64,000 bases of DNA. It comes from Halostagnicola larsenii XH-48 (GTDB lineage Archaea; Halobacteriota; Halobacteria; Halobacteriales; Natrialbaceae). The translations under genes were made by a program, and so were the position numbers. The number at the start of each line of letters is the position of its first letter. The first letter of the stretch is position 1. Below, piece by piece: positions 1-64,000 of the stretch. A model generated the notes under the pieces. The model made no database searches. It saw only the letters and a list, made by a program, of their open reading frames with translations, and was not told the origin of the DNA. The DNA is taken from positions 1,116,001-1,180,000 of the forward strand of contig NZ_CP007055.1 of assembly GCF_000517625.1 (NCBI RefSeq). The letters are read 5' to 3'.

Positions 1-181
1 TCGAAATCGGATCTGTCACGTTCGTATCTTTTTGATTGAGTCATGATAACATTCCTGTTCGCGGCGATACCGAACGGACGGCGATTCGAGGAGGTCGACA
101 GCCGAAAGAATCTACCAACGACGCCGACTCTCACTATCGAGACCACCGAAAGCCAACTTCCTCCCCGCCGTAGGAGCAGCT

Positions 182-664
182 ATGACCCAACTTCGAACTG
201 TCCGAACGCCGAACGGTCCCCGGATCGAGGCCTCGCACGTCCTCGAGGCCGATCCCGACGCCGCCTGGGACCTCCTCGTCGATACGCGCCGGTGGCTCGA
301 GTGGTCGCCGGTGGTGACGGATGTCGAGGCGAGTCACCGCCGGCTCGAGACGGGAACGACGGGTCGAGTTCGCGTGCGGCCGGGAATCTGGGTCCCGTTT
401 GCGATCACCGCTTGTGACCCGTCCGAGCGACGGTGGGGATGGAACGTCGCCCGCCTTCCCGCGGCGGCTCATCGGGTCGACGACCTCGGTTCGGGTCGGT
501 GTCGAGTCGCCTTCGAACTGCGTCCGTTCGCGACCGTCAACGCGCCGGTGTGTCTGCGCGCGCTCGAGCGAATCGACGACCTCCTCTCGAGCGAGACCGC
601 CGTCGAACCGGCCGGCACAACGTCGTCGGACGTACCGGGTGATTCGGCAGATGCGGACGAGTGA
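182..664 (+). CDS. SRPBCC (START/polyketide-cyclase-like) protein
   Basis: This 160-residue protein looks like a member of the SRPBCC superfamily, helix-grip folds that hold a hydrophobic ligand in a deep cavity. The N-terminal part (about residues 14-40: an ASHVLEADPDAAWDLLVDTRRWLEWSP-like segment with the typical W-D-L-L-x-D and W-x-x-W-S-P pattern) is the family signature. The C-terminal 25 residues are acidic, Ser/Thr-rich and probably disordered. The ATG at 182 is chosen because the family pattern begins shortly after it. The ligand cannot be told from sequence. The gene stands alone, convergent to the flavin reductase gene downstream. Confidence 0.75.
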   Translation: MTQLRTVRTPNGPRIEASHVLEADPDAAWDLLVDTRRWLEWSPVVTDVEASHRRLETGTTGRVRVRPGIWVPFAITACDPSERRWGWNVARLPAAAHRVDDLGSGRCRVAFELRPFATVNAPVCLRALERIDDLLSSETAVEPAGTTSSDVPGDSADADE

Positions 665-759
665 GCCAGCGCCGACATCGATCGGAGACGACCGACGCGC
701 ACGGATAGACGCGGCTCAGAGCGAGTGCTCGAGCGGATGCGATCAGGATGACGGTCCAA

Positions 760-1371
760 TCAGGGCGGACGCTCGAGTCCGAACCGTTCCTGGGTCGTCG
801 CGTACATGCTCCCGGCGAGTCGGCCGACCGCGTCGACGTTCGCGACGTCGATTTTCCCGTCGTCGCCGAGCAGGTCCGGAGCGAGGTGGACGTGCTGGAC
901 CTCGCCGAACACGAGCACCGACCCGCCGACGTCGATGGTCTCGTGGAGCGTACACTCGAAGGCGGCTTTCGCCGCGGCGACCCGCGGCGGCTCGACGGTC
1001 GTCGACGGCGCGCGCTCGACGCCGACGTGATCGAACTCGCTCTCGTCGGCAGGAAGCGTCGCGGCCGTCTCGTTCATCTCCTCGACGACGTCCTCGGTGA
1101 CGAGGTTGAAGACGAACTCGCCGGTCTCGCTGGCGTTCGTCGGCGAGTCCTTCTCGTCGTCGACCGGTGCGAACAGGACGATCGGCGGGTCGACGGAGGC
1201 AACGGTCGAGAAGCTATAGGGGGCGAGGTTGTCGACGCCGTCGCCGTCGGTCGTCGAAATCCACGCGATGGGGCGAGGAATCACGACGCTCGAGAGGATC
1301 CGGTAGATCGATCCCTCGACCTCGCCGACGTCGATTTCGACGGGCTCGGTTTCGGACGAGTCGTCAGTCAT
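760..1371 (-). CDS. flavin reductase family protein (FMN-binding split barrel)
   Basis: The 203-residue product has the pattern of the flavin reductase/DIM6-NTAB family: an early P-R-P-I-A-W segment, then N-L-A-P-Y-S-F-S-T-V (about residues 40-55) and S-V-D-P-P-I-V-L-F, which bind FMN in characterised relatives. These proteins reduce flavin with NAD(P)H or use bound FMN. A longer open frame exists upstream, but the extra 70 residues are Arg-rich shadow sequence overlapping the next gene, so the ATG at 1371 is the likely start. It lies 26 bases downstream of the VOC gene on the same strand and is probably cotranscribed with it. The pairing with a dioxygenase-like gene and an HxlR regulator suggests quinone or aromatic electrophile handling; that is inference. 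Confidence 0.85.
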   Translation of the reverse strand: MTDDSSETEPVEIDVGEVEGSIYRILSSVVIPRPIAWISTTDGDGVDNLAPYSFSTVASVDPPIVLFAPVDDEKDSPTNASETGEFVFNLVTEDVVEEMNETAATLPADESEFDHVGVERAPSTTVEPPRVAAAKAAFECTLHETIDVGGSVLVFGEVQHVHLAPDLLGDDGKIDVANVDAVGRLAGSMYATTQERFGLERPP

Positions 1372-1397
1372 GGATCGTGTTCCGTCCTCGCTCACCG

Positions 1398-1868
1398 TTA
1401 GTGTTCCTGTGGGTCGACGAACTCGGTTCCCGGTTCGTCCTCGTCGACGGCGAATCCCGGCCCGCCCGTCGCGAGTTCGAACACGAGTCCGTCGGGGTCG
1501 CTGAAGTAGATGCTCTTGAAGTAGGTCCGATCCCGAACTTGCGAGACGCGAACGCCGTGGTCTTTCAGGTGCTCGCGCCACTCGAGGAGCGTTTCCTCGT
1601 CCTCGACGCCCATCGCGAAGTGGTGGCTCGCGCCGGGGCCCGGTTGACCCCTCGAGTTCGGGTACTCGAAGTAGGTTACGTTCGTTCCCGGTTCCCCCTC
1701 GGGCGTCGACGAGAAGTAGTAGTGAAGCGTTCCCGGATCGTCATAGTTTTCGGTCATCTTGACCGTGTGGAAGCCGAGAACGTCCTCGTAGAACGCCTTC
1801 GTTTCGTCCATGTCTGTACAGATGTTCGTCACGTGGTGTAACCCGGTCGTCGGTGGTGATTCGGTCAT
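1398..1868 (-). CDS. VOC (glyoxalase/extradiol dioxygenase fold) protein
   Basis: The 156-residue protein carries the vicinal-oxygen-chelate pattern: G-L-H-H-V-T near the N-terminus (candidate metal ligand His11 or His12), a central A-S-H-H-F-A-M-G-V, and a C-terminal D-P-D-G-L-V-F-E-L-A-T with the usual Glu ligand. It resembles half of the two-module hydroquinone ring-cleaving dioxygenases (MhqA/MhqO type, about 310 residues), so it is a single-module relative. ATG 1868 is chosen over a longer frame because the VOC fold begins at once after it. It is divergent from the HxlR regulator gene and upstream of the flavin reductase gene on the same strand. The substrate is unknown. Confidence 0.82.
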   Translation of the reverse strand: MTESPPTTGLHHVTNICTDMDETKAFYEDVLGFHTVKMTENYDDPGTLHYYFSSTPEGEPGTNVTYFEYPNSRGQPGPGASHHFAMGVEDEETLLEWREHLKDHGVRVSQVRDRTYFKSIYFSDPDGLVFELATGGPGFAVDEDEPGTEFVDPQEH

Positions 1869-1979
1869 TGTGTCTCTCGGTCGCGTCGGATGGCCGCTGT
1901 CTCCTTTTGGACGACCCTCGTGTGCCGAACGGGTCGCCCGCCGCTCGAGCGCCAAACGAGTCGGCCGCCGGACGCTGAA

Positions 1980-1994
1980 CTAACCTCGTGTTAG
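1980..1994. promoter_or_regulatory. candidate HxlR operator, CTAAC-N5-GTTAG
   Basis: A perfect 5-bp inverted repeat (CTAAC at 1980-1984, GTTAG at 1990-1994) with a 5-base spacer sits in the 185-base divergent region between the VOC gene and the HxlR gene. HxlR/DUF24 regulators bind dyads of this size as dimers, and position between divergent targets fits autoregulation. The assignment is inference from position and symmetry only. Confidence 0.4.
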
Positions 1995-2053
1995 CTGGTT
2001 CGGTTCCGAACCCCTATACCCTTTCGCGACGTACGGGTTACCAGGTACACACG

Positions 2054-2416
2054 ATGTCACCAGCGCAAACCCAGCGGTCGGCCGAAGATGCAAACGCCGA
2101 CGCGTGTCCGGTCATCCAGTCGCTCGAGCAGATCGGGTCGCAGTGGCGACTCGCCGTTTTGCACGATCTACTCGAGGGAGAACGTCGATTCAACGAACTC
2201 AAGCGCTCGACGGGCGCGAACGCGCGGACCCTCTCGCGCGTCCTCGACGACCTCGGCGAGAAGGGGTTCGTCGACCGACGTATCGAGGAGGACGCGCCGA
2301 TCGCGACCTACTACAGCCTCACCGAGAAAGGCGAGTCGCTCGAGCCGGTTTTCGAGGAGATCGATTGCTGGGCCAGTTCGTGGCTCGACCTCGAGGACGA
2401 CATCGCCGCCGACTGA
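2054..2416 (+). CDS. HxlR/DUF24-family winged-helix transcriptional regulator
   Basis: A 120-residue regulator with the complete HxlR winged helix: C-P-V-I-Q-S-L-E-Q-I-G-S-Q-W-R-L-A-V-L near residues 18-36, F-N-E-L-K-R-S-T-G-A-N-A-R-T-L-S-R-V-L as recognition helix region, and the wing up to Y-S-L-T-E-K-G. Cys18 is the only cysteine in the N-terminal half, where thiol- or quinone-sensing relatives (YodB, HypR, QorR) carry their sensing Cys. The ATG at 2054 is chosen since upstream residues do not match the family. It is divergent from the VOC and flavin reductase genes, which it likely controls together with itself. Confidence 0.88.
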   Translation: MSPAQTQRSAEDANADACPVIQSLEQIGSQWRLAVLHDLLEGERRFNELKRSTGANARTLSRVLDDLGEKGFVDRRIEEDAPIATYYSLTEKGESLEPVFEEIDCWASSWLDLEDDIAAD

Positions 2417-2521
2417 TTTTGCCGTCGCCTGATTCTGTGAAACCTGGCCGCTCGTCGAGTGGAGTCGAGAGCGCGCCTGATTAACAAAGAGAGGGTTGAA
2501 CGCCGGGTCACCCATCGATCG

Positions 2522-2959
2522 TTATGCGCGGGTTCCGGCCCGTTCGGGGGTGTCGGCGCTGTTGTTCGCGTACGCGGTGTACGCCGCGAGGGCCGCGACG
2601 ACCGCGCCGGAGATCGCCGTTCCGGTCGCGAGCTCGTTGCTTCCCATCTCGATAAGCGCCGGCGAAATGAGCGCCCACAGTCCGAGGAGGACGGTCAGCG
2701 ACGCCACGCCGACGCTGGCCAGTCGGTCTCGAGTCATACGGATGAAGTTGTAACCCGCGAGCAGGAAGATGCCCGTGCCGACCAGCGTGTCGTTCCAGAT
2801 CGCCGTCTCCGTAGCGTCGAAGAGAAACGGCGACGCGACGATATACAGTCCGACGAGCGCGGCGAGCGCGCTCACCCACTGCATCGCGTCCGTGTTGAGT
2901 GTGTTTCGGTCGTGCTCATCGTCTCGAGTCGAGTCGGTGTCCGTCGGAGTAGTGCTCAT
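2522..2959 (-). CDS. SPW repeat membrane protein
   Basis: The 145-residue protein has a charged cytoplasmic N-terminus of about 25 residues followed by four hydrophobic helices. The first pair contains Y-I-V-A-S-P-F-L-F and a nearby W-N-D; the second pair contains L-W-A-L-I-S-P-A-L. These S-P-(W/F) turns between helices define SPW-repeat proteins, small two-repeat membrane proteins of unknown function found in many prokaryotes. The start at 2959 is preferred because the upstream extension in the same frame is Arg-rich and lacks family similarity. It stands alone. Confidence 0.82.
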   Translation of the reverse strand: MSTTPTDTDSTRDDEHDRNTLNTDAMQWVSALAALVGLYIVASPFLFDATETAIWNDTLVGTGIFLLAGYNFIRMTRDRLASVGVASLTVLLGLWALISPALIEMGSNELATGTAISGAVVAALAAYTAYANNSADTPERAGTRA

Positions 2960-3188
2960 GGGACGACCAACTGCAGTAGCCGCCGTCGGGGCAAAACGGC
3001 AGTGCCTGCGTCTGTCGGGCGGACTCGAAAACCACCATATCCGTCCGTCTCTGTTCGCTTTCGCGGCTCTGAACTCTTTGAACATCTGAATCCGAGATGG
3101 CTGGTGGTGCGCTCACACGGGTGTCGGATTGCGGGTACTGAGATCGCTCGAGTCACACCAACGGGAAAACAGCGTCAGGGACGAAGCG

Positions 3189-3635
3189 CTACTCGTCGAC
3201 CTCGAGTTCGACCAGTTGCAGCGACCGGTTCAGGTGACAGACGTCGTGTGGCGGGTCGCCGACGATTTCACGGATGCGGTACTCGCCGTCGAGGTCGACG
3301 CCGTCGGGTTCGCAGTACTCGTGGCTCGGACACTCCACGTACGGACACGAGCCGGGCAGGCTGTTCGTACTGCCCGCGTACGCGCCTTTCTTTCTGACGT
3401 TCGCTGTGACGGAGACCGGTTCGACCTCGACGGCTCGCACGCCGTCGTCGTGGACGCCACACTCGAGCGTCTGGGCGTTTTCGCGGATCGAAGTGACGCG
3501 ATATGTGGTTTCCGGCGAGAGGTTGAGACACTGGCTTCGATACGGGCAGTCGGCGCAGGCGTCGGCTTCGCCGTGGTAGACGAATTCGGTTCCCGGTTCG
3601 GCAAGCCGGGTTCCGAGGAGGGTGACGGTCGACAT
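3189..3635 (-). CDS. UPF0179 family protein with cysteine clusters
   Basis: The 148-residue protein matches the archaeal UPF0179 family. It has about eight cysteines in two clusters: C-A-D-C-P-Y-R-S-Q-C in the N-terminal third, and C-P-Y-V-E-C with a following H-E-Y-C in the C-terminal third, plus single Cys in between and near the end. Such spacing is expected for metal or Fe-S binding, but the function of the family is not established. The ATG at 3635 begins M-S-T-V-T-L-L-G, as in family members; a 15-residue longer frame is not supported. Confidence 0.87.
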   Translation of the reverse strand: MSTVTLLGTRLAEPGTEFVYHGEADACADCPYRSQCLNLSPETTYRVTSIRENAQTLECGVHDDGVRAVEVEPVSVTANVRKKGAYAGSTNSLPGSCPYVECPSHEYCEPDGVDLDGEYRIREIVGDPPHDVCHLNRSLQLVELEVDE

Positions 3636-3714
3636 ACCGAGCGGTAGTCGCCACTCGCGGTTAAGCCTCACGTCCCACATTGGAGACTCGAGAAGCGACT
3701 ATTCGGTTGGACCG

Positions 3715-4119
3715 TCACTCCTCGAGATCGTCCGTTCCGGTGAGCTCGTCGAGCCGTTCGAAGTACTCTTCCCGCGGAACTTGGTACAGCTCGCGGTAAT
3801 CGATCTCGCCCCGGTCGAATCGTCGCGCGAGTTCGGCGAGACACTCGAGCGCGTCGGGACGCCTCGGGAAGCGATTGGTCTCGCGGAGACGGACTTCGGG
3901 CTCGAGATAGAGCGTGACGTGCCAGTCGGTGTCCGGGGTTCCCGGATTCGCCCCCGGACGACGAGTTCGCTTTCCGTGGGTGAGATAGAGCGTCGGCAAG
4001 CACGCTGCCGGAAAGGCGTCGCCGTTGAAGACATCCGGTCGGTACGCGAGGACGACGCGGCCGTCCTCGCTCTCGTTCCAGACGGTCCAACTGTCGGGGA
4101 TGGCCGCCAGATCTGCCAT
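3715..4119 (-). CDS. conserved haloarchaeal protein (DUF5820-like)
   Basis: This 134-residue protein begins M-A-D-L-A-A-I-P-D-S-W-T-V-W-N-E and contains R-V-V-L-A-Y-R-P-D-V-F and W-H-V-T-L-Y-L-E-P-E-V, a pattern I associate with the haloarchaeal DUF5820 family. The recall of the family number is from memory. The compact beta-rich N-terminal two thirds and helical, acidic C-terminus give no catalytic motif. ATG 4119 is chosen because the upstream 24 residues are not acidic and lie in the intergenic region. It is convergent with the UPF0179 gene side and divergent from vapB. Function unknown. Confidence 0.72.
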   Translation of the reverse strand: MADLAAIPDSWTVWNESEDGRVVLAYRPDVFNGDAFPAACLPTLYLTHGKRTRRPGANPGTPDTDWHVTLYLEPEVRLRETNRFPRRPDALECLAELARRFDRGEIDYRELYQVPREEYFERLDELTGTDDLEE

Positions 4120-4213
4120 TGCGGCTGGGTAGGGGAGAGGAACGTAAAGTTTCGTCGTCAGCGGGCTCGAGAGAGAAATAGGGGGAGCCATTCACGATCC
4201 TTCACTTCATCTC

Positions 4214-4259
4214 CGAGTAAGGAGATATTTTTATGTAAGGAAGGCATATCTCGAGTAAG
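4214..4259. promoter_or_regulatory. candidate VapB operator: paired inverted and direct repeats
   Basis: Just upstream of vapB an inverted repeat GAGATAT (4222-4228) and ATATCTC (4246-4252) flanks the AT-rich TATA-like stretch at about 4228-4236. The same arms are abutted by a direct repeat CGAGTAAG at 4214-4221 and 4252-4259. AbrB-type VapB antitoxins commonly repress their own operon from dyads near the promoter; the assignment here is inference. Confidence 0.45.
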
Positions 4260-4262
4260 ACG

Positions 4263-4550
4263 ATGGCGATTACGCAAGATGCAACGATAACGAGCAAGGG
4301 ACAGGTAACGATTCCAAAGGAGATCCGCGAGGAACTCGGTATCGGTGAAGGGACGGAAGTCGAGTTCGTCCTCACGGACGCAGACGAGGTGACGGTTCGT
4401 CCGAAGAAGCCTGCGATGGATCGACTTCGGGAGATCCAGTCCACACTCTCGAAACACGATATCGATGTCGAGAAACTGCGCCGAGAGTCGAAAGATGCAT
4501 GGGGAGGGCAGACGGGTGTGCTCGACCGTTCAGGTAACGAGTCGTCGTGA
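4263..4550 (+). CDS. vapB: VapB-type antitoxin, AbrB/MazE swapped-hairpin domain
   Basis: The 95-residue protein starts with an AbrB/SpoVT domain: T-I-T-S-K-G-Q-V-T-I-P-K-E-I-R-E-E-L-G-I (residues 8-27), a DNA-binding swapped-hairpin beta barrel. The C-terminal half is charged and helical and would wrap the toxin active site. It overlaps vapC by four bases (GTGA, 4547-4550), so the pair is translationally coupled. It would neutralise the PIN ribonuclease and repress the operon. Classification as type II antitoxin rests on the domain plus the overlapping PIN gene. Confidence 0.9.
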   Translation: MAITQDATITSKGQVTIPKEIREELGIGEGTEVEFVLTDADEVTVRPKKPAMDRLREIQSTLSKHDIDVEKLRRESKDAWGGQTGVLDRSGNESS

Positions 4551-4963
4551 TTTTTCTCGATTCGTGGGTCTGGCTCGAGTTTCTCTTCGACGGCGAACAG
4601 GCAACCGATGCCGAGTCGCTGATCGAACGCGCGAATACTCCTGCGGAAGGCGGGCTTATCACACCGACTGTTGTCGCTGAGGTATCGTACCGGCTTCAGG
4701 TCGTTGAAGACGAAGCGACTGCGACGGAAGCGATTCGAGCGATCGACGAGTACGAATATATCGAGAGTCTCCCGATTGTCGACGAAATCGCAGAATACGC
4801 AGCGACGCTTCGAGCCAAGTACTACGATACCGGTGAGCGCGAAATTTCATACGCGGATGCGATTCATATTGCAACAGCAACGGCCCACGAGGAGTGCCAT
4901 ACCCTCTACTCCGGGGATCCCGATTTCGAAGGGATCGACGAAGTCGACACCGTCGTGCTGTGA
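4547..4963 (+). CDS. vapC: VapC-type PIN-domain ribonuclease toxin
   Basis: This 138-residue protein is a PIN domain nuclease. Visible acidic active-site residues are Asp5 in M-I-F-L-D-S-W-V-W-L-E, a Glu in T-V-V-A-E-V-S-Y (about residue 44), Asp in S-Y-A-D-A-I-H-I-A-T-A (about residue 104) and Asp in S-G-D-P-D-F near the C-terminus, the usual four-acid Mg2+ site. VapC toxins cleave tRNA or rRNA to halt translation. It begins at a GTG (4547) overlapping the vapB stop codon, so toxin synthesis depends on antitoxin translation. The RNA target is not known. Confidence 0.9.
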   Translation: MIFLDSWVWLEFLFDGEQATDAESLIERANTPAEGGLITPTVVAEVSYRLQVVEDEATATEAIRAIDEYEYIESLPIVDEIAEYAATLRAKYYDTGEREISYADAIHIATATAHEECHTLYSGDPDFEGIDEVDTVVL

Positions 4964-5566
4964 TTTTCCCAGCCTGAGCGGTTCGGTAGACGAGACTATT
5001 GGATTCGCTCTCGAGCCACGAGGAAATCGCGCGCTGGCGGCTGCGTGTCCATGCAGGCCATCTGTTTATACGCTCGATCCCCCAACACACGGTGCGATGG
5101 ACGTTGACAATCAGCGATTCTGTCAATATTGGCCTCGAGGCGGCTCATCATAAATACCCTTTGGGGCCAAGCTTAAGGTGCTGTATTACTACATATTAAA
5201 TACTTCCGGTATATGACTGCCGGATCGTGCCTGCTCTCAGGTGCTGTCGTACCGTGAGGGAACCTCCAGGTGCTGTCGTAACGCGACGAGGTGTCGATCG
5301 CTACACGCTCGCGCGGTGATGGCAACCATGACACCACACCCGACGCCGCCCGCGGATACTCGCTCTCAGAGGACCGCTGCCTCGAGGAGCAACGTAATCG
5401 TCTCTCGGTTTGACAGCCGCCGGCAAGAATCGGCGGTCACGAAGCGAACGCCACCGCGTTCCGGGAAGCACTACCCGAGTCGATCGGCGCGACGCCGTTT
5501 GTTCTCATTCAGATCGAGTGCGAGCACGGGCCGACGAACAGAGAGACAACCCCGACAACAGATACC
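4964..5566. other. 603-base region with no convincing gene
   Basis: No open frame here has convincing coding character. It holds the promoter area of the prkA operon: TATA-like AT-rich stretches near 5063-5068 and 5188-5205, and three copies of an AGGTGCTGT word. The reading frame continuous with prkA1 looks weakly protein-like from about 5283 (an acidic S-E-D-R-C-L-E-E-Q segment, an in-frame TGA near 5413, then A-F-R-E-A-L-P-E-S-I-G). It lacks a start codon after the stop, so it is either a decayed gene or chance. Confidence 0.5.
5238..5283. repeat. short direct repeat upstream of prkA operon
   Basis: The 17-mer at 5238-5254 (caggtgctgtcgtaccg) recurs at 5267-5283 with 16 of 17 bases identical, spaced 29 bases start to start. 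A third partial copy, aggtgctgt, is at 5176-5184. Regular spacing near a promoter is compatible with a regulator binding site, but no regulator is identified. Confidence 0.5.
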
Positions 5567-7639
5567 ATGACTGGTGACATCGAAACACTCGAGAAGCTCA
5601 GTACCGATTACAAGGAGTCGATGCCCGAAGACCTCCGCGAGACCAAGTCGTTCGACTGGTATCTCGAGGAGGCCTACCGGGACCCGAAGATCACCCGTAA
5701 CGCCCACCAGCGGGTTGCGGATATGTTCGACTACTACGGGACCGCCTACGACGAGACCGAGGGGGTCGTGGAGTATCAACTCGCCAGCGAGGATCCGCTC
5801 GGCGACGGCGAAAACACCTTCTACGGGAAGGTAATCCACCAATCGATTCACGAGTTCGTCAACAAGGTCAAATCGGGCGCTCGTCGACTCGGCCCGGAAC
5901 GTCGGATCAAACTCCTGCTCGGTCCCGTCGGCTCGGGGAAGTCCCACTTCGACAAACAGGTTCGGAAATACTTCGAGGACTACACGCTTCAGGAGGAAGG
6001 CCGGATGTACACATTCCGGTGGACCAACCTCTGTGACGTCATTAAGGATCAGGACCCGACCGACGACGCCGTTCGCTCGCCGATGAATCAGGATCCGCTG
6101 GTTCTACTCCCGCTCGAGCAGCGGCTCACGGTACTCGAGGATGTAAACGAGCGACTCGATGCACCGTACACGATCCAGAACGAACAGAGTCTGGATCCGG
6201 AAAGCGAGTTCTACATGGACAAGCTACTGGCGTACTACGACGACGACCTGCAGGCCGTCCTCGAGAACCACGTCGAGATCGTCCGGCTGATCGCCGACGA
6301 GAACAAGCGCCAGAGCCTCGAGACGTTCGAACCCAAGGACAAGAAAAATCAGGACGAAACCGAACTGACCGGCGACGTCAACTACTCGAAAATCGCCGTC
6401 TACGGCGAGAGCGACCCGCGCGCGTTCGATTACTCGGGCGCGTTCTGTAACGCGAACAGGGGGATTTTCAGCGGGGAGGAGCTCCTGAAGCTCCAGCGGG
6501 AGTTCCTCTATGACTTCCTGCACGCGACCCAGGAGATGACGATCAAGCCCAAAAACAACCCGCGGATCGACATCGACCAGGTCATCGTCGGGCGGACGAA
6601 CATGCCCGAGTACAAGGACAAGAAGGGCGACGAGAAGATGGAAGCGTTCAACGACCGCACGAAGCGGATCGACTTCCCGTACGTCCTCTCCTACGAGCAA
6701 GAATCACTCATCTACGACAAGATGCTTTCTAACGCCGACGTGCCCGACATCAACGTCGAGCCCCACACGCTCGAGATGGCGGGGCTGTTCGGCGTCCTCA
6801 CGCGGATTGAAGAGCCCGACACCGAAACGATCGATCTACTCTCGAAGGCCAAAGCCTACAACGGCGAGATCGACGAGGGCGACGACATCGACGTGAAAAA
6901 GCTCCGCGAGGAGGCCGCGGCGAAAGCCGAGATCGGCGAGGGGATGGTCGGCATCTCGCCGCGGTTCATCGGCGACGAAATCGCCGAGGCGATCATGGAC
7001 TCGAAACACCGCCAGCGAGGGTTCCTCTCGCCGCTTACGGTCTTTAACTTCTTCGAGGAGAACTTAGAGCACCACGGCTCGATTCCGGAGGATAACTTCG
7101 AGAAGTACTACCGCTACCTCGAGACCGTGCGCGAGGAGTATCGCGAACGAGCCATCGAGGACGTGCGTCACGCGCTGGCCTACGATATCGACGAGATCCA
7201 GCGCCAGGGCGAGAAGTACATGGACCACGTGATGGCCTACATCGACGACGACACGATCGAAGATTCGCTGACCGGCCGCGAGCAAGAACCCGACGAAACG
7301 TTCCTGCGCTCGGTCGAGGAGAAACTCGACGTACCCGAAGACCGCAAGAACGACTTCCGCCAAGAGGTGAGCAACTGGGTCTCGAGGCGCGCGCGCGAGG
7401 GCGAGGCGTTCAACCCGCAGGACAACGAGCGCCTGCGCCGGGCCTTAGAGCGCAAACTCTGGGAGGACAAGAAACACAACATCAACTTCTCCGCGCTGGT
7501 CAGCGCGAGCGACGTCGACGACGACGAGCGCTCCTCGTGGATCGACGCCCTGATCGAACAGGGGTACTCCGAAGGCGGCGCGAAGGAGGTGCTCGAGTTC
7601 GCGGGCGCGGAGGTGGCGAAAGCCGAAATCGAGGACTAA
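5567..7639 (+). CDS. prkA: PrkA-family serine protein kinase (first paralogue)
   Basis: The 690-residue protein is a PrkA/YeaG-family kinase: an N-terminal AAA-type ATPase module with Walker A G-P-V-G-S-G-K-S at residues 119-126, a central region (N-R-G-I-F-S-G-E-E-L-L-K, then an S/N-N-x-R-I-D-I-D-Q-V-I-V-G-R-T-N-M-P segment) that matches the family, and the C-terminal PrkA kinase domain. YeaG of E. coli and PrkA of Bacillus act in starvation and sporulation-linked stress responses, phosphorylating protein substrates. It is the first gene of a four-gene operon with a second PrkA, a YeaH protein and SpoVR. ATG 5567 is the first start after in-frame stops and matches the family N-terminus. Confidence 0.92.
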   Translation: MTGDIETLEKLSTDYKESMPEDLRETKSFDWYLEEAYRDPKITRNAHQRVADMFDYYGTAYDETEGVVEYQLASEDPLGDGENTFYGKVIHQSIHEFVNKVKSGARRLGPERRIKLLLGPVGSGKSHFDKQVRKYFEDYTLQEEGRMYTFRWTNLCDVIKDQDPTDDAVRSPMNQDPLVLLPLEQRLTVLEDVNERLDAPYTIQNEQSLDPESEFYMDKLLAYYDDDLQAVLENHVEIVRLIADENKRQSLETFEPKDKKNQDETELTGDVNYSKIAVYGESDPRAFDYSGAFCNANRGIFSGEELLKLQREFLYDFLHATQEMTIKPKNNPRIDIDQVIVGRTNMPEYKDKKGDEKMEAFNDRTKRIDFPYVLSYEQESLIYDKMLSNADVPDINVEPHTLEMAGLFGVLTRIEEPDTETIDLLSKAKAYNGEIDEGDDIDVKKLREEAAAKAEIGEGMVGISPRFIGDEIAEAIMDSKHRQRGFLSPLTVFNFFEENLEHHGSIPEDNFEKYYRYLETVREEYRERAIEDVRHALAYDIDEIQRQGEKYMDHVMAYIDDDTIEDSLTGREQEPDETFLRSVEEKLDVPEDRKNDFRQEVSNWVSRRAREGEAFNPQDNERLRRALERKLWEDKKHNINFSALVSASDVDDDERSSWIDALIEQGYSEGGAKEVLEFAGAEVAKAEIED

Positions 7640-7657
7640 CATGAGCGGAGAACCACC

Positions 7658-9940
7658 ATGAGAGGAAACGACTACGTTCGCGAGGCCGACCGCGCGCTCG
7701 AGGAGACCTACGAGGAACCGATGAGTCTCGGGACGTACGTCGATCGGATCTTCGCGAACCCGACGATCGCCTCCCACGCCTCGAAGTACCTGCTCGAGGC
7801 CATCGAGGCCGCCGGGACGCGGACCGTGGTCGAAGAGGGCGAGGAGAAACAGCGCTATCGCTTTTTCGACGATCCGCACAACGACGGCGAGCACGCGATT
7901 TTGGGCAACACCGAGGTGCTCAACAGCTTTGTCGACGACCTGCGCTCGATCGCCGCGGGGCGGGCCAAAGACGAGAAGATCGTCTGGTTCGAGGGGCCGA
8001 CCGCGACCGGTAAGTCCGAACTCAAACGCTGTCTGGTCAACGGGCTGCGCGAGTACTCGAAGACGCCCGAGGGCCGCCGGTACACCGTCGAGTGGAACGT
8101 GACGACCGCCGCCGACTCGAGGGGCCTGAGCTACGGCGGCGATCCGACCGCCGGCGACGAGGAACACTGGTACGAGAGCCCGGTGCAGGCCCACCCGCTG
8201 TCCGTATTCCCCGAGGCGGTTCGCGAGGAGTTGCTCGCGGAGCTAAACGGACGGCTCGAAGACCACGTGCCGATCCACGTCGACTCGCAGCTCGATCCGT
8301 TCTCGCGGGAGGCCTACGAGTACTTGGAGGAACGCTATCGTCGAAAGGGCGAGGAGTCACTGTTCTCGGCGATCACCGACGAGAATCACCTCCGGGTGAA
8401 AAACTACGTCGTCGACGTCGGACAGGGGGTCGGCGTGCTCCACTCCGAAGACGACGGCCCGCCCAAAGAACGGCTGGTCGGCTCGTGGATGCACGGCATG
8501 TTGCAGGAACTCGACTCGCGCGGGCGAAAGAACCCGCAGGCCTTTAGCTACGACGGGGTCATCTCGCAGGGCAACGGCGTCCTCACCGTCGTCGAAGACG
8601 CGGCCCAGCACGCGGACCTGCTCCAGAAGCTGTTGAACGTGCCCGATGAGCAGTCCGTGAAGTTGGACAAGGGGATCGGAATGGACGTCGACACGCAGAT
8701 GGTGATCATCTCGAACCCGGATCTCGAGGCACAACTCAACCAGCACGCCGATCGCAACGGGATGGACCCGCTGAAAGCGCTCAAGCGCCGGCTCGACAAA
8801 CACCAGTTCGGCTACCTGACGAACCTGAGCCTCGAGACCGAGCTTATCCGGCGGGAGCTAACGAACGAAACGTCGATCTGGGAGGCCGACGATTACGACG
8901 AACTCGAGGCGAAGATACGCAAGCCGGTGTCGGTGACGGTCAGGGACAGCGAGGGAGAGACGACGACCAGGGAGTTCGCGCCCCACGCCATCGAGGCCGC
9001 GGCCCTGTACGCCGTGGTCACGCGACTCGACGAGGAGAACTTGCCCGCGGGGCTGGACCTCGTCGAGAAGGCGCTGCTGTTCGACCGGGGCTACTTACAG
9101 GAGGGCGACACTCGCCGGACGAAAGAGGACTTCGAGTTCAACGGCGACGGCCACGACGGCGAACACGGCGTTCCGGTGACATACACCCGCGACCGACTCG
9201 CGGAACTGCTCCAGGCGGACCGCGACCGCCACCACGCGGAGCTTCCCGTCGAGGACGTAATCATGCCGCGAGACGTGTTGAACGCGATGGCTGACGGCCT
9301 CGCCGAGGCGCCGGTCTTCTCGACTGGCGAACGCTCCGAGTTCGAGAACCGGATCGTCCCGGTCAAGAACTACATCTACGACCAGCAGGAGTCGGACATC
9401 ATCGAAGCGATCATGCACGACAAGCGGGTCGATGAGGAGACCGTCGCCGAGTACGTCGAGCACGTCTACGCCTGGGAGACCGACCAGCCGCTTTACAACG
9501 ACCGCGGCGAGGAGGTCGAACCCGACGCGCTGAAGATGAAGCTCTTCGAGGTCGAACACCTCGGGCGGTTCTCCGAGGAGGCCTACCAGGGCAACCAGCC
9601 TCGAGAGAGCGTCGTCCAGTTCCGCCGCGAGAAGGTCATCACGGCGCTCAACCGACACGCGTGGGACCACCGCGACGAGGATTTCGCCGTCGAGGACGTG
9701 GATCTCACGGCGATTCCGGTCATCAACTCGGTCCTCGAGAGTCACGACTGGGACGACGTCGAGCGGACCTTCGAGGACTTCGACCCGCGCCAGTGGGACG
9801 ACCCGCCGAGTGGCACCGAGACGGAGGCTGTCAAAGACCGCACGATCGAGACGATGGTCGATCGCTTCGGGTACAGCGAGGCCTCCGCGGAACTGACCAG
9901 CAGACACATCATGGGACAGGTGAGCTACCGATGGAACTGA
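7658..9940 (+). CDS. prkA: PrkA-family serine protein kinase (second paralogue)
   Basis: A 760-residue second PrkA-type protein with Walker A G-P-T-A-T-G-K-S at residues 113-120 and the same N-terminal segment about a dwarf helix ([23 protein letters not shown]). It is only distantly similar to its upstream partner, so the pair is an old duplication rather than a recent one, and a heteromeric kinase is possible. A six-codon frame (7641-7661, M-S-G-E-P-P) ends by overlapping the ATG at 7658, which could couple translation to prkA1. The next gene encodes the YeaH protein. Confidence 0.9.
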
Positions 9941-10019
9941 ACACGAACGATTGGGGACGGGAAGCGAACCGTTCCCCGACGGGTGCCGATGGGGTACCCG
10001 AACGAACGGAGGTGCACTG

Positions 10020-11357
10020 ATGGGACTGCGAGACGACCTCGAGCGGTTCCGAGAGGTGGGTGAGAAGCGACGGGAGGACCTGGCCGATTTCATCCAGTAC
10101 GGCGACCTCGGCCAGAGCCGGCCCGGATCGGTCAATATCCCGGTCAAGATCGTCTCGCTGCCGGAGTTCGCCTACGATCAGCGCGATCAGGGCGGCGTCG
10201 GCCAGGGTGACGGCGATACGCCGGACGTCGGGCAGCCGATCGGCCAACCCCAGCCCCAGCCGGGTGACGGCGACGGTGACGAAGCGGGCGAACCCGGCGA
10301 GGAAGGCGGCGAACACGAGTACTACGAGATGGACCCCGAGGAGTTCGCACAGGAACTCGACGAGGAACTCGGACTGGATTTAGAGCCCAAAGGCAAGCAG
10401 GTCATCGAGGAAAAAGAGGGGCCGTTCACGGATATGACGCGCTCGGGCCCGGATAGCACGCTCGACTTCGAGCGGATGTTCAAGGAGGGGCTCAAGCGCA
10501 AACTGACGATGGACTTCGACGAGGAGTTCCTCAGGGAACTGTGCAAGGTCGAGGGAATCTCGCCCCGCGAAGTCTTCGAGTGGGCTCGCGGCGAGAGCCT
10601 GCCCGTGTCGATGGCCTGGGTCGAAGAAGCCCACGCCGACGTGGCCGACGAGCGCGGCACGTGGGACTCCATCGAAGAGGTCGAGGAAAACGTCGAGCGA
10701 GAGACCGTCCAGCAGAGGATTCGGCGAGAAGGGATCAGGCACGTCCCCTTCCGCCGGGAGGACGAGCGCTACCGCTACCCCGAAATCATCGAGGAAAAGG
10801 AAAAGAACGTGGTCGTGGTCAACATCCGCGACGTTTCGGGATCGATGCGCGAGAAGAAACGCGAACTGGTCGAGCGGACGTTCACGCCGCTCGATTGGTA
10901 CCTCCAGGGCAAGTACGACAACGCCGAGTTCGTCTACATCGCCCACGACGCGGAGGCGTGGGAGGTCGACCGCGAGGAGTTCTTCGGCATCCGCAGCGGC
11001 GGCGGCACGAAGATCTCGAGCGCGTACGACCTCGCGGCCGAACTGCTAGAGGAGTACCCCTGGAGCGACTGGAACCGCTACGTGTTCGCCGCGGGCGACT
11101 CCGAGAACTCCTCGAACGACACGGGCGAACGCGTCATCCCGAAAATGGAGGAGATCCCCGCAAACCTCCACGCTTACGTCGAAACCCAACCGAGCGGCAA
11201 CGCGATCAACGCCACGCACGCCGAGGAACTCGAGAAGCACTTCGGTCGCGACGCCGAGGACGTCGCGGTGGCGTACGTCAACGGCGAGGGCGACGTGACC
11301 GACGCGATCTACGAGATCCTCTCGACGGAAAGCGAGGCGGACGAGCAACGTGAATGA
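10020..11357 (+). CDS. yeaH: YeaH/YhbH-family protein (UPF0229/DUF444) with VWA-like domain
   Basis: The 445-residue protein begins with a basic/acidic linker, a Gly/Pro/Gln/Asp-rich low-complexity stretch (about residues 60-110) and a C-terminal von Willebrand A-like domain with a complete MIDAS-type D-V-S-G-S at residues 271-275. YeaH/YhbH proteins are encoded with PrkA kinases in bacteria and archaea and act in the same stress response. ATG 10020 is preceded by a good Shine-Dalgarno sequence (GGAGGTG, about 10009-10015) and the family match begins there, so a 23-residue longer frame starting at 9951 is rejected. Confidence 0.9.
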
Positions 11358-11369
11358 CTCCAAAAACAC

Positions 11370-13400
11370 ATGAGCAAGACCAATTCCAACGCCGACAGGT
11401 TCCGAAAGCAGGCCATCGCCGGGGAACTCGAAGAGCCGGTCGCGGAGGCTCGGCATCTGGCCGAAAAGCTCGGCCTCGAGCCGTACCCGGTCAAGTACTG
11501 GATCATCGACTACGACGAGATGAACGAACTCATCGCCTACGGCGGATTCCAGTCGCGATACCCCCACTGGCGGTGGGGCATGCAGTACGATAAGCAACAA
11601 AAGCAGGGCCAGTACGGCGGCGGGAAAGCCTTCGAGATCGTCAACAACGACAATCCGGCCCACGCCTTCCTGCAGGAATCGAATACGATCGCCGATCAAA
11701 AGGCAGTCATCACCCACGTCGAGGCCCACTCGGATTTCTTCGCGAACAACGAGTGGTTCGGCCTGTTCACGCGCGGACAAGCTGATGACGGCGCGGTCAA
11801 CGCCGCGGCGATGCTAGAGCGCCACGCGCAGGCGATAGACGACTACATGTCCGATCCGGACATCGAGCGGGCGGAAGTCGAGAAGTGGATCGACCACTGT
11901 CTGACCTTAGAGGACAACATCGACCAGCACCAGATCTTCACTCGACGGCTCGACATCGAGGGCGACGTGCCCGACGAAATCGACGAGGATCTGGCGGAGA
12001 AACTCGATGACCTCGGTCTCTCCGAGGAGGTCAAAGGCGAGGTCTTCGACGAAGAGTGGCTCGAGGCCATCGAGAGCGACGACGCCTCGATCGAGTTCCC
12101 CGAACAGCCCCAAAAGGACATCCTCGCGTTCGTCCGCGAGTACGGCAAGCAGTTCGACGAGGAGGCCGGACGCGCCGTCGAGATGGAGCCGTGGCAGCGG
12201 GACATCCTCGATATGATGCGCGCGGAGTCGTACTACTTTGCCGCCCAGAAGATGACGAAGGTGATGAACGAGGGGTGGGCCGCATACCACGAATCGCGGA
12301 TGATGAGCGACGAGGGATTCGCCGGCGACGACGAATTCATAAACTACGCCGACCACATGGCGCGAGTGTTAGCGTCGCCGGGGCTCAACCCCTACAGCCT
12401 CGGGATGGAGTTGTGGGAGTACGTCGAGAACAAGACGAACAGGCGAGAGGTCTTAGAGCGCTTGCTACGCATCGAAGGCGTTTCGTGGCGCAACCTCACC
12501 GACGTGGTCGACTTCGAGGCGGTACGCGAGCGACTCGAGCCGCCGAAGGCGCTCGTTCGGATCACCCCCGAGACCCTCGACGACGTTGCCGACTTGCCGT
12601 CGGCGTACGTCGACGACGACGCCCTCGAGGCAGCGCAGGCGGGTGAGATCGATGTCGATCGCTACCCGTGGAAAGTGCTCACGTACGAGGGGCTCGCGAG
12701 ACGACATTACTCGCTGGTCAAACGCCAACACCGCGGGTTCCTGATGCGAGTCGGGCAGAACGATCTCGAGCGGATCGGGCGCTACCTGTTCGACGACGCC
12801 CGATACGGAAGCGTCGAGGAGGCGCTCGCAGACGTCGAGTTCACCGCCGGCTGGGATCGGATGTTCGACATCCGCGAGAGCCACAACGACGTGACCTTCC
12901 TCGATCAGTTCCTGACCCAGGAGTTCATCACGGAAAACGACTACTTCACGTACGAACACTCCCAAGCGACGGGCCAGTTCCACGTCTCGAGCGACGAAGC
13001 CGAGGACGTCAAGAAGAAACTGCTACTGCAGTTTACCAACTTCGGAAAACCGACCATCGCGGTCTACGACGGCAACTACAACAACGCCAACGAGTTGCTG
13101 TTGGCCCATCAGTACAACGGCGTCATGCTAGATCTCAAGCAGGCTCGAGAGACGCTCAAACGCGTCTTCGAGCTCTGGGGTCGGCCGGTAAACCTCCTGA
13201 CGGTCGTCAAGGAGGTCGACGAACACGACGTCGAGGTCGCAAAACGCAGGAACCGGGAACCGGAACCCGAAGAGCGGGGCAAGCGCATCCGCTACGACGG
13301 CACGGAGGTAACCGTCGAAGACGTGCCGTGGGAGGACGTCGAACACCTCGCCGCCTCCGACGTCGATTACGACACGAAGCCCGAAGACTGGCTGGCCTGA
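11370..13400 (+). CDS. spoVR: SpoVR family protein
   Basis: The 676-residue protein matches SpoVR (E. coli YcgB) along its length: the N-terminal K-Y-W-I-I-D-Y-D-E-M-N-E-L-I-A-Y-G-G-F-Q-S-R-Y-P-H-W-R-W-G-M segment near residues 45-75, broken here by dashes only for format, the H-V-E-A-H-S-D-F-F-A-N-N segment, and Y-Y-F-A-A-Q-K-M-T-K-V-M-N-E-G-W-A-A-Y in the middle. SpoVR is needed for spore cortex formation in Bacillus and is encoded with yeaG-yeaH in many non-sporulating prokaryotes. It starts 12 bases after the yeaH stop, as the last gene of the operon. Biochemical role unknown. Confidence 0.93.
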   Translation: MSKTNSNADRFRKQAIAGELEEPVAEARHLAEKLGLEPYPVKYWIIDYDEMNELIAYGGFQSRYPHWRWGMQYDKQQKQGQYGGGKAFEIVNNDNPAHAFLQESNTIADQKAVITHVEAHSDFFANNEWFGLFTRGQADDGAVNAAAMLERHAQAIDDYMSDPDIERAEVEKWIDHCLTLEDNIDQHQIFTRRLDIEGDVPDEIDEDLAEKLDDLGLSEEVKGEVFDEEWLEAIESDDASIEFPEQPQKDILAFVREYGKQFDEEAGRAVEMEPWQRDILDMMRAESYYFAAQKMTKVMNEGWAAYHESRMMSDEGFAGDDEFINYADHMARVLASPGLNPYSLGMELWEYVENKTNRREVLERLLRIEGVSWRNLTDVVDFEAVRERLEPPKALVRITPETLDDVADLPSAYVDDDALEAAQAGEIDVDRYPWKVLTYEGLARRHYSLVKRQHRGFLMRVGQNDLERIGRYLFDDARYGSVEEALADVEFTAGWDRMFDIRESHNDVTFLDQFLTQEFITENDYFTYEHSQATGQFHVSSDEAEDVKKKLLLQFTNFGKPTIAVYDGNYNNANELLLAHQYNGVMLDLKQARETLKRVFELWGRPVNLLTVVKEVDEHDVEVAKRRNREPEPEERGKRIRYDGTEVTVEDVPWEDVEHLAASDVDYDTKPEDWLA

Positions 13401-13476
13401 CCGTCTTTTCTGCCCGACTATCGGCGGAAAAACCATCGGAAGACTTTTGGCGCTTATCCCGTATCCCACAGGTAGC

Positions 13477-14484
13477 ATGGATAGCGACGGGGGGATGCCG
13501 ATCGAGCGCTCTACCGACGCGGTCGCGAGCTTCGAGTTGCCGACTATTCTGGCCCGGCTCGATGGCGACGATCCCGCGAGCAGAAAAGATGCGCTCGAGA
13601 CGGTCCGCGAAACCGTCGATACTCGCCCCGACGCGTGTCTCCCGACGGTTCCCAAACTCCGCAAACTTCTCGAGACCGGGTCGACCGATGACGAGGAATC
13701 GATCGCGTACTGTCTGGCCGAACTCGCACGCGAATCGCCCGACGACGTCGCACCGTCCGTTCCGGGCATCCAGTCGTGTCTGACGGCAACCCTCTCACAG
13801 CAGGCGACTCGAGACCTCTTTCGGTGTCTCCACGCGGTCGCCGAGGCACGGCCGGATACCGTGATCGATCACATCGACGAACTCGTCGGCGCGCTCGAGG
13901 ATCGGGCGCAAATCGATCGCTGGGGCGTCGAACTGTTGGCGGAGCTATCGAAGGAGTATCCCGGCGAGATAACGCCGGCGCTTCCGGTCCTCCGCGAGGT
14001 GCTACGCGTTGCTCCCCAACACGGTGGTGTTTCGGCGCTCACCGCGATCGGACGGGCGGTCAGAACGGACACCGTCTCGACGTTTGCGTTCGTCGACGAC
14101 GTCGTGTCGGTGGTCGATCACGACGACCCCCCGCTTCGGAACAACGCGCTCGCCTGCCTCGGTGACGTCGCCGCCGTGACGCCCTCCGCGGTCGAACCCT
14201 ACGATTCGGCGATCGCGACGGCCCTCGAGAGCGACGATCCGAACACGCGGGCGAACGCGGCGGTGACGATCGGTCGACTCGCCGCCGACACGAACGAAGT
14301 CCAGGCACAGCGTCGGTTGATCGAACTGCTCTCCGACGATCACGCGCAGGTCCGTGCGAACGCCTGCACCGCGATCGGATACGGTCAGGTGGGAACGGCC
14401 CGAAACACGCTCGAGAACCTCGCTGACGGCGACCCGAACCCGGCGGTGCGCGAACGGGCAGCCTGGGCGTCCGCACAGTTGTAA
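13477..14484 (+). CDS. HEAT-repeat protein
   Basis: The 335-residue protein is built of helical pairs of about 35-40 residues with the repeated pattern D-P-x-x-R-x-x-A-x-x-x-I/L, clearest at D-D-P-P-L-R-N-N-A-L-A-C-L, D-D-P-N-T-R-A-N-A-A-V-T-I and D-D-H-A-Q-V-R-A-N-A-C-T-A-I. This is a HEAT/PBS-lyase-type solenoid, a scaffold for protein binding. No catalytic residues are visible. ATG 13477 is the better start; a start ten codons upstream is possible. Its neighbours, the SpoVR operon upstream and YjbQ downstream, do not explain its job. Confidence 0.82.
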   Translation: MDSDGGMPIERSTDAVASFELPTILARLDGDDPASRKDALETVRETVDTRPDACLPTVPKLRKLLETGSTDDEESIAYCLAELARESPDDVAPSVPGIQSCLTATLSQQATRDLFRCLHAVAEARPDTVIDHIDELVGALEDRAQIDRWGVELLAELSKEYPGEITPALPVLREVLRVAPQHGGVSALTAIGRAVRTDTVSTFAFVDDVVSVVDHDDPPLRNNALACLGDVAAVTPSAVEPYDSAIATALESDDPNTRANAAVTIGRLAADTNEVQAQRRLIELLSDDHAQVRANACTAIGYGQVGTARNTLENLADGDPNPAVRERAAWASAQL

Positions 14485-14538
14485 GCGGCCCCGGCGTATA
14501 ACGCGAACTATCTTGGCGTTCGCGCACCCAGTTCGCGC

Positions 14539-14937
14539 ATGCAGATCACCCTCGAGACCGAGCAGCGGCTGACGACCGTCGATCTCACTGACCGCGTCGC
14601 GGACGCGGTGTCGAGCGACATCGACCGGGGACTGTGTACGGTTTTCGTCGCGCACACGACGGCGGCCGTTCTCCTTCAGGAAGACGAAGCCCGACTCCGG
14701 ACCGACCTCGAGGACTTTTTCGCGGCCCTCGTTCCCGACGAGGGCCACGCTCACGACCAACTCGACGGCAATGCCGATTCGCATCTCAGAGCATCGATCA
14801 TCGGCCCGTCGGTCACGATTCCAGTCGAAAACGGCTCGCTCGCGATGGGAACCTGGCAGTCGGTGTTGTTGGCCGAGTTCGACGGTCCCAGAACGCGAAC
14901 GGTGTCCGTGACGACCGTTCGAGACGAAGCCGAATAA
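14539..14937 (+). CDS. YjbQ/UPF0047 family protein (secondary thiamine-phosphate synthase type)
   Basis: This 132-residue protein has all marks of the YjbQ family: F-V-A-H-T-T-A-A-V near residues 36-44, E-D-E-A-R-L-R-T-D-L, the N-A-D-S-H-L-R-A-S motif with a conserved His, and G-T-W-Q-S-V-L-L-A-E-F-D-G-P-R at the end. Members from several organisms partly rescue thiamine-phosphate synthase mutants; physiological function is uncertain. The three conserved His/Asp positions suggest a metal site. Length is typical. ATG 14539 follows the HEAT gene by 54 bases. Confidence 0.9.
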   Translation: MQITLETEQRLTTVDLTDRVADAVSSDIDRGLCTVFVAHTTAAVLLQEDEARLRTDLEDFFAALVPDEGHAHDQLDGNADSHLRASIIGPSVTIPVENGSLAMGTWQSVLLAEFDGPRTRTVSVTTVRDEAE

Positions 14938-14978
14938 TGGCAGGGTAGCAGTCGCGAAACGAGTACGGCGAACCGGCG

Positions 14979-16085
14979 TTACTCGAGCTGGGTTCGAATC
15001 TCCTGATCGGACGGGTCGGCCAGTTGCTGAGCTCGTCCGCTCTCGCTCGAGCGGTAGATGGCGTCGATCACTTGCTGGACGGTCAACGCTTCGTCGATCG
15101 TGTTGGTCTGTGGCTCGATCCCGGTCGCGACAGCCTCGAGGAACCGTTTGTCCTGCTCTAAGTGGCCGGTGATCGACGGGTCGCCGCTGAGGTCGAGGTC
15201 GGCGTAGTGATCACAGCCGCCCGTTCCGGTCTCGAGGATCGTGAGGTCGTTGTCCCCGATATCGAAGGATGCACCGGCTTCCGTCCCGCGGACGACGAAG
15301 TCCGTCGAGGACTCTCGGTTGGTCGCCCAGGCTGCCTCGAGCGATATCGTCGAGCCGTCCGCACATCGGATGAACGCGCTGACGGAGTCGTCGACCTCGT
15401 AAGGTTCGGACGACGTTTCCCAGTTGTCGCCGAACCCGTCCGGATCGGCGTACTCCTCGCGCGTGCCGAACGTGGTCCTCGTGACGCCGGACACTTCGGT
15501 GACTTCGGGAAAGCCGAGCGTATACAGCGCGAGATCGATAGCGTGAACGCCGATGTCGAGCAGCGCGCCGCCGCCGGCCAGTCCGGGATCGGTAAACCAC
15601 GAGCCCGGTCCGGGGACGCCGCGACGACGGACGTAGTTCGCTTCGACGTGGGTCAACTCGCCGAAGCGGCCGCGATTGTCGTACTCGTCGAACATCGCAG
15701 TCGACGCCGCGTGACGATTGTGAAAGCCGACCATACAGATCCCGTCCGACTCGGCTTCGGCGGCGGCGATTCGCCGCGCGCTCTCGAGCGTGTGTGCGAG
15801 CGGTTTCTCGACGAGCACGTCGAGTCCGGCCTCGAGTGCGGCGACGGCGATCGGTTCGTGAAAGCGATTTGGAGTGGTGACGACGACGGCGTCGACGGCA
15901 TCGTCGTCGATGAGTCCCTCGTGAGATTCGTAGGTGCGCGCGCCGAACTCCTTTCCAAACCGGGTGCGTTTTTGCTCGATGATATCGGCCCCAGCGTTGA
16001 TCCTCCCGCCATGCTCGAGAACGTTCCGCGCGTGTAGTTGACCCATTCCCCCGAGACCAACGATGCCGATGCCAATTGAACTCAT
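14979..16085 (-). CDS. Gfo/Idh/MocA-family oxidoreductase
   Basis: The 368-residue protein has the N-terminal Rossmann fold of the family (G-I-G-I-V-G-L-G-G-M-G-Q-L-H, about residues 5-18), the T-T-P-N-R-F-H loop, the catalytic-lysine motif V-E-K-P-L-A-H at about residues 93-99, and the C-terminal G-G-G-A-L-L-D-I-G-V-H-A-I-D motif whose His and Asp act in sugar dehydrogenases. Such enzymes oxidise or reduce sugars and inositols with NAD(P). The substrate cannot be assigned. The ATG at 16085 is chosen; a longer frame of 56 residues runs into AT-rich non-coding sequence. It is an isolated gene on the minus strand. Confidence 0.9.
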   Translation of the reverse strand: MSSIGIGIVGLGGMGQLHARNVLEHGGRINAGADIIEQKRTRFGKEFGARTYESHEGLIDDDAVDAVVVTTPNRFHEPIAVAALEAGLDVLVEKPLAHTLESARRIAAAEAESDGICMVGFHNRHAASTAMFDEYDNRGRFGELTHVEANYVRRRGVPGPGSWFTDPGLAGGGALLDIGVHAIDLALYTLGFPEVTEVSGVTRTTFGTREEYADPDGFGDNWETSSEPYEVDDSVSAFIRCADGSTISLEAAWATNRESSTDFVVRGTEAGASFDIGDNDLTILETGTGGCDHYADLDLSGDPSITGHLEQDKRFLEAVATGIEPQTNTIDEALTVQQVIDAIYRSSESGRAQQLADPSDQEIRTQLE

Positions 16086-16403
16086 AGAGAAACCCCCGAT
16101 TTCTCTCCGGAACAACTCGATGAGCCAGTTCCAACGAGAAGTTTCTGTGTCGTTTGTGCGCGATGCCAGCTGTCCATAGACGTATGGGGGTGTGCAAACG
16201 AAATAAGTATTGTGTACTAATAATCTATACAAGCATCCATATATTCTGTACATATTTTATATTTCACATACATAAATGGGTGTTTCCCGTCGGGTAATGA
16301 GTTGTTAGGAGTATCAGTAATCGTCGCTTTGTGCGGGCTACACAGCGAGCGCGGAGTACAGAAAGTAAAAGAGAAAACCCACGACTGAAGTCGTGGGCGA
16401 ATG
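16086..16403. other. 318-base AT-rich intergenic region with a hairpin scar
   Basis: This region separates the oxidoreductase gene from the DUF389 gene. It is strongly AT-rich between about 16195 and 16280, unlike the flanks, and has no coding signal on either strand. It probably holds the promoter of the oxidoreductase gene. Near its right edge, at 16378-16397, is a strong palindrome described separately. Confidence 0.6.
16378..16397. repeat. perfect hairpin resembling an IS200/IS605 terminal palindrome
   Basis: CCCACGACT (16378-16386) is the exact reverse complement of AGTCGTGGG (16389-16397), with a GA loop. The sequence closely resembles the subterminal palindromes of haloarchaeal IS200/IS605 (IS1341-type) elements and the derived PATE elements, as I remember them. 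No transposase gene is nearby, so this is at best a scar. It lies six bases beyond the 3' end of the DUF389 gene, so a transcript-end role is an alternative. Confidence 0.5.
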
Positions 16404-17687
16404 TCAAGCACGCTGGGTGTCGACGAGTTCGACGACGACGGTCAAGTCCTCGCCCGTCGCCGTCTCGAGTCGATCGCGAACGGTTTCGGCGAAGTCAGAT
16501 GGCGCTTGTTCGCCGGGAGGGCGCTCGACGAGTACGGTTACCGCGGGGCGGGAATCAGTGTACACGTCGTACAGTTCGTAATCGACCGACACTTCCTGAA
16601 ACACGAGTTCGTCGAAGGCGGGATCGTCGCTCATCGCCTCGAGTTCGACGGTCACGTCGTGCTCGACTGCGGCGGTCTGGTGGGTTCCGTAGGTGACTCC
16701 CACGAGGACGACTGACAGAACTGCGATCGCGAGCAGGATAACCGCGACGCGGGACCGAAGCCGACCGTACGCCCGTTCGATGCCCGCGGTACGATCCGGG
16801 CGATATCCCGAGAGCCAGAGCAACAGGAGGGCGGTGAGGTTGATCGAAAACATGTTGATCAACACTAACGTCCCCGCGGTGAGAACGACTTCTGGGCGTC
16901 CCCAGGCGATGCCGAGTCCGGCGGTCGCAGCGGGTGGGATCAACGCGACGGCGATCGCGACGCCGACAAGCACCGATCCCACGTTGCGCGTGAGACTGAT
17001 TACGCCGGCCGCCCCGGAACCGAGCGCGAGAAAGAGCGCGAGGAATCCGGGAGTAATGCGCTCTTGGATCTCTGGAACGGTCGTGATGTCGAACGCCGGT
17101 GGCAACAGGACCGTCCCGCGAAGCAGGTAGCCCATGACTGCTGCGGTAAGTACCGAGACGAGCAGTCCGGTTGCCTGGAGGCGAACCCCGCGCGACGCGA
17201 GATCGTCGTCATCGACGATGACACCGACGCTCGCGGCGAGAGCTGGCCCCATCAACGGCGCGACGACCATCGCACCGATGATGGTCGCAGCCGAGTTGAG
17301 CAGGAGTCCCGCCGTCGCGATAATCGTACTCAATACGAGCAAGGCGAAGTACGTCGACGATGCGGGCGCGAGTTCGACCGCTCGAGATCGGATCTCCTCC
17401 CGGGAGATTCGAGATCCCGCGAACTGCTCGTGTAACGCCTCGTCTCGATCGGAGACGATCGTTTCGGCGGCGACGACGACGGTGTAGGCGTCCTTGCGCA
17501 GTCCCGCCTCGTGGAGTTTCTCGAGGGTCGGTTCGACGCCGGCCGGCGTCGTCGGTATCGAGACCAGTGCCTCGAACCCGCCTGGCCCGGTCTCTTCGGT
17601 GATCGCGTAGTCGATCCCCTCCGCCTCGAGCGTCTCGAGAACGAGGTCTCGATCGCCGTGCGGGACGAAAATCTGCAGGAGCCGCAT
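16404..17687 (-). CDS. TIGR00341/DUF389 family membrane protein
   Basis: The 427-residue protein has a soluble N-terminal alpha/beta domain (about residues 1-110, starting M-R-L-L-Q-I-F-V-P), a membrane core with about seven hydrophobic helices (residues about 120-330; G-A-M-V-V-A-P-L-M-G-P is typical of DUF389), and a soluble C-terminal domain. Function in haloarchaea is unknown. The ATG at 17687 fits the family N-terminus; a longer frame of 36 residues is not supported. The gene is on its own on the minus strand. Confidence 0.88.
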   Translation of the reverse strand: MRLLQIFVPHGDRDLVLETLEAEGIDYAITEETGPGGFEALVSIPTTPAGVEPTLEKLHEAGLRKDAYTVVVAAETIVSDRDEALHEQFAGSRISREEIRSRAVELAPASSTYFALLVLSTIIATAGLLLNSAATIIGAMVVAPLMGPALAASVGVIVDDDDLASRGVRLQATGLLVSVLTAAVMGYLLRGTVLLPPAFDITTVPEIQERITPGFLALFLALGSGAAGVISLTRNVGSVLVGVAIAVALIPPAATAGLGIAWGRPEVVLTAGTLVLINMFSINLTALLLLWLSGYRPDRTAGIERAYGRLRSRVAVILLAIAVLSVVLVGVTYGTHQTAAVEHDVTVELEAMSDDPAFDELVFQEVSVDYELYDVYTDSRPAVTVLVERPPGEQAPSDFAETVRDRLETATGEDLTVVVELVDTQRA

Positions 17688-17968
17688 GAAGAACGTACGA
17701 CAGAGACCGGGATAATGATCCGTGTCGAAGTTTGTGACAATGAATAAAATGGGTATTTTCGAACGCGCTGTCTCGAGTTTCTCTCCAGTCTCCAACTAGT
17801 GGGACGGCAACTCGAGCGAAGGTAAACTCACGCGCGTAATGGTGAGAGTGCCGAATGAGAGAAGCGTCGCGTGAAAGAACTTCGGTAGCCGGGTTGTCGA
17901 TCCATCGGAAGAAAGAGCGTCCCCTCGGTATCCGTTAGCCGTTGGTGACCGACGGATAGGGACGGAAT

Positions 17969-18589
17969 TTACGTTTCGAAATTCTGGAGGACTTGATTTC
18001 GGACCGATTCTGCAAACCCTTCCGGATCGGTGACCGGGTCCGGGTGACCGTCGTCGGTCTCGTCGTAGTGTCTGTCGTGCTTTCGATCGCTTCTCGCTTT
18101 CCTATCGCGTTTTTTGTCGTCGGTTTTCTTTCCGCGGTGTTCCTGGTCGTGGCGTTCCTTGCCGTGTTTTTTGTCGCCTTTTTTCTTCTCGTGACGTTCC
18201 GTGTCGTCCGTTTTCTTGCTGTGGTGTCTCTTGTCGTCGGTTTTCTTACCGTGGCGGTCCTTTTCGTGGTGGTCCTTATCGCGTTCGTCCTTACTGTGGT
18301 GTTTCTCGTCGTGGTGTTCCTTACCGTGGTGCTTTCCATCGCCTTTCTTCGTATCGTCGTGTTTTTTATTACCCTTCTTCTCGTCGTAGTGCTTCGTCTC
18401 GCCTTTCTTCCCGCCGTGTTTTTCGTCGTCTTTTGTCTTTCCGTGGTGTTCCTTGCCGCCTTTCTTCTTGCCGTCGTGTTCCGATTGTTCGCCCGCAGAG
18501 GCAATTCCTGTTAGTCCGACTGTTCCGATACCGGCTACTGCGGCGGTCCGAAGAACGTCGCGGCGATGTTTGTTGCTATTGTCTCTCAT
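17969..18589 (-). CDS. Tat-exported Lys/His/Asp-rich low-complexity protein
   Basis: The 206-residue product has a Tat signal: R-R-D-V-L-R-T-A at about residues 9-16, a hydrophobic stretch to A-S-A-G, with likely cleavage near residue 33. The next 135 residues are almost entirely Lys, His, Asp, Glu and Gly with some Arg and Thr, full of H-H, K-K-G, D-K-H and K-K-T-D-D units. The last 45 residues (D-P-V-T-D-P-E-G-F-A-E-S-V-R-N-Q-V) look folded. Metal chelation or binding of surface polyanion is plausible from composition only. No homologous family is recognised. ATG 18589 starts at the Tat region; an upstream ATG seven codons earlier is possible. Confidence 0.8.
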   Translation of the reverse strand: MRDNSNKHRRDVLRTAAVAGIGTVGLTGIASAGEQSEHDGKKKGGKEHHGKTKDDEKHGGKKGETKHYDEKKGNKKHDDTKKGDGKHHGKEHHDEKHHSKDERDKDHHEKDRHGKKTDDKRHHSKKTDDTERHEKKKGDKKHGKERHDQEHRGKKTDDKKRDRKARSDRKHDRHYDETDDGHPDPVTDPEGFAESVRNQVLQNFET

Positions 18590-18986
18590 AGTGGATCGGG
18601 TCAGACCCACCGGTTCGTTCTGTAGAAACGGCTATGAAGGACGTAACTAGTTACACGAAGAAACCACAGTTATGGCGGTAATTCTGCGGAACGTAATGTT
18701 GAATATGTATTATTAAAAAGGACACAATACAGCCACTTGTGCGAAATAAACGCGAACAAGCAGCTATTACTCGCTCGCTGTTCGTCTCACACATCCCGTC
18801 GAACTCAAGCCTTGCAGCGATTTCTCCAGCAGTGACATTGAAAACAGCGGCGCAGATGATTGATTTGTTGTTATTCAGTATTTAGCGAATTTCTGTATTT
18901 ATCTAATAACTAAATCGGAATATTTCTGCAATTACTCCGGAAGAAAAAGACTATATAGTAGTCATTTCTTCACCCAGGTGTAGCGT
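18590..18986. other. 397-base AT-rich divergent intergenic region with palindromes
   Basis: No gene is visible. The region holds the divergent promoters of the Lys/His-rich protein and the winged-helix membrane protein. GTAACTAGTTAC at 18643-18654 is a perfect 12-base palindrome 54 bases upstream of the minus-strand start. For the plus-strand gene, a TATA box ctatatag (18951-18958) lies inside the inverted repeat GACTA/TAGTC (18949-18963), about 30 bases before the ATG, consistent with a leaderless mRNA and overlapping operator. Confidence 0.6.
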
Positions 18987-19646
18987 ATGTCCATCGAAAC
19001 TGCCAATCCGTCTCACCGGTCGGACGAACCCGCAGATAGCCCACCATCTCCGGAATCGGGCGGGTTCTCGAGCGATATGATCTTTCATATCCTCCAGACC
19101 AGTCGTCGACGGGAGACGATTAGATACCTGTTAGACGCCGATGGTCCCGTCAAAATGCGCGACGTCGCCGAGCACGTCGCCGCGGTCGAACACGATACGA
19201 CCGTCGCAAACCTCGACTCGACCCAGCGCCAGCGCGTGTATATCCCGCTGTATCAATCTCACCTCCCGACGCTGGACGAAGAGAGCGTCATCGACTACAA
19301 CAAAAGCCGGGGAATCGTACACCCGACGGACAACCTCGAGGTGTTTCGTCCGCATCTCGAGATCCGAAGCGATGATCGTTCTGGCAGTCAGTTCGACGAG
19401 GAACAATCGTTGCAGACGGACGAAAACCCCATGCCCGTCCTGATTGCGACGATTGCAAACGTGCTCGTCGCGTCGATCATCGGCGGGTACGCTGCGATGA
19501 CCGCGACGAACGTGGCGGTCTTTTTGCTCTCAATACTCGGCGTCGTGATAGTTGCGGGGACGGCGCTGTGGACGGCGACCCAGAGTGGCTCTCGCGTGCT
19601 GGGAGCTATTGGCCATCTCTTTCGGAGGAGGAAACAGGGCAGCTAG
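18987..19646 (+). CDS. haloarchaeal winged-helix protein with C-terminal membrane helices (DUF7344-like)
   Basis: The 219-residue protein begins with a disordered Ser/Pro-rich 25 residues, then a winged-helix domain (F-H-I-L-Q-T-S-R-R-R-E-T-I-R-Y-L-L through V-Y-I-P-L-Y-Q-S-H-L-P-T-L and D-Y-N-K-S-R-G-I-V, residues about 32-115) typical of haloarchaeal DUF7344-type regulators. Two hydrophobic helices follow (about residues 148-200) and a basic tail. It would be a membrane-tethered DNA-binding protein. The target and signal are unknown. The start is supported by a TATA box about 30 bases upstream. Confidence 0.8.
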   Translation: MSIETANPSHRSDEPADSPPSPESGGFSSDMIFHILQTSRRRETIRYLLDADGPVKMRDVAEHVAAVEHDTTVANLDSTQRQRVYIPLYQSHLPTLDEESVIDYNKSRGIVHPTDNLEVFRPHLEIRSDDRSGSQFDEEQSLQTDENPMPVLIATIANVLVASIIGGYAAMTATNVAVFLLSILGVVIVAGTALWTATQSGSRVLGAIGHLFRRRKQGS

Positions 19647-19750
19647 GGCGGAACGATCGATCCTATAGATCGATCATCAGCGACAGAATCAGGACAGGTT
19701 ATCTGGCGGGCAGATGGGTTCGTTGGACACGACCGACGTTCGAAGCGCTT

Positions 19751-20602
19751 TCAAAACGTCGCCGTTCCGTCGTCGGTAATGACGCTCTCGAGCAACGAGA
19801 TTGGCGTCGCGTCGTAGGCCGGGTTTTTGACAGCAAAGCCCTCTGCGGGTTCGAGTAATACCTCGCTACCGGATCGAAACTCGTTTTCGAATACGAACCC
19901 CTCGGTGATGAGCTTCGCCGCCGAGCCGAGCACGGTCACGGGAACGTCGAGCTGGTCGGCGGTAGCAACGATCGGAAGCGTACCGACGCGGTTGTACAGC
20001 GTTTCGTCGACGATGCAGTCCATTCCGATGACGACGCGGTCACAGTCCTCGAGATAGACGCCGTTGGCGCTGTCGGTGATCAGCGTCGGGTCGACGTTCT
20101 CGAACGTCGAGAGTTCTCTGACGGTTTTTCGCCCGATGTATCTCGGCCGTGCTTCGGTCACGTAGACGTCGATCTGTTTGCCCGCATCCGAGGCGATTTC
20201 GAGCGCCTCGAGAACCGTCGAGGAGTAATCGTGAGTTAACAGGGTGTCGCCGTCACGGAGCACGTCGACGGCGTTTTCCGCGGCTCGGCGCTTGGCGGAT
20301 TCGATCCGAGCGATGACCGCCTGGATGTGCGTCTCCGTAGCCGTCTTCGCCGCCTCGACGGTTTCAGGATCTTCAGCAGTTACCTCACTGTTGACCGTCC
20401 GAACCGCGTTTTGCAGTGACGCGTGCGATGGATTCGCTCGCCGGAGCACATTTCCGTTCTGCTCTAACGCACGGAGATACTCCTCGACGGTCGCGTACTC
20501 GCGGTCGAGCAAGTCTCTGAGCGCGCGCGTCGCGTTGATGGCCACCACCGAGGAACTGTGTGTTTGCATCTCCCTGATTTCCTCGGCCGTCTCGTCGATC
20601 AT
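19751..20602 (-). CDS. eIF-2B alpha/beta/delta-like protein (IF-2B sugar-phosphate isomerase superfamily)
   Basis: The 283-residue protein shows the IF-2B fold: an N-terminal helical part (residues 1-105) and a Rossmann-like C-terminal part with D-T-L-L-T-H-D-Y-S-S-T-V, V-V-I-G-M-D-C-I-V-D-E and the conserved Y-N-R-V-G-T. Members include methylthioribose-1-phosphate isomerase and ribose-1,5-bisphosphate isomerase. It is shorter than archaeal ribose-1,5-bisphosphate isomerase (about 325 residues), so the activity is left open. The ATG at 20602 is preferred over a GTG four codons upstream. It is divergent from the Mrp ATPase gene. Confidence 0.8.
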   Translation of the reverse strand: MIDETAEEIREMQTHSSSVVAINATRALRDLLDREYATVEEYLRALEQNGNVLRRANPSHASLQNAVRTVNSEVTAEDPETVEAAKTATETHIQAVIARIESAKRRAAENAVDVLRDGDTLLTHDYSSTVLEALEIASDAGKQIDVYVTEARPRYIGRKTVRELSTFENVDPTLITDSANGVYLEDCDRVVIGMDCIVDETLYNRVGTLPIVATADQLDVPVTVLGSAAKLITEGFVFENEFRSGSEVLLEPAEGFAVKNPAYDATPISLLESVITDDGTATF

Positions 20603-20764
20603 ATTCGTCACCACAGCCGTGAGCGCAAAAGGTGTTCCGGGAACCCGACGCAGAGAGCGCCAGATCTATTCGAACCCATTGATATTCGAACTAATTATGC
20701 GCTCGAGAGGCGCCACAAATGGAGTAACACAACCCTTTTTCGATCACGGGGCGGACGTACGGAC

Positions 20765-21838
20765 ATGGATGAAGCCGCCGTTCGCGAACGTCTCCGATCG
20801 GTCGAGGACCCCGATCTCGGAGACGATATCGTCTCACTCGGGCTGATCAACGACCTCACCGTCGAGGACGACGAGGTGACGATCGACCTCGCCCTCGGAG
20901 CACCGTACTCGCCGTCGGAGACGGCTATCGCCGGGGACGTTCGGACCGTCCTCGAGGCCGACGGACTCGAGGTCGATCTCTCCGCGAGCATTCCGGATCG
21001 GGACGACCTCACCACCGACGAACAGGTCCTCCCGAACGTCAAAAACGTCATCGCCGTCGCGTCCGGGAAGGGCGGAGTCGGCAAATCGACGATGGCCGTC
21101 AACCTCGCCGCCGGGCTCTCACAACAGGGCGCGCGCGTCGGCCTCTTCGACGCCGACGTCTACGGGCCGAACGTTCCGCGGATGGTCGACGCCGACGAGC
21201 CGCCGATGGCGACCGAGGACGAAACGCTCGTTCCGCCCGAGAAGTTCGGCGTGAAACTGATGAGCATGGCGTTTCTGACCGGCGAAGGCGATCCCGTCAT
21301 CTGGCGCGGTCCGATGGTCCACAAGGTCATCACGCAACTTACCGAGGACGTCGAGTGGGGTCACCTCGATTACCTCGTCATCGACCTGCCGCCGGGAACC
21401 GGCGACACCCAGTTAACCATGCTCCAGACGATGCCCGTCACGGGCGCGGTCATCGTGACGACGCCGCAGGACGTCGCGCTCGACGACGCCCGGAAGGGAC
21501 TCGAGATGTTCGCAAAGCACGACACCGTCGTGCTGGGAATCGCCGAGAACATGTCGACGTTCGCGTGTCCCGACTGTGGCGGCGAACACGACATCTTCGG
21601 CTCGGGCGGCGGCGAGGAGTTCGCTTCCACCCACGATATGCCGTTCCTGGGTTCGGTGCCGCTCGATCCAACCGTCCGCGAGGGCGGCGACGAAGGCGCG
21701 CCGGTCGTGCTCGACGAGGACAACGACACCGGCGAGGCCTTTCGCGAAATCAGCGAAAACGTCTCGAACAACGTCGGCATCGTCCACCGACGAGCGATAC
21801 CCAACAGCACCGAGACGCCGGCACCCGCAGACGAATGA
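20765..21838 (+). CDS. Mrp/Nbp35-family ATP-binding Fe-S carrier protein
   Basis: The 357-residue protein has an N-terminal MIP18/DUF59-like domain (residues 1-85; E-D-P-D-L-G-D-D-I-V-S-L-G-L), a P-loop S-G-K-G-G-V-G-K-S-T at residues 100-109, D-A-D-V-Y-G-P-N-V-P, and a C-terminal C-P-D-C-G-G pair for Fe-S binding. Mrp/ApbC proteins assemble and transfer Fe-S clusters in the cytoplasm. The ATG at 20765 lies just before the DUF59 domain. It overlaps the next small gene by ATGA, so the two are cotranslated. Confidence 0.92.
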   Translation: MDEAAVRERLRSVEDPDLGDDIVSLGLINDLTVEDDEVTIDLALGAPYSPSETAIAGDVRTVLEADGLEVDLSASIPDRDDLTTDEQVLPNVKNVIAVASGKGGVGKSTMAVNLAAGLSQQGARVGLFDADVYGPNVPRMVDADEPPMATEDETLVPPEKFGVKLMSMAFLTGEGDPVIWRGPMVHKVITQLTEDVEWGHLDYLVIDLPPGTGDTQLTMLQTMPVTGAVIVTTPQDVALDDARKGLEMFAKHDTVVLGIAENMSTFACPDCGGEHDIFGSGGGEEFASTHDMPFLGSVPLDPTVREGGDEGAPVVLDEDNDTGEAFREISENVSNNVGIVHRRAIPNSTETPAPADE

Positions 21839-22113
21839 CCGACTCCGAGGAGGTAGATCCCGCAGACGGTGGCTCACAACGGTCAAGTGCTTCCGACGAC
21901 CGCACGTTCGAACCCGATCCCGAGCGGGTCGAGCGGTTGCGCGCAATCGCAGACGACGTTCGCGGCGACTCGAGCGAGCGCAAGCAACTCGCGAGCATCC
22001 TCTACCGGACCAGCGACCTCTACGACGCCGACGAGGAGACGAGCCCCGAAGAGATCGTTCGAAACGTCAAGTTCATCCTCGAGGTTACCGAACGCGGCGG
22101 TCTCGATCGGTAG
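21835..22113 (+). CDS. small conserved haloarchaeal acidic protein
   Basis: A 92-residue acidic protein with a disordered first third and a helical remainder (P-E-R-V-E-R-L-R-A-I-A-D-D-V, then K-Q-L-A-S-I-L-Y-R-T-S-D-L-Y and I-V-R-N-V-K-F-I-L-E-V-T). Its ATG overlaps the mrp stop codon (ATGA, 21835-21838), strong support for a real gene. No family is recognised; its coupling to Mrp suggests a role with it, but that is guesswork. Confidence 0.72.
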   Translation: MTDSEEVDPADGGSQRSSASDDRTFEPDPERVERLRAIADDVRGDSSERKQLASILYRTSDLYDADEETSPEEIVRNVKFILEVTERGGLDR

Positions 22114-22209
22114 ATCGATTTCGGGCTGGCCCGATTCGTCGCCGTAGTTCGGCTCCTCCTTCACACCACAGACGCGGCGTTTTTGTTCCCACGGCGCGAG
22201 AGGCTCGCT

Positions 22210-22857
22210 GTGGACGCGAACCAACACTCTCGAGCGAACCCCTTCGGCATGGACGAGGCGTGTCGCAACTGTCCGGCGCTCTGTGAAACGCGAACGCAGG
22301 TCGTCCACGGCTACGGGGACGTGGGAGCGGACTTCCTGTTCGTCGGCGAGCGTCCGAGTTCGGAATCCGACGACGCGGGCGTCCCCTTCGTCGCTCCCGA
22401 CGCGGACGAGGGGGCAGCCAGCGGCGGCGTCCGACGGATTCTCGAGCGCCTCGGTCTTTGTGATATGACATCGCCTCGAGCCGACCCCGAACTGGTCGAC
22501 GTGTACCTGACCAATCTCACCCGGTGTCGCGATCCGGACCGTCGGCCGACCGAGGAGGAGGTCAGAAACTGCGAGCCGTATCTCGAGGCCGAAATCCGGA
22601 TGATCAACCCCGAAATAATCGTCCCGGTGGGCGAGCGCGCACTGGAAGAAATCGCTGTCGAGTACACGCGCACGCCCGCCGAGGAACTCGACCTCGAGGA
22701 GGCACACGGCGAGCGCATCCGCGGGCGCGGGTTCGAACTCGTGCCGATGATTGCGCCGGACGACCAGACCGACGCCCAAACCCAGGCGTGGGTCGAGGCG
22801 TTCGCCGAGCTACTGGCGACTGATTATCGGCAAACGAAGGGGCGACAGGGCCGTTAA
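22210..22857 (+). CDS. uracil-DNA glycosylase superfamily protein (family 4-like, Fe-S)
   Basis: The 215-residue protein fits the family 4 uracil-DNA glycosylase pattern: C-R-N-C near residues 18-21, F-L-F-V-G-E-R-P near residues 43-50, then C-R-D-P and N-C-E-P (the other two cluster cysteines), and I-V-P-V-G-E-R-A-L. Family members excise uracil from DNA. The usual C-terminal H-P-S loop is not seen; the corresponding stretch reads V-P-M-I-A-P-D-D, so activity or specificity may differ. I chose GTG 22210 because residues V-D-A-N-Q-H-S-R-A-N-P-F-G precede the first Cys motif as in relatives I remember; ATG 22249 is the alternative. Confidence 0.78.
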   Translation: MDANQHSRANPFGMDEACRNCPALCETRTQVVHGYGDVGADFLFVGERPSSESDDAGVPFVAPDADEGAASGGVRRILERLGLCDMTSPRADPELVDVYLTNLTRCRDPDRRPTEEEVRNCEPYLEAEIRMINPEIIVPVGERALEEIAVEYTRTPAEELDLEEAHGERIRGRGFELVPMIAPDDQTDAQTQAWVEAFAELLATDYRQTKGRQGR

Positions 22858-22907
22858 CCAGTTTTCTTCGGATTGAGTGGGCGTCGAGGTGTGAGATACC
22901 CTCCGAA

Positions 22908-23126
22908 CTACCAGTACGGATTCGCCAGCCACCGCCTCGAGCGCGATCCGAGCGCGACGAGACTGCCAACGACGACGGCGACGAGTACGATCGATCCGAT
23001 CGTCGGCGCGAGTAGCGTTTCGGCGGTCTGGAGCGCGAAGCTGTCCACGAAACTGGCGATTCCGAGGGCGGCGAGCACGCCGATCACGAACAGTCCGAGT
23101 ACCGCGCTCTGGGTTCGATAGTCCAT
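22908..23126 (-). CDS. small two-helix membrane protein
   Basis: A 72-residue protein with two hydrophobic helices (about residues 7-27 and 39-60) joined by a short loop and ending in an Arg-rich, Trp-containing tail. Haloarchaea carry many such conserved small membrane proteins of unknown function. It lies between the UDG and the 23272 gene, on the opposite strand. Confidence 0.7.
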   Translation of the reverse strand: MDYRTQSAVLGLFVIGVLAALGIASFVDSFALQTAETLLAPTIGSIVLVAVVVGSLVALGSRSRRWLANPYW

Positions 23127-23271
23127 ACGGGGTGTATTCGGTTGGTCAACTATAATTCGTCGGGCGGTTTGGCCATCCGTCTGCCGGTTCGGCTATCTGT
23201 CTGCTTGCTCGCCGACGCTCGAGGACCCGCGAAGCACTGCCTTCAAGGCTCGTCGGAGCCGACGAACACCT

Positions 23272-24036
23272 ATGATCGTCGTCGTCCCGGTCGACCCACC
23301 TCGAGACGGACTGGCACTCGCGTCGCTCGCCGAACGGACGCCGCTTTCGGAGCCCGAAGCGAGGCGACTCTACGAGGCGACGACGGCCGACGTGCTCCAG
23401 ACCGTCGCGGCAAGCGGCGGCGACCTGCTCGTGAACTACCGGGACGAAGACACGCTACCAGCGGAGTTCGACGGCGGCGATCCGGAAGCCGAAGTCCGAT
23501 CGCTCGTCGACGACGCGCTCACGGAAGAAAGCGCAGACAGCGCTCGGGTCGAACGACAGGTCGGCTCCACCCGGTCGGCTCGAGTCGGCAACACGGTCAC
23601 GCACCTGCTCGAGCGCGAGGAGACGGCGAGCGTGGGCGTGCTCGAACCCACCGCCCCGCTCGTCGGGCGAACCGAAATCGACGGTGCGGCGATGTCGATC
23701 CGCCGCCACGACGTCGTGCTCGGGCCGTCCTCGATCGGACGAACGTATTTCGCCGCGTTCTCCGACTCGGTCGACTTCACCGATGCGTACGCCGTTCCCG
23801 AACTGTCGACGCTCGCGACTCGAGCGGCCGACGCCGGACTCGACACCGGTTTCGCGGCGATGTTCCCGACCGTCGCAACCGAGGCGGGGCTCTGTGCGAC
23901 GGTCGCGACGCTCGAGGCCCAGCGGGCCGCGGGGAAGGTTCGAGCGCTCGAGACCGCGAACGCGGTCGCGGAGTTGGGGCTCAGGGTTGGGGAAGACGAA
24001 CGACTCGAGCGCCGAGAGACCGACAACGCTTTTTAA
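23272..24036 (+). CDS. conserved protein resembling DUF2064/CofC-type nucleotidyltransferases
   Basis: The 254-residue protein starts M-I-V-V-V-P-V-D-P-P-R like a CofC/DUF2064-type transferase (glycosyltransferase-A fold). It also has L-L-V-N-Y-R, V-G-V-L-E-P-T-A-P-L-V-G and D-V-V-L-G-P-S-S-I-G-R-T-Y-F, where relatives have the D-x-V-x-G-P and G-Y-Y segments. The classic P-V-K metal and nucleotide residues are only partly visible, so activity is uncertain. The last helices (G-L-C-A-T-V-A-T-L-E-A-Q) look structural. The tRNA-Ser gene follows, its promoter overlapping this gene's 3' end. Confidence 0.65.
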   Translation: MIVVVPVDPPRDGLALASLAERTPLSEPEARRLYEATTADVLQTVAASGGDLLVNYRDEDTLPAEFDGGDPEAEVRSLVDDALTEESADSARVERQVGSTRSARVGNTVTHLLEREETASVGVLEPTAPLVGRTEIDGAAMSIRRHDVVLGPSSIGRTYFAAFSDSVDFTDAYAVPELSTLATRAADAGLDTGFAAMFPTVATEAGLCATVATLEAQRAAGKVRALETANAVAELGLRVGEDERLERRETDNAF

Positions 24037-24059
24037 CCCGATGCGGAAAAGGGAGACGA

Positions 24060-24141
24060 GGTGGGGTGGCAGAGCGGCCTATTGCGCCTGCCTTGAAAGC
24101 AGGTGGCGTCAGCCTCTTGGGTTCAAATCCCAACCCCACCG
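24060..24141 (+). tRNA. tRNA-Ser (TGA)
   Basis: The class II cloverleaf folds fully: acceptor GGTGGGG (24060-24066) with CCCCACC (24134-24140) and discriminator G; three-pair D stem GCA/TGC; anticodon stem CCTGC/GCAGG with loop CTTGAAA, giving anticodon TGA; a long variable arm beginning T-GGC and ending GCC-TC; and T stem TTGGG/CCCAA with loop TTCAAAT. The discriminator G and the long variable arm are serine identity features. The 3' CCA is not encoded. Confidence 0.95.
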
Positions 24142-24237
24142 TTGCTGTCGCAAACAATTTCGTGAGCGACAGCGAGGAAAGTTGGATTTGAATTATACCG
24201 AGGTTCTGCGAACGAAGCGAGCAGGTTCTCGGGAGTA

Positions 24238-24257
24238 GTTCAAATCCCAACCTACCG
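24238..24257 (+). repeat. displaced copy of the tRNA-Ser 3' end
   Basis: GTTCAAATCCCAACC at 24238-24252 repeats 15 bases of the tRNA-Ser T arm (24121-24135) exactly, and it ends with TACCG, close to the tRNA's own CACCG. It begins 97 bases after the tRNA end. A partial inverted copy, GTTGGATTTGAA, is at 24181-24192. tRNA 3' ends are the usual attachment sites of archaeal integrative elements, so this may be an old attachment scar; the interval holds no gene. Confidence 0.6.
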
Positions 24258-24413
24258 TTTTTTCACTAACCGATGGAAATCGCACCGAGAAGGGTATGAT
24301 TTCTGCGTCCTGCTCTATACAAGACACATACTTTGTCCCAAAATGTCGGTTATTTTGAGGAGTCTACATCGGTAACGTAAGCGCTTATAGGCTCACGACG
24401 ATAAGCGGAGTAA

Positions 24414-26852
24414 ATGGGTTCCCCTCGATCGACACCAGATATCACGATAAATGATGTCAAGGGGTTTTTCAGCCAAACATATCAGTCGTCAACACCGTTC
24501 TTTACCGATGAAGTCGCCGATGCGCTGGAGTGCCCTCGTCAAACCACACGCCGCTATCTCGAGGACCTTGCCGAACGGGGAGAGATAGAAACGAAACAAA
24601 GAGACGATTCGACACGGATCTGGTGGAAACCTCAGAAAAACCTCTCAAACGATCAAGAGCCGGATGAAGAGCAATTCCATGCCTTCGTGAGTGCCGTCGA
24701 AGATTATGCCATTTTCATGCTCGACCCCGAGGGCACAGTCGTCAGTTGGAACGAAGGTGCCGAGCGGATCAAAGGATACTCAGAGGACGAGATCATCGGC
24801 GAACACTTCTCGACGTTCTATACCGACGACGATATCGCCGATGACATACCTACGCAGAATCTCGAAACCGCGATGTCCGAGGGCCGGGTCGAGGACGAAG
24901 GTTGGCGGGTCCGCAACGACGGCTCGCACTTCTGGGCGAACGTGATAATCACCGCGATCCGGAACAGTGAGGGGACGCTCCAGGGATTCACGAAGGTTAC
25001 CCGCGACTTGACCGAGCGCCGAAAGTACGAGCGACAGCTAGAGGAGCAGAACGAGCGACTCGAGCGTCAGCGCGACGAACTCGAACGAGAACTCGACGAC
25101 ATCTTCGAGCGAATCGATGACGCGTTCTATGCTCTCGACGCCGAGTTCAAATTTGAGTACGTAAACGAGCATGCCGAGGCGTACTTCGACAAATCGGCAG
25201 GGGAACTTCTCGGACGACAACCCTGGGAGGTGCTCGAGGACACCGAATCCGATTCGATATTCGAGCGGTTCGAGACGGCGATGGCCACTCAGGAACCGAC
25301 GACTTTCGAACGGTACTCTGATGCATTGGGAATCTGGGCGATGGTCCGTATCTACCCCTCGGAGTCCGGTCTTTCCGTCTACTTTCGGGATATCACCGAT
25401 CGCAAGGAGCGTGAAGCGGAACTCGAACGGACGCGCGAACTACTGGAGAAGGCACAACGCATTGCGGATGTCGGCGGCTGGGAGATCGATACGGACACAC
25501 GTGAGGTGCTCTGGACCGACCAGATCTTCGATGTTCTGGAGGTGCCCTCCGACGAGGAACCATCGCTGGACGAGGCCCTCAGCCTCTACCACGAGGAGGA
25601 CCAAGAGATCATCGAGAACGCCGTTGAGGAGGCACTCACCACCGGCACTTCGTTCGATGTGGAGGTTCGGATCAGAACGGTCAGCGGCGAAGTGCGCTGG
25701 CTCCACGTCGTCGGTGATCCCGACAGAGAGGACGGAGAGGTCGTCTCGCTCCGCGGAGCACTCCAGGACGTGACCGAGCAAAAAGAGCGCGAGCGGGAAC
25801 TGCAGCGCGTTCGAGACCGGATGGAATTCGCCCTCAGGACAACTGATTCGGTCGTCTGGGACTGGAACGTCGATACCGATCAGGTGTCGTTCTATCCGTC
25901 GGCAGAATCACTCTACGGCACAACAATCGAACGCTGGGACGAGTTCATCGATGTCGTTCACCCGGAGGACAGACAGAAGACACAGCAGGTTATCGAGAAC
26001 TCTCTCGAAACGGGCGAGCCGAACGGCGAAGAAATCCGCATCGTTCGCGACGGTGAAGTGCGATGGATCGTCGCTCCTGGTCAACCCGTTCAAGATGACG
26101 ACGGATCGACGCGAATGGTTGGCGTCGCTCGTGACATAACCGAACGGAAGACGTACGAGCGCAAACTCAAGGAGTCGAACGAACGCTTAGAACAGTTCGC
26201 GTACTCAGCCTCCCACGACCTCCAAGAACCGCTACGCATGATCACGAGTTATCTACAACTCATCGAAAAACAATACGCCCACGAACTCGACGAGACCGGT
26301 GAGGAGTTCATCGAATTTGCTGTAGACGGTGCTGACCGGATGCGCACAATGATCGATGACTTGCTTGAGTACTCTCGCGTCGAGACGAGGGGTGATCCGT
26401 TCGAATCAGTGGACCTAAACGCTGTCCTCGAGGACGTGCTGGCTGACCTTCAGTTACAGATCGCAGAACACGATGCTGAAATCACGACCGAGGAGCTCCC
26501 GACGGTCGACGGTGACGCCAGCCAGCTCTACCAGTTGTTCCAGAACCTCCTCGAGAACGCTATCGAATACAGCGGTGACGAACCGCCACGTGTACACGTC
26601 TCGGCCACACAGGCCGGCAACGAGTGGGTTCTGTCAGTCAGTGATAAAGGGATCGGCATCGACTCGGAGAATCAAGATCGTATTTTTGAGGTGTTCCAGC
26701 GCCTCCACGCTCAGGACGAACACGCTGGCACGGGTATCGGACTCGCACTTTGCAAGCGAATCGTTACCCGTCATGATGGACGGATATGGGTCGACTCGGA
26801 CGCAGGTGAGGGAGCCACGTTCTCGGTTTCGCTCCCCACAACGGATGCTTGA
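24414..26852 (+). CDS. sensor histidine kinase with N-terminal winged helix and four PAS domains
   Basis: The 812-residue protein begins with a winged-helix DNA-binding domain (about residues 9-75, including T-D-E-V-A-D-A-L-E-C-P-R-Q-T-T-R-R-Y-L). Four PAS/PAC units follow (about residues 88-205, 220-330, 340-460, 465-580). The HisKA phosphoacceptor box is S-A-S-H-D-L-Q-E-P-L (about residue 605) and the HATPase domain has an N box (N-L-L-E-N-A-I-E-Y), G1 (S-D-K-G-I-G-I) and G2 (G-T-G-I-G-L-A-L). No membrane helices are visible, so it senses from the cytoplasm. No response regulator gene is adjacent. The kinase and DNA-binding ends may act as one protein. The start is supported by the winged helix beginning near it. 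Confidence 0.9.
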   Translation: MGSPRSTPDITINDVKGFFSQTYQSSTPFFTDEVADALECPRQTTRRYLEDLAERGEIETKQRDDSTRIWWKPQKNLSNDQEPDEEQFHAFVSAVEDYAIFMLDPEGTVVSWNEGAERIKGYSEDEIIGEHFSTFYTDDDIADDIPTQNLETAMSEGRVEDEGWRVRNDGSHFWANVIITAIRNSEGTLQGFTKVTRDLTERRKYERQLEEQNERLERQRDELERELDDIFERIDDAFYALDAEFKFEYVNEHAEAYFDKSAGELLGRQPWEVLEDTESDSIFERFETAMATQEPTTFERYSDALGIWAMVRIYPSESGLSVYFRDITDRKEREAELERTRELLEKAQRIADVGGWEIDTDTREVLWTDQIFDVLEVPSDEEPSLDEALSLYHEEDQEIIENAVEEALTTGTSFDVEVRIRTVSGEVRWLHVVGDPDREDGEVVSLRGALQDVTEQKERERELQRVRDRMEFALRTTDSVVWDWNVDTDQVSFYPSAESLYGTTIERWDEFIDVVHPEDRQKTQQVIENSLETGEPNGEEIRIVRDGEVRWIVAPGQPVQDDDGSTRMVGVARDITERKTYERKLKESNERLEQFAYSASHDLQEPLRMITSYLQLIEKQYAHELDETGEEFIEFAVDGADRMRTMIDDLLEYSRVETRGDPFESVDLNAVLEDVLADLQLQIAEHDAEITTEELPTVDGDASQLYQLFQNLLENAIEYSGDEPPRVHVSATQAGNEWVLSVSDKGIGIDSENQDRIFEVFQRLHAQDEHAGTGIGLALCKRIVTRHDGRIWVDSDAGEGATFSVSLPTTDA

Positions 26853-26891
26853 ATAATATATCGGTATGCTCTACTGAACGCACTTCCACCC

Positions 26892-27317
26892 ATGGACGTA
26901 CCCATTTTCAACTCCACCATCGAAATCGACGAATCGGTCGTCACCGAATCGACCGCCGATATTCGAGCGCAAATAGACGAGTACGAACGCGGCGACCGAC
27001 GGGCGTTCGACCTCGAGATCATCACCCCAGACGGACTCCTCGGCGAGGTGATGACCGCGATGGCCGAGATTCCCTACGGCGAGACGCGATCCTACGGCGA
27101 CCTCGCGGCGGACCTCGAGACCAGCCCGATCGCCGTCGGGCAGGCCTGCGGGCGAAACCCCGTGCCGATACTCGTCCCCTGTCACCGCGTCGTCGGGAGC
27201 GACGGCGACCTCAACGGCTACTCGGCGGCCGACGGCGTGGCGACGAAACGGCGATTGCTCGAGCACGAGGCTCGAGACCAGAAGACGGTACAAACGCGGT
27301 TTCTGACCGATTCGTAG
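26892..27317 (+). CDS. ogt: methylated-DNA--protein-cysteine methyltransferase (MGMT/Ogt)
   Basis: The 141-residue protein has the MGMT C-terminal domain: I-P-Y-G-E-T-R-S-Y-G-D-L-A, A-V-G-Q-A-C-G-R-N-P-V-P-I-L-V and the active-site P-C-H-R-V-V-G with nucleophilic Cys97. It moves O6-alkyl groups from guanine to itself in a suicide reaction. The N-terminal 60 residues are shorter than in bacterial Ada/Ogt and partly degenerate, as common for haloarchaeal members. It lies just after the kinase gene, 39 bases apart. Confidence 0.93.
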   Translation: MDVPIFNSTIEIDESVVTESTADIRAQIDEYERGDRRAFDLEIITPDGLLGEVMTAMAEIPYGETRSYGDLAADLETSPIAVGQACGRNPVPILVPCHRVVGSDGDLNGYSAADGVATKRRLLEHEARDQKTVQTRFLTDS

Positions 27318-27370
27318 AAATCGTGGGTTAGCCACAGACCAGTTGCTACCGGTGCGAAACCGATTAGTTG

Positions 27371-28414
27371 CTACCGGTAGGAAAGTTCGAGTTCGCGCGC
27401 GCGCTCGAGGAGGGCCGCCTCGTAGTAGTCCTCGGTCTGTGCGGGGCGGGTGTCGTCGATCGCTCGCACCTGCTGGACGGTGTTTCGGAAGGTTTTGAAC
27501 GTCGCCTCGTCGACCATCTGGCCGTCGATGGTGACCGCGCCGGTGCCCTCGCGCTTGGCCTCGTTGAACCGCTCGATCTTGTGCACGTCACGCTCGAGTT
27601 CCTCGGGCGTCGGCATGTGGATCGTGTTGGCCTGGATGGTCTGTTTCGGATAGAGCGACCAGGAGCCGTCCAGCCCGAGTTTGGCCTCGTGTTCGACCTG
27701 ATCCGCGTACGCGTCGGCGTTGTAGTAGGTCAGCCCGGCGCGCTCTTTGAACAGGTCGTCGAACGGCCCGCCGATCGAGAGCAGGTCGCCGGCGCTGGCC
27801 TCGTTCGAGAGCGCCTCGAGGAGGCCGTCCCAGCGGGGCATGCCGTCGCCGAGGTTTCGACCGCCGAGCTCGGCCGCGTAGTCGACGGGACCGAAGATCA
27901 GCGCGGTGAGTCTCGAGTCAGCGCCGAATTTCGCGATTTCGCGCAGGTCGGATCGAGCGCGGCCGGTCTCGACGATGATCGAGAGGCCGATCGAGCCGTC
28001 CGCGTAGCCGTGTTCGGCTTCGGCCTCCGCGACGACTTCCGCGGCCCGCTCGACGTCCTCAAGGCGGCCGACCTTCGGCACGACGACGCCGTCGATCTCG
28101 TCGCCGATTTCGGCGACCAGCCGGTCGATCTGGTCGCGCCCTTTCTCGCAGTACTCCTCGTCCTCGTAGCTCCACTCGACGCGTGGCCAGATTTCGCCGG
28201 AAAATTCGTACTCGGGTACCAGTTCGATCGTGTTCTCGAGGCCTTCGGCTTTCATGTCCGGCGCGGTCCCGTCTTCCATGTCGGGGACCAGCCAGTCGGG
28301 CGCCTGGAACCCCTCGGACTCGAGAGCCGAGACGAGGTACTTCGCCGAGTCGTCTTTCGGAACGGCGGCCGGTGCGGTCTGGAACGTACGGCAGAGTCGG
28401 ATGTCGTCTGTCAT
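27371..28414 (-). CDS. CitE-type lyase: L-malyl-CoA/beta-methylmalyl-CoA lyase
   Basis: The 347-residue protein is a HpcH/HpaI-CitE superfamily TIM barrel: C-R-T-F-Q-T-A-P-A-A-V at the N-terminus, V-P-D-M-E-D-G-T-A-P (metal site Glu/Asp), V-V-V-P-K-V-G-R, I-I-V-E-T-G-R-A-R and G-P-V-D-Y-A-A-E-L-G, typical for malyl-CoA lyases. In the methylaspartate cycle it cleaves beta-methylmalyl-CoA to propionyl-CoA and glyoxylate. It is the last gene of the cluster, 48 bases after mch, so I assign that role by context. It could also act on L-malyl-CoA. Confidence 0.9.
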   Translation of the reverse strand: MTDDIRLCRTFQTAPAAVPKDDSAKYLVSALESEGFQAPDWLVPDMEDGTAPDMKAEGLENTIELVPEYEFSGEIWPRVEWSYEDEEYCEKGRDQIDRLVAEIGDEIDGVVVPKVGRLEDVERAAEVVAEAEAEHGYADGSIGLSIIVETGRARSDLREIAKFGADSRLTALIFGPVDYAAELGGRNLGDGMPRWDGLLEALSNEASAGDLLSIGGPFDDLFKERAGLTYYNADAYADQVEHEAKLGLDGSWSLYPKQTIQANTIHMPTPEELERDVHKIERFNEAKREGTGAVTIDGQMVDEATFKTFRNTVQQVRAIDDTRPAQTEDYYEAALLERARELELSYR

Positions 28415-28462
28415 GTGCGTGGTGTGTCTGTGTGGAATTTGGGTAGCTGTCGATACGCTCGG

Positions 28463-29533
28463 TTAGTTACTGGATCGTTTCTGAATCTCCGCGGTTCGGG
28501 TGCCGGAGTACACCGGCTCGTCGTCCTGGTTGAACGCGATGTGCTCGAAGCGGACGGTGCCCGACTCGAGCGAGTCGGCGTCGTCGGCCTCGAGCACGCG
28601 CGTGAACGCGTAGACGGTGTCGCCGCTGGCGACGAACGTGTGGAACGTCTCGTCGTCGAAGCCGACCTCCCGCCAGGTCCGCTCGTCCGAGCGGGCGTGC
28701 CCGAGCGCGGTCGAGCGCGTGACGTCGCCGTAGGTGACGATACCGCCGGAGGGCGAGTCGCCCATCACGTCCGCGTTGTGGTGTTGTTTGGCCGTGTTGA
28801 GCGTCGCCAGCGGCAACGACGCGACGGTCACGTCGTCCTGTGTACGGCCGCGCTCGTGGCGGTAGGCGACCGCGGCGTTGCGGCCGTCGGCGTCCTCGAG
28901 CGCCGCGGCGAAGTCCTCGAAGTAGCCGCCCTCGGGCGTCACGAACTCCGCGGGGAGCTCCTCGTCTTCGGCGCGTTCGTCGTCCTCCGGTTCGGTCTCC
29001 GCCCCGCCGTCGGTTTCGACGGGCTGGCGGCGCGGGATCATGTTCGTTCGTTCGTACGAGCAGAGCACGTCGCCGGTTTCGGCGTCCAGTCCGCGCGTCC
29101 GCCAGGAGACGATCCCGTACTGGGGGCGAGAACTCGAGGTGGCCGTGTCGACGACCTCGCTCTCGACGCGGAGTTCGGTGCCGGCGTAGACCGGCGTCGC
29201 GGGGAATCGAACGTCGGTCCGCCCGAGGAAGTAGCCGCCCTTCTCGCTCAGGTCCTCGACGGTGATCCCGAGCGTCGCGGCGGTGAGGTAGTCCGGGTGG
29301 ATCGGCGGTTCGTCGAACCCGCGAGCGGTCGCGGCGTCGGTCCGCCAGTAGGCCGGGTCGTGGTTCAGCGTCTGGCTCATCCACGACTCGTTGCCCCACC
29401 TCGTCAGCGTGAGGCCGGGATCGTGCTCGATGAGATCGCCGACCTCGAAGTCCTCGAAGCAGTTTCCCTTCTCCTTCGTGTCGACCCGCTCGAGCACCCG
29501 GGCGAACGTCTCGGTGTCGGTCCACTCAGTCAT
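28463..29533 (-). CDS. mch: mesaconyl-CoA hydratase (MaoC-like double hotdog)
   Basis: The 356-residue protein has two hotdog repeats: the first with F-E-D-F-E-V-G-D-L-I-E-H, W-M-S-Q-T-L-N-H-D-P-A-Y-W and H-P-D-Y-L; the second with T-V-Y-A-F-T-R-V-L-E. An Asp/Glu-rich linker (about residues 175-205) separates them. Such double-hotdog MaoC proteins hydrate mesaconyl-CoA to beta-methylmalyl-CoA in the methylaspartate cycle. Its start overlaps the mal stop by 8 bases, so it is the fourth gene of the minus-strand operon. Confidence 0.9.
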   Translation of the reverse strand: MTEWTDTETFARVLERVDTKEKGNCFEDFEVGDLIEHDPGLTLTRWGNESWMSQTLNHDPAYWRTDAATARGFDEPPIHPDYLTAATLGITVEDLSEKGGYFLGRTDVRFPATPVYAGTELRVESEVVDTATSSSRPQYGIVSWRTRGLDAETGDVLCSYERTNMIPRRQPVETDGGAETEPEDDERAEDEELPAEFVTPEGGYFEDFAAALEDADGRNAAVAYRHERGRTQDDVTVASLPLATLNTAKQHHNADVMGDSPSGGIVTYGDVTRSTALGHARSDERTWREVGFDDETFHTFVASGDTVYAFTRVLEADDADSLESGTVRFEHIAFNQDDEPVYSGTRTAEIQKRSSN

Positions 29534-30818
29534 TGGCAGTCACCTCGTCGACGGGGGTATCGGCGTCAGCATCCGTCCGCGCTGCGCGCTCCCGTCGCGC
29601 GATCGTTCGGCGCATCTCGTTCTCGACGATCATGTACCCCTCGTCGAAACCCATGCCTGGCTTTGCGAGCACTTGCGCGGCGTCCGTCGCGAGCGCGACG
29701 TGCGCGCAGGCTCGAGCGGAGGTTTCGGTCTCGTTGCAGGTGCCGCCGAGGTACGCTCGCGTCTCGGTTTCCTCGCAGTAGCGGACCGCCTGTCCGCTCC
29801 GGTGGATGCCGCCCAGGTCGGGCGTTTTGATCTGGACGAGGTCGGCCGCTTCTGCGTCGACGAACGCCCGCACGTCCTCGAAGGTGTTACACCACTCGTC
29901 GGCGACGATGTCGACGTCGACGCCGGCGTCCGCCAGCCCGTCGCGCAGTTCGACCATCGCTTCGATCTGCGCGGCTCGATCGCCGACGTCCATCGGCCCC
30001 TCGATCTGGATCGGGTACGGGGCCGCCGCGTCCTCGAGCGCCCCGAAGTAGTCGATCACCTCGTTGCGGTCGTACGGCGCGTCGAATACCTCGCCGATCA
30101 TGCCGTAGACGTCGATGTGGAACCGGGGGTCGTAGCCCGCAGGACCCAGCTCCTGAGACCGCTCGACGAGCCACTCGACGTACTCGAGCAGCGTCTCGCC
30201 GTCCTCGCCGATCTTTTCGACGCTGTTGATCAGCGCGTGGGGAAGGACTGGGACGCCCTTGATGAACATTTTCTCGGTGTTCGTATGCCGGTCGTCGCCG
30301 GATTGTCCGAAGACGGGAACCGGCTCGCTCGCCGGCTCCGTGCCCAGCGCGTCGGCCAACACGTCGGTCCGCGTGGTTCCGGCCGCGTGTGCAGCTGCGC
30401 CGAGCAACGCCTGCGAGACGCCGTACCGAATGGCCGTGTGGAGCCGATCGCCGCCGATCTCGAGTCCCTCGAGGCGTTCTGCGTTCTCGAGAAACCGGTT
30501 TGCGTCTCGTCCCTCGAGGACGTCGTTGACGGGACCCTCGATGACATCGGCGTACGCGTCGGCCCGAAACAGCGGGTCGCGCCCGCCGGCACCCGAGTAC
30601 TGGACCGCGGCGCAATCGCCGCGAATCTCGGTGCCGTCCGCGAGTTCCACGTCGACGATGATCGACTCGCCCGCCTGTCGGATCTCGTCGAACCCCTCGG
30701 TCACGGGCTCGCCGTCGTAGGTGAACCCGTCGTGTTCGGCTCCGGCCTTGATCGCCCGCTGGTCGTCGAAGAAAAACCCCGAGTAGCCCGGCGTCGCGTG
30801 GATCGCGTCTATTTCCAT
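29526..30818 (-). CDS. mal: methylaspartate ammonia-lyase
   Basis: The 430-residue protein is a member of the enolase superfamily and matches methylaspartate ammonia-lyase: it starts M-E-I-D-A-I-H-A-T-P-G-Y-S-G-F-F-F-D-D and has the barrel residues in I-Q-I-E-G-P-M-D, V-A-D-E-W-C-N-T and V-Q-I-K-T-P-D-L-G-G-I, the last with the catalytic Lys. It eliminates ammonia from (2S,3S)-3-methylaspartate to give mesaconate. A longer frame upstream lies out of coding frame in the mamB gene, so ATG 30818 is used. It is directly after mamB (one base apart). Confidence 0.94.
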   Translation of the reverse strand: MEIDAIHATPGYSGFFFDDQRAIKAGAEHDGFTYDGEPVTEGFDEIRQAGESIIVDVELADGTEIRGDCAAVQYSGAGGRDPLFRADAYADVIEGPVNDVLEGRDANRFLENAERLEGLEIGGDRLHTAIRYGVSQALLGAAAHAAGTTRTDVLADALGTEPASEPVPVFGQSGDDRHTNTEKMFIKGVPVLPHALINSVEKIGEDGETLLEYVEWLVERSQELGPAGYDPRFHIDVYGMIGEVFDAPYDRNEVIDYFGALEDAAAPYPIQIEGPMDVGDRAAQIEAMVELRDGLADAGVDVDIVADEWCNTFEDVRAFVDAEAADLVQIKTPDLGGIHRSGQAVRYCEETETRAYLGGTCNETETSARACAHVALATDAAQVLAKPGMGFDEGYMIVENEMRRTIARRERAARTDADADTPVDEVTAND

Positions 30819-30819
30819 C

Positions 30820-32253
30820 TCAGGCACCCCCTTGCGGTCGGCCGATGAGTTTGCCGTCGCTGATCGCGTCCACGTCGTCGGCGACCATCCGGAACGACTG
30901 ATCCCGGCCTTCGGTGTCGGCCCGCTGTGAGAGTCGAGCCTTGTGGATCTCCTTGATGTCGTCGTCCATCTCGAGGTCGGCCCACTCGAAGATTCGAACG
31001 CGGCCGTCGTCGTCACGGGCTGGTAACACCGCTCCCGCCGCGCTGTCGCTGGGTGCGAAGGGCACGTCGAGAGCACCCGAATCGAACGCTTGTATCGTCC
31101 CCTGCACGACGTCGCCGTCGCCGTGCTCGAAGATGGTGTCCATCAGACACCGCGTCTCCCGTTCGATGAGATCCTGTTCCTCCTCGATGCCGTCGATGTC
31201 GATCTGTTGTTCGATAGCCATGTCGATGACCTGTCGCGTCGTTCGCAGCCCCGCGGAGTTGGCCTCCTTCGTCGGAACGCCCTGGAACTCCTGGGGTGAC
31301 TTCGTGATGACCTTATCCGGCTGTGCGATCGAGGCCGTCATCCCGCCGAGGCTGATCACGCCGTTCGCTCGAGCCTCGTCGGGCGGGAACCCGCCCATCC
31401 ACTCGTGGAAGACGGTCGTGACGACGACCTCGTCGGGGAGGTACTCGTTGCCCAACTCCTTCAGGGCGTTCAGCGCCGCCACGTCCTGGACGATGTTGCC
31501 GACCTGCCCGTAGCCGAGCGTGATCGACCGCACGCCCTGCGTGGCGGCGAGTTTGCCTTCGACGAGCATGATCGCGATAGCTATCGATGGCGGGACGAGC
31601 GTCCCCGTCAGCGGGCCGAACGGCTCGCGGTTGATCCGAACGCCGCGTTCGGTGTAGGCACCCGCGAGCCGGTCGACGAACTGCCACTTCTCGATGGTCT
31701 CCTCGAGACCGTGGCGTTTCGTGTAGGGAATGTTGTAGGAGATCGGGCCGCCCTCGAAACTTTGGAAGCCGCCGGCGAAGGTGATCGCCGCGAGTAGCCG
31801 CGCATCGGGCGTACCGTGACGGACCTCGATCGGCGCGTCGATGGCGTCGATCAGCTCCCGACAGCCCTCGACGCCGTGGTTGACCGCCGGGAATCCGTTG
31901 AGCGTATCCTCGCCGGTGTCTCTGGCTTTCTCGAGGCCTTCCTGGGCTTTCTCGTACTCGTTGTCGCGCGTGTACGAGTCGATGGTCGTCGGGAGGAGGT
32001 CCGCTTTCCCCTCGCCGTGGAGGTACTCGAGCAGTTCGATCTGATCGTCGAGTCGTGGAACGCCAGCTCGGGGCTGTAAGAGCGGTTTGTCCGCCGACTC
32101 GAGGACGTCGGCGAACCGCTTTCGCTGGGGCAGCGATTCGTGGTAGTCGATCGCTTCCTCGAAGTCGACTGCGTCGCCGGTCGACCAGTTCGATCTGATT
32201 TCGTCGTCGATACGCTGTAGCTCGTCGGCCGGAATGCGTTCGTCTCGTATCAT
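30820..32253 (-). CDS. mamB: methylaspartate mutase, epsilon (large) subunit
   Basis: The 477-residue subunit matches glutamate mutase GlmE: E-A-I-D-Y-H-E-S-L-P, Q-P-R-A-G-V-P-R-L, H-G-V-E-G-C-R, L-R-T-T-R-Q and a W-M-G-G-F-P-P barrel segment. With MamA it converts L-glutamate to methylaspartate using adenosylcobalamin. It starts 15 bases after the mamA stop and almost touches mal. The full set mamA-mamB-mal-mch-lyase encodes glyoxylate supply from acetyl-CoA assimilation in haloarchaea lacking the glyoxylate cycle. Confidence 0.94.
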   Translation of the reverse strand: MIRDERIPADELQRIDDEIRSNWSTGDAVDFEEAIDYHESLPQRKRFADVLESADKPLLQPRAGVPRLDDQIELLEYLHGEGKADLLPTTIDSYTRDNEYEKAQEGLEKARDTGEDTLNGFPAVNHGVEGCRELIDAIDAPIEVRHGTPDARLLAAITFAGGFQSFEGGPISYNIPYTKRHGLEETIEKWQFVDRLAGAYTERGVRINREPFGPLTGTLVPPSIAIAIMLVEGKLAATQGVRSITLGYGQVGNIVQDVAALNALKELGNEYLPDEVVVTTVFHEWMGGFPPDEARANGVISLGGMTASIAQPDKVITKSPQEFQGVPTKEANSAGLRTTRQVIDMAIEQQIDIDGIEEEQDLIERETRCLMDTIFEHGDGDVVQGTIQAFDSGALDVPFAPSDSAAGAVLPARDDDGRVRIFEWADLEMDDDIKEIHKARLSQRADTEGRDQSFRMVADDVDAISDGKLIGRPQGGA

Positions 32254-32268
32254 TTAGCAACTGATCAT

Positions 32269-32709
32269 TTAGGAACTAATAGTCGCTCGTTCCGTTTCCT
32301 GCGTCCGCTGTCTGAGATCCTGCGTCAGGGCGGCGACCGCCTCCTCGGTATCGGTTTCCGAGTCGAAGACCCGGTCAAAACCGAGTTCCTCGAAGGTCGC
32401 TCGCGTCTCCTCGAAGTCGTCCTGCCCGACTGTGAGGTTGCCGCCGATGTAGGTGGTCGCGTCGACGCCGGTCGACTCGAGCGTCTCGTGGAATCCCTGG
32501 CAGTCCTGTTCGGCGTGGCCGTACAGCGAGGAGACGAGTACGGCCGCCGCGTCGTGCTCGAGTGCTGCCTCGGCGAACTCCTCCTGAGAGGTCTGTACGC
32601 CGAGGTTGATGACATCGAATCCCGCTGCGTTGAATGCCTGCTCGAGGATCGTAATGCCGACGACGTGGGCGTCGGAGCCGATCACGCCGAGGACGACCGT
32701 TTGGGACAT
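32269..32709 (-). CDS. mamA: methylaspartate mutase, sigma (cobalamin-binding) subunit
   Basis: This 146-residue subunit is the cobalamin-binding part of the mutase: the motif D13-x-H15-x-x-G18 in G-S-D-A-H-V-V-G supplies the lower His ligand of B12, followed by the flavodoxin-like G-F-D-V-I-N-L-G and G-G-N-L-T-V-G at about residue 93. The start at 32709 is the M-S-Q-T-V-V start of the family. It is the first gene of the minus-strand methylaspartate operon, opposite to mct. Confidence 0.94.
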   Translation of the reverse strand: MSQTVVLGVIGSDAHVVGITILEQAFNAAGFDVINLGVQTSQEEFAEAALEHDAAAVLVSSLYGHAEQDCQGFHETLESTGVDATTYIGGNLTVGQDDFEETRATFEELGFDRVFDSETDTEEAVAALTQDLRQRTQETERATISS

Positions 32710-32860
32710 CGTACTCCGACCGATGGGATACCGGGGCATAAAGTTAATGATCTTCCATGATAATATTCTTTAAACATCCTTTCATCGTCCCTGTGGGACA
32801 CAACCACAACCTCATGATTAATAGCAAAGATTATTGGGGAGGTGTCGGGAACGTCGATGT
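32710..32860. promoter_or_regulatory. divergent promoter region between mamA and mct
   Basis: The 151-base gap holds both promoters. For mamA a TATA-like box (TTTATG on the minus strand, about 32732-32738) sits about 25 bases before the ATG; for mct an AT-rich TTAATAG (32818-32824) lies about 37 bases before its ATG. Between them is the inverted repeat GTCCC-TGT-GGGAC (32787-32799), a candidate shared operator. ATGAT words repeat on both sides. Assignment of a regulator is not possible. Confidence 0.5.
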
Positions 32861-34036
32861 ATGGGAGCGCTGTCAAACCTTCGCGTGCTGGATCTCACGC
32901 AGGTCCTCGCAGGCCCGTACTGTACGATGTTGCTCGCGGATATGGGAGCGGACGTCGTCAAGATAGAACGCCCGGGCGGCGATATGATTCGCTCGAATCC
33001 GCCGTTCGTCGACGACGGAAGCGAGGAAGCCTACGGCGGATACTTCCAGAGCGTCAACCGGGGCAAGCGAAGCATCGAACTGGATTTCGGCGACGACGCC
33101 GATCGAGCGGACTTCCTCTCGCTCGTGGAAGAAGCCGATGTCGTCGTCGAGAACTACCGGTCGGGGACGATGGAGAAATACGACCTCAGCTACGAGACCC
33201 TTCGCGAACACAATCCGGAGCTAATCTACTCCTCGATCCGCGGGTTCGGCGATCCGCGGACCGGCGAAACCTATCGGCAGGGCCAGCCCTCCTTCGACCT
33301 GATCGCACAGGCGCTGGGCGGCGTCATGGAGACCACCGGCCAGCCCGACGGTCCGCCGACGAAGACCGGTCCCGGCGTCGGCGACCTCTTTACGGCGACG
33401 CTGAACTGCATCGGCATCCTGGCCGCGGTCAACCACCGCGAGCAAACCGGCGAGGGCCAGTACGTCGACACCGCCATGTACGACTCGATGATCAGCTTCA
33501 CCGAGCGCGCCATCTATCAGCAGTCGTACTCCGGGAAATCCCCGACCCGCCGAGGGAACGCCCATCCGACGCTGTTTCCCTACGACGCATTCGAGACCGC
33601 AGACGGCTACGCCGTCATCGCCGCGTTCAACAATAACCACTGGGCGGCGCTCTGCGACGTGATGGGCCGCGAGGACCTCGCCCAGGCGTATCCGACCGCC
33701 GCCGAACGCCTCGAGAATCGCGAGGCGCTTCGCGAGGAGATCGCCGACTGGGCGATCGAACAGACCACCGACGAACTCGTCGGAAAGCTCGAGGGCAGCG
33801 TTCCGGCCGCGCCAGTCCAGACTACCGAGGAAATCTTCGACGACCCGCACATCCACGCGCGGAACATGCTCGTGCCGGTCGAACAGCCCGGTGCCGACCG
33901 CGACGTCGAGATCGCGGGCAATCCGATCAAGATGAGCGAGACCAATCCCGAGCCCCACGGTCGCGCGCCGCTGCTCGACGAGCACCGCGAAGAAGTACTC
34001 AGCGACACGGCAGACGCCACGACGGCCGACGATTAA
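32861..34036 (+). CDS. mct: CoA-transferase family III, probable succinyl-CoA:mesaconate CoA-transferase
   Basis: The 391-residue protein is a class III CoA-transferase: L-D-L-T-Q-V-L-A-G-P-Y-C near the N-terminus, V-V-K-I-E-R-P-G-G-D, V-E-N-Y-R-S-G-T, and the catalytic Asp around D-T-A-M-Y-D-S-M. In the methylaspartate cycle it activates mesaconate with succinyl-CoA. This assignment rests on location, divergent to the mutase-lyase operon. The ATG at 32861 is chosen; a start 9 codons upstream is less likely. Confidence 0.88.
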   Translation: MGALSNLRVLDLTQVLAGPYCTMLLADMGADVVKIERPGGDMIRSNPPFVDDGSEEAYGGYFQSVNRGKRSIELDFGDDADRADFLSLVEEADVVVENYRSGTMEKYDLSYETLREHNPELIYSSIRGFGDPRTGETYRQGQPSFDLIAQALGGVMETTGQPDGPPTKTGPGVGDLFTATLNCIGILAAVNHREQTGEGQYVDTAMYDSMISFTERAIYQQSYSGKSPTRRGNAHPTLFPYDAFETADGYAVIAAFNNNHWAALCDVMGREDLAQAYPTAAERLENREALREEIADWAIEQTTDELVGKLEGSVPAAPVQTTEEIFDDPHIHARNMLVPVEQPGADRDVEIAGNPIKMSETNPEPHGRAPLLDEHREEVLSDTADATTADD

Positions 34037-34174
34037 CTGGCGATCTCCTCGTTTTCGTTTCTCCACTGATTGGGCGATCCCGCCAGCGTTGCCCCATCTC
34101 GAGCGGCCGGATCGCCGGTGTCACGACGGCCATGGAGAGTAATCCTTTTGCGGGTCCCCCGCACACGGTCGGGT

Positions 34175-34501
34175 ATGAGCAGTAACTGGCCGGTCGATCC
34201 CGACGGCGAAGAGGGGAGCGACGGAATGCGCAAGTACGACATGCGGATCATCGCGGACAAGGTCGACGAGGAGGAAGACTTCCCGCTGGACCGCGAGGAG
34301 TTCGTCGCGGAGTACGGCGAGTATCCGATTCGGATCAACCACCGGACGGTCGTCCCGATGAGCGAAATCTTCGAGTACGTCGAACCGGCGGAATTCGAGA
34401 CGATCGTCGACATGCACAAGGCGGTCGGGGATGCGCTGCGCGCCGGCGACTTCTGGGAGTACCACCCGAAGGGAGCCAACCCGGAAAAAAATCACGCGTA
34501 A
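34175..34501 (+). CDS. conserved haloarchaeal protein (DUF5785-like)
   Basis: The 108-residue protein begins M-S-S-N-W-P-V-D-P-D-G-E-E-G-S-D-G and contains K-Y-D-M-R-I-I-A-D-K-V and F-W-E-Y-H-P-K-G, a pattern common in haloarchaea that I recall as DUF5785. It is acidic and predicted mixed alpha/beta. No catalytic motif. The upstream 35 residues of the longer frame are not conserved-looking. Function unknown. Confidence 0.72.
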   Translation: MSSNWPVDPDGEEGSDGMRKYDMRIIADKVDEEEDFPLDREEFVAEYGEYPIRINHRTVVPMSEIFEYVEPAEFETIVDMHKAVGDALRAGDFWEYHPKGANPEKNHA

Positions 34502-34592
34502 TCACACGACCGACACGCGCGATCGCAGGGGCGACCATCACGGATCTGGATTACGTATCACTTATACGAACAGGTTCGAAAGATCGAGCACA

Positions 34593-35351
34593 GTGACTAA
34601 CACGCAGGTTACGCTCATCCAGATCGACAACTACGGCCCGTGGACGGTGACGCCCGAACCTCGCCGCGAAGCCGACCTGCAGACGATGCAGTCGCGGCTG
34701 TATGCGGATATCTCGCAGTTCGTCGGTAACCACGGCGGCTACACCTTCTTTACGCGCTTCGACAACATGATCGCCGTGACGAACGGCCTCTCGCTCGAGG
34801 ATCACGCCGTCTTACAGGAGTCGGTCGGCAACCGCTATCCCGTCACGTTGAGCCTCGGCGTCGCGACCGGAACGAGTCCGGTGCAGGCGCTGGCTGATGC
34901 GACGGAACTCGTCCAGGATGCCGGCAGCGCACAGGACAAACATCGACGAGAAATCCTCGACGGGCGAGTCGTGGAAGCCGAACACGGAACCACCGAAGAC
35001 GTCCAGATCGCACACTTCGACGTGATCGACGCGACCGGCAACTACACGGACGAACTCAACGCCTTCGACACCTTCATCGAGATCGAACAGGGGTACGCAG
35101 AACTCATGCGCCACATGCGATACGCCCACGACAGTCTCTCCTTTTTCGTCGGCGGCGACAACATCATCGTCGTCTGTCCGAATCTCGAGGAACCGGACTA
35201 CCGCGAAGCGATCGCCCACGTCGAAGACGCGGTAGACGTCGAACTTCAGGTCGGCGTCGGCCGAGGGGCAAACGCCCACGACGCTGGAATGGGGGCCAAA
35301 CACGCCCTCGAAACCTGTCGAGCCGACGGAACACGCGTCGAACTCGAGTGA
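34593..35351 (+). CDS. GTP cyclohydrolase III
   Basis: The 252-residue protein matches archaeal GTP cyclohydrolase III (GCH III): Q-I-D-N-Y-G-P-W-T-V-T-P-E-P-R-R-E near the N-terminus, R-F-D-N-M, and the palm-domain G-G-D-N in S-F-F-V-G-G-D-N-I-I-V-V. It opens GTP to a formylamino-pyrimidine, the first step of archaeal riboflavin and deazaflavin synthesis. The start is a GTG at 34593; an earlier frame start at 34431 would overlap the previous gene. A TATA-like cttatacg is at about 34561. Confidence 0.92.
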   Translation: MTNTQVTLIQIDNYGPWTVTPEPRREADLQTMQSRLYADISQFVGNHGGYTFFTRFDNMIAVTNGLSLEDHAVLQESVGNRYPVTLSLGVATGTSPVQALADATELVQDAGSAQDKHRREILDGRVVEAEHGTTEDVQIAHFDVIDATGNYTDELNAFDTFIEIEQGYAELMRHMRYAHDSLSFFVGGDNIIVVCPNLEEPDYREAIAHVEDAVDVELQVGVGRGANAHDAGMGAKHALETCRADGTRVELE

Positions 35352-35477
35352 GTACGAGCGGACGGAGCTACTCGCAGGAGAAACGCCGGGATCGAGTTCT
35401 AACCTGAATCGTTCGACGGGGCTGTGATTAAATGTGACGGAGGTAGCTTTTAGAGTGGCCGTGCGTATTGTTCACAC

Positions 35478-36092
35478 ATGGAGACGGAACTATCGGTCAC
35501 GGACGTTCTGACGACGGAGTACGTCGGTGTCAGCGAATCAGACACCGTGCTCGGAGCGGTCCAACTCATGCGCGAGGAACGCGTTAGCTGTGTGCTCGTC
35601 CTCCGGGGTTCGGAACCGGTCGGGATCGTCACCGAGTGGGATGTCCTCGGACTCGTCGCCGCCGAGGACGATGCTGCAGAGACCGAGATCGGTTCTGTGA
35701 TGTCCACTCCCGTCGTTTCCGTACGCGGCGATCGAGCACTCACCGATGCCGCCGATCTAATGGCTCGAGAAAACATCCGAAACCTCGTCATCGAAGACGA
35801 GGGAGACGTACTCGGTGTGCTCACCCAGCGAGATGTCATCGCGGCGGCTGGATCGTTTCAAGCGACGACGGCGCGGTCGGTGACGGGGACCCAGCAGACG
35901 CGAGGCCATCTCGGAACGAGCGCGTCCGTCACTGAATCGCTGGATTCGCGACGAAGTGACGAAACCGAGATTAGCCCGAACGGCGGGGACGAGTACTCGA
36001 CGCAGGGGATCTGTGAGGCCTGTGGCTCGCTTGCGGATTCGCTCTGGGAAGCCAACGGGCAACTCCTCTGTGCGGACTGTCGCTCCGTCTAA
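35478..36092 (+). CDS. CBS-domain pair with C-terminal zinc ribbon
   Basis: The 204-residue protein has two CBS motifs (V-T-D-V-L-T-T-E-Y-V and M-S-T-P-V-V-S-V, residues about 8-120), a nucleotide-sensing module, a linker, and a C-terminal zinc ribbon C-E-A-C-G (about residue 180) with C-A-D-C (about residue 198). CBS pairs bind AMP, ATP or SAM. The ribbon may bind nucleic acid or protein. The gene is followed by pgk after 109 bases; function unknown. Confidence 0.85.
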   Translation: METELSVTDVLTTEYVGVSESDTVLGAVQLMREERVSCVLVLRGSEPVGIVTEWDVLGLVAAEDDAAETEIGSVMSTPVVSVRGDRALTDAADLMARENIRNLVIEDEGDVLGVLTQRDVIAAAGSFQATTARSVTGTQQTRGHLGTSASVTESLDSRRSDETEISPNGGDEYSTQGICEACGSLADSLWEANGQLLCADCRSV

Positions 36093-36201
36093 CGGGCATC
36101 GATTCGCCCAATTGAAGCGGACTCAGTCGAAAGCTGTCAACTCGAATCACGCCCTCAGACCGATAGAAAGACCTTTCGGGCGAGACGATGGAGGGTCGAT
36201 A

Positions 36202-37419
36202 ATGATCGAGACCCTCGACGACCTGGACGTCGAAGGGACGACAGTGGGCGTTCGCGTCGACATCAACAGTCCGATCGGTGACGACGGGTCACTCGCCGAC
36301 GACGCGCGACTGCAGGCCCACGTCGATACCCTCTCGGAACTTTTAGATCGCGGCGGTCGCGTCGCTGTTCTGGCCCATCAGGGCCGCCCTGGAAGTGACG
36401 ATTTCACCGGGCTCGAAACGCACGCCGCGCACCTCTCGGACCTGCTCGAGCGGCCCGTCGGATACGCCGACGTGACCTTCAGCGACGCCGCACGAGAGAC
36501 GGTCAGTTCGCTCGAGAACGGCGAGTGCGTCGTCCTCGAGAACACCCGGTTCTACAGCGAGGAGTACATGGAGTTCGAACCCGAGCGGGCTGCACAGACC
36601 CATCTCGTCGAGGGCCTTTCGACCGTCCTCGACGCGTACGTCAACGACGCCTTCGCCGCCGCCCATCGCTCCCAGCCATCGCTGGTCGGGTTTCCGGCAG
36701 TGCTTCCGAGCTACGCCGGACGCGTGATGGAAGCCGAACTCGACGTGCTCGGGTCGATCGAGGAGACGACGGAACCGCGAGTTTACATGCTCGGCGGAGC
36801 CAAAGTCTCGGATTCGATCGACGTCGCTTGGAGCGTCCTCGAGAAAGACCTCGCCGACCACGTGTTGACCGCGGGCGTCGTCGGCAACGTCTTCCTGATC
36901 GCCGACGGCGTCGACCTCGGCGACGAGAGCTCCGATTTCATCTACGATCAGGGTTACTGGGACGAGATCGACCGCGCTCGAGACCTCCTCGACGCCTACG
37001 GCGAGCGAATCGCACTGCCACGCGACGTCGCAATCTCCCGAGACGAACAGCGATACGAACTCGGTATCAACGCCTTGCCACCGCAGGACGACGAGGGTGC
37101 GCTGGATATCGGGAGTTCGACGCTCGCGTACTACGAACGGCTCCTCGAGGACGCCGAAACCGTTATCCTCAACGGCCCCGCTGGCGTCTTCGAAGACGAC
37201 CAGTTCCAGACCGGTACACGAGGGGTATACGAGGCAGCGACGGACGTAGAAACCAGTATCGTCGGCGGGGGCGACACCGCATCCGCCCTTCGTTCGCTCG
37301 GCATCGACGGCTTTTCGCACGTCAGCACCGGCGGCGGTGCTGCGCTCCGCATGCTCACCGCCGAACCGCTCCCCGCCGTCTCGGCACTCGAGAATTCCCG
37401 CGAACGAGCCAGCGAATGA
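36202..37419 (+). CDS. pgk: phosphoglycerate kinase
   Basis: The 405-residue enzyme matches archaeal PGK: V-R-V-D-I-N-S-P near residue 17, A-H-Q-G-R-P-G, L-E-N-T-R-F-Y, L-G-G-A-K-V-S-D and the G-G-G-D-T nucleotide site near residue 355. It converts 1,3-bisphosphoglycerate and ADP to 3-phosphoglycerate and ATP in glycolysis and the reverse in gluconeogenesis. The start at 36202 follows an upstream frame that is not conserved. It overlaps the acetyltransferase gene by ATGA (37416-37419). Confidence 0.95.
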   Translation: MIETLDDLDVEGTTVGVRVDINSPIGDDGSLADDARLQAHVDTLSELLDRGGRVAVLAHQGRPGSDDFTGLETHAAHLSDLLERPVGYADVTFSDAARETVSSLENGECVVLENTRFYSEEYMEFEPERAAQTHLVEGLSTVLDAYVNDAFAAAHRSQPSLVGFPAVLPSYAGRVMEAELDVLGSIEETTEPRVYMLGGAKVSDSIDVAWSVLEKDLADHVLTAGVVGNVFLIADGVDLGDESSDFIYDQGYWDEIDRARDLLDAYGERIALPRDVAISRDEQRYELGINALPPQDDEGALDIGSSTLAYYERLLEDAETVILNGPAGVFEDDQFQTGTRGVYEAATDVETSIVGGGDTASALRSLGIDGFSHVSTGGGAALRMLTAEPLPAVSALENSRERASE

Positions 37420-37925
37420 CACCGAGCGAGCCAGTCGTTGAACCCGCGACGGCCGCCGATCTCGACTCGATCGTCACCCACTGGGTGGAACTCGCTCACG
37501 GCCAACGCGAATACGGCTCGTACATTCTCCCCGAACAGAACCGGGAGGCGATGCGCGAAATTTTCGGAGCACACAGCTTCGACGGCCGCTTGCTCGTCGC
37601 TCGAGTCGACGGGACGGTCGCCGGGTTCGCTTCGTTCTCGGTCGAACAGGGATCGCTGTCGCTGTCCTCGACTCGCGGATTCCTCTCGAACCTGTACGTG
37701 TTGCCGGCCTACCGGAGACAAGGAATCGGAACGGCGCTGCTTCGCGCCGTCGAGGACGCGCTCGTCGAACGCGGGGCCGACGACCTGATTCTCGAGACGA
37801 TGGCAGAAAACGAGCCAGCGCGACGGTTCTATCGACGGGCCGGCTACGAACCGTTTCGCGTCGCGATGGAACGATCGCTCTCGGATCGGAAAGAAAACGA
37901 TACACACTCAAAGGGGGAGGAATAA
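37416..37925 (+). CDS. GNAT-family N-acetyltransferase
   Basis: The 169-residue protein is a GNAT acetyltransferase: V-E-P-A-T-A-A-D-L-D-S-I at the N-terminus, the acetyl-CoA binding R-R-Q-G-I-G-T-A-L-L near residue 106, and N-E-P-A-R-R-F-Y-R-R-A-G-Y near residue 132. The substrate is not known. Its ATG overlaps the pgk stop codon, so the two are cotranslated. The tRNA-Thr gene follows. Confidence 0.9.
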   Translation: MTPSEPVVEPATAADLDSIVTHWVELAHGQREYGSYILPEQNREAMREIFGAHSFDGRLLVARVDGTVAGFASFSVEQGSLSLSSTRGFLSNLYVLPAYRRQGIGTALLRAVEDALVERGADDLILETMAENEPARRFYRRAGYEPFRVAMERSLSDRKENDTHSKGEE

Positions 37926-37937
37926 CCAACTCATAGC

Positions 37938-38011
37938 GCCAGGGGAGCATGGGTGGTTCATGCACTCGACTTGTAATCGAGACTCCCGGGGTTCAAATCC
38001 CTGCTCTGGCT
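37938..38011 (+). tRNA. tRNA-Thr (TGT)
   Basis: The cloverleaf folds: acceptor GCCAGGG (37938-37944) with CTCTGGC and discriminator T (38011); D stem GCAT/ATGC; anticodon stem CTCGA/TCGAG with loop CTTGTAA giving anticodon TGT; five-base variable region ACTCC; T stem CGGGG/CCCTG with loop TTCAAAT. One G-T pair in the acceptor and one in the T stem are tolerated. The 3' CCA is not encoded. Confidence 0.95.
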
Positions 38012-38420
38012 TACCTCCGTCGGTTCGAATCCCATACTGACTGATTTCGTCCGGCCCGTTCGACGCTCCCGCATCATAGCGTTTTCTGCCAACTCCCGTT
38101 TCTGCCATTCTCCTTCGAGCTGCGGTTTCGCTCCGGCCGACCGGTACCACGACCACGCCGTCGAAGCGCACCGTCTTGATCAAACGCCTACCGGTTCCGT
38201 CAGAAGTTCGTCCACACTGAGAACTCAAGGGAAATAGTTATTAGCCATTACCAATAATAACCACATGCCCATCCAGATTTCCCCCGATCTGGAGGCGACA
38301 CAACTCCCCCTACACTCTTTCCCCACTTTTCCGCTGGAGTAAAACGCGAGACGACCGAGCGATCTGCAAAACGTGTGCCGAGATGGACGTGACTCCTATC
38401 GAGTCGTGGCTTTCCATCAC
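38012..38420. other. 409-base region: tRNA-like scar, inverted repeat and a 25-codon frame
   Basis: GGTTCGAATCCC at 38022-38033, ten bases after the tRNA-Thr, looks like a T-arm fragment. At 38237-38261 the inverted repeat GTTATTA-N11-TAATAAC precedes a 25-codon frame (38265-38342, beginning M-P-I-Q-I-S-P-D-L-E) that is leaderless-placed but otherwise unsupported. The remainder is moderate GC with no coding signal. Confidence 0.5.
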
Positions 38421-38582
38421 TCAGGCGTTCGCGATCATCCGGAACCGGAAGGCGAGATAGACAAGAATCAGTACGAATGCGCCCGCGTACAACCACGATT
38501 CGGTCGCCAGCGCGTACACCAGCGCACCGGCGTTGAGGACGATGCCGAAGAGATAGATCGGTTTGAGTCGATTCAGTTCCAT
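38421..38582 (-). CDS. 53-residue two-helix membrane protein
   Basis: The minus strand encodes M-E-L-N-R-L-K-P-I-Y-L-F-G-I-V-L-N and then a hydrophobic stretch to A-L-A-T-E-S-W-L-Y-A-G-A-F-V-L-I-L-V-Y-L-A-F-R-F-R-M-I-A-N-A. The two hydrophobic helices with a short E-S-W turn and basic ends fit a small membrane protein with positive ends inside. It is below most gene-finder limits. The clean hydrophobic periodicity supports coding; no family is recognised. Confidence 0.68.
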   Translation of the reverse strand: MELNRLKPIYLFGIVLNAGALVYALATESWLYAGAFVLILVYLAFRFRMIANA

Positions 38583-38831
38583 TAGATCGATACTGGCATC
38601 GAAGACGCTAGTTTCTATCGCTATACGCTGCCCACTTGCCTCGCAGTATACCGTCGTTCTGATGGATGGCCTCGAGAGATAGCAACGATTCTGAGAGTCT
38701 CTGTCCTAGTTTCGATGGCACGCTTAAAATACATCGTAGCGGACACATATTGACACTGGTGATCATATATATCCAATTAGACTGGATATAGGTCACAGGA
38801 TTTATACCGGATCGTGGTAAGTGTGCGCTCA

Positions 38832-39107
38832 ATGCTACTCTCAGTGGACGGATCCGACCGAAGTACTCAGCAATCGCTGAGCTTCGAGATTATCAATGCG
38901 ATCGCGAACGAAGAGGGAGTCGATACGACGGCGATCGAGCCACCCGAATATGAGCCGCTCTACGAAGTTCTCAATCCGGAAGCGCTCGACGCGCTGTTTG
39001 CCCCTCGAGAGGACGGAACGCCGCGGACGAACGGCCGGGTCGAATTCCCGTACTGCGGCTATCAGGTCACGGTCACGAGCGATGGAGAGGTCCACGTTCG
39101 CGAGTGA
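38832..39107 (+). CDS. HalOD1 output domain protein
   Basis: The 91-residue protein matches HalOD1: S-L-S-F-E-I-I-N-A-I-A-N-E-E-G-V-D-T-T-A-I, then P-L-Y-E-V-L-N-P-E-A-L-D-A-L-F, and V-E-F-P-Y-C-G-Y-Q-V-T-V. In haloarchaea HalOD1 is found alone or as an output domain of signalling proteins. ATG 38832 is preferred to a GTG 18 bases upstream. A TATA-like box (attagactggatata, about 38777-38790) lies well upstream. Function unknown. Confidence 0.85.
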   Translation: MLLSVDGSDRSTQQSLSFEIINAIANEEGVDTTAIEPPEYEPLYEVLNPEALDALFAPREDGTPRTNGRVEFPYCGYQVTVTSDGEVHVRE

Positions 39108-39290
39108 CAGCGGATCTCGTCAGGAGATGAGCCATAGACGGTCGCGAAGTGGACGGATCACATCGAACCGAGCGGGGTACTCCGACGACGCGACTCGTCG
39201 GCTCTCGAGAATATGTTGGGGCTGGTAGATGAGCCAGAGACGATCTAATTGACCCGTAGCAAGCGGTTTTCGTTCGGACCGAACTAGATT

Positions 39291-39410
39291 CTGTCCGGGT
39301 CAGTCTAGACCGAATCGGTTCTGTCCGGGTCAGTCTAGACCGAATCGGTTCTGTCCGGGTCAGTCTAGACCGAATCGGTTCGGTCCGGATGAGCCTAGAC
39401 CGAATCCGCC
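39291..39410. repeat. 30-base tandem repeat, three perfect copies plus a degenerate fourth
   Basis: A unit that starts ctgtccgggtcagtctagac and ends cgaatcggtt is repeated exactly at 39291-39320, 39321-39350 and 39351-39380. A diverged fourth copy (39381-39410) runs into the 3' end of the thioesterase gene. Each unit holds the GTCTAGAC palindrome in a 14-base imperfect dyad (TCAGTCTAGACCGA). Read on the minus strand each copy includes GATTCGGTCTAG, the last codons and stop of the thioesterase gene, so the array is a tandem amplification of that gene end. Copies are adjacent with no spacers, so this is not CRISPR. Confidence 0.85.
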
Positions 39411-39793
39411 TCGAGACGGGTGCGTAGCTCCGGCGGTATCGATCGTGCCCGGCCGGTTTCCCGGTCGACGAAGACCTGCACGGAACGAGCGGTGGCCGCT
39501 CGCGTTCCGCCCGCCCGAATCTCGTACTCAATCGGGATGCTCGAGTCACCGAGATCTGTCACACCTAGACCGACCGTCACCGTCTGCTCCGCTTCGATCG
39601 GCGTTTCGTACTCGATCTCGAGCGACGCCAGAACGGTGTCGAGCTCGACGAGCGACTGGCCGACGATATCGGTGAAGTACGCTTCGCGGGCCTCCTCGAG
39701 ATACGTCGCGTAGATCGCGTTGTTTACGTGCCCCATAAAATCGACGTCGCGGAGACGGACGTCGATAGCCACTTCATAGGCGTACTCGCTCAT
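39395..39793 (-). CDS. acyl-CoA thioesterase, hotdog (4HBT) fold
   Basis: The 132-residue protein is a hotdog thioesterase of the 4-hydroxybenzoyl-CoA type: V-R-L-R-D-V-D-F-M-G-H-V-N-N-A-I-Y near residues 12-28 with the conserved Asp/His region, a long helix, and the sheet strands S-L-E-I-E-Y-E-T-P. It hydrolyses acyl-CoA thioesters; the acyl group is unknown. Its last codons overlap the degenerate unit of the tandem repeat downstream. Confidence 0.9.
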   Translation of the reverse strand: MSEYAYEVAIDVRLRDVDFMGHVNNAIYATYLEEAREAYFTDIVGQSLVELDTVLASLEIEYETPIEAEQTVTVGLGVTDLGDSSIPIEYEIRAGGTRAATARSVQVFVDRETGRARSIPPELRTRLEADSV

Positions 39794-39847
39794 TTCAATC
39801 GTCGATACGCACTGCGGGGAGCTATAGGCATCGATTTGTCGACGTAA

Positions 39848-40591
39848 TTACCAATTGGCCTCGAAGACGGTCTCGTGCAGCCGGGACGAAACGACCTCCA
39901 TCAACGGCTCGAGGTTCGCCGTGTCGTCGCGGTTGTACTCGATCAAGGTCTCGAGTGCCTCCTCGTCGCCGCGTTCGTATTCGTTCCAGAGTCGAACGGC
40001 GTCCCGTCCGGAGAGGTCGGGTTTGTCCCGATCGATGCCGAGATCCCGTTCGACTTGCTTGAGCCCGCCGTCGAGTCCGAGTTTCTTACACGGGTACATG
40101 AGATCGACGTGGGGCATCGATGCGTCCACGTCGTAACACGTCTCGAGGAAGGGGACGTCGAATCGCTTTCCGTTGAAGGTGACCAGCAGTGACGCCGCAT
40201 CGAGTTCGGTCTGGAGTCTGTCGGCGGTGAGATCGTCACCCTTGACGAACGTCTTCGTCTCACCGTCGCGGTGGACGCTGACCGTCGTCACGTCGTTGTA
40301 GGTCGAATCGAGTCCCGTCGTCTCGATGTCCAAAAAGCACGCGTCGTTCTTGACGTTCTCGTAGAGTCGCCAGTGACTCGAGGCCGGAAACGCGTCCGCG
40401 AAAAACGACATGTCGCCGCGGGCCAGGTGCGCCGTGCCGTCTTCGATAAACGACTCGATCCGTTCTGCGAGCGTCTCGCCGACGACCTCACCCTCGAACT
40501 CGTCCCAGTGGGTGACGCCGTTCGCCCAGAGTCGCCGTTCGGTCGCTTCACCGACTCCCCGGACTGGGATGAAACTGTTCTCGATTTGCAC
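39848..40591 (-). CDS. RNase H-like exonuclease (YprB type), DEDD fold
   Basis: The 247-residue protein has an N-terminal helix-hairpin-helix-like segment (V-R-G-V-G-E-A-T-E-R-R-L-W) and then a DEDD exonuclease fold: D-I-E-T-T-G, N-G-K-R-F-D-V-P-F-L, H-V-D-L and Y-N-R-D-D-T-A-N-L. Those four acidic spots form the two-metal site. Related YprB proteins process RNA or DNA. GTG 40591 gives the family-like start V-Q-I-E-N-S-F-I-P; a TTG start nine codons upstream is not supported. Confidence 0.84.
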   Translation of the reverse strand: MQIENSFIPVRGVGEATERRLWANGVTHWDEFEGEVVGETLAERIESFIEDGTAHLARGDMSFFADAFPASSHWRLYENVKNDACFLDIETTGLDSTYNDVTTVSVHRDGETKTFVKGDDLTADRLQTELDAASLLVTFNGKRFDVPFLETCYDVDASMPHVDLMYPCKKLGLDGGLKQVERDLGIDRDKPDLSGRDAVRLWNEYERGDEEALETLIEYNRDDTANLEPLMEVVSSRLHETVFEANW

Positions 40592-40730
40592 GTCTGTTGA
40601 GGGGAAGTGTGGGGACAAAAGCGCTTGGATCGCCGGTCTCGCGGGTCCGAACGGTGCCTGCCGAGAAAGTACCCGTTCCGGTGACCGACCCGATCGGCCG
40701 GTTTTTCACCCGGGAGACCGAAGAGAGCGT

Positions 40731-41465
40731 ATGACCGACCGTGACGAGGACCTCGCGGAAGCCGTCCGCGAGCTCTCAGAAACCATCGACGAGCTCCGTG
40801 CCGAGCTCGAACCGCGGCGCCGCCGTTCCCCGCTGCGCCCACCGACGCCGCGCGAGTTGCTCCGCGTCGCAGACGAGTTCGCGATCCCGGCGGCGCTCAC
40901 GGTGTTGAAGGCGAACGTTCGCGCGCTCGAGGCCTTCCAGCGCGGTATCAAGCTCGTTCAGACGGAACGGGATGCACGGGATCGGACCAAGACGGCCGCG
41001 AAGTCGACCGAAAAGCGCGCGAAGAAGCTCCGGAAGACGACCGTCTCGCAGCTCGATACCGTCCTCGAGGAGCTCCAGCGCGGCGTCTCCGAAGGATCGG
41101 TTCCGGCCGACGAACGCGTCGCCGGCCTGCTTGCGGAAGCTCGGAATCTCCGCGACGACGTGGACCGTCGACTGCAGGAGGTGGCCGAGCAAACCGAGGC
41201 GAACGAGGCCCAATCGATCGAAATCGACGGCGAGGACACTGAATCGGACGGCGCTGGTGACGTGAACGTCGATGCCGCCGACGAGTCGAACGTCGATGTC
41301 GACGCCGAACTCGAGACGCTCAAAGACCAGTTCACCGACGACGACGATGACGACCGGCCGTCCGAGGGCGACGGCGACGATTCACCGGGCGATGGCAACG
41401 GTCGCGGCACTGACGACGACAATAACGCTGACGACGGCAACAACGCTGACGACGCGGGTCACTAG
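40731..41465 (+). CDS. coiled-coil conserved haloarchaeal protein with acidic tail
   Basis: The 244-residue protein has heptad-rich helices (residues about 5-35, 90-160: A-V-R-E-L-S-E-T-I-D-E-L, D-T-V-L-E-E-L-Q-R-G-V) around a small hydrophobic domain (about residues 42-70, E-L-L-R-V-A-D-E-F-A-I-P), then a basic K-K-R-K patch and a highly acidic Asp/Gly/Asn tail of about 80 residues. I recall similar haloarchaeal DUF proteins. Function unknown; the gene is divergent from the YprB gene. Confidence 0.72.
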   Translation: MTDRDEDLAEAVRELSETIDELRAELEPRRRRSPLRPPTPRELLRVADEFAIPAALTVLKANVRALEAFQRGIKLVQTERDARDRTKTAAKSTEKRAKKLRKTTVSQLDTVLEELQRGVSEGSVPADERVAGLLAEARNLRDDVDRRLQEVAEQTEANEAQSIEIDGEDTESDGAGDVNVDAADESNVDVDAELETLKDQFTDDDDDDRPSEGDGDDSPGDGNGRGTDDDNNADDGNNADDAGH

Positions 41466-41560
41466 CGAGCAGAGCTACCGGAGAAGCGTCTAGCGGATTC
41501 ATACTACTGGTGCGGGAAACTACGACGAAAACAACTACTGACGAGGAGTCGGAGGTACGA

Positions 41561-41920
41561 TCAGATCGGTTCGAACCGGTAGCCGTCCCACTCCTGACTA
41601 TCGGGTTCTCTGATTCCCGCGCCCGGTTCTCGGAGTTCGTCGACGTAGACCGGTTCGACTTCGTCGCCCGTCTCGATGTCGTCGTCTGCTGCCTGTCCGA
41701 TCGCGCGAACCGGCTCGCCGTCAACATCGAATTCGACGATCGCAAGCGTGTTCGGCTCGCGGACGCCGGGCGGCGTCGCCGTGCTCGTCGTCCACGTGAT
41801 CACCTCGGCGGTGTACTCGCTCAGGTCGATCGTCTCGACCGGTTCGCTGCCGTCCGGGCCGATCGGGTGGCCGGGGTAGCTGATCGATCCGTCTTCGTAC
41901 CGGTAGGCTTCCATAGTCAT
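41561..41920 (-). CDS. DUF35-type OB-fold protein, thiolase partner, without zinc-ribbon cysteines
   Basis: The 119-residue protein has the OB-fold (V-I-T-W-T-T-S-T, A-I-V-E-F-D-V-D-G-E-P-V, E-V-E-P-V-Y-V-D-E) seen in the DUF35 partner of archaeal thiolases. Usual members have an N-terminal zinc ribbon with four Cys; this one contains no cysteine at all. Its start overlaps the thiolase stop by ATGA (41917-41920). It probably bridges CoA intermediates between enzymes, as known for DUF35 in the archaeal mevalonate thiolase/HMG-CoA synthase complex. Confidence 0.8.
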   Translation of the reverse strand: MTMEAYRYEDGSISYPGHPIGPDGSEPVETIDLSEYTAEVITWTTSTATPPGVREPNTLAIVEFDVDGEPVRAIGQAADDDIETGDEVEPVYVDELREPGAGIREPDSQEWDGYRFEPI

Positions 41921-43071
41921 GCTGCAGCCTCCATGATGGTCGTGATGACGCAGTTTCCGAACCCGCCGACGTTACAGCACAGGCCGACATCCGCATCGAC
42001 CTGTCGCGGTCCCGCTTCGCCCATGAGCTGTTCGTAAATCTCGACGCCCTGTGCGACGCCGCTGGCACCGAGCGGATGCCCCTTCGATTTCAACCCGCCG
42101 GAGGTGTTGATTGGCAACTCGCCATCGCGGTCCGTGTACCCTTCCTCGACGAGCTTCCAGGCTTCGCCCTGCTCCGCGAAACCGAGTCCCTCCATCTGGA
42201 GGAACTCGAGGATCGTGAACATGTCGTGGAGCTCCGCGACGTCGATATCGTCCGGCTCGTAGCCGGCCATTTCGAAGGCTCCCTCGCCGCTCTCGACGAC
42301 GCCGCCCATGATCGTCGGATCGGGCCGTTCGTGGACGACGTGGGTGTCCGTCGCCCCGTCGATCCCCGAAACGACGACGTAGTCGTCTGTGTACTCCGCC
42401 GCGACCGATTCGAGACAGAACATGAGCGCCGCGCTCCCGTCGGTGATCGGGCAGAAGTCGTAGAGCCGAAGCGGGTCGGCGACGATCGGCGACTCGAGGA
42501 TCGTCTCGAGGTCGACTTCCTTCTGGAACTGCGCGTGGGGGTTGTCGACGCCGTTTTTGTGGTTTTTCGCCGCGACTTTCCCGAGACTCTCCCGGGGCGC
42601 GTCGAAGCGCTCGAGGTAGTGTCGCGCGGTGAGTCCGGCGAAAGAGGGGAGCGTGACACCGTGTTTGTACTCACACGGGTGCGTGAGCGACGCGATGACG
42701 TCCGTCGCTTCGGCGGTGGTACGATGTGTCATCTTCTCGCCGCCGACGAGCAGCGTCATGTCGCTCGCGCCGCTTGCGATCGAACGCCACGCCGCGTACA
42801 TTCCCGCGCCGCCGCTCGAGCTCGTCTGATCGACTCGTTCGGTGTAGGCCGGCACCGCGCCCAGATCGTGGGCGAGGGCGTTGACGACGCCCGTCTGTCC
42901 TTCGAACTCGCCGCTGGCCATGTTCGAGACGTACAGATGGTCGACGTCCGTCGGATCGACGGCTGCGTCCTCGAGACACGCACTGCCGGCCTCGGCGAGC
43001 AACTCGCGGATCCACTCGTCTCGCTGGCCGAACTGGGTCATCGAGGCCCCGATGATTGCAACTCGTTCCAT
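41917..43071 (-). CDS. thiolase-family protein, Ser at the nucleophilic Cys position
   Basis: The 384-residue protein matches archaeal thiolases of the SCP2/ACAT-like group: M-E-R-V-A-I-I-G-A-S-M-T-Q-F-G, and a C-terminal G-L-K-S-K-G-H-P-L-G-A-S-G-V with the catalytic His, and N-V-G-G-F-G-N-C-V-I. The nucleophile segment, normally C-A-S-G-G, here reads S-S-S-G-G (residues 84-88), with AGC at codon 84. Condensation by the usual covalent acyl-Cys is thus not expected, unless another residue serves. It is paired with the DUF35 gene by overlapping ATGA. Confidence 0.84.
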   Translation of the reverse strand: MERVAIIGASMTQFGQRDEWIRELLAEAGSACLEDAAVDPTDVDHLYVSNMASGEFEGQTGVVNALAHDLGAVPAYTERVDQTSSSGGAGMYAAWRSIASGASDMTLLVGGEKMTHRTTAEATDVIASLTHPCEYKHGVTLPSFAGLTARHYLERFDAPRESLGKVAAKNHKNGVDNPHAQFQKEVDLETILESPIVADPLRLYDFCPITDGSAALMFCLESVAAEYTDDYVVVSGIDGATDTHVVHERPDPTIMGGVVESGEGAFEMAGYEPDDIDVAELHDMFTILEFLQMEGLGFAEQGEAWKLVEEGYTDRDGELPINTSGGLKSKGHPLGASGVAQGVEIYEQLMGEAGPRQVDADVGLCCNVGGFGNCVITTIMEAAA

Positions 43072-43152
43072 ACCCTGACAATCACGGGAAGTCGGTTTAT
43101 ATCGTTGGGTTGTGGGTCGATTCGGGAGAAGGAATCTGCGATCGAACGCCGA

Positions 43153-44445
43153 TCAGGCCGAGGCCGCCTCGAGATCGCTCGCTCTCGAGCGCGCTTGCGA
43201 GATCACCATCGGCCGCGCTTCGAACGAGAGGAGCACGTCCTCGTCGCCGTAGGTGACGTCTTCGACGTTGGCGTTGTCGTGTATCCACGAGACCAGGCTC
43301 ATCGTGTCGTCGGTCATCGGCAACACGAGTCGTTCGCGCTCCCAGTCGGGGAGTTCGCTGTCGATCCGCTCGAGTAGTTCGTCGACGTTCGTTCCCTCGC
43401 GGGCGCTGACCGTGACCGGGTTCGGCGCGAGCGCCGAGAGGGCGGCGGCTTTCTCCTCGAGTTCCGCTTCGCTCACGGCGTCGATCTTGTTCAACACGGT
43501 GACGATCGGTGCCTCGTTGCGTTCGTAGAGCGTGTCGTGACAGGTGACGAGCTTTTCGTGTATCTCGTCGATCGGCTCGCTCACGTCGACGACCAGCAAG
43601 ACGAGGTCGGCGCGGTAGACGGAATCGAGCGTCGACTTGAACGATTCGACCAGCCAGTGGGGCAAGTCGCTGATGAAGCCGACCGTATCCGTCACGAGCA
43701 CGTCCCGCGGTTCGATGTCGGCCCGACGCGTCGTCGTTCCGAGCGTCGTGAACAGTCGGTCCTGTGACTCTGCAGTCGAATCGAGATCCGGGTGCAACTC
43801 TTCGTTTTCGTCGACATCCAGATCGTCGGCGAGTTGGCGAAGCAGCGTCGATTTCCCCGCGTTCGTATAGCCCGCGAGCGCGACGAGGTCGAAGCCGGAG
43901 GCGCGACGCCGTTCGCGCCGGTGCTGTTCGGTTCGCTCGATCTGCTCGAGTTCATCTCTGATCCGGCTGATCTGGGCTTTGATGTCCTGTTCCCGGCTCT
44001 CGTCGTACTCGCCCAGCCCCATGAATCCGGGATGCTCGTCCCGCTTTGCCAGACTCGTCTTGGCTTCCGCACGAGGGAGTTCGTATCGAAGCTCCGCGAG
44101 TTCGACCTGCAGTTGGGCCTTACGAGTCTGGGCCCGCTGGCCGAATATCTCGAGAATCAGCGTAAACCGGTCGATGATCTCGACGCCCTCGGGGAGCAAC
44201 TGCCCGAGGTTGTACATCTGATACGGGCCGAGTCGATTGTCGAAAATAACCGTCTCGGTCTCCGTCTCGCCAGCCCGTTCGGCCAGTTCGTTCGCTTTTC
44301 CCTCGCCGAGTTGCAACGCGGCATCGGCCGTTCGAGACTGCGTTATCTCGCCGACGACCTCGTAGCCCGCGGCCTGTGCGAGTTCGCGTATTTCGCTCGT
44401 ATCGGGCGTTCCCGAGTCGATTCGTTTTGCGATGAGTGCCTTCAT
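43153..44445 (-). CDS. hflX: HflX-type GTPase
   Basis: The 430-residue protein has the HflX layout: N-terminal domain (residues 1-160; G-E-G-K-A-N-E-L, D-N-R-L-G-P-Y-Q-M-Y-N-L), coiled-coil linker with Arg-rich E-R-R-R-A-S-G, and a GTPase domain with G1 G-Y-T-N-A-G-K-S-T, G3 D-T-V-G-F-I-S-D-L-P-H, G4 N-K-I-D and G5 S-A-R-E. HflX binds the ribosome in stress and may split it. ATG 44445 is used rather than an upstream frame of 28 residues that is not conserved. Confidence 0.92.
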   Translation of the reverse strand: MKALIAKRIDSGTPDTSEIRELAQAAGYEVVGEITQSRTADAALQLGEGKANELAERAGETETETVIFDNRLGPYQMYNLGQLLPEGVEIIDRFTLILEIFGQRAQTRKAQLQVELAELRYELPRAEAKTSLAKRDEHPGFMGLGEYDESREQDIKAQISRIRDELEQIERTEQHRRERRRASGFDLVALAGYTNAGKSTLLRQLADDLDVDENEELHPDLDSTAESQDRLFTTLGTTTRRADIEPRDVLVTDTVGFISDLPHWLVESFKSTLDSVYRADLVLLVVDVSEPIDEIHEKLVTCHDTLYERNEAPIVTVLNKIDAVSEAELEEKAAALSALAPNPVTVSAREGTNVDELLERIDSELPDWERERLVLPMTDDTMSLVSWIHDNANVEDVTYGDEDVLLSFEARPMVISQARSRASDLEAASA

Positions 44446-44832
44446 GCGAGTAGTTGTATCATATCCGAACGATTGTGGACCACCACAGCCGCGGCTCCTG
44501 TCGATTGTAACTCTCGAGCGTTCGTCCACCGCGAGTGGCGCTCGGACACGCTAGAGATGCCCGTTGGTCACCCCGGTTGACGCTGTGAGAGTCATATACA
44601 GACCTACGTGTCCAACCGCCTTGAATCCCGTGGCGTCCGCCCACCGTCACGAGCAGCGGTAGCGCTGTCGAACGTATTGTCGTTGAATACTTCATTCAGT
44701 TGTTCCGAATCGTGTCATTCGGTCGTCATCCACAGCGTGCCGACACTCGTAGCGCAAACGCGCTTACTGTCGTCGAATATCGAATGTCATGTACCACAAC
44801 GGATTTCGTGATCGGTCTCCTTCGGTCGACCA
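44446..44832. other. 387-base intergenic region without visible gene
   Basis: The stretch lies between hflX (minus) and the FUN14 gene (plus). It contains the divergent promoters. I see no open frame with coding character. AT-rich spots are near 44595-44602 (atatac) and 44780-44790 (tcgaatatcg). Nothing else is evident. Confidence 0.55.
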
Positions 44833-45144
44833 ATGGTGGAGATCGATCCGACGTCGATGGGGTTCGAGTTCGCTGCGAGTGCGATTCTCGGCGGGCTGAT
44901 CGGCTTTGCGGTAAAGACCGTCGCGAAAACCGTCGCGGTCATCATCGGCGTCCAACTCATGGTCTTTCGATACCTCGAGTCGAACGGTATCGTGGCCGTC
45001 GACTGGGACCGACTCAGTGCCGGCTTGCTCGAGACACAACAACAGGCAAAGCAGGGGGCGGGGTGGCTCGAATCGGTCGTCTCGACTACCACCGTGGGCG
45101 TCGGATTCGCGAGCGGTTTTCTGCTCGGCTACTACCGTGCATAA
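44833..45144 (+). CDS. FUN14-domain membrane protein
   Basis: The 103-residue protein has the FUN14 form: an early F-A-A-S-A-I-L-G-G-L-I-G-F-A-V-K-T helix, V-A-V-I-I-G-V-Q-L-M-V-F-R-Y-L, and a last Gly-rich helix V-G-V-G-F-A-S-G-F-L-L-G-Y-Y. FUN14 proteins are mitochondrial outer membrane proteins in eukaryotes and small membrane proteins in prokaryotes with unknown function. No neighbour suggests a role. It is convergent to the SBDS gene. Confidence 0.84.
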   Translation: MVEIDPTSMGFEFAASAILGGLIGFAVKTVAKTVAVIIGVQLMVFRYLESNGIVAVDWDRLSAGLLETQQQAKQGAGWLESVVSTTTVGVGFASGFLLGYYRA

Positions 45145-45183
45145 TCGATCGCGACAGGACGGAAACTAGTTGTACGCAACCCG

Positions 45184-45909
45184 CTACCGGGTCCTGAGGT
45201 CGTCTTTGTCCTTGACGACCTGCGTTTCCGCTTCGCCGCTCGTGTTCTCGTTGACGACGTCGTAGAAATCGTTCTGGAGGCCGGCGGGGAACGTTACGAC
45301 GCCGATCCACGAGCCGTCAGGTTGCCACTCCTCGCTCTCGAGATCGCCGTACTGGCGAATCTTCGCCTGGGCGCTGCCAGCGTGCTCCGGCGGAATCTGG
45401 ACGGCGATCGAGACTTCCTCGAACCGGATCGGAATCACGGGACGCAGCGCATCGAGCGCGTCGTCGACCTGTTCGCTCACCGGTTCCATCGGATCGACGG
45501 TAAATCCGGCTTCCTCGAGTGCGCTTTCGATCCGTTCTGGCGGATGCGGCGCGTCGTCCATCTGCGGGTTGATGGCGTTGCGCGTGATCGTGGTGATGAG
45601 CTGTTTGCGTTTCTGTTCTTGCATCTCACGGCGCTGCTCGGCCGTGATCTGAATCTCGCCCTTTTCGATCACTTCCGGAATGATCTCGAGCGGGTCCGTC
45701 GTCTCGAACACTTTTTCGAGGTCGCTTTCGGCGGGTCGGTCACCGCTCGAGGCGTCCTCGAATACGTCCTCTGCGGCGATGTAGTCCTCCAGTTCGTCGT
45801 CGAACTCGCCGCGTTTGATCTCGAGTGCCGCGTCGGGGTCGACTAACACTTCGAATCGCGCCCCGTGTGACTCGAGTCGCGCCGTCACCGCCTCGTCGAG
45901 TGATATCAT
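45184..45909 (-). CDS. ribosome assembly factor SBDS (Sdo1)
   Basis: The 241-residue protein matches archaeal [20 protein letters not shown], the domain I segment with [13 protein letters not shown], the helical domain II with [23 protein letters not shown], and domain III with V-I-P-I-R-F-E-E-V. It helps release eIF6 from the large ribosomal subunit. ATG 45909 is used; 41 extra upstream residues are not conserved. Its gene lies next to psmA, as in many euryarchaeal exosome/proteasome clusters. Confidence 0.93.
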
Positions 45910-46079
45910 ACCAGTGCTTACCTCCGGCCGAGTAAAAGAGCTTTTGTCGGCGACGGCGTTTCCGTGTCCGCCGATTTCGGAGGCGGAGCTCTCGAGGCTG
46001 GAATACGATTCCGACACCACTCTCTCGTTCAACTGACGGGATAGCGGTGCGTCGCGCGAAAACGAAATCGGCGGCTGCG

Positions 46080-46838
46080 TTATTCGTCGTCTTCGTCGGT
46101 GTCTTCCTCACCGAGGAGGTCGTTTTCCTCGAGGTGGGTTTCGATCTGATCGAGATCGAACTGTTCGAACGACTCCGTTTCGGCGTCGACGGTCGCGAGA
46201 CCGACCTCAGACGGCAGGAGTCCGCCGTCGTTGACCGATGCGAGCGCGTCGAGCGCCAGCGAGATGCCGCCGTCGAGGTCCGCTTCGGCGTCGTAGTTCT
46301 CTTCGAGGTAGTTCTGGAGTTCGCCCCGATCCGCACCGACCGCGAGCGCCTTCCACTCGTAAGGCGTGCCGGAGGGATCCGTTTCGAACAGGCGCGGTTC
46401 GCCGTTCTCGATACCGCCGACGATGAGCGCCACGCCGAAGGGACGTGCGCCGCCGACCTGGGTGTACTGCTGGATGTGATCGGTGACGTTTTTGGTCAGC
46501 GTTTCGACGCCGACCGGCTCGCCGTAGCGCAGGTGGTTGACCTGTGCCTGGCGACGGGCGAAGTCGATTAGCTGTCGCGCGTCGGCGACGTGACCTGCGC
46601 TCGCGATGCCGATATGATCGTCCGCTTTGTGGATCTTTTCGACGCTCGAGTCCTCGAGCAGCGGGGACGGGATCCGCTTGTCGACTGCGAGAACGACGCC
46701 GTTTTCAGTTCGAATGCCGATACTCGCCGTTCCACGTTTGACCGCCTCGCGGGCGTACTCGACCTGGTAGAGTCGGCCGTCGGGCGAGAAGATCGTGATG
46801 CCTCGGTCGTACGCCTGCTGTTGGGCTTGTCCCTGCAT
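46080..46838 (-). CDS. psmA: proteasome subunit alpha
   Basis: The 252-residue protein is the archaeal 20S alpha subunit: [24 protein letters not shown] is the H0 signature at residues 9-32, then [12 protein letters not shown] and [14 protein letters not shown]. Alpha rings gate the catalytic beta rings. The acidic tail ends in E-E-D-T-D-E-D-D-E. It lies 4 bases after pop5, so it is likely cotranscribed with the RNase P genes. Confidence 0.95.
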
Positions 46839-46842
46839 AGTA

Positions 46843-47322
46843 TCACACTAAATCGAGGTCTGTCGCGCCGACGAACGCGTCGTCGAGTCGGATGTCCGCG
46901 GATCCGTTTCGTCCGACCGCGACTCGCTCAGCGTTCTCAAACACGACGTTTCTCTCTGCCGGGACTTGCCCGCGTTTACCTAAAAACTTTTCTTCAGCGG
47001 CACGGATCGTGCCACTGATCCCTGTGACGCGAATCCCGACAGGAGACCCATCGATACGGTCGATACAGGCGAGTGCCGCTCTCGCCGGTTGTGTCTCTCC
47101 GTGGCGAACTCTGATGATCGTCTCCCCGACGCCGCCGTCGAACTCGAACCTGACGACCGACAGATCGGCGTCAGCACTCCCCGGATCGCCGAGTAAATTC
47201 TGGCCCGCGTACCAGAGTTCTCGCTGGAAGGCTCGCCGATCGATCGTCGCGTCGGGCCAGGACTCGAGTTCGACCGCGAGATATCGCCATCGCGGGCGGA
47301 GATGTTTCGGTAGGTGCTTCAT
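46843..47322 (-). CDS. rnp2: RNase P protein component 2 (Pop5)
   Basis: The 159-residue protein matches archaeal Pop5: K-H-L-P-K-H-L-R-P-R-W-R-Y-L-A-V-E-L, R-E-L-W-Y-A-G-Q-N-L-L-G, and G-E-T-I-I-R-V-R-H with the G-T-I-R-A-A-E-E-K-F-L element. Pop5 with Rpp30 binds the catalytic domain of RNase P RNA for tRNA 5' processing. Its C-terminal 35 residues are unusual in acid content. It overlaps the methyltransferase stop by 4 bases. Confidence 0.93.
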   Translation of the reverse strand: MKHLPKHLRPRWRYLAVELESWPDATIDRRAFQRELWYAGQNLLGDPGSADADLSVVRFEFDGGVGETIIRVRHGETQPARAALACIDRIDGSPVGIRVTGISGTIRAAEEKFLGKRGQVPAERNVVFENAERVAVGRNGSADIRLDDAFVGATDLDLV

Positions 47323-47954
47323 CCGCCGTTCGCTACTCCTCCGTCGTCCAAACCGGAACGTTCGGCGACCAGAACGCCGACCTGCCCGTGGATCCGCTCG
47401 ACCGCGGTTAGCGAGAATCCTGCGTCCGTAAACGCGTCGGCGAGCGTGCCGACGGTCGCCGGGTCGTCGACCTCGGGCGAGTAAAACGGCTCGTCGGGAT
47501 CGGGTTCGTCGAAGAACATGACGTCACCGAGAACGAACAGCCGCGGTTCTAGCTTCGCCACAACGTCGATCGCCTCCCGTTTTTCCGCGTCAGCGAGGTG
47601 GTGCATCGCGAAATTCGAGGTGACGATGTCGACTTGACCGCTGTATGCCGGCTCGCGGAAGGACCCCTGGTCGAACGAGACGTTTTCGAGCCCCTGTTCG
47701 TCGGCTTTCGCACGCGCCTGCTCGAGCATTCCCTCGCTGATATCTCGGCCGACGACGCGCTCTGCGTGAGGGGCGAGTGCGAGCGCTATCGCGCCCGTTC
47801 CGGTCGCGAGGTCGAGAACGATATCGTCGGAACCGGGGTCGGCGTGATCGATAACGAGATCCGCACACGCGCGGTACTCCGGGGACTTCGAATCGTCGTA
47901 CTCGCTCGCCTTCTCGTCGAACCGAGCCGCGTGTTCGTCAATGCTCTTTTTCAT
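47319..47954 (-). CDS. class I SAM-dependent methyltransferase
   Basis: The 211-residue protein has the SAM-binding motif I V-L-D-L-A-T-G-T-G-A-I-A-L-A (about residues 45-58), post-I D-I-S-E-G-M-L-E-Q-A-R and V-T-S-N-F-A-M-H-H-L. The substrate is unknown; tRNA or RNA is plausible because it is embedded between the two RNase P genes, overlapping rnp2 by 4 bases (47319-47322) and rnp3 by 17 bases (47938-47954). This is inference. The start is chosen from the overlap context. Confidence 0.88.
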   Translation of the reverse strand: MKKSIDEHAARFDEKASEYDDSKSPEYRACADLVIDHADPGSDDIVLDLATGTGAIALALAPHAERVVGRDISEGMLEQARAKADEQGLENVSFDQGSFREPAYSGQVDIVTSNFAMHHLADAEKREAIDVVAKLEPRLFVLGDVMFFDEPDPDEPFYSPEVDDPATVGTLADAFTDAGFSLTAVERIHGQVGVLVAERSGLDDGGVANGG

Positions 47955-48642
47955 GGTTCGTTCGTTTGACTCCCGGCTCAATGAACGAATCGGACTGGAT
48001 CGCTCGATTGCGCTCGGCGAGTTCCCGCCACTCCTCGAGCCCGCGTTCGATCCAGGCCGCCGACGCGCCGAGTTGCTCCCCGAGCGCCGTGAGCTCGCGC
48101 GGGGCGCGGACCTCGAGGTGCGATCGCGGATCAGCGCTGACGACGTAGGGTGCGTCGTAGTAGCTGACGATTTCCCTGAGTTTTCGAAGTGACTGGATGG
48201 TTCGAACGCGCTGCCCGCCGCTCTCTCGGAGAACGTCGCCGAGGTTGAACTCGAGCCTGACGCCGTTTTCGGCGGCGGCTTTGACGAGTACGTGATTGAC
48301 ATCGCCGCCGCCTCGCATCGGGTGTGCGAGCACGTCGACCTTCTCGTTTTCGACGGCGAAGCGATTCATCTCGTTGGTTCCGCCGTGGATCGCGAGAACC
48401 GTGTGTGACGGGCGATAGTTGCCGACCGACCCGCTTGCCTGCTCGGGTGAATCCGCCCGTATTTCGACACCGTTGACGACATCCACATCGTACTCTTCGC
48501 CGATCCGTTCGGCGTCGTACTCCCCGCTCGAGTCGTCGTGACTCCGGACGACCACGCCCTCGAACCCGTACTCGGCGGCCGTCTTGGCGAGTCGAGCGAC
48601 GGTGCTCCGGCCGTCAGGTCGCGCGTGGACGCCCTCGTACAT
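47938..48642 (-). CDS. rnp3: RNase P protein component 3 (Rpp30)
   Basis: The 234-residue protein is a PHP-fold TIM-like barrel: M-Y-E-G-V-H-A-R at the start, G-F-E-G-V-V-V-R-S-H, V-V-N-G-V-E-I-R, V-D-V-L-A-H-P-M-R-G-G-G-D-V-N-H and V-V-S-A-D-P-R-S-H. It forms a heterotetramer with Pop5 on RNase P RNA. Its end overlaps the methyltransferase start by 17 bases, so these three genes form one transcription unit. Confidence 0.94.
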   Translation of the reverse strand: MYEGVHARPDGRSTVARLAKTAAEYGFEGVVVRSHDDSSGEYDAERIGEEYDVDVVNGVEIRADSPEQASGSVGNYRPSHTVLAIHGGTNEMNRFAVENEKVDVLAHPMRGGGDVNHVLVKAAAENGVRLEFNLGDVLRESGGQRVRTIQSLRKLREIVSYYDAPYVVSADPRSHLEVRAPRELTALGEQLGASAAWIERGLEEWRELAERNRAIQSDSFIEPGVKRTNHEKEH

Positions 48643-48765
48643 ACTCGAGACCTCACAGGGTGATGACTTGGGGTTTACGTCTGCGTCCGGCGTAAAGAGG
48701 ATAATCGGAAGAAGAAAACAGAACGAAACGAGAGACGACAGCCCGCGCCGCGTTGACCGAGTACG

Positions 48766-49584
48766 TCAGTTGAGAATCGATTGGGTGACGGTCGCGATCT
48801 GGCCGTTATCCGCCTCTCGGAGCCGGTCGTCCCCGATCTTGAGTCGAAGCCGCGGTCGGCCGACGTCGATCGGGACCTTTTCGGTGTCGATGAGGCCCAT
48901 ATCCTCGAGTTTCGTTTTCGTCCGGGAGAAGGTCGCTTTCGACGCGATCCCGACGTCTTCGCCCCACTTGCTGATGTCGTACAGCAGCGCTTCGTTTTTG
49001 GCCGCGACGACCAGCGAAATCGTCACCTCGTCGAGACCCTCCCCGTCGCCACGAGCCGTCTCGAGGGAGTTGAGAATCGCGGTGAAGTCCGCCTCAGCAT
49101 CGGGACTGATCTCGTCGGAAAGCGTCTCGCGAACGTCGCTGATCGGCGGTGTTCGAAGCTTGAACACATCAGCGTTCTCCCACCGGGTTTCGTAGGATGC
49201 GAAGGTGTCCTCGACGAACTCGTCATCGTCGGTGACGAGACCTCCAACGCGGTCACCGGCGTGAACGAGTGCGATGACGCGGTCTTCGGTGAGACAGAGC
49301 GAGTTTTCCGGCGTCTCGCCGAGCGTCCGAAGTTCGAGCGCATCGTCGCTGATGAGATCGGCCGCGTTCGATGCGATAATGAAGTCGCCCATCACTTCCT
49401 TCAGCGTCTGTTCGTTGGCGAGCATCTGCACCGTCGGCAACGACCCGTCGAAATCGGTCGCAACCGAAACGAACTCTTCGATCGCATCTCGCGACGGGTT
49501 CACCATATAAACGTCTCCACTTGCATCCTCTAGAACTGTTCTGAGGATATCGTCAATCTGATGATTGAGTAAATTCGAGGCCAT
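48766..49584 (-). CDS. tbsP: TbsP-type transcriptional regulator (DUF5821)
   Basis: The 272-residue protein matches the haloarchaeal DUF5821/TbsP group: N-terminal M-A-S-N-L-L-N-H-Q-I-D-D-I-L-R-T-V-L, V-Y-M-V-N-P-S-R-D, a middle domain with L-T-E-D-R-V-I-A-L-V, and a C-terminal winged helix (residues about 180-255: L-V-V-A-A-K-N-E-A-L-L-Y-D-I-S-K-W-G). In Haloferax volcanii TbsP acts with TrmB on gapII and gluconeogenesis; this is from my memory of the literature. ATG 49584 fits the family; 18 extra upstream residues are not conserved. Confidence 0.84.
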   Translation of the reverse strand: MASNLLNHQIDDILRTVLEDASGDVYMVNPSRDAIEEFVSVATDFDGSLPTVQMLANEQTLKEVMGDFIIASNAADLISDDALELRTLGETPENSLCLTEDRVIALVHAGDRVGGLVTDDDEFVEDTFASYETRWENADVFKLRTPPISDVRETLSDEISPDAEADFTAILNSLETARGDGEGLDEVTISLVVAAKNEALLYDISKWGEDVGIASKATFSRTKTKLEDMGLIDTEKVPIDVGRPRLRLKIGDDRLREADNGQIATVTQSILN

Positions 49585-49933
49585 CTGTGTACCGAAGTAA
49601 AAGCCTGGGATATACTTAATTTTGTTGGCCGTTCGCACAGGATAAGTTACACTCTCAACCGTATATTGGTAATTTTTATCGGTCAGGCATTCGTTCTACT
49701 CGAATTAGTGTTAAATGAGGAACGATTCGCCTGTTCGACCTCGCTCGGTCGGCGGTGGGTAATCGTTCGCCGGAGACATTTGGGTGGGCCGACTTGACCG
49801 TTTTGGCCGCATCGAACTCTCGAATAGGTCAGTTTTAGAACGAGATGTAGTCGACTGGTCATCGAAGGAACTGGTTCTGGGCGAAGAAAGTAATGGTAAT
49901 AACTATATACAAGAGTGAGATACTGCTAATCGT
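49585..49933. other. 349-base intergenic region, promoter of the 41-codon frame at its end
   Basis: The region separates the TbsP gene (minus) from the 41-codon frame. Near 49656-49678 is an AT-rich stretch that probably serves tbsP. At 49903-49910 the TATA-like ctatatac lies 25-30 bases before the ATG at 49934, the classical leaderless arrangement. I see no other gene. Confidence 0.55.
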
Positions 49934-50059
49934 ATGGGCGTTATACATGATCTGTGGTGTACCGGTCGTACGCGAAACAAGCGATTTACCGACGTTCTCC
50001 AGACGCGCCGACTGCCGAGTTTGCGAGCCAAGCGAGTGAGTACCTACGGCGGCCCCTAG
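49934..50059 (+). CDS. possible 41-residue basic protein, convergent with the CHAT gene
   Basis: A 41-codon frame encodes a small protein starting M-G-V-I-H-D-L-W-C-T-G-R-T-R-N-K and ending A-K-R-V-S-T-Y-G-G-P, with about eleven Arg/Lys residues, odd for an acidic proteome. A TATA-like box at 49903-49910 sits at leaderless distance. Its TAG stop (50057-50059) overlaps the complementary stop of the CHAT gene (50056-50058). Coding status is uncertain; without homology data a non-coding transcript is equally possible. Confidence 0.35.
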   Translation: MGVIHDLWCTGRTRNKRFTDVLQTRRLPSLRAKRVSTYGGP

Positions 50060-52137
50060 TCACGCGCTGTTGAGAGTTTTTCGGACAGTTGTTCGGACCA
50101 GTATACGTCGCCGTCGTAGATTACCGAAGCGTTTGCTTCCTCGAGAAACGACGGCAGTTCCTCCTCGGGCAAGACGAGTTTCGACGGGGATCCGCATAAA
50201 TAGGCGTTGTCGTTGCATTCCGCGTGCGGGAAATAGTACGATCCGTTGTCGCCAGTCGAATAACACTCGACCGAGAGGAGATACTGGTCGTCGTCGACGG
50301 CGTCGATGGTTACCGTCGTCGGATACTGTTGTTCTCCCTGTGACAGCGAGTGCGTACCGTCGCCGACAACTGCGTAGTCTTTGCCCATCATGATCCGTCT
50401 TCGAGCGAGATCCATCGCGCGCTCGATGCTGAATCCATGGACGAGCAGTTTCGCGAACATCGAGCCGACTTTGACGGCGTGGTCGTTCAGCACCTTTTGA
50501 ATCGTCACCGCGCCGGCGACGCTTCCGTTCTCGACCAGATCCATTCCTTCGTAAAACGAGCCACACGCGTTCAGGAAAAACGTCTGCGTGTTGCAGGTAC
50601 CGATACTACCCGTCGACAACGGCCCGTCAGGACAGCACAGCCCGTCGGTTTCGCAGTGGCCGATGTAGTGGACGAAATCGTGATCGTCTTCGAACACGCG
50701 AGCGAGCTCCGCCGTGGTGAGCGACTCTTCGACGGAGAGTTCGATCGGAAGCGAATCGGCTCGTTCCCGATAGATTTTCGCGACCGACTCGTGTTCGCCC
50801 GCCATCTCGGGATCGTTCAACACGACGACGATCGACGAGGCGTCGCTTCGCCGCTCGAGATAGCGAAGTCGGTTCTGGTACGCTTCGGGCGTCGATTTGA
50901 AGACGTCGATCGGAACGCCGTCGGCGATCCAGCCGTGAGCGCGCCCGCCCCCGAGTTCGGGCTTGATAATATCGATCGACGGAATCTGGCCGCCGCCGGG
51001 TCGAGCGCCAGCGGCTCGGCTCCGATAGAAATCGTCGAGCGACCGTTTGACGAGTTCCTGCTCGCCGAGTTCGGACCACTTTGGCGTCGAAATCAGGCTC
51101 ATCCGATCGAGCAAGAACGGCAACGTTTCGACCGTGTCCGGGCCGGGATCGACGTAGGTCGAGAGATGCCAGTGGGGGAGTCGATGCTCGATCGTTTCGT
51201 ACGGAATTTCGAGGTACGTCGCGAGTCGCTCTCGAATCGTGCTGTCGTAGAGGTGGTCGCTATCGATGTCGAGTGCATCGAGCACGCTCAACTCCGAAAG
51301 CGACGTTCCGAACGGGCCGGCGTTCCGAACCAGGCAATCGAGGAAGAACACCTTTCGAAGCAATCGCTCGACTTCCCCCTCGAGGGCGGGCATCGACGGA
51401 AGTGTCAACTCTAAGTCCGGGTCCTTGAGAGAAAGTCGAGGCGATCCTCGACGACTCGTTTCGACCGATGCGTGCAGATAGTACGCAAGCGGTGCGGTGA
51501 CGAACAGGTCCTCGTACGCCGGTGGGACGGTGAGTGTGATGCCCGAGTCGGTCGAAGCATCTCTGAGCGTGGACGGAATCTCGAGCGCTCGTCCGGTCTC
51601 GACCCGGGGTGGATGTCCTCGAAGCGATGGATAGGACCGATCTGGACTGGTCGTTTTCTGGGAGACGTGGAGGTGGCTAATCGCGTTCGCGAGGCCGTCC
51701 GGCGTTTCTGGAATCGTGATCGTTTCGGTCGGGATTTCGTGACGGCTCCGAAAGCCCAGAACGAGACGCGACCGCTCCGGGAACGAAACGACGACCGTTT
51801 CGATGTCGTCGGTCCGATGAATCGTGGCGCGACCGGAAAAGCGGAGGTAGGTCTTGATCCGCGTATCGATATCGACGAGATATTCACCCTCCGGGAGCGA
51901 GAGCGGTTCGCCCTGAGGATCGAGTTCGTGTTGCTCCCCCGTTCCGAGATTGGATGCGTAGACGACGGCGTGCGGACAGCGTATCTGTTCGGCCGTGACA
52001 ACGACAGTTTCGTCGACGGGTCGATTGATGTTCGGACTCGAGTCGGAGATCTCGAGGTTCGGCCCTTCGATAACGATCATCGCATTATCGGCGTCGGTGA
52101 CTCGAAGCCCACCGTTGACGACATCCCACCGTAGCAT
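50056..52137 (-). CDS. CHAT-domain (caspase-like) protein
   Basis: The 693-residue protein has a C-terminal CHAT protease domain (about residues 390-640): H-Y-I-G-H-C with catalytic His494 and F-F-L-N-A-C-G-S with nucleophile Cys525, 31 residues apart as usual. Before it lie beta-rich segments (about residues 1-170, V-V-V-S-F-P-E-R-S-R-L-V-L-G) and a helical middle. CHAT proteases act in bacterial and archaeal defence, often with a regulator or gasdermin-type target; no such partner is adjacent, only the TbsP gene and glyA. ATG 52137 is used; a TTG one codon earlier is not needed. Confidence 0.85.
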   Translation of the reverse strand: MLRWDVVNGGLRVTDADNAMIVIEGPNLEISDSSPNINRPVDETVVVTAEQIRCPHAVVYASNLGTGEQHELDPQGEPLSLPEGEYLVDIDTRIKTYLRFSGRATIHRTDDIETVVVSFPERSRLVLGFRSRHEIPTETITIPETPDGLANAISHLHVSQKTTSPDRSYPSLRGHPPRVETGRALEIPSTLRDASTDSGITLTVPPAYEDLFVTAPLAYYLHASVETSRRGSPRLSLKDPDLELTLPSMPALEGEVERLLRKVFFLDCLVRNAGPFGTSLSELSVLDALDIDSDHLYDSTIRERLATYLEIPYETIEHRLPHWHLSTYVDPGPDTVETLPFLLDRMSLISTPKWSELGEQELVKRSLDDFYRSRAAGARPGGGQIPSIDIIKPELGGGRAHGWIADGVPIDVFKSTPEAYQNRLRYLERRSDASSIVVVLNDPEMAGEHESVAKIYRERADSLPIELSVEESLTTAELARVFEDDHDFVHYIGHCETDGLCCPDGPLSTGSIGTCNTQTFFLNACGSFYEGMDLVENGSVAGAVTIQKVLNDHAVKVGSMFAKLLVHGFSIERAMDLARRRIMMGKDYAVVGDGTHSLSQGEQQYPTTVTIDAVDDDQYLLSVECYSTGDNGSYYFPHAECNDNAYLCGSPSKLVLPEEELPSFLEEANASVIYDGDVYWSEQLSEKLSTARD

Positions 52138-52289
52138 CAATTCGTTGAATGCTCCTCGATTAATTTAGTTGTATCGAGCTAACAGAATCTCATCATTTGG
52201 TAGGTTTTACCGTGGTAGCGTCGACCCGGAAGTGACCGCACTTGCCGAGGAAAGGTACACTTATGGAGCGTCCAGTCACGAAATTCACT

Positions 52290-53543
52290 ATGGAACACGA
52301 CCACGTCCGGGCAGTCGATCCTGCCGTCGCTGACGCCCTCGAGAACGAGGTCGATCGGCAGCGCTCGACGCTCCAGATGATCGCAAGCGAGAACCACGTC
52401 AGTAAAGCGGTCCTCGACGCACAGGGCAGCGCCCTGACGAACAAGTACGCCGAAGGATATCCCGGCGAACGCTACTACGGTGGTTGTGAGTATGCAGACG
52501 AGGTCGAGCAGTACGCCATCGACCGCGCGACGGAACTCTTCGGTGCCGAACACGTCAACGTCCAGCCCCACTCGGGCACGCAGGCCAACCAGGCCGTCTA
52601 CTTTGCAATGCTCGAGCCCGGCGACAAGATCCTCTCGCTCGATCTGACCCACGGCGGCCACCTCAGTCACGGCCACCCGGCGAACTTCGTCGGTCAGCTC
52701 TACGACGTCGAGCAGTACGAGGTCAATCCCGAAACCGGCTACCTCGACTACGAGGGGCTGGCTGAACAGGCCGAGGCGTTCGACCCCGATATCATCGTTT
52801 CTGGCTACTCCGCGTACCCTCGCGATATCGAGTGGGAGCGCATTCAGGAGGCCGCCGACGCGGTCGACGCCTACCACCTCGCGGATATCGCCCACATCAC
52901 GGGCCTCGTCGCCGCCGGCGTTCACGACTCGCCGGTCGGCATCGCCGACTTCGTGACCGGTTCGACTCACAAGACGATCCGCTCCGGCCGCGGCGGCATC
53001 GTCATGACGAGCGAGGAGTATGCAGACGGCATCGACTCGGCAGTGTTCCCCGGCGGACAGGGCGGTCCCCTCATGCACAACATCGCCGGCAAGGCCGTCG
53101 GATTCAAGGAAGCGCTCGAGCCCGAGTTCGAAGACTACGCCGAGCAGACGGTCGCCAACGCGAAGGCGCTCGGCGAGAGTCTCGTCGACAACGGCTTCTC
53201 GCTGGTCTCGGGCGGCACGGACAACCACCTCGTGCTCGTCGACCTGCGCGAGAGCCACCCCGATACCTCCGGTGGTACCGCCGAAGAGGCCCTCGAGGCC
53301 GCGGGCATCGTCCTCAACGGGAACACGGTCCCCGGCGAGACGCGCTCGCCGTTCGACCCCTCGGGCATCCGCGCCGGCACGCCCGGGCTGACCACCCGCG
53401 GCTTCGACGAGGACGACTGCCGAACCGTCGGCGACCTGATCGCGCGCGTCGTCGACAACCCGGACGATCAGAGCGTCCTCGAGGAGGTCCGCGAGGAAGT
53501 CGAGTCGCTGTGTGCGGAGAATCCGCTGTACGAAGACGAGTAG
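52290..53543 (+). CDS. glyA: serine hydroxymethyltransferase
   Basis: The 417-residue enzyme matches SHMT: L-Q-M-I-A-S-E-N-H-V-S, Y-A-E-G-Y-P-G-E-R-Y-Y-G-G, D-I-A-H-I-T-G-L-V and the PLP-binding lysine K228 in G-S-T-H-K-T-I-R-S-G-R-G-G. It converts serine and tetrahydrofolate (or a pterin analogue) to glycine and methylene-folate. Start ATG 52290 is the conserved M-E-H-D-H-V-R-A-V-D; 16 residues upstream are not. folD lies 1.3 kb further, likely part of the same one-carbon function. Confidence 0.95.
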   Translation: MEHDHVRAVDPAVADALENEVDRQRSTLQMIASENHVSKAVLDAQGSALTNKYAEGYPGERYYGGCEYADEVEQYAIDRATELFGAEHVNVQPHSGTQANQAVYFAMLEPGDKILSLDLTHGGHLSHGHPANFVGQLYDVEQYEVNPETGYLDYEGLAEQAEAFDPDIIVSGYSAYPRDIEWERIQEAADAVDAYHLADIAHITGLVAAGVHDSPVGIADFVTGSTHKTIRSGRGGIVMTSEEYADGIDSAVFPGGQGGPLMHNIAGKAVGFKEALEPEFEDYAEQTVANAKALGESLVDNGFSLVSGGTDNHLVLVDLRESHPDTSGGTAEEALEAAGIVLNGNTVPGETRSPFDPSGIRAGTPGLTTRGFDEDDCRTVGDLIARVVDNPDDQSVLEEVREEVESLCAENPLYEDE

Positions 53544-53585
53544 AGTATCCAATTCGCAACGGCTCGTTCGATCGCTCGTAGTCGC

Positions 53586-54575
53586 CTACTGTTTCCCGGT
53601 TATCGCTTCCAGCGTCGTGAGGATATCGTCACCGTACTCAGCTACCGTCTCGGCTGTATCCCGGTATCGAACGGTTACGACCGTCGACGTTCGATCGACT
53701 GTCAAGTCGTTGCGGATCCCCCGCGGAAGAACGGGGTCGATCGCGTCCGCTGTAGTCTCGAGGCCGAGGTCTGTGCGTAGGGCGTCGGCGAGCGACTCTG
53801 CGGCGTCAGTTGAATCGACCTGATATGCGATGTCGACGGTCGCGTCGCCATCTTCGCTGGTGATCGAAACCGACGTGTTCGTCACGGGATCGTATGCCGC
53901 CCTCTGCGGCGGCGTCGAGCTATCGTGGAACGCGCGCCCGGTCGTCGCGAACCGAACCGGCGCATCTCGAGCGGTGCGTTCGAACGGTCCCAACACGGCG
54001 TCCGAAACGGGGTCGCCATCGCCGTGCCAAACGTCGACGACAGAGCGAACGAGATCATCCGTCCCAATGGCGAAGACGTGTTCGCCGAGGACCACCGCGC
54101 TCCGGCCACCGGCCTCGTAGATAGTCCGTCCATCGGCCGTCTCGGCTTCGGTCGCGTCTTGGCCGGATTGCTCGAGGAGCGCCACGAGCTCGTCGTCCGA
54201 CCACTCGGCCCAGACGACGCCAGCGCTCCCGGAACCCGCGTTCGATCCCAGCACGGCTACTTTTCCGATCGTAGAAGCGTTCTCCGGCGACGACCCGGTA
54301 ACGAGATCGGTGAATCCTGCGGGTAATTCTCTAAACGACGGCGTCTCGAGGATCCCCACCGCAAGTGCTGTCGGGGCGGAATCGGGTTGTAGTTCGTCGG
54401 GAAAGACCAGCAAAAGTGGGTCGCTTTCAGCTGGGACTGTTCCCGCGGTGAACCCGTCGGCACCGGGTGAGTGAGAGTTTTCGATAGAGACGAGAGGAGA
54501 GTTACAGCCACTGAGACCGACCAACAAGCACCCTGAAACGACTGCTCTCCGTCGCGTCAATTTGGGGCCACCCAT
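53586..54575 (-). CDS. Tat-exported lipoprotein of unknown function
   Basis: The 329-residue protein starts M-G-G-P-K-L-T-R-R-R-A-V-V-S-G-C-L-L-V-G-L-S-G-C: a twin-arginine motif with a lipobox L-S-G-C (Cys24). The mature part is acidic with Ser/Thr-rich beta segments (V-V-W-A-E-W-S-D-D-E-L-V, R-T-I-Y-E-A-G-G-R-S-A-V-V-L, T-S-V-S-I-T-S-E-D-G-D-A-T) and no catalytic signature. It would be anchored to the outside of the membrane. It sits between glyA and folD on the opposite strand. No family is recognised. Confidence 0.8.
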   Translation of the reverse strand: MGGPKLTRRRAVVSGCLLVGLSGCNSPLVSIENSHSPGADGFTAGTVPAESDPLLLVFPDELQPDSAPTALAVGILETPSFRELPAGFTDLVTGSSPENASTIGKVAVLGSNAGSGSAGVVWAEWSDDELVALLEQSGQDATEAETADGRTIYEAGGRSAVVLGEHVFAIGTDDLVRSVVDVWHGDGDPVSDAVLGPFERTARDAPVRFATTGRAFHDSSTPPQRAAYDPVTNTSVSITSEDGDATVDIAYQVDSTDAAESLADALRTDLGLETTADAIDPVLPRGIRNDLTVDRTSTVVTVRYRDTAETVAEYGDDILTTLEAITGKQ

Positions 54576-54598
54576 TCGTAGAGTATGTTACCTGGTTG

Positions 54599-54615
54599 AC
54601 TATAATCCTATTATA
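54599..54615 (-). promoter_or_regulatory. TATA/inverted-repeat promoter of the lipoprotein gene
   Basis: TATAAT (54601-54606) with ATTATA (54610-54615) forms an inverted repeat about 25-40 bases upstream of the minus-strand ATG at 54575. The sequence is a good TATA box in the leaderless arrangement and might also be an operator. Confidence 0.45.
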
Positions 54616-54841
54616 ATTTTTGGTGCGCTATCATGCCTGCCACTCGCCGATACGCGGCTTTTCAGCCGACTCGCCCTATTGTTGTTCAGGCCACCAGAGG
54701 AGGGTCACTGGGGATGGTTCGACGACGAGACAGCGTCAGACCGCCAATAATAGCCACGAACGTGCATATACCCGGTCGTACGGGCGGGAAAATAGGCACA
54801 AACCCGAGCGTTGATTACGCTCGCTCACGGCAACTCGAGTG

Positions 54842-55735
54842 ATGACCGAGATCATCGATGGAAACGCCGTTGCGAGCGAGATCCGCGATGGACTGACCGA
54901 CGCGATCGAAACGCTCGCCGACGCCGGGCGGCGACCGGGGCTCGCGACCGTCCTGATGGGCGACGACCCCGCGAGTCAGACGTACGTGAACATGAAACAG
55001 CGCGACTGCGAGGAGGTCGGAATCGATGGAACCCACGCCGAGATCGACGGGGACGCGCCCGCGAGCGAACTGTATGATGCAATCGAGGATCTCAACGACG
55101 ATCCGTCCGTCCACGGCTACATCGTCCAGGAGCCGGTCCCGGATCACATCGACTACAGGGAAGTGCTTCGACGCATCGATCCGGCCAAGGACGCCGACGC
55201 GTTCCACCCCGAAAACGTCGGTCGACTCGTCGCCGGTCAGCCCCGATTTAAACCGTGTACTCCACACGGGATCCAGAAGCTGCTCGAGGCCTACGACGTC
55301 GAGACGGAGGGCGCTGATGTGACCATCATCGGCCGGTCGAACATCGTCGGGAAACCGATGGCGAACCTGCTCATGCAGAAAGCCGACGGCGGCAACGCGA
55401 CGGTGACGGTCTGTCACTCCCGAACGGAAGACCTCGAGGAAAAGACGCGATCGGCGGATATCGTGATCGCCGCCTCCGGCGTCACCGAACTCGTCGACGC
55501 GTCGATGCTCGCCGAAGACGCAGTCGTGATCGACGTCGGCATCTCTCGAGTCGACGCCGACAACGAGAAGGGGTACGAACTCGTCGGCGACGTCGACTTC
55601 GAGAGCGCGAAATCGAAAGCCGGTGCCATCACGCCGGTTCCGGGCGGGGTTGGGCCGATGACGCGCGCGATGCTCCTGCACAACACGGTCAACGCGGCGA
55701 GCGCCCAGCAGGGAATCGACGTCGACCTGCCCTAG
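54842..55735 (+). CDS. folD: bifunctional methylene-tetrahydrofolate dehydrogenase/cyclohydrolase FolD
   Basis: The 297-residue enzyme matches FolD: V-N-M-K-Q-R-D-C-E-E-V-G-I with the catalytic Lys region, V-Q-E-P-V-P-D-H-I, F-K-P-C-T-P-H-G-I, and I-G-R-S-N-I-V-G-K-P-M and P-V-P-G-G-V-G-P-M-T. It interconverts methylene-, methenyl- and formyl-folate with NADP. It completes the one-carbon pair with glyA. ATG 54842 is used; a GTG one codon earlier is not needed. Confidence 0.94.
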   Translation: MTEIIDGNAVASEIRDGLTDAIETLADAGRRPGLATVLMGDDPASQTYVNMKQRDCEEVGIDGTHAEIDGDAPASELYDAIEDLNDDPSVHGYIVQEPVPDHIDYREVLRRIDPAKDADAFHPENVGRLVAGQPRFKPCTPHGIQKLLEAYDVETEGADVTIIGRSNIVGKPMANLLMQKADGGNATVTVCHSRTEDLEEKTRSADIVIAASGVTELVDASMLAEDAVVIDVGISRVDADNEKGYELVGDVDFESAKSKAGAITPVPGGVGPMTRAMLLHNTVNAASAQQGIDVDLP

Positions 55736-55776
55736 CGGCTCGGCCTCGTTCTCAGAGCGGACGTTCGACAGCCGCG

Positions 55777-56493
55777 TTATGCGAACTCGAGCGCTTCGAT
55801 CTGTTGTTTCGCACGCTCGATAGCGTCCTCCTCGCCCTGCAGGGCCGCCGTGAGTTCGCGCGTCGCCCGAATCAGGGTCTCGGCAGTTTCCGGTCGAATA
55901 TCGCCCTCGAGCATTCGAACCCTCGTCACGTGGTCACCGAGCGTCTCGAGAACGCGCTGTTGGTCGGTCGTGAGCGTTCGCTCCTCGCTCCAGGTGCGGA
56001 TATCGCGGCGGTAGTCTCGGATAGCATTGGCGACGGCGATTCCGCGGGCGGCTCGAAGCGAGTCGGGAACGTCCGATGCGGGTGGTCGCTCGTCCTGGTC
56101 TGCGGTTTCGAGCAGCGAGAGGAAGTAGAGCTCGTCGCGGTCCGCGAGTTGCCGTTCGCGGGAGACGATGTCGGCGACGTGCAGTAATTCGGCGGCGGCG
56201 AGATACGTCGTATCGAGCCCGCGGAGTTCGCCACCCTTGATGAACCCTCGCTGGCGAATATACTCGCGCGAACGCTCCCGGCAGCGTTCTGCGAGATCGC
56301 TCGTGGTACTGTCTGCAACGGCGTTTCGAACCGGCGTCAGATCGAACTGGATCTGTAGGTCCGTGTGTTCGGTCCGCTCGTCCAGACCGACGCTCCGGAG
56401 CGTGCCACAGTGCGGGCAGCTAACGTTTCCCGTTTCGTAGTAGGACCACCGGGTCCCACACTCGGTGCACTCGCGTTCGCCCCGAATTTTCAT
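55777..56493 (-). CDS. zinc-ribbon protein with helical C-terminus (haloarchaeal DUF7117-like)
   Basis: The 238-residue protein begins with a TFIIB-type zinc ribbon: E-C-T-E-C-G-T-R-W near residues 7-15 and C-P-H-C-G near residues 26-30. The rest is helical (Y-L-A-A-A-E-L-L-H-V-A-D-I-V and R-V-L-E-T-L-G-D-H-V-T-R-V-R). I recall it as a conserved haloarchaeal DUF. ATG 56493 precedes the ribbon directly; the long upstream extension is not conserved. Function unknown. Confidence 0.76.
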   Translation of the reverse strand: MKIRGERECTECGTRWSYYETGNVSCPHCGTLRSVGLDERTEHTDLQIQFDLTPVRNAVADSTTSDLAERCRERSREYIRQRGFIKGGELRGLDTTYLAAAELLHVADIVSRERQLADRDELYFLSLLETADQDERPPASDVPDSLRAARGIAVANAIRDYRRDIRTWSEERTLTTDQQRVLETLGDHVTRVRMLEGDIRPETAETLIRATRELTAALQGEEDAIERAKQQIEALEFA

Positions 56494-56656
56494 ACCGCTG
56501 TGTTCGGCCGGCAAACCAAAAGGTCCACCGACTCGAGGCTTCATCGACCGCCTGTCGTTGCCGTCCTGACTGCGTTCGTCCGTTCTCGGGACCCAACGTG
56601 AATAACGAGAGAGCCCAGCGGCGCCATTTTTCCGTCTTCGACGGGTACGAACCCGT

Positions 56657-56803
56657 ATGCGAGACGAACAAGAGATCCGCGAGCAGTACGAATTCCTCAC
56701 GGAGCAACTCGAGAGCGACGAGATGACCCACGACGGCGTCGAACAGATGTTTACCTACTATAAGCGCGCGTTGGGGTGGGCACTCGAGGAAGAACACATG
56801 TGA
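56657..56803 (+). CDS. 48-residue acidic protein
   Basis: The frame encodes an acidic helical small protein (M-R-D-E-Q-E-I-R-E-Q-Y-E-F-L-T-E-Q-L) ending E-E-H-M, with aromatic spacing M-F-T-Y-Y-K-R-A-L-G-W-A-L in the middle. Acid content and amphipathic period fit haloarchaeal coding DNA, though it is below usual length cutoffs. It stands alone upstream of the candidate RNA. No family is recognised. Confidence 0.66.
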   Translation: MRDEQEIREQYEFLTEQLESDEMTHDGVEQMFTYYKRALGWALEEEHM

Positions 56804-56856
56804 CGACTACCGGTAATCGCCACTGACATATTACTCAGTCATCCATTGTCGGTACC

Positions 56857-56866
56857 TTTAAGTATA
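56857..56866 (+). promoter_or_regulatory. TATA box of the candidate RNA
   Basis: TTTAAGTATA at 56857-56866 is a good haloarchaeal TATA box. Its centre is about 25 bases before 56886, exactly where hairpin 1 of the candidate RNA starts, and no ATG start follows at a sensible distance. Confidence 0.5.
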
Positions 56867-56885
56867 CCGAGCCAATTTTTTCAGT

Positions 56886-56985
56886 TGACGCTTCGCTTGG
56901 AGGGCCGAAGCGTCAGCGGGGACCAATTCAGGGCGGCAAGCAACCGCGTGGCATTTTTCCGCCACGCGGTTTGCTTTCCTGTTTA
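56886..56985 (+). ncRNA. candidate structured non-coding RNA of unknown family
   Basis: Two strong hairpins follow the TATA box. Hairpin 1: TGACGCTTCG (56886-56895) with CGAAGCGTCA (56906-56915), a perfect 10-bp stem with a 10-base loop. Hairpin 2: AAGCAACCGCGTGGC (56938-56952) with GCCACGCGGTTTGCTT (56961-56976), 15 bp with one bulged T. A 22-base linker joins them and a T-rich tail follows. No open frame spans it. It matches no RNA I recognise; the 3' end is a guess. A transcript-end structure for another gene is an alternative, but no gene ends here on the plus strand except the 48-residue frame 80 bases upstream. Confidence 0.5.
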
Positions 56986-57252
56986 CGGACGACATCTCTG
57001 TTGATTCTTCGAGAGCGACGCGAGTGGTATCCTCATCTCGACGTTGCGCTGCCGAGTAACTTCTGGCTCGAGACCGGGATAATTGTATCCATCAAGATGC
57101 TCTGAAAGCTAAACATGAACTGCGTGTTATGTGTGAAACCGCGGTAAACCCCTCACCAGCACAATACGTACTGATGAATCCATTACGTGTGCGGCACTCG
57201 GAAAACGGACGGTTTGATCGAAACAACCCGACATGTTTATTAAATTTCGACA

Positions 57253-57273
57253 GTAAGTACAACCGGTACTTAC
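57253..57273. promoter_or_regulatory. PadR operator, GTAAGTAC-N5-GTACTTAC
   Basis: A perfect 8-bp inverted repeat GTAAGTAC (57253-57260) with GTACTTAC (57266-57273) and a 5-base spacer lies directly before the PadR start at 57277, downstream of the AT-rich TATA region (57237-57246). PadR regulators commonly repress themselves from such dyads over the start site. Confidence 0.6.
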
Positions 57274-57276
57274 CCA

Positions 57277-57552
57277 ATGTACGACCTGACAGGATTTCAG
57301 CGTGACCTACTCTACGTCATCGCTGGCGAGGAGGAACCGCACGGACTGGCCATCAAGGAGGAACTCGAGCAGTACTACGAAAAGGAGATTCATCACGGAC
57401 GACTGTACCCGAACCTCGATACCCTCGTCGACAAAGGACTCGTCGAAAAAGGACGCCGAGACAGGCGGACGAATTTCTACACGCTCACTCGACGCGGTCA
57501 GCGCGAACTCGAGGCCCGGCGCGAGTGGGAGACACAGTACGTAGACCTCTAA
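57277..57552 (+). CDS. PadR-family transcriptional regulator
   Basis: The 91-residue regulator is a PadR winged helix: M-Y-D-L-T-G-F-Q-R-D-L-L-Y-V-I-A, P-H-G-L-A-I-K-E-E-L-E-Q-Y-Y, G-R-L-Y-P-N-L-D-T-L-V-D-K-G-L-V-E-K and the wing R-R-T-N-F-Y-T-L-T-R-R-G. Unlike larger PadR members it lacks a C-terminal dimer domain. The ATG starts 3 bases after its operator, suggesting autoregulation. Possible targets are itself and the MgtC/DUF4010 gene 178 bases downstream. Confidence 0.9.
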   Translation: MYDLTGFQRDLLYVIAGEEEPHGLAIKEELEQYYEKEIHHGRLYPNLDTLVDKGLVEKGRRDRRTNFYTLTRRGQRELEARREWETQYVDL

Positions 57553-57554
57553 AG

Positions 57555-57590
57555 ACGGGATACCTCCCGTTTCCAGCCTGCGGAAGGCTG
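57555..57590 (+). terminator. two tandem hairpins after the PadR gene
   Basis: ACGGGA-TACC-TCCCGT (57555-57570) and CAGCCT-GCGGA-AGGCTG (57574-57590) follow the PadR stop after two bases. They may limit transcription or stabilise the mRNA end. A factor-independent terminator in archaea is usually a T tract, which is not clear here. Confidence 0.4.
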
Positions 57591-57730
57591 TGAGTAGTAT
57601 CGCCGTTTCGCGGGTCGTTCTCGAATTCGGGTGCGTGCTCTGCTTTTCGTCGGCCTCAAAGCAGAGCACATCAACACCGTAAACCGGAGCACATCGCCGC
57701 CCCAAACCGGATACGTTCGCGTACGTCAAT

Positions 57731-59077
57731 GTGAATGTAAGCAATTTGTTTATCTGGTTCTACGAAGTATACCGGGAAGTGAACGAAGTCACGTTGCAGG
57801 TCGTCGAGGCGCCACTCGACGAAACGGTCGTTCGAATTGCCCTCGCTGGCGCGCTCGGATTGTTTCTCGGACTCGAGCGCGAGTGGTCGAAACGATCGGC
57901 CGGAATCAGGACGTTCTCGCTGATCAGTCTGCTTGCAGCCGTCTTCACGATTCTCGTTCTCGAGACCGATATTGGTGAGGGGATACTCGTCTTAGGCGGC
58001 TTGCTGGTCATCGTGCAGGGTGTCTTACTCGCCGTAAAGGGACTCATGGACGACGACGATGACGACGCCAGACTTTCGCTGACGACGTCCGTTTCGATGC
58101 TCGTCGCCTACGGAGTCGGGTCGTTAGTCGCGGCCGGGTTCGCCATCGAAGGCGTCACCGTCGCCGTTCTCTCCACGCTGTTGCTCGTGCTCAAGCGGGA
58201 ACTCCACGAGTTCGCCTGGGGACTGTCTCGCGAGGAAATGCGTTCGACGACCGAGTTCGCGATTCTGGCGTTCGTCATTTATCCGCTCTTGCCGGCCGAG
58301 GAAACCCTCACTATCGGCTCGATCGATATCCCGATCGAACCGCAGGTGATCTGGTTGATGGTCGTCGCCGTGGCGGGAATCGGAATCGCCAACTACGCGA
58401 TCGTCTCGACGTACGGCGGACGCGGCATCGCCGTCACCGGGTTTTTCGGCGGGTTGGCGGCCTCGACGGCCGTCGTCGGAACGATGCTCGATCACGTCAA
58501 CCAGCGTCCGGAGGCGGCCTCATATGCGGTAGCGGCGATCATCCTCGCAGACGCAGCGATGGCCGTGCGAAACCTGGCGATCGCCCTCGCGTTTACGATG
58601 GGCGGTGGCGTCGATATCCTCGTCGAGGCGCTCGTCCCGCTCGGTGCGGTGATCGTCATCGCGTTTATCGTCGCGGCAATCTCCGCCGACTGGAGAGAAT
58701 CGGTAGAGATCGATCTCGTGAGTCCGTTTTCGATGAAAAACGCGCTCGCGTTCGGGGTGGTGTTTTTCGCGGTTCTCGTGTTCGGATCGCTCGCCGAGGT
58801 GTGGTTCGGAACCTTCGGCTTCTACGTCACCGCCGTCGCGAGCGGACTCGTTTCCAGCGCGGGCGCAACGACATCCGCCGTCGTCCTGTACCGAGGCGGC
58901 CAACTCGGCCCGACGGAAGCGTCGATCGCGATTTTGCTGGCGACGGTCTCGAGCATCGTCGTCAAAGCGCTGCTGGCGAGAACGTCCTCGAGTCAGCAGT
59001 TCAAAAACCGCGTCGCTACCTACAGCGGCGTGCTTTTGGTTGGAGGTGCGCTGGCGTCCGTCGTTCTAGTCATCTGA
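57731..59077 (+). CDS. MgtC/SapB and DUF4010 domain membrane protein
   Basis: The 448-residue protein has an N-terminal MgtC/SapB domain (residues about 30-145; L-G-L-E-R-E-W-S-K-R-S-A-G-I-R-T-F is the family signature) and a C-terminal DUF4010 domain, with about eleven hydrophobic helices in total. Bacterial MgtC inhibits the F1Fo ATP synthase and aids survival at low Mg2+; here the role is unknown. The acidic loop D-D-D-D-D-D-A-R in between is odd. The start is a GTG at 57731, chosen because upstream stops exclude others. Confidence 0.86.
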   Translation: MNVSNLFIWFYEVYREVNEVTLQVVEAPLDETVVRIALAGALGLFLGLEREWSKRSAGIRTFSLISLLAAVFTILVLETDIGEGILVLGGLLVIVQGVLLAVKGLMDDDDDDARLSLTTSVSMLVAYGVGSLVAAGFAIEGVTVAVLSTLLLVLKRELHEFAWGLSREEMRSTTEFAILAFVIYPLLPAEETLTIGSIDIPIEPQVIWLMVVAVAGIGIANYAIVSTYGGRGIAVTGFFGGLAASTAVVGTMLDHVNQRPEAASYAVAAIILADAAMAVRNLAIALAFTMGGGVDILVEALVPLGAVIVIAFIVAAISADWRESVEIDLVSPFSMKNALAFGVVFFAVLVFGSLAEVWFGTFGFYVTAVASGLVSSAGATTSAVVLYRGGQLGPTEASIAILLATVSSIVVKALLARTSSSQQFKNRVATYSGVLLVGGALASVVLVI

Positions 59078-59167
59078 TCCGGCAACGCAAAGCGAAATTC
59101 AGTGATAGGGTGGACTGCCAGCGGCAGTGTTCCGTATAGATCTGTGCGCTCGAAAGTCGGGACAGCT

Positions 59168-59605
59168 ATGGGTTTCGATGTCACAGTGGAGGACGTGTCA
59201 CATCCGGTTCGTGCGTGTCGGCGCTGTATCCAGCGCGATCACGAATCTATCGTCGACGGGATCGACTACTGTGCCGACATGGTTTCGAAGTCGTGGGACG
59301 GCACCCACACAACCGACCGCAAGCGCGTGGTCCAACCGATGCGTTCGGCCCTCGAGTCTGCAGGGATACTCGAACAACTTCCTATCGTTCTCGCCGATTC
59401 GGTTGAATCGGCTGGATACGAACTTTCGGCGACGCCGGTGCCTGCGCCCCCCTACGTCGTTCTGACGAGTCAAGGCCCGATCTGTCGGGCGACGGTCGGA
59501 CCGGGCCGGATACTCATTCGATTCGATGTGTTTGACATCGCTCGTGATCCAGAACCCGTTTACCAGCGACGGGACGGCGTGCAGGTCTCGGTGTCCTTAG
59601 AGTAG
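59168..59605 (+). CDS. conserved hypothetical haloarchaeal protein with CxxC
   Basis: The 145-residue protein begins M-G-F-D-V-T-V-E-D-V-S-H-P-V-R-A-C-R-R-C-I, with a C-R-R-C pair, later Y-C-A-D and I-C-R-A. The four cysteines could bind a metal. The second half is beta-like (Y-V-V-L-T-S-Q-G-P-I-C, I-L-I-R-F-D-V-F-D-I-A). It is not recognised. ATG 59168 is used; a longer frame from 59102 is less likely. Confidence 0.66.
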   Translation: MGFDVTVEDVSHPVRACRRCIQRDHESIVDGIDYCADMVSKSWDGTHTTDRKRVVQPMRSALESAGILEQLPIVLADSVESAGYELSATPVPAPPYVVLTSQGPICRATVGPGRILIRFDVFDIARDPEPVYQRRDGVQVSVSLE

Positions 59606-59708
59606 CGTTCTCCCGACAGGGATACAATTTCTCAGCAAACGAGCGGAAGCCCAGTTTCACGGCCGAATTTGGTGATTCGTTATCAGCAGATCTGCCAGAC
59701 ACCCCATA

Positions 59709-59732
59709 TTAATAAAATAGGTACCCTTATTA
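59709..59732. promoter_or_regulatory. inverted repeat TAATAA-N11-TTATTA upstream of the zinc lipoprotein gene
   Basis: TAATAA (59710-59715) and TTATTA (59727-59732) form an inverted repeat around GGTACC, 35 bases upstream of the GTG start at 59767, overlapping the likely TATA region. The word resembles the GTTATT/AATAAC repeats before the ZnuA-like gene. Confidence 0.45.
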
Positions 59733-59766
59733 CCAAGATGCCACAAGATTAAGGCAGTGTATAACA

Positions 59767-60435
59767 GTGTCTGCTAATCGACGTTCACATGCCCGACGGA
59801 CCGTGCTCGTTTCATCCGCAACCCTCGCAACGTTCGGCCTCGCTGGCTGTCTTGGCGGAGACGATAACGATGAATCTGAGGATACCGACGAGGAAACCTC
59901 CGAACAAGCGGAGGATACCGAAGAAGACGAGACGACAGAACCCGACGACCTCGAGATCGCGGAGTTCGAACTCCTCGATCAGGGCGACGGGGACGCGGCC
60001 GTCGCATCCATTCACGGCGATCACTGGCACGGTGGTCCACTCGAGGTACCCCACGACGACAGTCGCTCACTCGGCGCGTTCGCCGAAGACGAAGGCGGGA
60101 ACGCCATCGAGTTCGGCGACGAGTACGCACTTGGCGTGGAAGTGGCTGACGACGCACAAACGGGGGTTGTTGCAAGCGATCCTGATGAGGATTTCCACGG
60201 CGACCACGTCGACCTCCACGGTGAACGAGACGGCTCCACAACGGTCGTCTTTCAGATCCGGAACGACGGACACGTAGTATACGAAACGTCGGGCCTCGAG
60301 ATCGTGGTCGGAGACGCCGAAACCGATACTGCTCACGGCGAGGATGATCACGAACACGACGACGAGGGCAACAACGAACACGACGGGGATACTCACGAAC
60401 ACGACGACGAGAGCGACCACGAACACGATCACTGA
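59767..60435 (+). CDS. Tat lipoprotein with a metal-binding-like domain and His/Asp/Glu-rich tail
   Basis: The 222-residue protein has a Tat lipoprotein signal (H-A-R-R-T-V-L and lipobox L-A-G-C with Cys28), an acidic linker (residues 31-65), and a beta-rich domain of about 110 residues with H-G-D-H-W-H-G-G (H86, H88) near its start and D-F-H-G-D-H-V-D-L-H-G. A tail of about 35 residues consists of His, Glu, Asp, Gly and Asn. Zinc binding at the cell surface is likely. Its domain is homologous to a segment inserted in the ZnuA-like protein downstream. GTG 59767 is used. It lies 201 bases before that gene. Confidence 0.84.
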   Translation: MSANRRSHARRTVLVSSATLATFGLAGCLGGDDNDESEDTDEETSEQAEDTEEDETTEPDDLEIAEFELLDQGDGDAAVASIHGDHWHGGPLEVPHDDSRSLGAFAEDEGGNAIEFGDEYALGVEVADDAQTGVVASDPDEDFHGDHVDLHGERDGSTTVVFQIRNDGHVVYETSGLEIVVGDAETDTAHGEDDHEHDDEGNNEHDGDTHEHDDESDHEHDH

Positions 60436-60576
60436 TCAGAAAATTGGTCTGCTTAGACGTCGTGGATGCCAGTCTTGTGGTTGTGAAGTGATCGATTCGT
60501 GCTCTCGTTCGATCCGACGCGTCGTCCGCTGGTAGCTTTCGATTACTTACTAAGATAGGATTCTCGAGTACTACGG

Positions 60577-60606
60577 GTTATTAACAATGAGTTATTGAGT
60601 AATAAC
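60577..60606. promoter_or_regulatory. palindrome GTTATT-N4-AATAAC with a flanking half site before the znuA-like gene
   Basis: GTTATTGAGTAATAAC (60591-60606) is a perfect 6-bp dyad with a 4-base spacer, preceded by the half site GTTATTAAC (60577-60585). It starts 46 bases before the ZnuA-like ATG at 60637, where TATA is expected. A zinc-responsive repressor site is a reasonable guess; no regulator gene is nearby. Confidence 0.5.
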
Positions 60607-60636
60607 GCTTTTATTCGTCCGCTCGAACGTACTTCT

Positions 60637-62019
60637 ATGAACCTTTCACGCCGTTCCGTCCTTCAGATGGGAGTGGGCACAGCCACGCTCGCCGCGGGTG
60701 CTGGCTGTCTCAGCGAGCCGGAACAGGGCAGTTCTGAGGGAGGGTACGCCGCGTTCTTTCCGCTCTGGGACTGGACCCAGCAGGTCGCCGGGGACGAGAT
60801 GGACATCGAGAACGCCATCGAAACGGGCCAGATGGGACACGGATGGGAGCCGCCCAGCGACCTCCAGCGGGATATCGCAGACTCGAGGGTGTTCGTGTAT
60901 CTGGACACCGAGCAATTCGCATGGGCCCAGGAGTACGCCAGGGAGTTCGAGCAGGATTACGACCGCATCACCGTAATCGATTGCATGGACGGACTCGAGA
61001 ATCACCTTCTCGGGACGGACACCGGAACCGACATCGATAGTGAACCGGCGGACCACGATTTCGACCCGGAGAAGGTCGACATCACGAACGCGACCCTCTA
61101 CGAGTACCGCACCGGTGCGGAAGTCGGGTCCTGGCACAACGGTCATTGGCACGGCGGCGTTCCGGACGTCCCGCTCGACGACGAAGTTGCGATCACTGCC
61201 GTCCTCGAAGACGGCGAGGGGCGGGTTCTCCCGCTCGGAAGCGACGCGCAGTTTCAGCTCGAGGCCGCGTTTGCGAACGGCGAGGACGACGCCCTCGAAA
61301 TCGAGTCTCGAGGGGACCACGTGGTGTTCGGCGGGACCGACACGACGCGGGTGGACGTCGCCTTCGAACTCGTCGCCGACGGGGACGTCGTCTGGGAGAC
61401 CAGCGAGGAGCCGACTACCGTCTCGGTCGTCGAGGAACTCGAGGAAACCGACGCGCCGGAGAACGCGGATCCGCACGTCTGGATCGATCCGGTTATCGCA
61501 CAGGACATCGTCGAAACGATCGCCGAAGGCCTCGCTGAGGCCGATCCCGACAATGCCGAGACGTACGAAGAAAACGCGGCGAGCTACATCGAGGACCTGC
61601 GGGCCGTCGACGAGCGATTTCACGAACTCACCGAAACTGCAGACCGCACTGTCGCCGTCTTCGCCGGACACGATTCGTACCAGTACATCGAACGCCGATA
61701 CGGATTCGAACTCCATACGCCGACCGGGATTTCGCCCGACGACGTCCAGAGCAGCGAGGACATCTCCGAAATGATCGACCTCGTCGAGGAACACGATATC
61801 GACACGATCCTGTACGACCCCTTCGAGACACAAGATCCTGGCGAGGACGTTCCCGACATGGTCGACGTACTGCTCGAGGAAACCGACGCGACCGAATCCG
61901 AGCCCCTGACGCCGCTCGAGGGAAATACCGAGGAGTGGGACGACGCGGGCTACGGGTGGGTCGAACAGATGGAATCGGTGAACGTTCCCTCGCTGGAACG
62001 AGCGCTCGGGTCGGAGTAA
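60637..62019 (+). CDS. znuA: ZnuA-like metal-binding lipoprotein of a zinc ABC transporter, with an inserted His-rich domain
   Basis: The 460-residue protein has a Tat lipoprotein start (N-L-S-R-R-S-V-L, lipobox A-G-A-G-C, Cys24). The ZnuA lobes carry metal ligands His68 (G-H-G-W-E-P), His280 (D-P-H-V-W-I-D-P) and His345 (A-G-H-D-S-Y), as in cluster A-I binding proteins. Residues about 155-265 are an extra beta-rich domain beginning W-H-N-G-H-W-H-G-G (H167, H170, H172), similar to the lipoprotein upstream and absent from usual ZnuA, which has a short His-rich loop there. It is followed by ATPase and permease genes. Confidence 0.9.
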   Translation: MNLSRRSVLQMGVGTATLAAGAGCLSEPEQGSSEGGYAAFFPLWDWTQQVAGDEMDIENAIETGQMGHGWEPPSDLQRDIADSRVFVYLDTEQFAWAQEYAREFEQDYDRITVIDCMDGLENHLLGTDTGTDIDSEPADHDFDPEKVDITNATLYEYRTGAEVGSWHNGHWHGGVPDVPLDDEVAITAVLEDGEGRVLPLGSDAQFQLEAAFANGEDDALEIESRGDHVVFGGTDTTRVDVAFELVADGDVVWETSEEPTTVSVVEELEETDAPENADPHVWIDPVIAQDIVETIAEGLAEADPDNAETYEENAASYIEDLRAVDERFHELTETADRTVAVFAGHDSYQYIERRYGFELHTPTGISPDDVQSSEDISEMIDLVEEHDIDTILYDPFETQDPGEDVPDMVDVLLEETDATESEPLTPLEGNTEEWDDAGYGWVEQMESVNVPSLERALGSE

Positions 62020-62077
62020 GTCGACGGAAAATGGAAGAAATAAGCCACCTCGCGTCCGAGAAAGGAGTGAGCGTACT

Positions 62078-62818
62078 GTGAATCCTGTCGTCGATATCGA
62101 GAACGTCACGTTCGCCTACGGGGACAGCGTCGCGGTTCGAGACGTGTCACTCACGATTTCGGAAGGGGACTTTCTCGGACTCATCGGGCCGAACGGGTCC
62201 GGAAAGACGACGCTGTTGCACCTCATGCTCGGACTGTACGCCCCCGATTCGGGATCGATCGAACTGTTTGGCGAACCGGTTTCCGAATTCGACCGCGGCG
62301 AACGGATCGGCTACGTCTCCCAGCAGGCGACCAGCCGCGGGGGAACGATGCCAGTGACCGTCCGCGAGGTCGTGACGATGGGGCGGTTCCCACACGCCGG
62401 TCACGCCAGGCTAACCGAGAGGGATCGCGAAATCGTCGACGACGCCATGGAAACGGTCGGGATCACGGACCTGGCCGACCAGCGGGCCAACCAACTCTCG
62501 GGCGGACAGCGCCAGCGGGCGTTCATCGCTCGAGCGCTCGCCTCGGAGGCTGACCTGCTCGCGCTCGACGAACCAACGGTCGGCGTCGACGCCGAATCTC
62601 GAGACGAGTTCTATCGCCTGCTCGAGTCCTTGAACGAGTCGGGGATCACGATCGTGTTGATCGAACACGACATCGGCGTCGTCACGGACCGGGCGGATCA
62701 CATCGCCTGTATCAACCAGGAGTTATACCATCACGGAGATACCGAATCGTTCGTCGAAAGCGACGCCCTGACCGAGGCGTACGGCACATCCGGACAGGTC
62801 GTCCACCACCATCACTGA
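62078..62818 (+). CDS. znuC: zinc ABC transporter ATP-binding protein
   Basis: The 246-residue protein is a complete ABC ATPase: Walker A G-P-N-G-S-G-K-T-T, Q loop Y-V-S-Q-Q, signature L-S-G-G-Q-R-Q-R, Walker B L-L-A-L-D-E-P-T and a switch His (I-E-H-D). It powers uptake with the permease downstream. The tail V-V-H-H-H-H is His-rich, which may sense metal. GTG 62078 follows a GGAG-type Shine-Dalgarno at about 62063. It overlaps the permease gene by one base. Confidence 0.93.
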   Translation: MNPVVDIENVTFAYGDSVAVRDVSLTISEGDFLGLIGPNGSGKTTLLHLMLGLYAPDSGSIELFGEPVSEFDRGERIGYVSQQATSRGGTMPVTVREVVTMGRFPHAGHARLTERDREIVDDAMETVGITDLADQRANQLSGGQRQRAFIARALASEADLLALDEPTVGVDAESRDEFYRLLESLNESGITIVLIEHDIGVVTDRADHIACINQELYHHGDTESFVESDALTEAYGTSGQVVHHHH

Positions 62819-63825
62819 TGAATCTGAGACGTACCGCTGAGTTCGTCGGAATCGGAGCGACTGGGATGTTGGCAGTTCTCATGCTCGCGTTCGTCGGCCT
62901 CGAGTGGCTCCGTGGCTACGGAATCGCGGGCGGTCTGTACGACCAGTTTATCTTCTTCGGAATGTGGATGGACGTCTACCTGGGAACGAACGTCTTCAGT
63001 CACGGGTTCATGTGGCGGTCGATCGCGACGGCGGTCTTCATCGGAATCGTCGCGCCGCTGGTCGGAACGTACCTGGTCCACCGGGAGATGGCGCTCATCG
63101 GAGAAACGCTCGCGCACACGGCCTTTGCCGGCGTCGCCTTCGGCCTGTTGTTCAGCGCAACGACCGGCTGGGACGGCTCGTTGCTGACCGTCGCCCTCGT
63201 CGTCGGCGTGCTCGGCGCGCTCGGGGTCCAGTGGCTCACGGCACGGACGAACACCTACGGGGACGTACCCATCGCAATCATGCTTACCGGGAGTTTCGCC
63301 GTCGGTACGCTCCTGATTAGCTACGGACGTGGTCTCTCCGGCGTAAATATCGAGGAGTACCTGTTCGGAAGCGCCTCCTACGTGACGACCGGCGGCTCAC
63401 AGCTGATGGCGGTGTTGAGCCTCCTCATCGTGAGCGTCGTCGCGCTGACGTACAAACAACTGCTGTTTATCACCTTCGACGAACAGGCCGCCCGCGTCGC
63501 CCGGCTCAACGTCACCTGGTACAACACCCTCCTGATCGTAATGACCGCCGTCGTGGTCGTCGGCGCCATGCAAATTCTCGGGGTCATCCTCGTCGCCGCG
63601 ATGTTGGTCATCCCCGTTGCAGCCGCCTCGCAGGTCGCACACAGTTTCAAAGAGACGCTTATCCTCTCCGTCCTGTTCGGACAGCTTTCGGTCCTCGGCG
63701 GCTACGCCATCGCCATCAATCAGGGTCTCCCGCCGGGCGGATCGATCGTCGTCGCCGCGATCGTCATCTACCTCGTCGCTATTTTCGGCTCGAGCCGGTC
63801 GGTCTCGGCGCTTTCGACGCACTAA
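62818..63825 (+). CDS. znuB: zinc ABC transporter permease (ZnuB/ABC-3 family)
   Basis: The 335-residue protein matches the ABC-3 permease family: nine or so helices, A-P-L-V-G-T-Y-L-V-H-R-E-M-A-L-I-G-E-T-L-A-H-T-A-F-A-G-V-A, and the conserved I-L-G-V-I-L-V-A-A-M-L-V-I-P-V-A-A-A. The start ATG (62818) shares a base with the ATPase stop. It ends the zinc-uptake unit. Confidence 0.93.
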   Translation: MNLRRTAEFVGIGATGMLAVLMLAFVGLEWLRGYGIAGGLYDQFIFFGMWMDVYLGTNVFSHGFMWRSIATAVFIGIVAPLVGTYLVHREMALIGETLAHTAFAGVAFGLLFSATTGWDGSLLTVALVVGVLGALGVQWLTARTNTYGDVPIAIMLTGSFAVGTLLISYGRGLSGVNIEEYLFGSASYVTTGGSQLMAVLSLLIVSVVALTYKQLLFITFDEQAARVARLNVTWYNTLLIVMTAVVVVGAMQILGVILVAAMLVIPVAAASQVAHSFKETLILSVLFGQLSVLGGYAIAINQGLPPGGSIVVAAIVIYLVAIFGSSRSVSALSTH

Positions 63826-63890
63826 CCGGACTTCCGTCGACCCGGGAACGTCGAACACGTTTAACACACTGCTCGTGAAACGGTGTCGTG

Positions 63891-64000
63891 ATGGGAAGGC
63901 TATCCGAGCTGTTCGAACCCGAGACCGTCGCCGTCATCGGCGCGACCGACCGCAAGGGTGCGGTCGGTCGGGCGATCCTCGAGAACCTCTCGAGCGGCTT
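63891..64000 (+). CDS. partial: ADP-forming acyl-CoA synthetase (acetate--CoA ligase), N-terminal end
   Basis: Only 36 residues are in the window: M-G-R-L-S-E-L-F-E-P-E-T-V-A-V-I-G-A-T-D, then K-G-A-V-G-R-A-I-L-E-N-L. This is the CoA-binding domain start of the archaeal ADP-forming acetyl/acyl-CoA synthetase, which makes ATP from acyl-CoA. The gene runs off the right edge. Confidence 0.8.
   Translation, partial: MGRLSELFEPETVAVIGATDRKGAVGRAILENLSSG

Follow-up and report, generated by a model that had tools for sequence, protein, structure and literature searches.

A candidate noncoding RNA gene with a nearly invariant 5' hairpin and linker, conserved across haloarchaea

The window considered here is the whole 64-kb stretch of DNA that was analysed (G000:C1:1116001-1180000), which belongs to a genome of 4.13 Mb. 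Between the stop codon of the small-protein gene sp48 at 56803 and the start of a padR gene at 57277, the + strand very probably holds a transcribed and functional RNA gene (Table 1) which, having its own promoter, is situated as an intergenic sRNA. From 56886 onwards its parts are TGACGCTTCG, the loop CTTGGAGGGC, CGAAGCGTCA, GCGGGGACCAATTCAGGGCGGCAAGC, a further long hairpin and TTT. In hairpin 1 (HP1) the stem is blunt, with 10 bp and 100% complementary arms, and the 10-nt loop terminates in the invariant TGGAGGGC. In hairpin 2 (HP2) an apical stem of 11 perfect pairs (56942-56952 with 56961-56971) stands above a one-nucleotide bulge and then AAGC/GCTT, and the last part of the linker pairs into the base of this hairpin. 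A first-pass annotation of 56857-56985 had drawn the first hairpin as a perfect 10-bp stem and the second with one bulge, and both structures were recovered here. For the column counts we used 185 distinct copies of the RNA, which are what remains of 208 after removal of 23 redundant ones and include loci found by an exact 27-mer of the core. The linker segment AATTCAGGGCGGC was retained by most of these copies according to the per-position counts, and TTT followed the linker in 95.7% of them, a value to be read as an upper bound since some of the runs are in fact the HP2 loop.

Table 1. Features of the RNA locus and its two neighbours (window positions)
Feature	Position	Strand	Details and basis
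sp48, 48-aa small protein gene, upstream neighbour	56657..56803	+	conserved synteny
Promoter: conserved upstream element and TATA box	56848..56866	+	column frequencies, 185 distinct copies
RNA, ~99 nt	56886..56984	+	ends placed from TATA spacing and T run
Hairpin 1 (HP1)	56886..56915	+	arms 56886-56895 / 56906-56915; stem TGACGCTTCG / CGAAGCGTCA
Linker, G-rich	56916..56941	+	GCGGGGACC invariant, then AATTCAGGGCGGC, AAGC; 31/31 family copies, 185-copy counts
Hairpin 2 (HP2)	56929..56981	+	CAGG/CCTG base, AAGC/GCTT, 11-bp apical stem; covariation
T run 3' of HP2, probable 3' end or terminator	56982..56984	+	185-copy counts
PadR-family regulator gene, downstream neighbour	57277..57552	+	PF03551, E 7e-18

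The TATA box TTTAAGTATA occupies 56857-56866, and its first base lies exactly 29 nt before the start of HP1. It is preceded by an element with the consensus G-x-C-G-(G/T)-(T/C)-A, spanning -38 to -32, and from general knowledge of archaeal promoters we take the two to be a BRE plus TATA. Among the 185 distinct copies, C-36, G-35 and A-32 were found in 94%, 90% and 96%, respectively, and a TATA-like hexamer started at -29 in 176 copies, at -30 in four and at -28 and -27 in one each, and was absent in three. Because the TATA spacing is conserved and agrees with the general geometry of archaeal promoters, transcription most likely begins with the first base of HP1, as had been proposed from the placement of the box. 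The first-pass annotation also saw no open frame in the region. Taken literally this was incorrect, because a mechanically called ORF of 52 aa with a TTG start (56846-57004) crosses the RNA. However, the frame is not a coding one. Indels of 1 nt in the HP1 loop, which leave 2, 3 or 4 nt before TGGAGGGC, fall between invariant blocks, and the 5' arm of HP2 takes 94 distinct sequences among 98 copies, so that no reading frame is conserved.

The region 56884-56985 folds with an energy of -54.2 kcal/mol (z = -6.0), which was equalled by none of 200 shuffles. Perfect 10-bp stem-loops with loops of 3-12 nt occur at four places in the whole 64 kb, and two of these are within the RNA. The density of strong structure had been described as unlike the rest of the window; this holds for the perfect stem-loops and fails for raw fold energy, as 8 of 2506 windows of 102 nt on both strands, or 2 of 1634 with a similar G+C content, equal or beat the RNA. 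One of the four perfect stem-loop places is a strong hairpin at 57635-57669, between padR and a MgtC/DUF4010 gene, and a perfect 10-bp stem-loop is also found near the window end (63943-63970). The opposite strand of the RNA region folds well too (z = -4.2) because of the inverted repeats, and the strand therefore had to be decided by comparison.

Comparison of the copies separated the two hairpins. Over the whole structure 94.6% of cells were paired, and compensatory double changes were counted in 395 cells, against 94.6 +/- 9.8 in shuffles; the covariation score was 0.373, compared to 0.125 for shuffles and 0.041-0.065 for slid pairings, although these values come from an alignment fitted to the model, which leans towards it. 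Compensatory changes were seen at all 20 pairs of HP2. In its apical stem the G-U cells outnumbered the A-C cells by 58 to 9, on which we identify the + strand as the RNA; judged from this bias, it is the strand selected to pair. In HP1, by contrast, 9 of 13 pairs never vary in the 98 copies and compensatory double changes are absent, in a set that includes loci picked by the exact 27-mer, by which core conservation is biased upward. The compensatory changes that the first-pass annotation had suggested looking for in other haloarchaea are thus present in HP2 and lacking in HP1.

The 5' part of the RNA is conserved in its letters. Its first 56 nt are identical in the 31 family copies except for one inserted T in the loop. 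RNA positions 4-10 never change among the 185 distinct copies, and the loop end, the 3' arm of HP1 and GCGGGGACC are fixed in them as well, the last partly through the selection of rows by the 27-mer. This selection does not seem to create the pattern, because the 30 loci taken from the covariance search, which is independent of the 27-mer, all contain it, with at most a T/A difference at its first base. Without 27-mer selection, 14 genomes of eight families gave 35 invariant columns among the 37 of the core. For the 16S rRNA of the same 14 genomes the number was 1075 of 1479 columns, and 36 or more invariant columns were reached by 155 of the 1443 37-column windows. The conservation of HP1 and the linker equals that of the best-conserved tenth of 16S rRNA.

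The RNA was found by DNA search in 5/5 genomes of the genus, in 123/125 genomes and 29/29 genera of the family (111/111 genomes of good quality), and in 383/392 genomes and 91/95 genera of the order (343/345 of good quality). The nine genomes of the order in which this search did not find it all belong to families f2, f9 and f11 and have sizes of 0.9-2.3 Mb. A covariance model, R1, built on the 31 family copies, was positive in 27 of 30 genomes and 13 of 16 families, with no match in f2, f9 and f11, each represented by one genome. These three families (G125, G132, G134 and relatives) are members of the same order with small genomes, and they may help to date the origin of the RNA. Among 294 genomes of the phylum, model R1 matched 52, every one within this order; the non-matching genomes listed include one from the order (G134), and the others share only the phylum. 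The exact 27-mer matched at least 119 stretches in the named genome collection, and among the matches listed all were titled haloarchaea, or uncultured or halophilic archaea. The RNA is therefore near-universal in haloarchaea, and it probably has an important job.

The surroundings of the RNA are old but variable. The sp48 protein (MRDEQEIREQYEF...EEEHM) shows 62-100% identity across many haloarchaeal loci and matched no Pfam or NCBIfam model. The sp48-RNA-padR arrangement of the window is shared by Haloferax denitrificans (L141) and is therefore old. Within 1.5 kb of the RNA, sp48 was present at 114 and padR at 116 of 181 loci, a set which is redundant between collections and in which some loci end at contig ends. 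The distance between padR and the RNA varies, padR lies on the opposite side at some loci (L056, L128, L129), and at least in the family it has a TATA-containing upstream region of its own. At 40 of the 181 loci none of sp48, padR and DUF7117 is near the RNA. Two copies of the RNA are carried by all 15 genomes of a Haloferax-like genus, the second lying between a gene that we would name DUF5813-like and a chemotaxis-receptor gene, at 196-447 nt from the latter, which is of the MCP type. Both the 40 loci and these second copies count in support of action in trans. Halogranum rubrum gave three matching records (L104, L149, L179), and in one of its copies the linker and hairpin 2 are much shortened.

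Two further repeats were noticed around the RNA. A near-perfect palindrome, GTGACGACTACCGGTAATCGCCAC (56800-56823), spans the sp48 stop codon just 5' of the RNA promoter. An inverted repeat, GTAAGTAC-AACCG-GTACTTAC, lies immediately 5' of the padR start (57251-57276), is retained by some relatives and may be a self-operator of PadR. A PadR operator common to padR and the RNA promoter was considered and set aside, because the strict pattern of the padR-proximal repeat matched only 19 of 113 upstream regions.

Known classes of RNA and mobile DNA were compared with the locus. With Rfam 15 at gathering scores, only two tRNAs were detected in the window, and the RNA had no match; at E values up to 10, the hits in 56800-57050 were at chance level and on the other strand, the best being a mycobacterial sRNA with 17.1 bits where 72 are needed. 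H/ACA guide RNAs have a hairpin with an internal guide pocket and, immediately 3' to it, an ACA box, and the boxes of C/D guide RNAs are RUGAUGA (C) and CUGA (D). Inspection of the aligned copies by eye showed neither a conserved ACA on the 3' side of either hairpin nor an internal loop within the HP1 stem, and boxes C and D are absent from the conserved part of the RNA, so both guide classes were rejected. This agrees with the earlier impression that RNase P, SRP, box C/D and H/ACA features are not matched. The first-pass annotation would have given up its proposal if the stems were unconserved or belonged to a mobile element. The stems are conserved, and the RNA of a mobile element, for example of the IS200/IS605 kind, was rejected because there is one match in the own genome and the synteny is stable, while the exact 27-mer had no match in viral contigs and the core none in phage records. 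Two plasmid records, from Haloarcula and Halorubrum, contain the core, which is unannotated there. With the conserved promoter, the covariation of HP2 and the lack of an Rfam match, the sequence data support the original suggestion of a promoter-driven, hairpin-rich noncoding RNA.

The explanation that we favour, and consider probable on the comparative data, is an independently transcribed ncRNA of ~99 nt, encoded by a near-universal haloarchaeal gene, which would act in trans with its 5' domain bound to a partner. The mechanistic part of this explanation is put forward tentatively. HP2 and the U-rich end would terminate and protect the RNA, and only the structure of HP2 would matter. The working part would be the 5' domain, made up of the blunt HP1, its GGAGG-containing loop and the linker GCGGGGACC. 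Because HP1 is invariant without compensation and HP2 keeps structure only, we suggest that sequence is what is recognised in HP1 and the linker, and that HP2 serves as a generic 3' end. The conserved partner of the 5' domain would most likely be an RNA-binding protein or the ribosome, and the G-rich loop and linker may be offered for short base pairing with C/U-rich RNA sites. A bolder form of the idea, possible but rather doubtful, is that this is a lineage-wide housekeeping RNA of a breadth comparable to that of SRP and RNase P RNA, that it arose at or near the haloarchaeal root and that its HP1 and linker form the core of an undescribed RNP or of a ribosome-bound particle. When the loop, the linker and HP1 were paired with 16S and 23S rRNA, the energies were within the range of 100-shuffle controls. 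Against SRP and RNase P RNA only complementary stretches of 7-8 nt with G-U pairs appeared, and the core resembled rRNA weakly in the sense direction (scores 11 and 13), both being comparisons run without a control.

Pairing could also be the main function rather than an accessory one. The exposed loop UGGAGGGC and the linker GCGGGGACC of a regulatory sRNA might seed on C-rich sites in mRNAs, and HP1 would then mainly present the loop. The exposed G-rich segments and the terminator-like 3' hairpin would suit such an RNA, and the H. volcanii s194 has a reported 8-nt loop complement to the cstA mRNA (PMC6104027). However, compensation would be expected in a stem whose sole role is to present a loop, and HP1 has none in 98 copies where HP2 has hundreds of cells, so this seems unlikely. 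Another possibility is docking to the small ribosomal subunit, in which the GGAGG of the loop would pair with the CCUCC near the 3' terminus of 16S rRNA and compete with Shine-Dalgarno leaders. An invariant UGGAGGG is present within the loop, all 17 16S copies read (14 genomes) finish at the 3' end in ...GGATCACCTCC and then A or T, and H. volcanii is reported to work without a Shine-Dalgarno mechanism (PMC6104027). But only 5-6 bp would form, the energy between loop and 16S is no better than for shuffled loops, part of the loop is predicted to be paired, and the invariant U before GGAGG fits the CCUCCA of some genomes and not the CCUCCU of others; we regard this docking as improbable.

We give very little credence to two readings in which there is no separate trans-acting RNA. 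The element might act in cis as the 3' end of sp48 or as a leader or attenuator of padR, and the frequent presence of both genes within 1.5 kb speaks for this. It is opposed by the promoter of the RNA at fixed spacing and by the separate TATA region of padR, at least in the family. A padR leader, attenuator or riboswitch was rejected for the same separate promoters, the variable distance and orientation of padR, and the paralogues, which adjoin unrelated genes and have no padR. Alternatively, the conserved part might be a DNA site such as an operator or a recombination or segregation site, since the inverted repeat of HP1, a 10-10-10 palindrome located at the start point, is invariant and immediately follows the TATA box. 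Yet the linker outside the palindrome is equally invariant, and HP2 covaries with the G-U bias towards one strand described above, and both facts speak against such a site.

Neither in Rfam nor in the literature searched is there an account of the family, of how universal it is or of its invariant domain, and six pieces of the core sequence, as spelled out, gave no match in that literature. Nevertheless, single members have probably been seen already, and even deleted. In H. volcanii, 27 sRNAs were deleted, and H225.2R (19 genomes), hts10 (18) and htsf_359 (12) were widely conserved (PMC3956466). The 161-nt hts10 (HVO_2213s), at 2078656-2078816 F of the chromosome, was both predicted and detected by sequencing, 18 further haloarchaeal genomes contain it, and its deletion gave only mild phenotypes (PMC3956466). 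In H. mediterranei, HM4_V (143 nt) lies between htr18-1 and HFX_2270 (PMC5852579). Since the second Haloferax copy adjoins an MCP-type receptor gene, at what appears to be the location of hts10 and of HM4_V, the latter beside an htr gene, these two are probably published names of this copy. Both are longer than the ~99 nt of the window RNA, which is the copy at the ancestral locus and hence the other paralogue. If hts10 is this RNA, its mild deletion phenotypes would fit redundancy with the other copy and would equally fit a minor role. As each of the 15 Haloferax-like genomes has two copies, the role of the RNA may have been missed in studies with single deletions.

Other reported RNAs may be relevant by description only, namely STRG.2577.4, a 111-nt intergenic RNA of H. 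volcanii with 905,191 TPM (PMC5892119), and the abundant, ribosome-occupied sRNA_60 and sRNA_61 (PMC12482152). HVO_2908s and H3.2 are common to the vesicles of H. volcanii and Hbt. salinarum (PMC10927574), 22 conserved RNAs of Halobacteria without function have been reported (PMC7002113), and the available part of PMC2864571 contained no haloarchaeal motif under the terms searched. The conservation of haloarchaeal sRNAs has been called extremely low (PMC3956466). A near-universal RNA with an invariant 5' domain is the opposite of this, and the covariance model can now be used to annotate it across haloarchaeal genomes and RNA-seq sets. No TATA-binding-protein gene, which we take HVO_1727 to be, was noticed at the Haloferax RNA loci examined, and in this the RNA seems to differ from H225.2R (HVO_1727s2). 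The latter resembles it in length and breadth, with 96 nt and 19 further haloarchaeal genomes, and its deletion was pleiotropic (PMC3956466). The ribosome-associated rancRNA_s194 of H. volcanii is likewise an independent RNA from an intergenic region, its TATA box lying 28 nt before the start (PMC6104027), but it is a different RNA. In this genome SRP and RNase P RNA are encoded elsewhere (G000:C1:979944-980255 and 295805-296242), and the RNA matches neither in Rfam; it is like them in breadth only, being near-universal with an extremely conserved core.
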